Source of the DNA: Thaumarchaeota archaeon 13_1_40CM_4_38_7
GTDB lineage: Archaea; Thermoproteota; Nitrososphaeria; Nitrososphaerales; Nitrosopumilaceae
Reading direction: 5' to 3'
Length of the DNA stretch: 35,151 nucleotides
Assembly: GCA_001917995.1 (NCBI GenBank)
Contig: MNFB01000074.1
Span: forward strand, 10,277-45,427
The position numbers and the translations under genes are program-made. A model generated the notes under the pieces. The model saw nothing but the letters and a program-made list of their open reading frames with translations. It had not been told where the DNA came from and ran no database searches. Positions 1-35,151 of the stretch are shown here, piece after piece. The number at the start of each line of letters is the position of its first letter. Positions within the stretch are counted from its first letter, which is position 1.

Positions 1-599
1 CCAGCTTTATTTGCAAACTTGCCTTCCATGACAATTTCAGAAAGTGGTTTTCTATCACTAGGGGCCTCGCGTTGTTGTAGTTCTGGCAAAAGTTTCTCCG
101 TTGTCCCCTTTTTACCAATTGCAACCATTGCCATCACATCATATTCATCTGGTATTGCAAGATCTTTTCTTGCCCGTTCATAATCAAATCCCTGCATGGC
201 ATGTGTAATTAATCCCTGAGATGTTGCTTGTAGGGCCAGGTTTTCCCATGCTGCACCAGAATCAAACTGGTGGGTCACAGATGGTTTTCCATTATAATCA
301 AATGTCTTTTTTGAGATAATTACGACGAGTGCAGAGGCATTTGCACACCATTGTTTATTGAAATCTACAAGCAAATTAAGTATGGTATCCCAGTGCTTTG
401 AGTTTCGTTTTGCATAGATGAACCGCCAAGGTTGGTTGTTGTATGATGATGGAGCCCATCTTGCTGCCTCAAAGAGGGCAAAAAGGTCTTGGTCGCTTAT
501 ATCTTCGCCAGAAAATGATCTTGGAGACCACCTATTGAGAATCATATGATTTACCCCGTAGGCTGATTTTCTGGTCTTCTCTATTTCGGGGTCTAACAT
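1..599 (-). CDS. Nitroreductase family protein (C-terminus truncated by window edge)
   Basis: Reverse-strand translation from ATG at 599: MLDPEIEKTRKSAYGVNHMILNRWSPRSFSGEDISDQDLFALFEAARWAPSSYNNQPWRFIYAK..., typical nitroreductase N-terminus (RRSxRxF...ARWAPSSxNxQPWRF). Confidence 0.93.
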   Translation of the reverse strand, partial: MLDPEIEKTRKSAYGVNHMILNRWSPRSFSGEDISDQDLFALFEAARWAPSSYNNQPWRFIYAKRNSKHWDTILNLLVDFNKQWCANASALVVIISKKTFDYNGKPSVTHQFDSGAAWENLALQATSQGLITHAMQGFDYERARKDLAIPDEYDVMAMVAIGKKGTTEKLLPELQQREAPSDRKPLSEIVMEGKFANKA

Positions 600-871
600 A
601 ACCGGCTTTTCTTTTTATCATACTTAAAAGTTTGATAATGTTTTTCACCAAGTGTTGCACAAGACAATCGTACTGGAATAGTATGTCATAAATGTTACAA
701 ACCAGATCTTATTGGTAGTTTCAAGATAGACTTGATATCATGCGACCCAGCAACTTGCTCCATTTTAGGTCCAGACACCAACCAACCCTCATAGCCTAGT
801 TGCCAGGGTGCATGTATATTTTTTCAAAGATTATAACCACATCATACAGAAAATAACTTAACTTTCATTAT

Positions 872-997
872 ATGAATAGCAAGAAAAAACAACAAGACAG
901 AGAAGAATTTCTAAACGAAGAGAAAGAAAATGACAGTAAAGAGTGCGAAGAATATCTTGACGACGAGTTTGAGGATGAGAAATTATCTAAAGATTAA
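872..997 (+). CDS. Small acidic hypothetical protein (41 aa)
   Basis: ATG at 872, open to TAA 995-997: MNSKKKQQDREEFLNEEKENDSKECEEYLDDEFEDEKLSKD; not in supplied ORF track (short). Confidence 0.45.
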   Translation: MNSKKKQQDREEFLNEEKENDSKECEEYLDDEFEDEKLSKD

Positions 998-2073
998 CGA
1001 GTCTGTTCTGTTTTTTCCCAACAGCAATCAAACAACATTATCATAGATTCAGCAAGTGTTTGCGAATCAGTCCATATGGAAAAAACGTTGCTTGGTGAGT
1101 GAGTTGCATTTCTTAAGAAAATCATAACTTCAGAATCCTTTACTACAAAGCATTGATTTTCTGTCTTGGTGTTAGGCATGAATCTAATTCTTCTTTTATT
1201 GATCTTTCGTGCATAGGTCGGTATCATAGATGCTGGCGATATTATGAGTTTTACATCTGCCGGTGATTTTGCCAACATGTCAATAATGTCTGAATAATAG
1301 AAACTGGAGAGATCCCGCAGTGTACAAAATATCTTGATTTCTTCTTTTACAGTTTCTACCATCTGTCTTAATTTAGAATGAATTTGTGGATTTCCCTGTA
1401 GCATTTGTAATTGTTCTTTTCTTGTTGTGTTTCCTTCCGTAATAGATGCTGGTATTATTATGAGTTTTACATCTGCCGGTGATTTTGCCAACATGTCAAT
1501 AATGTCTGAATAATAGAAACTGGAGAGATCCCGCAGTGTACAAAATATCTTGATTTCTTCTTTTACAGTTTCTACCATCTGTCTTAATTTAGAATGAATT
1601 TGTGGATTTCCCTGTAGCATTTGTAATTGTTCTTTTCTTGTTGTGTTTCCTTCCGTAATAGATGCTGGTATTTCATTCCACATTTCCATCAGCTTATCTT
1701 CGCGTTTTGCAAGTATGTTGATCTTTTCCTTTTCTGCGCTGACAAGAGCGTCAATTGTATCCTTCAAGTCTAATGCAGCATATACCACAGGAGAAGAAAA
1801 TTCTGCTGTGATAATTCCACGGCTCTGCAATGCGTTAAGAATACCATATGTTTCAGTCCTTGGCAGCTCTAGTGCTTTAAATATGTCTGATGCCTTTTTT
1901 GGACCAGATTTTGATAGATAAATGTACACCTTGGCTTGATTTGATGAAAGTCCGAATTTCATAAGCTCGTCTTTTACTTTGTCAAGCTGTATCTTGTAGT
2001 GATATAGACGCGAGTCTGGTTCTGTATCAAAGAGACTGATATCTGAATTTACTGCTAATTTTTCTGTCTGCAT
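994..2073 (-). CDS. TrmB-like winged-helix transcriptional regulator with internal 72-aa tandem duplication
   Basis: N-terminal wHTH (KFGLSSNQAKVYIYLSKSGPKKASDIFKALELPRTETYGILNALQSRGII) typical of TrmB family; exact repeat in the C-terminal half. Confidence 0.85.
   Translation of the reverse strand: MQTEKLAVNSDISLFDTEPDSRLYHYKIQLDKVKDELMKFGLSSNQAKVYIYLSKSGPKKASDIFKALELPRTETYGILNALQSRGIITAEFSSPVVYAALDLKDTIDALVSAEKEKINILAKREDKLMEMWNEIPASITEGNTTRKEQLQMLQGNPQIHSKLRQMVETVKEEIKIFCTLRDLSSFYYSDIIDMLAKSPADVKLIIIPASITEGNTTRKEQLQMLQGNPQIHSKLRQMVETVKEEIKIFCTLRDLSSFYYSDIIDMLAKSPADVKLIISPASMIPTYARKINKRRIRFMPNTKTENQCFVVKDSEVMIFLRNATHSPSNVFSIWTDSQTLAESMIMLFDCCWEKTEQTR
1241..1672. repeat. Perfect tandem duplication, 2 x 216 bp (1241-1456 and 1457-1672)
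   Basis: Both copies read base by base as identical; the 11-bp sequence atagatgctgg occurs at both outer edges and at the junction. Confidence 0.95.
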
Positions 2074-2265
2074 TATTAACCCCTGTAGTGTAGTTCAGAT
2101 CTAGATAATATAAAAAACCCGTCTGCCAAAAGTGGTAATCACCCTTTTCTTAAGGTAATATGAAAGGAATTGGAATTTACCTATGTGGTTTACATGATTG
2201 CCTTTAACGGCTCATTATCAATTTGTCATCTACAATCACTTAAAAACTTGCATTTATTCTACTAG

Positions 2266-2520
2266 GTGTTGAGTAATTCAGATTTTAATTCTCAAATTGA
2301 AAAGATTGCCATGTTGATTGTTTCAGACAAGACCTCACCTGATGAACAAGACGCGCAGAAGCTGAAAAAGTATTATGACTATGCTAAAAAACAATTTCAA
2401 CTCAAAGATGAAGACGCGGTACAGCTAGTAAATGAAACCTTGTTGTATCTGAAATTGAAAAGTTCTGATTCTATAGATCCACTCCAATACGGTGACCAGT
2501 TCGGTGCGGGATTTAGTTAG
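2266..2520 (+). CDS. Hypothetical protein (84 aa)
   Basis: Open reading frame with charged, helical composition; no overlapping better candidate. Confidence 0.6.
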   Translation: MLSNSDFNSQIEKIAMLIVSDKTSPDEQDAQKLKKYYDYAKKQFQLKDEDAVQLVNETLLYLKLKSSDSIDPLQYGDQFGAGFS

Positions 2521-2554
2521 ACAATTATATTTTGGAATAACAAAAGCGACAATT

Positions 2555-3058
2555 TCATTGTCCTAATTTTATTCTAGTTTTGGCGGACAAAACAATTGTT
2601 GATAAAATTGCAATTGTAAGTATTACAAATGCTATGCCACCAAATTCTGGAACTACCTGTGTTCCAATTACTTCGATTTGTTCAGTGCCATCAATAAAAG
2701 ATACCGTTATGGTTCTATCTGTACTAGTCTTTGATTCATTAAACTCTGTGTCAGCACCATCTACTAGGACAAAGAACTGATCATCGTCTGCACCTGCTTT
2801 AGCATCTATGAGTGTTCTGGGCAAAGTCATAGTAAGACTGCCATCACCTGTTGTCTGAATTGATACCACAAGCGAGGTTGCGTTTGTGTCAAGCGTCATG
2901 TCACTTACCGTTCCCCCTGTGATGCCATAGTTTACAGGATAGGACTGTCCACCTGAAGGATCTGGTACAGCAAATTGGTTTTGCGTCTGTGCAAAGACCG
3001 GTGCTACACCCAATGAAATAACGATGATAACCATAATTACATATGACAAATAGCGCAT
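2555..3058 (-). CDS. Secreted PEFG-CTERM protein
   Basis: N-terminal signal peptide and C-terminal VVPEFGGIAFVILTIAILSTIVLSAKTRIKLGQ (PEFG motif + TM + basic tail). Confidence 0.85.
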   Translation of the reverse strand: MRYLSYVIMVIIVISLGVAPVFAQTQNQFAVPDPSGGQSYPVNYGITGGTVSDMTLDTNATSLVVSIQTTGDGSLTMTLPRTLIDAKAGADDDQFFVLVDGADTEFNESKTSTDRTITVSFIDGTEQIEVIGTQVVPEFGGIAFVILTIAILSTIVLSAKTRIKLGQ

Positions 3059-3115
3059 GAGATCTTTTTAGAAGTCTTGTATTTGACCTTTACGTCAGCA
3101 CTTTACTTTTACTGT

Positions 3116-3250
3116 CTACTGAGATAATTTGGCGAACATTCGTTTGTTTAATTGTTCTATGGCCTTGTTTCCCATCTTTCTATCTAAAAGGTTAAAGGCG
3201 TCAACTTCGATGCTTTCTAGAATCTTGTCTTTGGTGGGTTTTTCTTCCAT
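3116..3250 (-). CDS. Small hypothetical protein (44 aa)
   Basis: MEEKPTKDKILESIEVDAFNLLDRKMGNKAIEQLNKRMFAKLSQ, ATG 3250 to TAG 3116-3118. Confidence 0.5.
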   Translation of the reverse strand: MEEKPTKDKILESIEVDAFNLLDRKMGNKAIEQLNKRMFAKLSQ

Positions 3251-3341
3251 ACAGTATATTGTTCCAAGGGCGTGATTAACTCTAGCTAGTTCCCGCTGTT
3301 ACATACTTGTTTTTTCAGGCTGATCTATGAGGTAAAGTCTC

Positions 3342-4721
3342 TTGAGGCTAATTCATGGGGTAGAACTTAAAACCTACATGATTGATCCTCCTCTGTTGCT
3401 ACAAAGTCAAAATCCGGTAGCATTGCGAGACGAGATTCAAAGGATATTGGTTACAAATGGATTAGATAGGACATGTTACACCAATATCCTCGACTATACC
3501 ATAGAATTATTCGAATCAAATGGACTTGGTGTAAATTATTACGGATATCATAATATCGTTCATGAGCTAGAAGTCACATATGTGACATTACTTGCAGCAC
3601 AGTGGCAAAGCCTACATGGCAAGGTTGCAAAAGAAGATTTACCCTATCTTTTTGTTGCAGCTCTCTTTCATGATTATGATCCTCAGAAAACTGGAGAGAG
3701 ACCCCATGAAGAAGATGCTGTAAAATTTGTCATATCTGACGAAAAACTTCATTTGCTACTCAAGGAAGCAGGCATTGACAAAAATTTGGTTGCGGCTTTG
3801 ATTCTAAGAACAACCTACCCCTGGACTGACGAAATAAGGAAAAACGTAGAAAAACAGATTGATGAATACTCGTCTAAATCAAATATAGCAAAAGATGATA
3901 ACAAAAAAGAACATTTCAGAAAACTTGGTTGGTTTCTTTCAGTTGCTGATAGAATTGGAGGATATGCGCTTGGGGATTTTGTAAAAGCAATGGAAATGGC
4001 GCAAAAAAATGCCTATACATTGGCATGGCATCCATACTATATCGTAAGAAGATCTGTATCATATTTTGAAGATCTTCTCAACAATGAAGCAGAGATGTGT
4101 CAGGGAATATTGCATTCACTTCCAAAAGAAATGAGAAAGAATTTCATGGACAATGTTTTGTCATTTATGAAATTACGAGAGCAAGAAATACAGATTGAGG
4201 CAGCTCTAGTCTATGACAATGCAAGATTTTTTGCAAACATAGAACCGATCTCAAGACGCAGAGATCCTGATTTTGTAAAAACTCTGGCTCAAATCCATGA
4301 AGAATTACCTCTTCCACTACAGTTCAAAAAAGAAGAATTTAATGAATCTGTGATGGCCCCATATACAATTCTAAATACGTTAAGACTTGGTAGCGAGAAC
4401 GGACCAATAATTGGTTTTGCCAAGGGTGGACCTCTCGAGGGATACAAATTGCGACCTGAAATCAATGATCCAAATTATGGGATGGCAAATACAATGTTTT
4501 TGGAACCAATAGCTATTAGAGTTGGATATTGGGGACAGAGGGGTGGACGTGAAATAAGACTTTTGTTTACAATGCAAGCACAGGCCAAAGGATTCAAGTA
4601 CTTGACAAGTTTTGCACTAAGAGACGTAATTTCAGGTAGAATTCAGCGCGGAGAACAAATAGAATTTACACAACCCCTTAATCCAGAGCACTGGTGGAAC
4701 TATTATGGAATTAGACTGTAG
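3342..4721 (+). CDS. HD-domain (PDEase-like) phosphohydrolase fused to a C-terminal acetyltransferase-like region
   Basis: YHNIVHELEVTYV...LFVAALFHDYD HD motif; C-terminus GFAKGGPLEGYKLRPEINDPNYGMANTMFLEPIAIRVGYWGQRGGREIRLLF is GNAT-like. True start may be the ATG at about 3378 (MIDPPLL). Confidence 0.75.
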   Translation: MRLIHGVELKTYMIDPPLLLQSQNPVALRDEIQRILVTNGLDRTCYTNILDYTIELFESNGLGVNYYGYHNIVHELEVTYVTLLAAQWQSLHGKVAKEDLPYLFVAALFHDYDPQKTGERPHEEDAVKFVISDEKLHLLLKEAGIDKNLVAALILRTTYPWTDEIRKNVEKQIDEYSSKSNIAKDDNKKEHFRKLGWFLSVADRIGGYALGDFVKAMEMAQKNAYTLAWHPYYIVRRSVSYFEDLLNNEAEMCQGILHSLPKEMRKNFMDNVLSFMKLREQEIQIEAALVYDNARFFANIEPISRRRDPDFVKTLAQIHEELPLPLQFKKEEFNESVMAPYTILNTLRLGSENGPIIGFAKGGPLEGYKLRPEINDPNYGMANTMFLEPIAIRVGYWGQRGGREIRLLFTMQAQAKGFKYLTSFALRDVISGRIQRGEQIEFTQPLNPEHWWNYYGIRL

Positions 4722-4911
4722 TAAAAATATGAAATACTAATTTTACAGTTTTATTATTCCTTGATGCATCAAGAACTTTATTGCAATTAAAAAGCATTTA
4801 GTAATGCTACTTTACATACCAGCTCTTGTTCATAAATTTCCAAATTTGGAAAATTGTAATGTATCTAAAATTTTTTCATACTGTATTAGAAAAATAAATT
4901 GTGTCAAGTGA

Positions 4912-5262
4912 TCAAGGCATTCCATCTGGAGTGTGAAGCATGTCTTGTTTTAATCTTAATGCTCTGTAAATTATCGGGGCATGGTCAGCCTCTACATCAG
5001 TAGTGATATAGAGTATGTGATCTTCATCTAAAGGCATTGTAATTCGTTTTAGCTTTTCATATTCTACTAGTGCATATTTTCCCTTTCCAATCTTACCTGA
5101 AACTTCGTTACGAGATTTCCAAGCATTAATTGCAAGTTGAAGTGATTTCTGACTCTCTTCTGCCGATAGAAGGTTCTGAACTCCCTTACGATGGCCGCTA
5201 GTCATCACATTGCCATTCATATCAAATATTGTTGCAAAGCGAATCTTGGGGTCAAGTGCCAT
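4912..5262 (-). CDS. DUF6659-like small protein, copy 1
   Basis: KIRFATIFDMNGNVMTSGHRKGVQNLL...AINAWKSRNEVSGKIGKGKYALVEYEKLKRITMPL; paralogous to 5364-5735 and 25188-25565. Confidence 0.8.
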   Translation of the reverse strand: MALDPKIRFATIFDMNGNVMTSGHRKGVQNLLSAEESQKSLQLAINAWKSRNEVSGKIGKGKYALVEYEKLKRITMPLDEDHILYITTDVEADHAPIIYRALRLKQDMLHTPDGMP

Positions 5263-5363
5263 TACTTTCTCGTATAGTAATTTATAGTCCGTATTATCTA
5301 GTAGGTTTCCTAAAGGATAAAGATTACTAGCTTCCTGTAACCCTACGCCAAGTCTTTCCTGTG

Positions 5364-5735
5364 TTACCAGTTGCGAGTGTAATCTCCAGAAAACATGTTC
5401 TGAAGACGTTCAATTATGTCTGTCGTACCACCATCAGTACCCCATGTAATCAAAAGCAAGTATTTTTCTCCCACTGGCATGGTCAATCTCCTGAGTTTCT
5501 CATACACAGCTAACACATATTTTCCCTTACCTATCTTTGGTGCAAACTTGCTGCGTGTCTTCCATGCGTTCACTGCATATCGAAGTGTCTCTTTGGTTTC
5601 TGAGTCGTTGAGCAAAGGTGTAACATCTTTTCGCATCTCTGTTCTGATTTCATTGCCCTCCATGTCACAGATAGTGGCATATCTAATGTGGTGGTCAGTA
5701 TTCATGATATTATCTAAGAGTTTATCAAATGACAT
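5364..5735 (-). CDS. DUF6659-like small protein, copy 2
   Basis: HIRYATICDMEGNEIRTEMRKDVTPLL...AVNAWKTRSKFAPKIGKGKYVLAVYEKLRRLTMPVGEKYLLLIT. Confidence 0.8.
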   Translation of the reverse strand: MSFDKLLDNIMNTDHHIRYATICDMEGNEIRTEMRKDVTPLLNDSETKETLRYAVNAWKTRSKFAPKIGKGKYVLAVYEKLRRLTMPVGEKYLLLITWGTDGGTTDIIERLQNMFSGDYTRNW

Positions 5736-5837
5736 ACAATATTATGATAAAAGAGTTAGAAAAAGTTTCCATATCATTTCCACCCAAAATTTACTTTTGA
5801 TTCGTTTTTATCAAGGAAGTATACAAAAGTACTATAT

Positions 5838-6089
5838 ATGGTTAAAAAGAAAAAGCTGCCCAAAAACACCGACAACTCTTGGAAGGAATATCTTGAGCTT
5901 CTAAGACAATGGATTCACACCTTTGAATCTCTACAAAGAATCAATACTGAATTGCAGATAAAGTACTTGGAATTGATGGGCAAGGCTCTTAGTGATTCAA
6001 AGAACATCAATATGATAAGCCAGCTAGTTGAAAACTGGCAAAAATTGACAAGCCAGTTTTGGCAAGAACAACTAATGTACAAAAGATAA
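5838..6089 (+). CDS. Small phasin-like protein
   Basis: WKEYLELLRQWIHTFESLQRINTELQIKYLELMGKAL...LVENWQ matches the pattern of the 32263-32637 protein; adjacent to PHA genes. Confidence 0.65.
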   Translation: MVKKKKLPKNTDNSWKEYLELLRQWIHTFESLQRINTELQIKYLELMGKALSDSKNINMISQLVENWQKLTSQFWQEQLMYKR

Positions 6090-6194
6090 CATGGTGCCTT
6101 GACGCATGAATGAAGAGATTCAATAATACTAACATTCTGGCTAATTGTTATTACGGAAAAGGTTATCTTACCTAGAAACTACGATCAAATATCC

Positions 6195-7010
6195 TTGGAA
6201 GAGCAATTTGTAAGTGTGGGGGGATACAACACAAGGTATCTAGACTATGGCAATTCTAATGAAACTCTAGTTCTTATTCACGGACTTGGTGCCTCCGCAG
6301 AAAGATGGCTTGGTGTAATTCCTTATCTAAAGTCAAAATATCGATTAATCATACCTGATTTGATTGGTTTTGGCCAGAGCGATAAACCGTCTATAGATTA
6401 TACAATAGAATTTCTTTCAAATTTTGTGTTTAGATTTTTGGGGGCACTCGGTATAAAAAAAGCGAATCTGATTGGATCTTCGCTAGGAGGCCAGATAGTA
6501 GCAGAGTGTGCAAGTACGCAAAATGGCATTGTCGAAAAGATTGTTCTAGTATCGCCATCAGGAATGATGAAGAGAACCACTCCTGCACTTGACGCATACA
6601 TGCTGGCTGCACTCTATCCTACACTTGATAATGCCCATACTGCCTTTAGCATGATGGTAGAGAAAGGAGAGATCCAGCAAAAGTTAGTAAATGATTTTGT
6701 TACTAGAATGACCCTTCCAAATGCAAAACTTGCGTTTCTTTCCACTGTTTTAGGCATTCGAAACTCGGTCAACTTTGAAGACAAGATTCGAAAGATCAAG
6801 TCGCCTACTTTGATAGTTTGGGGAAAGCAGGACAAGATGATTCCAGTAGAATACGCAAGTCCATTTATGTCTGCGATCAAAGAATCAAAATTTGTCGAGA
6901 TGCCAGAATGCGGCCATGTACCACATGTTGAACAGCCAAAAAAGTTCTCGGAGGTAGTCTCAAGTTTTTTAGACCATGAATTGGTAATGAATGCCAATTA
7001 TTACCAATAA
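6195..7010 (+). CDS. Alpha/beta hydrolase
   Basis: LVLIHGLGASAERW...LIGSSLGGQIVAECA nucleophile elbow; GHVPHVEQPKKF catalytic His region. Confidence 0.93.
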   Translation: MEEQFVSVGGYNTRYLDYGNSNETLVLIHGLGASAERWLGVIPYLKSKYRLIIPDLIGFGQSDKPSIDYTIEFLSNFVFRFLGALGIKKANLIGSSLGGQIVAECASTQNGIVEKIVLVSPSGMMKRTTPALDAYMLAALYPTLDNAHTAFSMMVEKGEIQQKLVNDFVTRMTLPNAKLAFLSTVLGIRNSVNFEDKIRKIKSPTLIVWGKQDKMIPVEYASPFMSAIKESKFVEMPECGHVPHVEQPKKFSEVVSSFLDHELVMNANYYQ

Positions 7011-7054
7011 ACTTATATTCTAGGTATTACCATTTATTACCAATGAACGGTAAT
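6981..7054. promoter_or_regulatory. Cluster of ATTACCAA/TTGGTAAT sites around a TATA-like element
   Basis: TTGGTAAT 6981-6988 and ATTACCAA 7000-7007 (8-bp inverted repeat), ATTACCAT 7026-7033, ATTACCAA 7036-7043, CGGTAAT 7048-7054; TATA-like cttatatt between them. Confidence 0.6.
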
Positions 7055-7462
7055 GACAACCAGTACGACCCTACCACCATGTTCAAAGAATGGATACAAA
7101 AGGGTGGAAAGGCCCAGATGGACTTTTTCAAAACCTTCGGCGATATAATGGGTCATCAAGGAGGACGATTCAACCCCGCTGACACATTAAAGGATATAGT
7201 CGAAAAAAACACAAAAACCCAGGCGGATTTTATGCAAAATATTGGAGACTTTCAAACAAAGGCAATGAATAGTTGGACCAAGATGTCACAGTCGGTTCCA
7301 CAGTTTTTGTCATGGGGGGCCTTTAAGACAGCGGTTGGAAGTAACGGAAGAATATCAATTCCAGAGGCAGAAAGAGATGCTCTGAAAATCGGAGAGGGGG
7401 ACTTGGTTCAGGTAATAATCGTTCCAATTGAAAAGAAACGAAAACAGGGGGTGAAAAAGTGA
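7043..7462 (+). CDS. Phasin-like protein with C-terminal SpoVT/AbrB domain (PhaR/PhaP-like)
   Basis: C-terminus FKTAVGSNGRISIPEAERDALKIGEGDLVQVIIVPI is AbrB-like; N-terminus helical phasin-like; PHA locus context. Confidence 0.78.
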   Translation: MNGNDNQYDPTTMFKEWIQKGGKAQMDFFKTFGDIMGHQGGRFNPADTLKDIVEKNTKTQADFMQNIGDFQTKAMNSWTKMSQSVPQFLSWGAFKTAVGSNGRISIPEAERDALKIGEGDLVQVIIVPIEKKRKQGVKK

Positions 7463-7878
7463 GTAAAACAGCACCAGAAGCAAAAGAGATCTTTGTAGTA
7501 TACAAGCAAAACGTTGACAAATTCTTTGATGATGTAGAGAAATCTCTTCCACAATACCTCCAGTCAATAACAAGTCTTCAACAGGAATACACTGGGGCAT
7601 GGAAGAATGCATTTAATTCAGCAATCTCTATACAACAGGAATACGCAACCAAGAGCGGACTGAACACCAATGTTCCAGCAGCATATATCAAACTGATAAA
7701 TGATGGAACGGAAGAGATTATCAAGGCACGTTCAGTTCAGAATAAAATTGCACTAGCATCAATTGATGTAGCACGACAAAACATCAAATCATTTAACGAC
7801 AATGCAAAAGCATTTACCGATCTAAATCAAAATATGCTACAATCTTGGATCTCAGCGTGGACACCTAGCAGAAATTAG
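7459..7878 (+). CDS. Phasin family protein
   Basis: 139 aa all-helical protein, translationally coupled (4-nt overlap) to the AbrB-phasin gene, in PHA locus. Confidence 0.7.
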   Translation: MSKTAPEAKEIFVVYKQNVDKFFDDVEKSLPQYLQSITSLQQEYTGAWKNAFNSAISIQQEYATKSGLNTNVPAAYIKLINDGTEEIIKARSVQNKIALASIDVARQNIKSFNDNAKAFTDLNQNMLQSWISAWTPSRN

Positions 7879-7896
7879 TTAGGTACATCCATTTTC

Positions 7897-8967
7897 CTAT
7901 TTTTTTGACCTTTCTTTTAACCACTGACCAAACTCAGGTAGTACTCTTTTTTGAGAAAATGAACTTGCAATCATGCCCACATGCCCTGTTGTATATATCT
8001 GCAAGCTCTTGTCTTGACTTGAGACTGCGTAATGAATAGGCATACTACATTCAGGGGAGACAAGATGGTCTGCTACTGCGACTTGGGTAAGCAATGGCAT
8101 GTCTATGTTCTTAAGTGAGACTTGTTTTCCACCTACGTACATTTTGCTTTGAATCAACAAGTTCTCCTGATATACATCCTTTATCCATTGTCTGAACAGC
8201 TCTCCTGGAATAGGAGGGGTATCACTTAGCCATTTTTCCACACGAATAAAGTTTTCAACATAATCCTTGTCATGAATGTTTTTAAAGAAATTAACATATT
8301 TTTCAAAGCCTTGTTCAAATGGCTTGAGTACAGAGAATACAAAGTACATGAATTCCGGAGGCATGTTTCCAATGGTATCTACAAGCTTGTCAGCATCGAT
8401 GTGTTTTGCAAGATTTCCAACAACTGTCGTGTCTTTTTTTCCATCAATTACGGGAGCGGTAAGGGTGAGAGTTTGCAGCCTTTTTGGATGAAGGGCCGCG
8501 TATACAGTTGCCAAAGTTCCTCCTGTACAGTATCCCTGCATTGAAACCGTTTCCTCTCCAGTTTCTTTGGTGATAAAATCAACGCAGTTATCAATATACC
8601 CATTCACATAATCATCAAACCCCATGTATCTGTCAGTATTAGTTGGGGTACCCCAATCTACAAGATATACGTCAACACCTTGGTTTAACAGATTTCTCAC
8701 CCAGCTTTTCTGCGGATGAATATCCAATATGTGATACCGATTTATTAACGCATAAACTATTACCAGCGGCGTCTTTATTTGCCGTTCAGTTGTTGGATGA
8801 AAATGAAGTAGCCTTACTTTGTCTTCTGAATACGCCACATCATATGGAGTCATATCCAGATTGATTTCATCAGGGGCACGAACAAGCTTTGGAGCTTCAA
8901 AGATGTTTTTGTTGATACTAAGAAATTCCTCTACAAGCTTTGGATCTATTTTTAGCTCATTTACCAT
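7897..8967 (-). CDS. phaC: Class III poly(R)-hydroxyalkanoic acid synthase subunit PhaC
   Basis: Lipase-like box GYCTGG (SMQGYCTGGTLATVYAALHP), PLVIVYALINRYHILDI, NVDVYLVDWGTP, DHLVSPECS, GHVGM. Confidence 0.95.
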   Translation of the reverse strand: MVNELKIDPKLVEEFLSINKNIFEAPKLVRAPDEINLDMTPYDVAYSEDKVRLLHFHPTTERQIKTPLVIVYALINRYHILDIHPQKSWVRNLLNQGVDVYLVDWGTPTNTDRYMGFDDYVNGYIDNCVDFITKETGEETVSMQGYCTGGTLATVYAALHPKRLQTLTLTAPVIDGKKDTTVVGNLAKHIDADKLVDTIGNMPPEFMYFVFSVLKPFEQGFEKYVNFFKNIHDKDYVENFIRVEKWLSDTPPIPGELFRQWIKDVYQENLLIQSKMYVGGKQVSLKNIDMPLLTQVAVADHLVSPECSMPIHYAVSSQDKSLQIYTTGHVGMIASSFSQKRVLPEFGQWLKERSKK

Positions 8968-9535
8968 TTTTCATTACCATCCTATGATTGGCATCCTTTT
9001 CCATCTTCGTTATTCTTTTTTTGAGAGAATGCAATTCCTTGTAGACTTCGGTGATGTCATCTCTAGTAGGAAGATTTGCGTTATCTAGTAATACTGATAT
9101 CATATTATTCCAATGCTTTGCAAGTTCAAGTTCAGTTGAAACCATCTTGCCAAAATTTTCCGCAAATTTAGGAGAATCAAATAGATTTGTAAAATTATTT
9201 TCAAATATATCTATCCAGATACGTTTAGAAGCTTCGATATGTTCTGCGTCATTTGGTATCTCTGGCACCTTTTTGTTGAATTGCTTTTGTGCCTCAGTCC
9301 ATGTATCGGTAAGCTGTTTATAATATTCTGCAAGTCTGGTATTAAATTCTACCAGATCATCGTTTGATTCTATTAGTTCGGTTGTAAGTTTTTTCATATT
9401 TGTCCCAAATTTTCGCATTGGGCCTGCGGCTACAAGTGCATATGGCTTACTCATCATAAGGGACAGCAAGTCTGTCCAAAATACAGAGACGTGCTTATAG
9501 TATTCTTGTGCTTTTTTGGTGCCAGAAGTTTGCAT
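8957..9535 (-). CDS. phaE: PHA synthase subunit PhaE-like protein
   Basis: Helical protein immediately upstream of and overlapping phaC by 11 bp; C-terminal LKKRITKMEK coiled coil as in PhaE. Confidence 0.8.
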   Translation of the reverse strand: MQTSGTKKAQEYYKHVSVFWTDLLSLMMSKPYALVAAGPMRKFGTNMKKLTTELIESNDDLVEFNTRLAEYYKQLTDTWTEAQKQFNKKVPEIPNDAEHIEASKRIWIDIFENNFTNLFDSPKFAENFGKMVSTELELAKHWNNMISVLLDNANLPTRDDITEVYKELHSLKKRITKMEKDANHRMVMKNGK

Positions 9536-9635
9536 GTAGAGTACAGTATGATGGATGTCGCATCTTATAGCGCTTACTGACTGTTGTTAGTCTAGATTTA
9601 ACAAAATCATGCTAAGCTCTACTCAATTATAATTT

Positions 9636-9869
9636 ATGAGTAAGATTAATCTATCATTATTTTTTGCCAACAATATGCTCAGATTCAATCATGGTGAGAG
9701 AGTTCGTCTAGCAGAATCAGGTGAGCAACCTGGCAAGATTTACATCATAAAAGATATTAAGAAGATCAGAAAAGGGGGAGTCTTGTATCTATTAAAATCA
9801 CTGGAGGAAGAGTCTGTTTTGCGCCTATACTACGAAAATAAAGAATCCCTCCTTGAAAGAATTTCCTGA
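9636..9869 (+). CDS. Hypothetical protein (77 aa)
   Basis: Coherent ORF: LRFNHGERVRLAESGEQPGKIYIIKDIKKIRKGGVLYLLKSLEEE. Confidence 0.65.
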   Translation: MSKINLSLFFANNMLRFNHGERVRLAESGEQPGKIYIIKDIKKIRKGGVLYLLKSLEEESVLRLYYENKESLLERIS

Positions 9870-9919
9870 TGGTTGCCTGAAAAGCTTATGCAGGGCATGC
9901 TATCTTCAAGAATTATTAA

Positions 9920-11161
9920 ATGTTAATTATCAAATCAATAGCATTCCTATTAATTGTCAACTCCTTTTATCTTCCACAAAATGCCCTTTCCTTTCCAGAA
10001 ACGGCCCAACTTTCCACCACTGGAAGCGATATAAGCTCGACTCCAATCGAGTTTAACAAGAAAGTGTTCAGCTGGACTGACCGTGTATACATCAAAATAG
10101 TTGCACCTGATTTCAATTCAGACCCAAATGTAGTTGACGTAATAGGGCTTACCTCAGATGATAAAGTCACAGTCTCTACAACAGGCCACAGTATCCCGTA
10201 TAAATTAGCCGAGACTGGTGTCAATACTGGGATATTTACAGGATATGTCACTCTTACTGGCGATCCTGCCCAGAAAGGTTCAGTGGGGGTAGATGGCGAA
10301 GGTACAAACCCATCAGGTGTAGAATCATCATGCAATCCAATATGTGGTCCTACAGATGGTTTTCTTCCAAGTACAGGCAATGATGGAATAACAGTATCCT
10401 TTGAATATTCACGTGATAGAACTCTCACCGGTTCTGCATTTATTAGGTGGAGTCAAGGGGACATAAAATGGCTTCAGTCAAACTATCCGACAAATGGTAA
10501 TGGAATAGTACAGATAAGTGATCAAGACATGAATCTTAATCCAAAGGCAATAGACAAATTTGAAACCAATGTTTGGTCTGACTCTGATTCTGGTGGAATT
10601 AAACTTACCATGACAGAGACGGGGGAATCAAGTGGAGTCTTTCAAGGAACAGTCTATTTTGCGACTAATTTCCAGTCCTCTGGAAATAGACTACACGTTT
10701 CCAATGACGATACAGTGAGAGCAGAATACATCGACAGAACATTACCCTATCCTCATTCACCATCTGATCAGTTACGCATACTAACCACTACCACAGCAGG
10801 TTCTAGCCTTCCTCCTTTAGAAAAGGCGCCAGCAAGCAACCTAAGAATATTAGATTCCAATGGAAATGTTCTTGACAAAGTTTTAGTAAATCAACAAGTC
10901 CAACTTGCTTCAGACATAGCTAACAAACAAAACATAGATCAACCCTTTGCCTACCTCGTACAAATACAGGACAACAATGGCATAACTCTATCTTTATCTT
11001 GGATTACTGGCACTTTGTCCGCCAACCAAAACCTAAGCCTTAGTGAGTCTTGGATGCCAAAAACCTCTGGAGCATACACAGCCCAAATCTTCGTCTGGCA
11101 AAGCATAGTAAATCCAGGTGCGCTTTCTCCTCCACTAGTTCTACAAATACCGGTTACATAA
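9920..11161 (+). CDS. Secreted beta-sandwich surface protein (CxxxCGPTDGFL family, long form)
   Basis: Signal peptide; VAPDFNSDPNVVDVIG...VTVSTTGHSIPYKLAETGVNTGIFTGYVTLTG...CNPICGPTDGFL; paralogous to 29744-30286. Confidence 0.85.
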   Translation: MLIIKSIAFLLIVNSFYLPQNALSFPETAQLSTTGSDISSTPIEFNKKVFSWTDRVYIKIVAPDFNSDPNVVDVIGLTSDDKVTVSTTGHSIPYKLAETGVNTGIFTGYVTLTGDPAQKGSVGVDGEGTNPSGVESSCNPICGPTDGFLPSTGNDGITVSFEYSRDRTLTGSAFIRWSQGDIKWLQSNYPTNGNGIVQISDQDMNLNPKAIDKFETNVWSDSDSGGIKLTMTETGESSGVFQGTVYFATNFQSSGNRLHVSNDDTVRAEYIDRTLPYPHSPSDQLRILTTTTAGSSLPPLEKAPASNLRILDSNGNVLDKVLVNQQVQLASDIANKQNIDQPFAYLVQIQDNNGITLSLSWITGTLSANQNLSLSESWMPKTSGAYTAQIFVWQSIVNPGALSPPLVLQIPVT

Positions 11162-11235
11162 TTTCGCTCAGACACGTTATTGAAACTTCATTCCTGTGTC
11201 CAAATACATCCTTTAATCTAAAATCGAAAAAGATG

Positions 11236-13062
11236 CTAATCCTCTTCGTTATGCTGGCCTTTTTTATTATCTTCTGACTTGCCTTTTTGCTTCTTGAGGT
11301 CGTTTTTAATGTTTTTCATTTCTTTTTTGGTATTACCAGTGCTGTTGCCAAATGGTTTACCCTCTTTTAAGTTGGCAGTACTGTTTTGAGAATGTTTGGT
11401 TTCTTTTTCAGATTGTTCATTCTCTTCAGATTGTTTGATCTCTTTTTGAAGATCATGCACTATGCTTGTAGCATTTACTAGTTTTATCTTTTCATCTTGT
11501 ATTTGCAACTCGAATTGTTCTCTTATTTGTTTAAATTTATCTTGTAGTTGTTTTCGTGATTCCTTGTACTTTTCCCTGAGTTCCTTTATCTTTGCCTTGC
11601 ATTCATCATGTGTTTGCTTCCTGTCATCTGGAGAAGCATTTTTCATTTCGGTATGACATTCATGTATCGCATTGAGTATCTCTGCTCTTTGCTGTTTTAA
11701 AAGCGCGTTACGTTTGTGAACAAAATCAGAAATCAATTGTCCCAAATTGGAAAACGTGGTTGTTGCATTGGTATTGTTACCAGAAGTTCCTGGTGATGAG
11801 ACGCTAGTTGAGCTCATAGTTATTCCAGATACGAAACTGGAAAAGGCACCAAGACCGGCGCTGTTCCATGCCGCTAGTCTGTATGTTTCCTTATGGTTTG
11901 GCAACAGGTTTGTATTAGTAAAGATGGTTTGGTTGGTAAGTGTATTGCTTACAATAATTGTTCCGTTTCTTTGAATCAAATATCCGGTTATTTTGGAATC
12001 CCCACTATTAGATGGCGAGTGCCAAGTTAGTTTCAGTGTGGAATTTGAGATGGTAGTTACATGTAATCCAGTAGGTGCGCTTGGAACATGAGTTTGGAGT
12101 GAGGAGTTGGTAATTGCGACAACTTCAGGTGATGGCAAACCAGTACCGATAGCGTTGACTGCATCTACTCTGTACAGATAACATGTGTTAGCTGTAAGGC
12201 CAGTATCTGAATATGTGCTTGAATTGCCGGTATTAGCCAATGTGATGAAGCTGCCCGTACAAGCAGTTTTTCTTTCGATCTTATATCCCGTGATTGGAGT
12301 TCCACCGTTATTGCTAGGTGCACTCCAAGTAAGATTAATTTGAGATGAAGAAATTGTTGCTGCTGCAAGTTTTGCAGGGGCAGAAGGCACAGAAAGCGTT
12401 GTTGCAGTTGCGTTATGTGTTGATGAAGAACCAATGCCTATAGCGTTGACTGCTTCCACATTATATTGATAACATGTGTTGGCAGAAAGCCCCGTATCTG
12501 AGTACATAGTACTTGCATTTGCAGTATTAGTTATTGTGGTAGGGTTTCCAGCACACAAACTTTTTAGAATTTTGTAACTCGTGATTGGAGTTCCACCGTT
12601 ATTGCTAGGTGTAGCCCAGCTAAGATTGATCTGTGACGATGATACTGCTGTTGCCAGTAGGTTTGTTGGCGCTGAAGGTACAGAAAGTGTTGTTGCAGTT
12701 GCATTATTTGACGGACTACTTACACCAACAGAATTTATCGCGTGAACACGGAATTGATAGCATGTTGCATTAGTCAGCCCGGTACTCAAGAAACTTGTTG
12801 CGGTAGTATTTACTAAGAAATTAAAAAAACCTGAGCAGGAAGGCCTCATTTCAATTTTATATCCACTAACTCCATCTTGGGTGGCATTAATTGGGGCGGT
12901 CCACATTAGGAAAATTTTGGTACCGGATACGGCGGTAGCATTAAGTGCGGTTGGAGGTAATGGGGTTGTTTGGGTCGTAGCAAAAGCAGATAAAACTCCA
13001 ATCGGAGAAACTAGCGAGCCCAAAAGAAGAATCAATACAAGCGATATCCCTAATGTCTTCAC
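11236..13062 (-). CDS. Secreted fibronectin type III repeat protein with charged coiled-coil C-terminus
   Basis: Four FN3-like repeats (VPSAPTNLLATAVSSSQINLSWATPSNNGGTPITSYKI... etc.) and Lys/Glu-rich C-terminus. Confidence 0.9.
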   Translation of the reverse strand: MKTLGISLVLILLLGSLVSPIGVLSAFATTQTTPLPPTALNATAVSGTKIFLMWTAPINATQDGVSGYKIEMRPSCSGFFNFLVNTTATSFLSTGLTNATCYQFRVHAINSVGVSSPSNNATATTLSVPSAPTNLLATAVSSSQINLSWATPSNNGGTPITSYKILKSLCAGNPTTITNTANASTMYSDTGLSANTCYQYNVEAVNAIGIGSSSTHNATATTLSVPSAPAKLAAATISSSQINLTWSAPSNNGGTPITGYKIERKTACTGSFITLANTGNSSTYSDTGLTANTCYLYRVDAVNAIGTGLPSPEVVAITNSSLQTHVPSAPTGLHVTTISNSTLKLTWHSPSNSGDSKITGYLIQRNGTIIVSNTLTNQTIFTNTNLLPNHKETYRLAAWNSAGLGAFSSFVSGITMSSTSVSSPGTSGNNTNATTTFSNLGQLISDFVHKRNALLKQQRAEILNAIHECHTEMKNASPDDRKQTHDECKAKIKELREKYKESRKQLQDKFKQIREQFELQIQDEKIKLVNATSIVHDLQKEIKQSEENEQSEKETKHSQNSTANLKEGKPFGNSTGNTKKEMKNIKNDLKKQKGKSEDNKKGQHNEED

Positions 13063-13194
13063 GATCCAAGTTTCAACTATTCTCGCTTATAATTATCTGG
13101 CAGAATTGATCAGTAGAATTTCTACGCAAATTTAAAGTATAGAATCGTATTTCCCGCCTCTCGGCACGAAGAAACCTACATTTTGATTATTATT

Positions 13195-13656
13195 CTAAGC
13201 AAAAGACCAAGCAGAGTAAAACTTTGGGTTGATTTCAAGTACCGCCTCGTTGCCTTGCATTATTTCATTGATAATCCATTTAGCCAAATCATTTTCCAAG
13301 TTACCCATATACTTTGTAATTATTTTTTCTGCGATTTTAACGTTGTAGTTAATGTCTTCAAGTGACTTGACAGTACCTTTTCCTTTGACACCTTTGTATG
13401 GGAATGACTCGTCATCAATGGAAAAATAGACAAGTTTTTGTCGTAATGAATTCTTTGCTTTCTTGGATTTTTTCGATGTCGCAACATAAATTCTATCATT
13501 TTCAAAAATGTACCATATGGGATGAATGTTTGGTTCGCCCTTTTCATCAATTGTACCTAATTGCAGATTTAGTTTTGACCTAGCAAGAAAATCCCTCACT
13601 TGTTGTTCGCTTAGCGATTTGCCAAGGCCTGGCATTGCATTTACAATTTTCATCAT
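13195..13656 (-). CDS. Pyridoxamine 5'-phosphate oxidase-like / F420-dependent family protein
   Basis: LNLQLGTIDEKGEPNIHPIWYIFENDRIYVATSKKSKKAKNSL... split-barrel flavin-binding pattern. Confidence 0.8.
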   Translation of the reverse strand: MMKIVNAMPGLGKSLSEQQVRDFLARSKLNLQLGTIDEKGEPNIHPIWYIFENDRIYVATSKKSKKAKNSLRQKLVYFSIDDESFPYKGVKGKGTVKSLEDINYNVKIAEKIITKYMGNLENDLAKWIINEIMQGNEAVLEINPKFYSAWSFA

Positions 13657-13689
13657 AACAATATCAGCACGATCATTTAAAACGGTTTA

Positions 13690-14862
13690 TCATGACTTTA
13701 CTTCGGCAAGTCCTACTATGGCTCTTGGAAAGACATCTTTTCGTTGTTCGCTAGGTTTCAAATATTGTTCATAACCTGTGACAGGCTGCAACGATTTTTC
13801 ATCCATGATTTTGTAATTTGATATTCTTGCTTTTCTGAATATTTGTTCTAAATCATCTTTTGAGAACCATTTTGAATAAACACCTTTCTTTGTCCTAACG
13901 ATAGAATTTTCTTCATCTTGTTTTGAATTTATTATTTCGCCAACAGTTTGTTTTACTTCTCTTCCATAGAAGGTGCGTAACCCAAAATCTTTGAAGCGTT
14001 TCTTATTAAACACTGAAATTATTATCGTCCCATGTGGTAAAGCCAATCGCTTCATCGATTCTAATAGTTGTACTTGTAAATCCATGTTTTCTTGATTGCC
14101 TAACGTTTGAAAGGTGCACACTATTACCTTGTGAATTCGGTCAAGACCTTTGTGGTTGAGATGAAAGTTCTGCGCTATACCAGTTATTGGGAATATTCTT
14201 TCATAGAGATACTGTTCAAGTCCATATTTCTTCATCAATCTAATAGAATGGGAGATCATTTCTTCAGAATAATCAATTCCAATTACATACCGTAGATTCT
14301 TGTCATACATGTCATCATATCGGTATAGGACATCAGTCTCTGAATTTTTTTTCAATTCTCTACAAGAGTTAACGCTCATCTTAGACCCCAGTAATATCAG
14401 AAAACGTCCTGGACCAGATCCTGCGTCTATGAAAGCTACTTCTTTATTCTTTAAGAGACTGTTTAGATAATTTACTATGAAAATGTCTTCAAATCGTTCA
14501 TACGCACGAGCAGACCATGCAGCCTGTGTAGGATGAACTACGTTTCTGAAATATTGTTTTGCCATAGACTTGCTAGCTAATATGCCCTTGACTAGGTCTT
14601 GTTCATTTTTGGATAGTTTGCTTAAGTGAAGTCCATCCTTAATCTTTCGTGCTAAGATTCCTTTAGTACAAATTTCTTCTCTTATTTTGGATGGCAAGAG
14701 ATTCAGGTAGCCATTTTTAAATGAATAAATTGAATTACAGTTAATACATTGAAGATCTATTTCATTGTGTTCTTGTGATTTTCCGTTTCTGAATTTTAAA
14801 GACGAGCCACACGTAGAACAGTTTGCTATGGATAAGTTTTTGTGAATCAGTGTTGACATCAT
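13690..14862 (-). CDS. SAM-dependent methyltransferase with N-terminal zinc ribbon
   Basis: CSTCGSSLKF...CINCNSIY zinc ribbon; AFIDAGSGPGRFLILL motif I; VIGIDYSEEMI motif. Confidence 0.85.
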   Translation of the reverse strand: MMSTLIHKNLSIANCSTCGSSLKFRNGKSQEHNEIDLQCINCNSIYSFKNGYLNLLPSKIREEICTKGILARKIKDGLHLSKLSKNEQDLVKGILASKSMAKQYFRNVVHPTQAAWSARAYERFEDIFIVNYLNSLLKNKEVAFIDAGSGPGRFLILLGSKMSVNSCRELKKNSETDVLYRYDDMYDKNLRYVIGIDYSEEMISHSIRLMKKYGLEQYLYERIFPITGIAQNFHLNHKGLDRIHKVIVCTFQTLGNQENMDLQVQLLESMKRLALPHGTIIISVFNKKRFKDFGLRTFYGREVKQTVGEIINSKQDEENSIVRTKKGVYSKWFSKDDLEQIFRKARISNYKIMDEKSLQPVTGYEQYLKPSEQRKDVFPRAIVGLAEVKS

Positions 14863-15653
14863 TTCCTGTCCTGACTAACTACATCTTCATCGAATTGTTC
14901 ACTATTCTTTTTCTTGGTTACTTTTTGTTTTGAAGCACCTTCTTCCTTTATGTATGCATCATATGCCCGGTAAACATTTCTAATACACCTCAGATAGTTT
15001 TCAAAGTCTGGTAACTTTATTGGATCATAGAAATAATTTGAGTGTACTTTGGTAAATGTATTTTTTGAGATTCCTACTCCTTCAAGTATGTGTATAGGCT
15101 TACTATCTACTGAATGAACCCATCCAAGAGATCTAATCTTTTCTATCATCTCTTCAAATGTGGTAGCCTCATTGGTAACTATTCGTAAAATAAAATCGTA
15201 GTTTTGTCCTTCTCCCTGTACAAGATCTATTGCAGTTACAATTCCGTATTGTCTGCTTATCTCAACTAAATTGCTATACATCTCAGAATAAGGAATTACA
15301 CGACGTTCAAATAGTGGATTTTGAGTTTTTATGAAAGTATACCACTGATTATCAAACAATTTGCTTGGGTCTACTAGTATCCATTTTATCTTGTCATCCT
15401 TTTTGCTGTCTTCTGTGTTGTTATGTTCTAGTATAACGCCTTTTTTTACAAGTTCATCTATCCTGTTTTTGACATTCTCTCTGGAAAGAACATAGCCATG
15501 TTCCTCAAGATCTTTATTTGCAGTGTCTGGCGTTGCCCCGCTCTGCAACGCATGAAGAATGAGTAGATCTAGTGGGCTAATTCCATTCTTCGTCAGATTT
15601 TTTATAGGTACAACATTGTCAGGACTGTCTGTTCCTCTTCCTACCATACTCAT
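14859..15653 (-). CDS. Winged-helix, Lrp-like regulator-type protein
   Basis: LLILHALQSGATPDTANKDLEEHGYVLSRENVKNRIDELVKKGVI HTH pattern; 4-bp overlap with downstream methyltransferase. Confidence 0.65.
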   Translation of the reverse strand: MSMVGRGTDSPDNVVPIKNLTKNGISPLDLLILHALQSGATPDTANKDLEEHGYVLSRENVKNRIDELVKKGVILEHNNTEDSKKDDKIKWILVDPSKLFDNQWYTFIKTQNPLFERRVIPYSEMYSNLVEISRQYGIVTAIDLVQGEGQNYDFILRIVTNEATTFEEMIEKIRSLGWVHSVDSKPIHILEGVGISKNTFTKVHSNYFYDPIKLPDFENYLRCIRNVYRAYDAYIKEEGASKQKVTKKKNSEQFDEDVVSQDRK

Positions 15654-15808
15654 AAGCAGCCATCTGTTGTTAAAAATATTTACGACGAATTTGTCACAGA
15701 AATGTTGAAAATCACTGTTTTGTACTTGAGTTGGCCCTTGTAAGTGTATAACGTTTTTGTCGCAAAAACAGCTTGAAATGATTTATAATTTTTAATCATA
15801 CTTGAGAC

Positions 15809-16039
15809 ATGGCTTACATACCAAAAGTCGAAAGGATTGAGGAATCTCAGTGCAGTGTTTGCTCACACATCTGTGCCAGACTATGTGTGACATGTGGAAC
15901 TGCATTTTGCAACAAGCATCTGCTATCACATGCAAGCTTGCACAAACAAGCATACCATGAGATTGTGCGAACAATACTTAGGGATGGGCTTACCGATGTT
16001 GCAAAGCATCTCGTTTCCTTTACACTAACAACTGTGTGA
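15809..16039 (+). CDS. Small treble-clef/B-box-like zinc-finger protein (76 aa)
   Basis: CSVCSHICARLCVTCGTAFCNKHLLSHASLHKQAYHE: multiple CxxC and CxxH pairs; TATA-like element tttataattttt about 25 bp upstream. Confidence 0.75.
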   Translation: MAYIPKVERIEESQCSVCSHICARLCVTCGTAFCNKHLLSHASLHKQAYHEIVRTILRDGLTDVAKHLVSFTLTTV

Positions 16040-16045
16040 TACGAG

Positions 16046-16104
16046 GATATCCCCTGAAGAGTCCGTGAGATCCGGACGAAACAACTCAAAGTTGTCGGGA
16101 GAAC
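16046..16104 (+). ncRNA. Hammerhead ribozyme, type I topology (stem I open)
   Basis: Stem I UCCC(16050-53)/GGGA(16097-100); core CUGAAGA 16054-60; stem II GUCCG(61-65)-UGAGAUC-CGGAC(73-77); GAA 78-80; stem III ACAAC(81-85)-UCAAA-GUUGU(91-95); H17=C16096 giving a GUC cleavage triplet. Confidence 0.9.
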
Positions 16105-16114
16105 AAGGAGGTGA
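16105..16114 (+). promoter_or_regulatory. Strong Shine-Dalgarno AAGGAGGTGA
   Basis: Near-perfect complement of the anti-SD, 10 nt before ATG 16125 and 8 nt after the predicted ribozyme cleavage site. Confidence 0.8.
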
Positions 16115-16124
16115 AATGTGAAAG

Positions 16125-16781
16125 ATGAACGAAAAAATACCAAAAAGAGAATGGCAATCTAACTACAGTAAGAATGCTAAAGACAAGACTCAGCTTCTTC
16201 TTGCTGCAAGTGCTCTAGCATCGCTGCTTGTTGTAAGTAGCCTAGGATTTGCTTGGGCAGAGACAGATAATTCAGATGTCACAATAAAGGCAAGTGATGA
16301 CATAAAGAACAACCCAACTGCAATGAAAATACTCAAAAACATAGAATTGTTCAAGAAAAGCTATGCTGCATTACAGCAGAGGCAACAGCTTCTAGATCAG
16401 CAACAAAAGTTCATAGAAGAACAACGCCGTATTGCAAACCAATACTTGCAAATTGATCTTGCTGGCATGAATAACTTGAACAATCAAAATCTGCCAAGAA
16501 ATGCATATGCAACATTCGTATCAAAAGTGGATAACTCTACACAAGGCCTCTTCTGGGACCAGTTTGGTTTCATGGAAGACAAGCTGAGCAAGGCAAATCA
16601 AGCAAAGAACAATGTTCTCAAAAATGGAGGTAGTGTGAAAGAAGCTTGGCAAGCATACAATGACGCACTTGCAATGCACAAGAGCGATCTTGTAAGTGTT
16701 AACAAGAACTTGAATGTCAAGTATCACTTTGCGGATGCAAAGACACAGAACCTATTCAACAAGTACGGAAGGGTTCAGTAA
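16125..16781 (+). CDS. Secreted/anchored coiled-coil hypothetical protein
   Basis: TM/signal segment LLLAASALASLLVVSSLGFAWA followed by Gln-rich helical region. Confidence 0.85.
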   Translation: MNEKIPKREWQSNYSKNAKDKTQLLLAASALASLLVVSSLGFAWAETDNSDVTIKASDDIKNNPTAMKILKNIELFKKSYAALQQRQQLLDQQQKFIEEQRRIANQYLQIDLAGMNNLNNQNLPRNAYATFVSKVDNSTQGLFWDQFGFMEDKLSKANQAKNNVLKNGGSVKEAWQAYNDALAMHKSDLVSVNKNLNVKYHFADAKTQNLFNKYGRVQ

Positions 16782-16897
16782 CACAAACATAAATCCCAAA
16801 TTTATTTTCAAAAATTTCTATCTATTAGAAATTATGGCCTAATGGTTATAAAACTAGCACTATTAGAACTAAAAAATAAAATGAGGGTTTGGGAATA

Positions 16898-17566
16898 TTA
16901 CCTAGCTGCTGCAGTTACTTCTATTGGCGATCCTGACTGACCGGCATAGAGAGCTATACTGACTGGTGAACTTGCGTCCAGAGATGTCAGTAGATTTTGT
17001 TGTACCTTGAAGTAGACAATTCCCCTTTGCCCAGGATATAGAGATACTGGACCATTTTGCGAAGTCAAGCAAAGAGTTGGATTCTGTGAGACTGATCCTA
17101 ACTGCATGATGAGTTTTCCAGAAGTATTCGTACATCCATTAGGTGCTGCTACACCTACTGCTGTGCCATTATTCAGTTCTCCATTAGGTGAGTTGGGTGA
17201 GACTTTCATCGATGTGTAGTTTAGCGCCCATTGGAGGTTACTTACAGTCACCCTAGTTTGATTGGTATCAGCATACCAGTTTTGAAATGGCACTGCTTGG
17301 CCGTGAACCGTTAATTGATCAACTGACAATATTTTGTCGCCACTGTTTCTGAAATCTGCTGCGCCCCATGCCCAACCGGAACTGCCTGTTTTATCTATCC
17401 ACAACTGGATTCCTGTGGTGGTAAGTGCTTGGTTATTTGCTTTATTCTGGAAAGTGCTTGTACCATATAGAACAACACCTGTTGCAAGTACAACAGATGC
17501 CACTACAATAATCATAGTGGTAAGTACAGTGCTAATTGCTTTCCTTTTGTGCATCTTTCTTAACAT
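16898..17566 (-). CDS. Archaeal type IV pilin/archaellin-like protein
   Basis: Class III signal peptide-like MHKRKAISTVLTTMIIVVASVVLATGVVLYGTS followed by beta-rich domain. Confidence 0.85.
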   Translation of the reverse strand: MLRKMHKRKAISTVLTTMIIVVASVVLATGVVLYGTSTFQNKANNQALTTTGIQLWIDKTGSSGWAWGAADFRNSGDKILSVDQLTVHGQAVPFQNWYADTNQTRVTVSNLQWALNYTSMKVSPNSPNGELNNGTAVGVAAPNGCTNTSGKLIMQLGSVSQNPTLCLTSQNGPVSLYPGQRGIVYFKVQQNLLTSLDASSPVSIALYAGQSGSPIEVTAAAR

Positions 17567-17693
17567 TAATTTTCAATAAAGAAATAAGCTTATCATTGTA
17601 AGTATGTACTTACATTGTACGGCCAAAGGTAAAGTAGTCCACCCAAAGATGGAAATGACCAAACACGTTTTTAGGAATTTTCGCATGTATGTG

Positions 17694-19346
17694 TTATCCA
17701 TGCGCCATCTCGTCAAGTCTAATCTTTCTTAACACCTTCTTTCCTCCTTTGATGCTAATTAATGGATTAGAATTTTCGACCCATCTTGGAAGTCGTACTT
17801 CTGATATACTCCCTTCAAAGACATGCCTAGGTTTATCTAACTTTGTATCAGTCCAAACGCATGTTTCTTTATCACATAAAATAGTACAATATTCCATGGT
17901 TGGGCCACTGTTTCTTATCCGTATGTGCTCAATCCCATTTTCAAGGTACTTTTCCATGGTAAAGGTGTATTCTTTTGCAATCTTTTTTGCAATTTTTGTC
18001 CTTACAAACCATGTGATTATACCCACTACACCTATGGCGATAACTGAAGTGATTACGTTGTAAATCAGACTGTTGATTGGAGGAGTGTTTGTTTGAGTTG
18101 GAGTAGGCAGATTATTGGATGTAGGTGGTTCTGGAGCTGTCTGTTGTGTGTGAATATTTTGATATTTGATAAGACCTGCCAAGGAATTGTTTACTGTCTG
18201 AGTTGTTTGAGATATATTAGAAACAATACTTCGTGGATCTTTTATTATCAGTAACTGTTGATAATCACTTTGTGCTATTACTACGGCAGTTAATGTAGTT
18301 CCGTCTGGTGTAGTAAAATCAAACTTTACAGCTGTCACGACTGGGATAGATTGCATAGGCGTGGACGAATTAGATGTGCTTGATGCATTAGTTCGTGGAT
18401 TTTGTGATGCTGGTTGTGAAGTTACAAACGTAGTTGCTGAAGCTTCGTTTGACGGATTAGACATGGTATGAACATTGTAAATTGCTGATACTCGATATGT
18501 ATAGGTATTACCTGGAGTAAGTGGATAAACAGAATATCTTGTAGTTGAATTATGAGTGTTATCGTCTATTACGATATAATCTCCAGTTGCACGTTTCCAT
18601 TCAATTTGATACCCGATGATTATCTTTCCATAGTTTTGCGTTGGAGCCACCCACCATAGATTGATTTGAATAGAAGAGAAGGGCGTTGCAATAAGAGGAC
18701 CTGGGACTGCCTCATCGCTTAGATGGGCATCCTGGTATGCAAGAATGGTTTTAAGATTGTTATTTACTGGTTGCCCAGTCGATATTATATTTGCAATTAC
18801 ACTTCTAGTGTTTTTCTGGTACAATAACTGAACATAATCACCTTGTGTTAATATTACACCAGCTAGCGCGGTTCCATCAGATGGCGTAAAATCAAATTTT
18901 ACGTTTGAGGTTTGTTCTGACGATGGTGGAGTTGGCTTTGTTGGGGCAGAAGTTAGAGTTGGAGTTGCTGAAGCTGGATTTGATGGACCTGATGTATTGT
19001 TATCAGACCATACAGCTGAGATCCTGTATGTATATGTAGTTCCGGTCTTTAATCCCGTAATGGAATACGCGGTAAGTGTACTTCCCGTGTTATCTACTAA
19101 TGTGTAATAAGCTCCACTGGATAACTTTTCTTCGATTTTGTATCCAATGATAACCTTTCCATAGTTTTGTGTTGGTGCATTCCATGAAAGGTCGATTTGA
19201 CTAGGAGATACCGGTGTTGCAACAAGATCTGTTGGCGTATCGGTCAACGGAATGGTTTTCCCTTCCGCAAGGCTAGGCATTATTATCAAGAGGTAACTTA
19301 CAGCAACAAGTATCACTATAACTAGGAAGTTAAAAGACGTCCTCAT
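17694..19346 (-). CDS. Membrane protein with two FN3 domains alternating with two copies of an unnamed ~60-aa module
   Basis: FN3 pattern (PTDLVATPVSPSQIDLSWNAPTQNYGKVIIGYKIEEK) twice; module VKFDFTxxDGTxLxxVxxxQxDYxQLL twice; TM then cytoplasmic-looking tail. Confidence 0.87.
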   Translation of the reverse strand: MRTSFNFLVIVILVAVSYLLIIMPSLAEGKTIPLTDTPTDLVATPVSPSQIDLSWNAPTQNYGKVIIGYKIEEKLSSGAYYTLVDNTGSTLTAYSITGLKTGTTYTYRISAVWSDNNTSGPSNPASATPTLTSAPTKPTPPSSEQTSNVKFDFTPSDGTALAGVILTQGDYVQLLYQKNTRSVIANIISTGQPVNNNLKTILAYQDAHLSDEAVPGPLIATPFSSIQINLWWVAPTQNYGKIIIGYQIEWKRATGDYIVIDDNTHNSTTRYSVYPLTPGNTYTYRVSAIYNVHTMSNPSNEASATTFVTSQPASQNPRTNASSTSNSSTPMQSIPVVTAVKFDFTTPDGTTLTAVVIAQSDYQQLLIIKDPRSIVSNISQTTQTVNNSLAGLIKYQNIHTQQTAPEPPTSNNLPTPTQTNTPPINSLIYNVITSVIAIGVVGIITWFVRTKIAKKIAKEYTFTMEKYLENGIEHIRIRNSGPTMEYCTILCDKETCVWTDTKLDKPRHVFEGSISEVRLPRWVENSNPLISIKGGKKVLRKIRLDEMAHG

Positions 19347-19446
19347 TGTATCAATTGGGTTTCAAATAGCTTGTTCATATGTATTTTTTCACAATCATCC
19401 TTTTGTTGGATGTGGTTCTGACTAATTTATAGACAAGATCTGGTAT

Positions 19447-19818
19447 TTACGTCGGATTTTTTGTTTTATCTTCTACGAGTCTGAATCTTGAGAGCTGTTT
19501 GTATGCAATGAATACCACAAAGGCAATTATCAGAAAGTCGATCATATTTGCAATCAAGTCGTCATATGAAAATGTGGATTTTCCAATAGTAAATGATACA
19601 TCCTTCAAGTCTCCCTCATTAGGAAACGCAAGCCCTATCAATGGTGTTATCACGTCAGTCACAATTGCAGTAACTAGTTTTGATGATGCCTGACCAATAA
19701 CAAATGCAATAGCCAATCCTATGACACCAAATTTTTGTAGAAAGTCTATGAACTCTTGAAGCATTGTTTTTTTGACTGGAGGTTGTTCTGCCACATATTT
19801 TAGCAGATGCTCTCTCAC
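19447..19818 (-). CDS. mscL: Large-conductance mechanosensitive channel MscL-like
   Basis: EFIDFLQKFGVIGLAIAFVIGQASSKLVTAIVTDVITPLIGL and second TM FLIIAFVVFIAYK. Confidence 0.88.
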   Translation of the reverse strand: MREHLLKYVAEQPPVKKTMLQEFIDFLQKFGVIGLAIAFVIGQASSKLVTAIVTDVITPLIGLAFPNEGDLKDVSFTIGKSTFSYDDLIANMIDFLIIAFVVFIAYKQLSRFRLVEDKTKNPT

Positions 19819-19927
19819 ATAATTGAACTACTGTCAAAATCTTTGGCTTATGTAAATTAAAGGAATAATTTTGAACGATGACTTGATTGATTTCAAACGT
19901 TCTAAGTTCTTTGGCAGAATTACTTTC

Positions 19928-21184
19928 TTACTGTATAGTGATTACTGCGTTTGGATTCAAGTTCTTGTGCACTACTGTTATCACAACGGTAGCTGCATCT
20001 TTTCCATATGAATTACTGACAGTAAGTGTGAACGCTAGTTCTTGTTTTTCACCTATTGGGACATCTGGAGCAATAAATTGTGGATGTGCGGTACCAGTGT
20101 AAAGCAATGTTACTGGGATTCCTGCAATTTGAGTCCAAGAATATTGCAGGTATCCACCGGTACTCTTACTACCATCCAAGGTTACCACATCTTCTTGATT
20201 AACAATTCTATCAGCACCTGCATCAGCTATTGGTGGAGACGATGGTTCTGGTACAGCTGCAAATACGTATCGCTCACATTGTCCTATAATAATATCACCT
20301 TGTTTTACAACCAGCATAAAATCAACTACCTGCCCACCCGAACCCATTGGGAGTTGGATTGTGGGTGTTGGATCAGAGCTGGATGAAATTTTTACGGGCA
20401 TGCCAGCTACCTGGGTCCATGTATAAGTCAACGGTATATTATCTGGATTATCGACAGTAGCTGAAAGTTGAATTGGGCTGCCTTCATGACCTCTAATAAT
20501 CGGTCCACATGTTACTGTGGCCATACGATATGCCACAGCACTAATAACATGAACTGTAACGGTATCAGATGCTTGTCCTCCATGACTATCATCTGCCGTA
20601 ATTGTAAACATTAGATCCTTGCTTCCTGTACTACCTACTGATGGGGCAGTAAACATTGTGGTAGGTTGGTCAGGTGTTGATAGGGTAACTTTATCTCCTG
20701 TAGTTTGAGCCCACATGTATTTGAGTGCGTCATTATCTGGGTCTGATGCATAAGCTTGAAGGTTAACGGTAGATGATTCTGGGACTGTCATTTCATGATC
20801 AGTTGTTACTAGCGGTGGATGATTAACATGGATGACTTGGAGTATAAAGGAAGTAATGCTTTGACCTCCATGACCATCATTTACGGTTAACGCAATTTTG
20901 AGATACTTTGTTTCACCAGGGCCCACTGCAGGTGTTGTAAATGTGACTGTAGAATCAGTGTTTGATGAAAATGCAACAGGTTCACCGTCTATTTGCTCCC
21001 AAAAGTAAGAAAGATTATCATTATCTGGGTCACTTGACTTTAGGCCTGAAAGCGTGATTTCGGTTTGTTCATTGACTACAGCAGTGTTTGATTGACTAGT
21101 AGTTGCGGCATACGCATAAAATGATGACATGCCAATTGATAATACGCTAATTGCAAGGATAGCAAAAACTATTCTGTAATTCAA
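19928..21184 (-). CDS. Secreted PKD/cadherin-like repeat protein
   Basis: Repeats of SSDPDNDNLSYFWEQIDGEPVAFSS...FTTPAVG and ADAGADRIVNQEDVVTLDGSKSTGGYLQYSWTQ. Confidence 0.9.
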   Translation of the reverse strand: MNYRIVFAILAISVLSIGMSSFYAYAATTSQSNTAVVNEQTEITLSGLKSSDPDNDNLSYFWEQIDGEPVAFSSNTDSTVTFTTPAVGPGETKYLKIALTVNDGHGGQSITSFILQVIHVNHPPLVTTDHEMTVPESSTVNLQAYASDPDNDALKYMWAQTTGDKVTLSTPDQPTTMFTAPSVGSTGSKDLMFTITADDSHGGQASDTVTVHVISAVAYRMATVTCGPIIRGHEGSPIQLSATVDNPDNIPLTYTWTQVAGMPVKISSSSDPTPTIQLPMGSGGQVVDFMLVVKQGDIIIGQCERYVFAAVPEPSSPPIADAGADRIVNQEDVVTLDGSKSTGGYLQYSWTQIAGIPVTLLYTGTAHPQFIAPDVPIGEKQELAFTLTVSNSYGKDAATVVITVVHKNLNPNAVITIQ

Positions 21185-21305
21185 CTTGTGAATGTGTAAA
21201 TTCTAGATGATTAAAAACCTTTCTCTCATAAGATCTGCATCTAGGATCAAAAAAATTGTAATACAATGAAGATATGATCAGAAAAACTGGTTTTGTAGAC
21301 TTTAG

Positions 21306-21875
21306 CTAAAATTGATTCTGACGCGTTTTATTCTCTTTTCTAAAGTCTCTAGCTCCAATCAAGATTCCAACAATAAAGGTAATTATTCCAACTATAACAA
21401 GACCTATTGCGGCCTGGACAGTATAGCATTCTATTCCAGAATTGCAATTTCCACTGAGATATGGGTCTTCCCCTATGATAACACCTGCTTGTACAGGTTC
21501 ACTGCCCGAGTTTGAAATTTGAATTGAGTAGATTCCTTCTGACTTGCTCTTTTGTATGATATGATATAGAAATCCATTCTTACTTTCTTTTTCAAATGTC
21601 ATTCCGCTTGGCTCTATTCCAAAAAGCTTGACTGAACCAGATAAAGGAATCAAATGCATGAGAAGTACATTGTGCTCCCTGAGGTAACCAGTAGGAATTG
21701 TTGAATTTATGAATTGGTTTAGTGGAATAGTTTTGCTATCTATTATAGTCTGTTTATTTTTTAGTACAGGTTCAACTGATTCGTAGGCACTGTCAAAGAG
21801 ATTGGCACCTATTACAACAACTACTAGCGCAATACCTGCGATTATAGGGCCGCGTGCTAAAGACCATTTGGCCAA
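21306..21875 (-). CDS. Two-TM membrane protein (hypothetical)
   Basis: N-terminal TM IAGIALVVVVIGANLF and C-terminal TM LVIVGIITFIVGILIG. Confidence 0.8.
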   Translation of the reverse strand: MAKWSLARGPIIAGIALVVVVIGANLFDSAYESVEPVLKNKQTIIDSKTIPLNQFINSTIPTGYLREHNVLLMHLIPLSGSVKLFGIEPSGMTFEKESKNGFLYHIIQKSKSEGIYSIQISNSGSEPVQAGVIIGEDPYLSGNCNSGIECYTVQAAIGLVIVGIITFIVGILIGARDFRKENKTRQNQF

Positions 21876-21950
21876 GTTATCTGAGCTTGAAAATAAGCCC
21901 TAATAAGAAACTTCATGACCTTTACGAATCAATTTACAAGAGTTTGAGAC

Positions 21951-22100
21951 TTAGGATTTTTGCTTTTTAATACACGTGTACAGATGAGAAAGCGTCTCAG
22001 AGGTTGGGTGTAGCTTCTCAAGTGTCTCACGTTTTACACCAAAGCCTTCTAATGCCTTGTACATCTCCTCAACCGAGATATTTCCACTAGTCTTTGACAT
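21951..22100 (-). CDS. Small hypothetical protein (49 aa)
   Basis: MSKTSGNISVEEMYKALEGFGVKRETLEKLHPTSETLSHLYTCIKKQKS from ATG 22100. Confidence 0.6.
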   Translation of the reverse strand: MSKTSGNISVEEMYKALEGFGVKRETLEKLHPTSETLSHLYTCIKKQKS

Positions 22101-22262
22101 ACGGAAGATCCTTCGTTATTTTGTAATATTACTGGGTGTGAGACTTTTCATAGTATGCGCTCAAGATCCATTGCGTAGTCAAATTTGTTTTGTAGTTTAA
22201 AGCTACAGTAAATATTCAATACATACCACAGCTTTAAAGACAAGCTAGTTTCTCAAAAATGC

Positions 22263-22448
22263 ATGCTCAAACTAAAATGCAAAGATGTTGGTTTCAAGTG
22301 CGGATTTGTGGCAAAGGGCAAGACAGAAGATGAAATAATGCAAAAGGCTGCAGAACACGCGATGAAAGATCATGGCATGAAACCAGAAGACATTACACCC
22401 GAGATGAAAGAGAAGATACGATCTCTGATTCACAAGTCTTGGTTTTAG
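22263..22448 (+). CDS. DUF1059 family protein
   Basis: LKCKDVGFKCGFVAKGKTEDEIMQKAAEHAMKDHGMKPEDITPEMKEKIRSLI. Confidence 0.9.
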   Translation: MLKLKCKDVGFKCGFVAKGKTEDEIMQKAAEHAMKDHGMKPEDITPEMKEKIRSLIHKSWF

Positions 22449-22580
22449 ACTTTCTGCGATTTTTTTAATTCCTGGTAGATAGGAGAACCCATAAACAATT
22501 ACAATCCATGTGACTTGAGAGCATAATTCCCTTACTTAATTGTTGATTTATTGCAAAATTATCAAATGGATCTGAAGATG

Positions 22581-22955
22581 CTAGTTTTGTTTTTTGTTTA
22601 CAGTTAAATCAAATTCTTTTTTGAGCATTAGTTTTTTGGCATTATTTGTATATACTTCAACTGTTATCTTAAAAGACATTTTATGAACCGGAATATTATA
22701 CGGATTTAACATGATTTCATGATCTCCTGTATTACTATTAGGAAAAACCAAGGAGGGAAGTCTGAGCGAAGTGTTGCTGATATGTAGATATTGGTTACTT
22801 GCATCATCAGTCTTTGTTATGACTGCAATATCGTCAAATTTTTCCTTAAAGTTTTTAACATTAACAGTAATTGTAGTGGTTTCATCCGAATTTATTTTTG
22901 ATTTAGATAATTCTATTTTTTCAAATGCTAGACCTTTTTTACCAAATATCCCCAA
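22581..22955 (-). CDS. Hypothetical Ig-like/CARDB-like protein
   Basis: IELSKSKINSDETTTITVNVKNF...HKMSFKITVEVYT beta-rich pattern. Confidence 0.6.
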   Translation of the reverse strand: MGIFGKKGLAFEKIELSKSKINSDETTTITVNVKNFKEKFDDIAVITKTDDASNQYLHISNTSLRLPSLVFPNSNTGDHEIMLNPYNIPVHKMSFKITVEVYTNNAKKLMLKKEFDLTVNKKQN

Positions 22956-23063
22956 ACTTGTAGCCTCGATTCTTCATCTATCTTCCGTTAAATAAAGTAA
23001 CAGGAGAATCTAAATAAAACTAGAACAATATGAGAATTAAAGTACCGGCGTTTTAAAGAGAGA

Positions 23064-23681
23064 ATGTTTAAAATGTTGTTTCCCAAAATATCAGATCTTC
23101 CGCCTGTTACAACTAGTTTGATAATTATAAACGGACTTGTCTTTGTGTACGGTATCATAACAGGTACACAAGACAGAATAATTGCAAATTATGGGTTTAT
23201 TCCAAACTATCTTTTTTATGGTAACCATCCTTTTTCAGACAACATAACCAGGCTCTTTTCATCGATGTTTCTTCATGCTGGAATTGCTCACATAGCATTC
23301 AATCTTTTTGCTTTGGCATACCTTGGAGGCTTTGCCGAAAAATCAGTTGGCAAAACAAGATATCTTGGAATATACATTGCAGCTGGAATTGCAGGTGCAT
23401 TACTTCATGGAACAGTCTATACTTTGGCCATAGGAAATGGCTTTGGTGTACTAATAGGTGCATCGGGGGCCATATCGGGGGTCATGGGAATTACTGCCGC
23501 ACTTGGCAACATACGTGGATACTATTGGCTTGCAATACAAATATTGTATGCCTTTATCGGTTCGGTTGTTTCTATTCCGATTGCATTTACTGCCCATGTT
23601 GGCGGATTTCTGACGGGACTATTATTGACAAAATTGCTAATTGCAATAGAACGGAAAAGAAGGGGTCAATATCTGTATTGA
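23064..23681 (+). CDS. Rhomboid family intramembrane serine protease
   Basis: Multi-TM; LFSSMFLHAGIAHIAFNLFAL and GASGAISGVMG (GxSG active site), AHVGGFLTGL. Confidence 0.95.
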   Translation: MFKMLFPKISDLPPVTTSLIIINGLVFVYGIITGTQDRIIANYGFIPNYLFYGNHPFSDNITRLFSSMFLHAGIAHIAFNLFALAYLGGFAEKSVGKTRYLGIYIAAGIAGALLHGTVYTLAIGNGFGVLIGASGAISGVMGITAALGNIRGYYWLAIQILYAFIGSVVSIPIAFTAHVGGFLTGLLLTKLLIAIERKRRGQYLY

Positions 23682-23916
23682 TGACATATATCAAAAAGTT
23701 AGTTCTTCATATAATTTATTTTATATTTCCTAAAATTTTTGTAAAGTATACACATTTGGTTTCATGAGAGCAAAACAATCTGTGATTTTAGAATAATTTT
23801 TGAAATTTATTAGAATAGAAAATAATTCTAACAGGACTGGTAAGGTTTCATGTAATTTTTGGAGTCGCTATTTAGAAAAAATACACCTGCTTAAATATAC
23901 AGTTGGTAGATTCAAC

Positions 23917-24543
23917 ATGAAACAAGATGGTGAGTCAATAGGTGCAAATTCCTTTGAAGTTTGTAAACAGTCTTGATGCCAACAGACAATTCTACTTTTC
24001 TACAGTGATCCAGAATATGCAAAGAAAATAGAATTTCAGTTTATAGAAAATGGTTTGGCAAGAGAAGAGCATTGCATCTATGCCACAGAGGAAGACCCTA
24101 CATTCATTAAAAAGAAAATGGAAGAATTCGGAAGAGTCAGTGATTTTATCAAGAGAAATCTTTTGCACATTTACCAAACCGAGGATCCGTTTATGCATCC
24201 AGAAGGGGTACTAGCTGGTGCCAAAAGCAATTTTGAAATGATCTTAAAAGATTCCAAACCTCCGTACAGAATAGTTGCAATGCTGATTCCTGATACTGGA
24301 ACTGCAGAAGCGATGCATACTCATATAAAAATAGAAAGAGGGTTTCAAGACAGTTTTGAAGGATTTAACGGCTCTGTGATGTGTCCTTATAATATAAAGA
24401 AGTTAGAGCAAAATAAAAGCGATAATTGGATTAGAGAACTGTTTGACAGCCACCACTCGGCAATTTATGCTCCTACCTTTGAAGAAGGTGGAGTTTTTCA
24501 ACTCGTCTTAAAGATAGAATATTTTCCTTACCCTTATCAGTAG
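23917..24543 (+). pseudogene. MEDS-domain protein, apparently interrupted by in-frame TGA at 23974-23976 (track ORF starts at TTG 24055)
   Basis: From ATG 23917: MKQDGESIGANSFEVCKQS*CQQTILLFYSDPEYAKKIEFQFIENGLAREEHCIYATEEDP... ; TATA-like cttaaatata about 25 bp upstream of the ATG. Confidence 0.6.
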
Positions 24544-24560
24544 GAAACTCCGTTGGAAAG

Positions 24561-25169
24561 ATGTTGGACAAGTCTTCTAGTACAAAGGATGCCAAAGTAT
24601 TACACAAGAAAGCACTCAAACTACAACACGATGGCAAGCAAGAAGAGGCCGTTGTATATTTTGATAAGGCATTAGAGATAGCACCTACTAATGCTGAATT
24701 GTTATATGACAAGGCAATATCTTTGCAAATGCTTTTCAAATTTGAAGATGCGCTAAATTACTACGATAAATCACTTGCTATTGAACCAAATAATTTTGCT
24801 GCATTTATCAACAAGGGACTTTGCCTGGCAAACCCCAAGATAAATAAACAAGAAGATGCGTTGTCATGTTTTGATAAAGCACTAAGAATTGAGCCAAATG
24901 ATCCTGGTGCACTATCACTGAAAGGCTACTCATTAGATAGCATAGGCAGATACTCTGAAGCTATTGCATGTTTTAACAAAGTCTTGGAGCTGAAGCCTGA
25001 TGATTCAAACGTGCTTTTAAACAAAGGTCTTGCGCTGACTCATCTTGGTAGATATGATGAAGCCATCGCATATTTTGATAAAGTACTCGAAGGTGAACCT
25101 GATAATTTGTTTGCATTAGAATGGAAAAAAGAAGCAATCAGTGCACAAACTAAGCATCTTATGTTCTAG
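24561..25169 (+). CDS. TPR repeat protein
   Basis: Five TPR-like repeats (EEAVVYFDKALEIAPTNAELLYDKAISLQ...). Confidence 0.93.
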   Translation: MLDKSSSTKDAKVLHKKALKLQHDGKQEEAVVYFDKALEIAPTNAELLYDKAISLQMLFKFEDALNYYDKSLAIEPNNFAAFINKGLCLANPKINKQEDALSCFDKALRIEPNDPGALSLKGYSLDSIGRYSEAIACFNKVLELKPDDSNVLLNKGLALTHLGRYDEAIAYFDKVLEGEPDNLFALEWKKEAISAQTKHLMF

Positions 25170-25187
25170 CTGAGATTTAGATAATTT

Positions 25188-25565
25188 CTACTGAACAATC
25201 TCTAATATCTTCATCGCAACAGACGCAAAATCTAGGTTTCTATCTGCAGATACATACAGTACTTGTGAGTTTCCAAGTGGGAAGCTCATGACAATTACTT
25301 TTTCTCTCATTGAAAGTGAGAACTTGACTGTCCCTAGTTGTTTGTCAAACTCTTGTCGCATCTTTACACGCAGTGCAAGTTCCATGAAAAGCATTTCGTC
25401 ATCTTTTGGATCTTCAAGTGATTTTAGTCCACTACGAAGACCTCCTGCCACAAGCTTACCTTTTTCATTAATTATTCCTGCAAATCTTATCTTGTCATCT
25501 AGGTCAAGCACGTTTTTGCATGTGGCATTAAGATCAACTAAACCCTCCCCAACATTCTTTTTCAC
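25188..25565 (-). CDS. DUF6659-like small protein, copy 3 (divergent)
   Basis: DKIRFAGIINEKGKLVAGGLRSGLKSL...MREKVIVMSFPLGNSQVLYVSADR. Confidence 0.75.
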   Translation of the reverse strand: MKKNVGEGLVDLNATCKNVLDLDDKIRFAGIINEKGKLVAGGLRSGLKSLEDPKDDEMLFMELALRVKMRQEFDKQLGTVKFSLSMREKVIVMSFPLGNSQVLYVSADRNLDFASVAMKILEIVQ

Positions 25566-25745
25566 AATAAAATACCCCTTATTGCAATCATCGTTTTATA
25601 ATTTACAGCGTAAGATATAACCTGTTCCCAGATCGAAAAATCTTTTGTTCTTATCTAATGCCCAAATCATTTTGGAATTGTATATGACACTATAGTAATT
25701 TTAGAACCCAGAGTATACAGTATAATCTCTTCCTGTCTTACAGAA

Positions 25746-25879
25746 GTATCATGGTTCTTAGCTTTATGATTCAGGATAGTCGGAACCACATAGTGGGCAT
25801 CTGCTTCTCAGACCATGATACCTCTCGTCATAATAGACGATGGCGGTGGGGTAACTACATCCAGAGCATTCCACATGCT
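25746..25879. ncRNA. Candidate structured RNA / hairpin-rich intergenic element (strand uncertain)
   Basis: GTATCATGGT 25746-25755 / ACCATGATAC 25812-25821 perfect 10-bp inverted repeat enclosing CCAC-ATA-GTGG and TCTG-CTTCT-CAGA hairpins; then TCGTC-ATAATA-GACGA and AGCAT-TCCAC-ATGCT. Confidence 0.4.
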
Positions 25880-25940
25880 TGAATTTTACTTGCATGTAAT
25901 TATATAACACAGGCGAGTATATCATCAAGATTCAATAGAC

Positions 25941-25970
25941 TAGCTTAAGAATCATATCTTTAGCTTAAGA
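25941..25970. promoter_or_regulatory. Direct repeat TAGCTTAAGA x2 at 20-bp spacing upstream of P-II gene
   Basis: Exact copies at 25941-25950 and 25961-25970, each with palindromic CTTAAG core. Confidence 0.5.
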
Positions 25971-25983
25971 GATTCTATCAATA

Positions 25984-26331
25984 TTGACGTCCGATACCAT
26001 AGAAGCCATAATTCCGGAAGACAAAGTTACTCCTGTTTTTCAAGCGTTAACACAATTGGAGTTGGGCGGTTTCACATATCACTCAGTTAAAGGAAGGGGT
26101 GCAAGGCCGCGACAGATGGTCAGAACAAGCAGTAGTGGACGATTGGAATCCCAATACAATCTGAACACAAACTTTTTCGTTGTTGTACGGGATGATGTAG
26201 TGGGCAAGGTCATCGAGACGATAGTTTCACATGCAGGCACAGGGTTAGCAGGAGAAGGAAAGGTATTCGTGTCAAGTGTAACGGATACAGTAGACATTGG
26301 ATCCAAAGAACGTGGCGAATCTTCACTTTAA
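25984..26331 (+). CDS. P-II family nitrogen regulatory-like protein (GlnB/GlnK-like)
   Basis: IEAIIPEDKVTPVFQALTQLELGGFTYHSVKGRGARP...FFVVVRDDVVGKVIETIVSHAGTGLAGEGKVFVSSVTDTVDIGSKERGESSL; TTG start. Confidence 0.88.
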   Translation: MTSDTIEAIIPEDKVTPVFQALTQLELGGFTYHSVKGRGARPRQMVRTSSSGRLESQYNLNTNFFVVVRDDVVGKVIETIVSHAGTGLAGEGKVFVSSVTDTVDIGSKERGESSL

Positions 26332-26350
26332 ACAATCAATGATATCTAGT

Positions 26351-26767
26351 TTAATCTTCGGCAAGTTCCTTATCGATTTTATCTCTAAGTGATTCATATT
26401 TACGGAATCGCTTGTTCCACTTGGAATAAAACCCATATTCCTTTATTCCAATAAACAGCCAGATTCCCGCTATTATAATAGAGATTGAAATTAGAATTGT
26501 TGCCAATACTGCCACAAACGGAAGTCGATGAAAAGTTTCCGGTGCTCCTGGAGCTTCAGCCATAAAGCGCACTATATTAAAACGCGGGTGTACCAGCAAA
26601 AAGCCGCCTACCACCATAGCTATTGGTGCAAAAATTAGAGACGATATTATCAATACCACAAAAAGATGACGTGTGGTATGCATGTGTGAGATCAAGTCAT
26701 CTAGTACTTTCAAAATGTTCTCAGATTTTTCCTCTTTACCCTTAGATTCGTCAGACTCTCCTGACAT
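26351..26767 (-). CDS. Two-TM membrane protein (hypothetical)
   Basis: Two hydrophobic segments flanked by charged termini. Confidence 0.8.
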   Translation of the reverse strand: MSGESDESKGKEEKSENILKVLDDLISHMHTTRHLFVVLIISSLIFAPIAMVVGGFLLVHPRFNIVRFMAEAPGAPETFHRLPFVAVLATILISISIIIAGIWLFIGIKEYGFYSKWNKRFRKYESLRDKIDKELAED

Positions 26768-26817
26768 TTAACACAAAGACCTCCTTTGATTCAGTTTAAA
26801 ACATTTCGCTAACATTG

Positions 26818-27177
26818 TTACCTATTGGTCTCCTTTTCTTTTCGTGGGAATACTTCTTCGTATGGTTCTAAGATAAGTGTAGAAAATTCCCTGCCCTTTT
26901 GAGTTATTTTGAATTTGATTATCTTTTTGCTTCCCCATGGCTCTTCTGTTTTTGTTATGAATCCCTTTTTTTCCAATCCCTCTAGTATGTCTTTGTGTTT
27001 CATCAAATTAAGCCCGCAATAACTCAAAAGTGATGTTTGATTTAATTCGGTGTATTCTGCAAGTTTGAGTAGAATATCTTTTCGGATATAGATTCGGTCA
27101 CGGTATTCATGTGACAATAGACAAGCTTCCTCACTGATTTTAACAGATATTAAGTTTTTATGCATAAATAATAGCAT
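26818..27177 (-). CDS. Winged-helix DNA-binding protein
   Basis: YTELNQTSLLSYCGLNLMKHKDILEGLEKKGFITKTEEPWGSKKIIKFKITQKGREF; start may be the internal MHKNL. Confidence 0.75.
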   Translation of the reverse strand: MLLFMHKNLISVKISEEACLLSHEYRDRIYIRKDILLKLAEYTELNQTSLLSYCGLNLMKHKDILEGLEKKGFITKTEEPWGSKKIIKFKITQKGREFSTLILEPYEEVFPRKEKETNR

Positions 27178-27313
27178 TTGTGTTAAAATTTTGTTTCAGT
27201 AACAGTGGCATTCTAGATAGGAAATTTATGTCAACTTTTTGTAAGAATCAAAGAGAATATTTCAAACAGTAAAATTAAAAGACTCTGGTTACTATTATAT
27301 CTTAGAAATCCAA

Positions 27314-27769
27314 TTGCGATGTTCTATTCTAGTACTATTGGGGTTTTCTTTTGTGGTAGGATACATGCTTGATAACCCAGTTTATGGATCTTTCGACTTT
27401 GGTGGAAATTATTATTGCAATCCCAGTAACATTGAACTTGAAAAGACAATTTACAAAGCAGCAGTTGAGAAACTCAACTATGAAATTGATTCATACCTTA
27501 GCTTAGAACCAAGCGCCACTCCTAAACAGTTACAAAATTACATAATTCATACTCATTTTGGAACCGCGGAATCCACATATGATATAATGACCAAGGCACA
27601 ATCGTGCCTTGCATCAGATGGTATAGACCCAGCGTCAATTGCAACGCCGGTTACATTGGATTCTCATATGGCATATGCCCCAGAATTTGGTACTCTTGCT
27701 AGAATAGTTGTTTTAGTTTCTATAATAGGAGTGATTACAATCACACGAATATTTTTTATGAAAAAATAA
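27314..27769 (+). CDS. Secreted PEFG-CTERM protein
   Basis: Signal peptide, FDFGGNYYCNP, C-terminal APEFGTLARIVVLVSIIGVITITRIFFMKK. Confidence 0.82.
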   Translation: MRCSILVLLGFSFVVGYMLDNPVYGSFDFGGNYYCNPSNIELEKTIYKAAVEKLNYEIDSYLSLEPSATPKQLQNYIIHTHFGTAESTYDIMTKAQSCLASDGIDPASIATPVTLDSHMAYAPEFGTLARIVVLVSIIGVITITRIFFMKK

Positions 27770-27787
27770 TCTTGCATTAATTTCGAT

Positions 27788-27806
27788 TAACTGCAGAAAG
27801 CAGTTA
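27788..27806. repeat. Perfect 7-bp hairpin TAACTGC-AGAAA-GCAGTTA
   Basis: Read directly; 19 bp after the 27314-27769 stop codon. Confidence 0.6.
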
Positions 27807-27845
27807 CAGTGAGGTGAGTTTTCTGAATTTACAGGTTGTCTGGTT

Positions 27846-27992
27846 TTACTCTCTCCTTAGTGCAACCATTGGAGACATCTTCGATGCCTTCCATGCTGGA
27901 TACAATCCAGCTTCTATACTTAGAACTACTGAGAGTGCCCAAACTTTTACCATATCAGCTGGAAGAAATATTTTCAGCAAGTGCACAGATCA
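27846..27992 (-). pseudogene. C-terminal remnant of an ABC transporter permease (FtsX/MacB type)
   Basis: Reverse frame: VHLLKIFLPADMVKVWALSVVLSIEAGLYPAWKASKMSPMVALRRE*; in-frame TGA immediately upstream (27990-27992). Confidence 0.65.
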
Positions 27993-28126
27993 CACTGAGA
28001 ACAGTCATACCATTGTTATCGACTGGAATGTAGTCTTGTCATAGTATTGATGTATCTAGCGTTGATTTTAGAATTAGTGTAATGCCATGCACAAACTTTC
28101 ACGTGGGTGGCTTTAAACATCAATGA

Positions 28127-28198
28127 CAACAACAACCTCAGCAACAACCACAACAGCAATCGTATGTCGTTCCTGAAAATTCAGCATTGGGTGTATAG
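28127..28198 (+). pseudogene. Degraded C-terminal remnant of a Q/P-rich PEFG-CTERM protein
   Basis: Frame reads *QQQPQQQPQQQSYVVPENSALGV*, resembling ...QQSYVVPEFGALA... tails. Confidence 0.4.
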
Positions 28199-28223
28199 TA
28201 CACCACACCTCTTTTTTATTTCT
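28190..28223 (+). terminator. Terminator-like hairpin GGTGTA-TAG-TACACC followed by T-rich tract
   Basis: Perfect 6-bp stem then acacctcttttttatttct. Confidence 0.3.
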
Positions 28224-28353
28224 AGGAAAATTACGTCAATTGAAGAATTAGAAGTTTTCATTTTTTAATAAAATACATCTAATTCTCAAAGAGAAGAATT
28301 TGGTCTAAAAGAGTAGAAGGATCTAAATATCAAAAACCATTGCATAAGATTTA

Positions 28354-28509
28354 ATGATTTATGCTACCTGCATAGCGTGTGAGTTTGAAGCATCTGGACA
28401 ATCATTTGATGAATTAGATTCAAAATGTAGACGACATTTTGTAATTCGTGGTCATGGCGCTTATTTTTACAAGGAGAAGAACGTACAGAAAATAAGAAAA
28501 ATTTGTTGA
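28354..28509 (+). CDS. Small Cys/His protein (51 aa)
   Basis: MIYATCIACEFEASGQSFDELDSKCRRHFVIRGHGAYFYKEKNVQKIRKIC; CxxC and C(x3)H typical of small zinc proteins. Confidence 0.65.
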   Translation: MIYATCIACEFEASGQSFDELDSKCRRHFVIRGHGAYFYKEKNVQKIRKIC

Positions 28510-28555
28510 CACGTCTGGCTCCACATACGTGTTAAAATCTTTACTCTTACTTTTC

Positions 28556-28744
28556 TTATGAACCGCGTATGATTATATCATGCCTTTTGTGTGCCTGGGA
28601 TCTCTTGTTAAAAGTTATTACACTGTATAGTGCTACGTCAGAAAAATACTCTTCGTTATAATCCCCCAGGGATTCGTTGCAATTGACACAGTACAATTCT
28701 TTGAAAGCCAATTGATTTCGATTATCAAAACACAAAATTTTCAT
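28556..28744 (-). CDS. Small hypothetical protein with CxxC (62 aa)
   Basis: MKILCFDNRNQLAFKELYCVNCNESLGDYNEEYFSDVALYSV. Confidence 0.5.
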   Translation of the reverse strand: MKILCFDNRNQLAFKELYCVNCNESLGDYNEEYFSDVALYSVITFNKRSQAHKRHDIIIRGS

Positions 28745-28870
28745 TTCTAGGGCTTTGCTAAAAGAAGCTGAGAATGTGGTAAAATCTCTTTACAATTTAT
28801 AGTGAAAATAGAAGTAGAAGCCGTCAGAAAGGGATGATAGAATACAGAATACACACAGATTTGATATTGC

Positions 28871-29026
28871 CTAGAATCTTCGTACTGGTTTTGGATCCAA
28901 TACTACTACCTTTCTTCCAATAGAGTAATCACTACCACATTTTGGACAGTTAAAACTATTCCATCCTATCTGTTCCAGGACTATCTCCTCACCTGAATGG
29001 TTTGCACACGTCAATCGTTGCTCCAT
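28871..29026 (-). CDS. Small zinc-ribbon protein (51 aa)
   Basis: MEQRLTCANHSGEEIVLEQIGWNSFNCPKCGSDYSIGRKVVVLDPKPVRRF. Confidence 0.65.
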   Translation of the reverse strand: MEQRLTCANHSGEEIVLEQIGWNSFNCPKCGSDYSIGRKVVVLDPKPVRRF

Positions 29027-29141
29027 GTGCTAACACTTGATTTCTTTCTTAATAAATTGTCGTACTAGAATTTACTTGACAAGCATGCTTATCCTAATAT
29101 TTAGAGGAATGCCTCTTTCTATTCACGGCTTGGATTATTTT

Positions 29142-29603
29142 TTATTTTAATCTGATTCTAGAAATCACAACACTAAGGCAGACAGCAATTGAAAGTGCGA
29201 CTATACCTAGCATATTAAATTCTGGAACTGCGATTACCTGTTTTACATCTTCATTTAGAGAGGCGGTTTTGTCTGAATTTATTCCAAGTGCTTCTATACA
29301 TGCTTTAGATTTGTTGTAAAGCTGCCACGTGTTTTGATATTTCATTATAAAGTCGTGTTGCTCCTGTTCTGTTGAATTAGGATATGACCTCTTGTAGAAT
29401 TCTAGCTTTTCATTTATTTGGTTTACAACAGAAATAAAGATATTCGTTTCAAGTTCTCCTTTGAAAGGGTTGCAAACGTAGTTGCCAGCACTATCAAATT
29501 CAGCATACACAGATGTTCTTCCTATACCTACTGTAGAAAATGAGAGCAAGAGAACTAGTGGAGTAATAACCAACCAATTTTTCCATGAAGACAGAATAAT
29601 CAT
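29142..29603 (-). CDS. Secreted PEFG-CTERM-like protein (variant PEFN), paralog of 27314-27769
   Basis: EFDSAGNYVCNPFKGELETNIF...; C-terminus AVPEFNMLGIVALSIAVCLSVVISRIRLK. Confidence 0.8.
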   Translation of the reverse strand: MIILSSWKNWLVITPLVLLLSFSTVGIGRTSVYAEFDSAGNYVCNPFKGELETNIFISVVNQINEKLEFYKRSYPNSTEQEQHDFIMKYQNTWQLYNKSKACIEALGINSDKTASLNEDVKQVIAVPEFNMLGIVALSIAVCLSVVISRIRLK

Positions 29604-29743
29604 GTGATATGACGCTATAATATCTAAAATGTGATAGAAAAGGATTAGGTTGATGCCATAATTATTATATCATTTCAAAATTATCGTCATATACGGACAT
29701 AAGTTCAACCAAATTATCTTATTCCATATTAATACTAATTATT

Positions 29744-30286
29744 TTGTCATCTGTAGCGGACGCGTGTGCCCAAACACATTTCGTAGCTGCCCAGGATACC
29801 ATTAGCAGGAATGCATCGCCAATTGTAATTTACAGAGATTCTTACTCACCTACTTCACTGGTACACATTTTAATCAACGCGCCTGATTTTAATTCAAATC
29901 CATATGCCATCGATACAATAGGAGATGATTCTGAAAACAAGATAACCGTCTCTACTAGAGAAAGCAGTATTCCTTATCGACTAGTTGAAACAGGAGCAGA
30001 TACAGGAGTATTTGCAGGCTATGTGATCTTGTCTGGAGCCACATCGGTTTGTTCGCCAGTTTGTGGCCCAACAGATGGATTCTTGGAAGCATCAGGAGAT
30101 GATGCGATTACCGTTTCGTTCACATACGCACAGGGCAGAACCATTACTTCTACCTCTACTGGTTTTACACAAGACAAAAATAGTAATCAGACAATACCGG
30201 AATTTGGAGCACTGGCTGGCCTTGTTGTCACAATATCAATAATTGGATCCATAATGTATTCAGTAAGATGGGCTAAAATTATGTGA
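29744..30286 (+). CDS. Secreted PEFG-CTERM beta-sandwich protein (CxxxCGPTDGFL family, short form)
   Basis: NAPDFNSNPYAIDTIG...SIPYRLVETGADTGVFAGYVILSG...CSPVCGPTDGFL...IPEFGALAGLVVTISIIGSIMYSVRWAKIM. Confidence 0.85.
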   Translation: MSSVADACAQTHFVAAQDTISRNASPIVIYRDSYSPTSLVHILINAPDFNSNPYAIDTIGDDSENKITVSTRESSIPYRLVETGADTGVFAGYVILSGATSVCSPVCGPTDGFLEASGDDAITVSFTYAQGRTITSTSTGFTQDKNSNQTIPEFGALAGLVVTISIIGSIMYSVRWAKIM

Positions 30287-30318
30287 CTCTTATAGACTAA
30301 CTGACCGCGCTTATGTGG

Positions 30319-30930
30319 TTAGCAGGAAATGACTTGCAAGATGGAACTTTTCTTAAGAGATTCTTTTGAAACTTGAATCTTTACTTCTACCTTGTTTTTC
30401 TCAAAATTAATTACAAGATTTTCAAATAATGATTTGTATTTTATTACCTCCAAGTCGTCACGCATTTTAATTGTACCATCTGAGATTAACAGGCCATTTT
30501 CTATTAGCTGGCCTACTTTTCTGTAACCCGAAGTCTGCGGTATTTTGCAAGTCTCCAATATTTCAGAAGTGATCCTAGATTGTCCTTGAGTTGAAGTAAG
30601 AATAGCATTTTTGTCTTTATCTCCAAGTGCTTCCAAAATCACTTTAGCAAGTGAGTGATTCTCTACTGTGAACCATTCTAAAGCCTCGGCCTCTGCTTTT
30701 TGTATGGTAATTACTTTCTGTAAGCATTGTCTTTCTAGCCCTTCAGCACCTGAACCAAAAAATTCTCGCATTACTTCGTCTAACTTGGTAAAGTGTTCGG
30801 CAGCTTGTGTCATATTAATTCCATATCGCTCAAATAGCCTTTTTTCAATTCTTTGGAATGTCTTTTCACCAAGATTTTCTTCAATTGTCGTGATTAAGGA
30901 TCTTGCGACCAGCGAATCCAAGCCTGACAT
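30319..30930 (-). CDS. NitrOD5-like domain plus HTH transcriptional regulator
   Basis: ITTIEENLGEKTFQRIEKRLFERYGINMTQAAEHFTKLDEVMREFFGSGAEGLERQCLQ, then wHTH RITSEILETCKIPQTSGYRKVGQLIENGLL. Confidence 0.75.
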   Translation of the reverse strand: MSGLDSLVARSLITTIEENLGEKTFQRIEKRLFERYGINMTQAAEHFTKLDEVMREFFGSGAEGLERQCLQKVITIQKAEAEALEWFTVENHSLAKVILEALGDKDKNAILTSTQGQSRITSEILETCKIPQTSGYRKVGQLIENGLLISDGTIKMRDDLEVIKYKSLFENLVINFEKNKVEVKIQVSKESLKKSSILQVISC

Positions 30931-31103
30931 ATAAAAGACTATATGATTTGAGGCTAAAATGCAACAGTCTGTATCATAATATTACATTTTTTTAGCATCA
31001 TGCTTCAGTATACTTGGTACAAACCCCAATTTTTCGTAAAAATTCGAAATCTATAATTGAAATTTAGCCATAGAAATCACTATACCGAGGTCTTTTTAGA
31101 TTA

Positions 31104-31122
31104 ATGTAACTTAATATTACAT
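31104..31122. promoter_or_regulatory. Palindromic site ATGTAA-N7-TTACAT
   Basis: Inverted hexamers within atgtaacttaatattacat, overlapping an AT-rich promoter-like region. Confidence 0.3.
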
Positions 31123-31304
31123 ACTGCCGTTATTGTAAAAGACATGCCAGTAGGAATCATGAGCTGTTATCCACAGAGATTGAAGAAACTTTTAACAGAA
31201 AGTGAACAAAAAACCTCCGATTCCGACAATGTATTGTTAGAATAGTTCCTGTTTCTGCGCCAATGATAGGAATCTGCAGTTAGTCAGTAAGGTAATTTAT
31301 CAAT

Positions 31305-31448
31305 CTAAGATAACGATTTGAATTTCTTAATAGCTTCTCGGGTTAGTCTTTCTTGTTCCTCTTTTGAAATGTTAGTTGGGTCTTCTGAAGCCAATACCTT
31401 GTTGTAATCTTCTTCAGTATTTGATTTCATTTTCTTTTTTTCTTCCAT
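31305..31448 (-). CDS. Small charged hypothetical protein (47 aa)
   Basis: MEEKKKMKSNTEEDYNKVLASEDPTNISKEEQERLTREAIKKFKSLS. Confidence 0.5.
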   Translation of the reverse strand: MEEKKKMKSNTEEDYNKVLASEDPTNISKEEQERLTREAIKKFKSLS

Positions 31449-31728
31449 TAATATTTATAAATACATAACGCTCTTATGCCTTTCCACGCGGCGATATTTG
31501 TCATCTCCGTTTCATCTTTTCTAGTTTTCTTGTAATGTTGACTATTTTGTCGATTGTTTCATTGTTGCTACCCTTGCCTTCTAGGAATTTGCAAAGCCAG
31601 ACTATTTCGTCATTTGTGAGTAGATTTTCCAAAGCAACTTTCTTTGGTAGGAACCCACAATAAGCATTGTTATTATTGCGTGATTTTATAATTACCCTAA
31701 AACAAGTGTTGAGTTAGTATTCTAATTA

Positions 31729-32106
31729 TTATGGCGCCTGAGCCCAACCGCGTTCTGTAAGCGTGGTAGCATCTTCAGGTTTTACACAAGCAGGCGAACC
31801 ATCTTCTTTTTTCAAAATTAATTGCATGCCATCTATGCATTTTATATCATTGATTGAGACTCCATTTTTTAGTTGTTTCAGTGGAGGAGCTATGACAATG
31901 TTATTCTTAGTTACATCTACTGTTTCATTCACCCCAAGAGTTTCATTGGTCTGGGGAGACATGATTGCAGAAGAATTAGTTGAGTTTTGAGCCATGGTGA
32001 GCGTGGTAGCATTTTGTGCCATAGTCTGGTTTGATTCCGTGTAACTTTGTGCCATGACTATCGTTGTATCACCTACCAGAAAACTTGTTACCACAGTCAC
32101 TACCAA
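31729..32106 (-). CDS. Secreted hypothetical protein with MAQN(A/S)T repeats
   Basis: Hydrophobic N-terminus; SNQTMAQNATTLTMAQNSTNSS; C-terminal globular part INDIKCIDGMQLILKKEDGSPACVKPEDATTLTERGWAQ. Confidence 0.8.
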   Translation of the reverse strand: MVVTVVTSFLVGDTTIVMAQSYTESNQTMAQNATTLTMAQNSTNSSAIMSPQTNETLGVNETVDVTKNNIVIAPPLKQLKNGVSINDIKCIDGMQLILKKEDGSPACVKPEDATTLTERGWAQAP

Positions 32107-32262
32107 TAATAGTAATTTAATTAGTCTCGTAAGATCTACTCATATCATCACTTTAGATAAACTTTAGCCTGATTCTCATAATTTATCGAAGTCAACGCCT
32201 GTAGGTTATAGCGGAAATTTTTCTCTCAAAAATCAATTTATTACACAAAACTTTATCAGATA

Positions 32263-32637
32263 ATGAACTATTACCAACACATGGCAAAAGACAGCCCAGC
32301 TCAAGATTGGGACACTCTCTGGACCGAATACAATAAATCACTAAAAACATGGCTGCAAGCATTTGAATCACTCAAAAAAGCAAGCAGCGAGGTACAGGAA
32401 AAATACAACGAGGCCATGGCAAAAGCACTTGGTGGATCAAGTCAAAATACAGTCAACCAATTTATGGAGAACTGGCAAAACGCAATGAGCCAAGGAGGAC
32501 TAGACGCGTTAAAACAATTTGGTGAGAACTGGCAGACAATGATAAGCCAGTCTGGCTTTGACCAGCTAAGAACATATGGTGAAATGATGAACAAATTTGC
32601 CGAGACTTGGGGTAAAATGTATAACATGCCAAAGTAG
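32263..32637 (+). CDS. Phasin-like protein
   Basis: WDTLWTEYNKSLKTWLQAFESLKKASSEVQEKYNEAMAKALGG...FMENWQNAMSQGGLDALKQFGENWQTMISQSGFDQLRTYGEM; similar to 5838-6089. Confidence 0.75.
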   Translation: MNYYQHMAKDSPAQDWDTLWTEYNKSLKTWLQAFESLKKASSEVQEKYNEAMAKALGGSSQNTVNQFMENWQNAMSQGGLDALKQFGENWQTMISQSGFDQLRTYGEMMNKFAETWGKMYNMPK

Positions 32638-32761
32638 GATCTTGGATATTAGTAGGTACTTGAAAAGCTCCTTTGGTATTTTTTCACTAGAGCATCTGTG
32701 TTATTACCAATACTGGGATTGACAAACAACTGCTTATACCACACCAAGAAAATAATGGTTT

Positions 32762-32893
32762 ATGGTCATACAGAATCTTTTCAGTGGTTTTGAGGTAAGC
32801 TTGCTGACTTTTGTATGCGGAGTGGTCATAGCATTTCTTTTACGAAAGAAATTATTTAGACAGGTCCACAAAGAATCTCCTACAACAAAATGA
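32762..32893 (+). CDS. Small single-TM protein (43 aa)
   Basis: MVIQNLFSGFEVSLLTFVCGVVIAFLLRKKLFRQVHKESPTTK: one TM plus basic tail. Confidence 0.6.
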   Translation: MVIQNLFSGFEVSLLTFVCGVVIAFLLRKKLFRQVHKESPTTK

Positions 32894-33031
32894 AAAACCG
32901 GTTGAATATAATTTAACAATATATAGATCAGATTATTTGCTGTACAGTTACATTCCTTAATCCACTAATGGTTATGTAGATCGGATCACTTGTCACGGAT
33001 AACCTACATGTAATATGAAATGACTCGGTTC

Positions 33032-33424
33032 TCAGTCTTTCTCTAGTTTGAGTGCGCATGAATTGATGCAATATCTCATTCCTGTTGGTTCTGGTCCGTC
33101 ATTGAATACATGGCCAAGGTGAGCACCACACTTGTCACAGATAACTTCGATTCGATGCATGAAATGACTGTTGTCGTCATGTTCTGCTATGGAGTCGTTA
33201 GCTGGTTTGGTAAAGCTTGGCCATCCTGTACCAGAATCAAACTTGTCGTCGGATTTGAAAAGAACGTTACCGCAACATATGCACTTGTAGACTCCATTCT
33301 CCTTGGAATTGACATATTCCCCCATGAATGGCATCTCAGTGTCCTTTTTTCTTGTGACAAGATATTGTTCTGGAGTAAGTTGCTTCTTCCATTCCTCATC
33401 ACTTTTTGAAATTTTTTCTGTCAT
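33032..33424 (-). CDS. msrB: Peptide-methionine (R)-S-oxide reductase MsrB
   Basis: [24 protein letters not shown]...[30 protein letters not shown]. Confidence 0.98.
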
Positions 33425-33439
33425 AGATTTAGTCTCCTT

Positions 33440-33937
33440 TTATTCCATCACTGGATGTGTGTAGCAGCTACTTCCACCCATTTTCATATAGTATTTCTGA
33501 TGATATTCTTCAGCTTTGTAAAATGATGAAGCCGATACAATTTCAGTCACAATCTTGTTTTTTAATCGTCCAGATTTCTCAATGGATTCTTTTGAATTTC
33601 TTGCAATCTGTTCTTGCTCTGCAGTGTGATAGGCGATCATGGAACGATATTGCGAACCAATGTCAGGCCCTTGTCTGTTCAATGTAGTTGGATTATGAAT
33701 GGACCAGAATACCTCAAGTAGCTTTTCATATGAAACCTCTGCTTGATCATATTCTACTTGGATAGCTTCAGCATGTCCTGTTTTATCAGAACAGACATCA
33801 TGATATGTCGGATTTTCTGATCTTCCTCCTGTATAACCTACCATGGTTGATTTGACGCCTTTTATTTGTCTGAAGGCTTCTTCTACGCCCCAGAAACACC
33901 CTGCGGCAAAGGTTGCTAATTGGGTATTTTTGCTCAT
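33440..33937 (-). CDS. msrA: Peptide-methionine (S)-S-oxide reductase MsrA
   Basis: FAAGCFWGVEEAFRQIKGV...GYTGGRSENPTYHDVCSDKTGHAEAIQVEYD. Confidence 0.98.
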   Translation of the reverse strand: MSKNTQLATFAAGCFWGVEEAFRQIKGVKSTMVGYTGGRSENPTYHDVCSDKTGHAEAIQVEYDQAEVSYEKLLEVFWSIHNPTTLNRQGPDIGSQYRSMIAYHTAEQEQIARNSKESIEKSGRLKNKIVTEIVSASSFYKAEEYHQKYYMKMGGSSCYTHPVME

Positions 33938-34102
33938 GATATCAATTATCTATCTTGGTATAATTATATTATTCCAGATCGATTCCAAATTGCTATCAAT
34001 TTCATAGTTGAGTTAGGAATGAAATCAAAATGCTTCCAGGAGTAGATAAATGGTACGCAATAAACAAATTCAACAAAAATCCTGCGATATATCTTAAATG
34101 AG

Positions 34103-34762
34103 TTAGCTTACGCTTTCCTCAAAATATTGAGATAAGATTTTACCGTTGTATAGTGCACTTAGCGCATCAAGGTTGCCCTTTGAGATAAATGCTAATCTTC
34201 CGTCAATGTCGCCATACATCAAGTCGTTAGGAGATGAAGAATGGCCCAGGCCTAACGCATGTCCAAACTCATGCCTCGTTATTCCTGCAAGATCCTCATT
34301 GGTTAGAGTGTCTGCCTGGTATATCACAATATGAACACTTTCTATCATTTTATTATATTGAGTAAAGGAGGTATAACCGTCATATCCAAGATCATTTTTT
34401 GACGTTGTAAGTGTTATCGTTACTTTGATGTGAGCATTATCCGAATCAACTATCTTCAAATTTGTTGGTATGTAATACCTTGTGTAATGCTGTGATTCCT
34501 TTAATGCACCTTGCCATCCTTCATAAAATTTCTTTCCATCTTTTGTGAAAGAGTGGATAGACGTTACGGCATTTTTTACAATTTGTATTTTTTCTTCAGG
34601 TATAGTAGGATCAACTACTATTGCGATATAGAGTGTCTTATCTGCCTTTACATCTAACGGCAAATTTGTCATTGTAGTGTTGACAAATTTTTGAGCTGTA
34701 ACAGAAGCAGGCAAGAAACATAACACTAAGAGAAATGCTATAGCAAGAAATGTTTTCCTCAA
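34103..34762 (-). CDS. Secreted matrixin-like (M10) zinc metalloprotease
   Basis: Signal peptide; ITRHEFGHALGLGHSSSPNDLM = HExxHxxGxxH followed by a Met-turn-like segment. Confidence 0.92.
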   Translation of the reverse strand: MRKTFLAIAFLLVLCFLPASVTAQKFVNTTMTNLPLDVKADKTLYIAIVVDPTIPEEKIQIVKNAVTSIHSFTKDGKKFYEGWQGALKESQHYTRYYIPTNLKIVDSDNAHIKVTITLTTSKNDLGYDGYTSFTQYNKMIESVHIVIYQADTLTNEDLAGITRHEFGHALGLGHSSSPNDLMYGDIDGRLAFISKGNLDALSALYNGKILSQYFEESVS

Positions 34763-34865
34763 TTATGGGCTTAAGCGTGGATTTGAAAATATGGTTGGGT
34801 ATGTACCAGGACATGACAAACACTTGCATAAATGGATTAAACATCAAGCGCTGTTTGATTCTCAG

Positions 34866-35111
34866 TTAAGAGATAGAGTTTCGTCTAGTAAGTTGCCTAC
34901 TTTTTAAAATATACGCAGAAGATATTCCAGCTACTATTATTACTGCTACTATAATCCACAGTAACAGTGTATTGAAGAGGTTCGCATTAGGTCCCAAGTG
35001 ATTTACGGGGCAACAGTTGTTTTCAGGGGCTGGATGTTCTTGTGGCTGTCCCTGAGTGTACGCCGTTTCTAATTGTGGTTTTAGCGGATTTGTTTCTGAA
35101 TTTATCTTCAC
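34866..35111 (-). CDS. Small single-TM protein
   Basis: TM LFNTLLLWIIVAVIIVAGISSAYIL with basic C-terminus. Confidence 0.65.
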   Translation of the reverse strand: MKINSETNPLKPQLETAYTQGQPQEHPAPENNCCPVNHLGPNANLFNTLLLWIIVAVIIVAGISSAYILKSRQLTRRNSIS

Positions 35112-35151
35112 TATTTCTTGGATGACAATGTGACGGACAAGTCTACCGCCA

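Follow-up and report, generated by a model that had tools for sequence, protein, structure and literature searches.

The window, that is, the whole 35,151-nt stretch of DNA analysed here, carries on its forward strand two open reading frames and, between them, what is very likely a type I hammerhead ribozyme. The upstream cistron (15809..16039, + strand; stop codon at 16037-16039) encodes a 76-aa protein with seven invariant Cys/His residues arranged as C-x2-C-x7-C-x2-C-x4-C-x2-H-x3-H. Its Pfam matches were sub-threshold only, and the name zinc finger rests on the Cys/His pattern because the structure model was of low confidence and had no PDB match. The downstream cistron (16125..16781, + strand; ATG at 16125) encodes a 218-aa protein, mostly helical and without a family match, which is predicted from its sequence to be exported, with a signal-like N-terminal segment ending in AWA. 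The assignment of a function to this protein by its fold was dropped, as the model was of low confidence (pLDDT 55.6) and no PDB match was found at E <= 0.001.

A TATA box (TTTATAAT, 15782..15789, + strand) lies 19 nt before the zinc-finger ATG and is conserved in orthologues, where it mostly reads GATTTATAATTT and stands about 20 nt before the ATG. It is the only conserved TATA box of the unit, and across 23 loci the 110 nt preceding the ribozyme contained no TATA-like box. Because the sole conserved TATA box precedes the zinc-finger gene and none precedes the ribozyme, one promoter serving two cistrons with the ribozyme between them is the simplest reading and a likely one; co-transcription is inferred, and a weak internal promoter without a TATA match remains possible. 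Upstream of the TATA box, the inverted repeat TTTTG-TCG-CAAAA (15755..15767, + strand) occurs once in the window in the form TTTTG-N3-CAAAA, against 0.19 expected, and in most orthologues its arms are kept and its centre is variable. We consider it the likely operator of the divergently transcribed gene for a 264-aa winged-helix-like protein (14859..15653, - strand), a probable regulator that is present in the genomes bearing this cassette; the assignment is inferred from sequence alone. A Shine-Dalgarno sequence (AAGGAGGTG, 16105..16113, + strand) is located 3' of the predicted cut, in the short leader of the exported-protein gene, and orthologues have a similar sequence. Elsewhere in the window, a 359-aa frame (994-2073, - strand) contains two copies of a segment of about 75 residues (PASITEGNTTRKEQLQMLQGNPQIHSK...) as an in-frame direct repeat, and another frame (16898-17566, - strand) weakly matches the pilin subunit UpsA (NF046073, sub-threshold).

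The ribozyme extends from stem I to stem I at 16050..16100 (+ strand, as are all its parts). Stem I pairs UCCC (16050-16053) with GGGA (16097-16100) and encloses, in order, the core box CUGAAGA (C3-A9, 16054..16060), in which G16059 is G8 of hammerhead numbering; stem-loop II, GUCCG-UGAGAUC-CGGAC (16061..16077, arms 16061-16065 and 16073-16077); GAA (G12-A14, 16078..16080); stem-loop III, ACAAC-UCAAA-GUUGU (A15.1 to U16.1, 16081..16095, arms 16081-16085 and 16091-16095); and C17, with the predicted cleavage site at 16096^16097. The initial annotation had described a type I hammerhead with all core positions in an intergenic region. Its sequence, coordinates, core, three stems and cleavage site held base for base, as did the placement, since stem I lies 10 nt past the stop of one frame and the cleavage site 28 nt before the ATG of the next; what it missed, and what matters more, is that the site keeps a constant position within a conserved two-gene unit.

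Scanning the window for the core with three stems, each of 4 bp or more, identified exactly one hammerhead site. The 4-bp-stem motif had 0 matches in 400 dinucleotide-matched random windows (+ strand), and a 3-bp-stem motif had 12 matches in 400 random windows (both strands). Thermodynamic folding did not make the element stand out in the window (z = 0.37), and when cassette copies were folded, the hammerhead fold was near, and mostly not at, the energy minimum, an alternative often being favoured by up to about 5 kcal/mol. Folding energy was thus set aside as uninformative evidence for the ribozyme.

Conservation, covariation and synteny

The window comes from a genome of the genus Ca. Nitrosotalea, acid-soil members of an ammonia-oxidising lineage. 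We searched for the downstream gene in 37 genomes of this genus, that of N. devanaterra among them. In 20/20 close orthologues of the genus, a complete type I hammerhead was observed directly 5' of the gene (19 at E < 1e-50 and the broken copy L029), and none was found upstream of the more distant paralogues L028 and L030. On the complete chromosome of N. devanaterra (LN890280.1), the core is located at 1192041. The sister genus g5, of the same family, has the ribozyme at the same place (genomes L007, L053 and L056 and the named record L085; the g5 sequence also occurs in the MAG 'TA_20', L077), which brings the syntenic loci to 24, 20 from the genus and 4 from g5. The zinc-finger gene was present in 19/37 genus genomes, the same ones as the ribozyme, the locus of the twentieth (G403) being truncated at the edge of its contig; all three parts, the ribozyme and the two genes, were absent from the other 17. 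The probable regulator follows the distribution of the cassette at 78-88% identity, contig edges aside. In both genera the order is methyltransferase-like gene, regulator, zinc finger, ribozyme, exported protein and a convergent gene for a fibronectin-III protein, with one ribozyme copy per genome. The presence or absence of the cassette may, however, go back to a single clade-level event, so that the co-occurrence should not be counted as 37 independent observations.

The hammerhead core (C3-U4-G5-A6-N7-G8-A9, G12-A13-A14 and A15.1-U16.1) was present in the window and in 24/24 syntenic loci, with CUGANGA invariant throughout. Position 17, which must be H in a hammerhead, is C in the window and C or A in the syntenic relatives, and the topology is that of type I, with stem I open and stems II and III closed by loops. 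The identity of the catalytic core was 1.000 in 231/231 pairs of orthologous loci, including 13 pairs in which the mean identity at fourfold-degenerate sites of the neighbouring gene was 0.30; over the 231 pairs, stem identity was 0.97-1.00. The stem III loop drifts freely, and the unpaired catalytic residues are invariant in 24/24 loci. Conservation across relatives also extends to the loop II sequence UGARAYN and to A residues on the 5' side of stem I, which bear on the tertiary contact between loop II and stem I that in hammerheads gives fast cleavage at low Mg2+; such a contact is no more than a possibility here. Between the zinc-finger stop and the core there are 10-16 nt in the genus, in most cases exactly 15, and 24-27 nt in g5, the sequence of this spacer being variable; the cleavage site lies 20-30 nt from the ATG across loci, in a conserved leader resembling GGGAGAAAACUAGGAGGUGAAA. 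No further conserved structured segment was found between the two frames in the orthologous loci.

Compensatory changes were observed in relatives in stem II (GUUCG/CGAAC and GUCUG/CAGAC), with three double-change cells in this stem within the family. We extended the comparison to 37 archaeal hammerheads, among them diverged copies from Bathyarchaeota and from further families of the order. In this alignment, 99.0% of cells were paired, against at most 53% in slid controls, and double changes occurred in 10/14 pairs (3, 3 and 4 pairs in stems I, II and III, respectively); 62 double-change cells were observed versus 14.3 after shuffling, and 0/500 shuffles scored as high. Thus, three helices with compensatory changes surround the core. 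The alignment was fitted to the model and leans toward the structure; the core blocks anchor it nearly uniquely, and the Rfam model RF00163, which is independent of our own alignment and model, ranks the same syntenic site first. The reading as a type I hammerhead is therefore supported both by the 24/24 syntenic loci and by covariation in all three stems, and of the outcomes that the initial annotation had said would refute it, a lack of compensatory changes is answered by the many that were found.

A second such outcome, the lack of a covariance-model hit above threshold, does hold in the literal sense for the Rfam cut-off. With RF00163 the site scored 27.6 bits, at an E-value of 7.5e-5 in its own genome, and the syntenic sites scored 22-28 bits, below the curated cut-off of 34 bits, which is a curation threshold and not a defining property of hammerheads; the cut-off was exceeded in 0/20 syntenic loci and 0/37 genus genomes, and no Rfam family reached its own cut-off anywhere in the window. 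The same model nonetheless put the syntenic site first in 13/37 genus genomes (E 7e-5 to 8e-3) and gave no match at E <= 0.05 in 14 control genomes, which indicated that the cut-off is conservative here; the ribozyme was left unannotated because its score falls below it. Taken together, these results make it very likely that a genuine type I hammerhead, conserved across the loci, lies at 16050-16100. As an RNA it is ordinary, and what is unusual is its fixed cellular place; its self-cleavage is inferred.

Stem III is just 3-4 bp long in several Nitrosotalea copies. In L019, L020, L023 and L024 only the palindrome ACAAUAUUGU remains of it. Two molecules could pair through this palindrome, and dimeric cleavage in some Nitrosotalea is a possibility.

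Other archaeal hammerheads and known systems

A 400-genome scan with RF00163 under stricter filters missed even the window's own copy, and our own models, R1 and R2, were built instead. A strong match to the broader model was found in 9/398 sampled genomes of the phylum, 6 of these in this genus and g5. The RF00163 hits L004, L006 and L008 and the weak R1 hits L066-L068 had incomplete motifs and were dropped as chance matches.

The diverged archaeal copies are of two kinds, those among virus-structural-like genes and those flanked by genes that appear to be cellular, where many lie at a stop codon; the names of their neighbours are our own reading of the translations and not database hits. The first kind comprises L061, L063 and L064, where the hammerhead lies beside tail- or capsid-like genes in apparent proviruses of Nitrososphaeria. 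In L059/L164 and L062 it lies between a cupredoxin-like gene and a following signal-peptide gene, and in L005 and L060/L069 between pairs of secreted-protein genes. In the Bathyarchaeota L116, L146 and L160 the core begins 5 nt past the stop of a gene for a 163-aa secreted protein, and in L160 gene and ribozyme form a tandem duplicate (at 524 and 1295, reverse complement). The matches at 1501 in L062 (U4 to C) and in L065 (C3 to U) have a changed core with intact, covarying stems; such variants may be inactive or tolerated. Among viral contigs, L221 contains up to eight matches to the hammerhead pattern in one stretch and L196 and L244 three, in a single orientation.

The element shares with RF00163 (Hammerhead_1) the core CUGANGA...GAAA...NUH, an open stem I, closed stems II and III and a full-length alignment (1-45), but it scores below the cut-off and its stem I is only 4-5 bp, with no visible extension. 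The same core and the same 7-nt loop II signature occur in prokaryotic type I hammerheads whose loop II reads GUGNRAYNC (Legionella, Patescibacteria, clostridia and viral contigs); several of these likewise precede Shine-Dalgarno-like sequences, and their published contexts are often phage-related. We had considered this signature as the mark of an archaeal subfamily and rejected the idea, as it occurs in Legionella, other bacteria and viruses.

The nearest precedent for the role proposed below is, by analogy, the HHphage hammerhead of the haloviruses HF1/HF2, which lies 13 nt before a start codon and in which the 5' end of the transcript was mapped to within 3 nt of the cleavage site (PMC3088659). 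Both are archaeal and stand just ahead of a start codon; however, the HF1/HF2 ribozyme is viral and has a core variant with a short insertion, whereas that of the window has a consensus core, is intercistronic on a cellular chromosome and was kept through speciation. The glmS ribozyme is likewise a self-cleaving RNA in a prokaryotic mRNA leader, but it has a different fold and needs a metabolite cofactor, and the element described here shows no apparent ligand site.

Proposed role and rival explanations

We propose that the ribozyme is cellular, is inherited vertically and divides the transcript of two genes into two mRNAs. We regard this as likely on the basis of the anatomy, the conservation of catalytic residues, covariation, synteny and promoter placement; there are no RNA data, and co-transcription, cleavage in the cell and an effect on expression are all inferred. 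The energies that often favour another fold, the short stem III of several copies and the Rfam score below the cut-off also speak against it. The promoter with the TATA box at 15782-15789 would drive transcription of both genes with the ribozyme between them; the RNA would fold just past the zinc-finger stop codon and cut itself at 16096^16097. Of the two products, the zinc-finger mRNA would have the folded stems II and III at its 3' end and terminate in a 2',3'-cyclic phosphate; the mRNA for the exported protein would begin with a 5'-OH, and its leader of 28 nt (GGGAGAACAAGGAGGUG...) would contain the Shine-Dalgarno sequence. Cyclic phosphate and 5'-OH ends are established hammerhead chemistry. 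The purpose would be to uncouple the stability and translation of two cistrons, one for a cytoplasmic and one for an exported protein; of the purposes considered, this is the best supported, the effect on expression being inferred. A bolder reading, which is merely possible, is that cleavage is gated by translation of the upstream cistron. Stem I starts about 6-12 nt past the upstream stop codon in the genus, with the spacing kept and the sequence varying, so that stem I would be blocked while a ribosome terminates on the zinc-finger frame, and cleavage would have to wait until the upstream cistron had been read. Other archaeal hammerheads also lie at or just after a stop codon (Bathyarchaeota L104, L116 and L146; also L164 and L069).

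An alternative that we consider unlikely is an allosteric switch, in which a metabolite, an ion, pH or a protein toggles cleavage and so controls the exported-protein gene in the manner of glmS. The position in a 5' leader ahead of a Shine-Dalgarno sequence would suit such a switch, the invariant flanks around the short stem I could hold a site for a ligand or protein, and the hosts inhabit acid soils. However, there is little room for an aptamer, with 7 nt in loop II, about 2-7 nt in loop III, 10-16 nt to the upstream stop and 20-30 nt to the ATG, and neither a ligand site nor an appended aptamer was found in the segment between the two frames. The loop II signature, being common to unrelated bacterial and viral hammerheads, appears structural and not ligand-specific. 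Still less probable is a hammerhead-shaped element that is not cleaved and serves as a structured leader or protein-binding hairpin protecting or repressing the downstream mRNA. The evidence for cleavage is indeed sequence-based only, and the folding energies do not single out the hammerhead fold, but a plain hairpin would have no need of the unpaired catalytic residues, which never vary among the syntenic loci, and the stem III loop drifts while the stem pairs change compensatorily.

It is also very unlikely, and already largely refuted, that the ribozyme is merely left over from a virus or mobile element that carried it and has no role itself. Many prokaryotic hammerheads are found near phage genes (PMC3088659), and the diverged copies L061, L063 and L064 sit among virus-structural-like genes; against this stand the strict conservation across deep divergence, the identical chromosomal gene order in two genera and the single copy per genome. 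Neither the specific ribozyme pattern nor the exported-protein family was found in viral contigs, and the exported protein was not found in phage records. As for a chance match to the hammerhead pattern, only the sub-threshold Rfam score speaks for it; it is refuted by synteny and covariation, with the random-window simulation also against it, and is all but excluded. We thus retain the splitting of a two-gene transcript as the preferred reading.

Significance for prokaryotic hammerheads

A search of the open literature revealed no relevant paper linking hammerheads with Nitrosotalea, Nitrosopumilus or Thaumarchaeota. Gupta and Swati 2016 ('Hammerhead Ribozymes in Archaeal Genomes'; PMID 26758619), which that search did not cover, may list some of the sites; priority is therefore uncertain. 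The Rfam cut-off hides a whole set of archaeal hammerheads.

The role of prokaryotic hammerheads has been described as an open question (PMC6155905), because the copies known so far are dispersed and often lie close to phage genes, and to our knowledge the cutting of one message into two is not a demonstrated role of any hammerhead in prokaryotes. Here, a single-copy consensus hammerhead is fixed between the same two chromosomal genes in a large part of a genus and in its sister genus, in a lineage for which a complete reference chromosome exists, that of N. devanaterra; this makes a normal cellular role directly testable.
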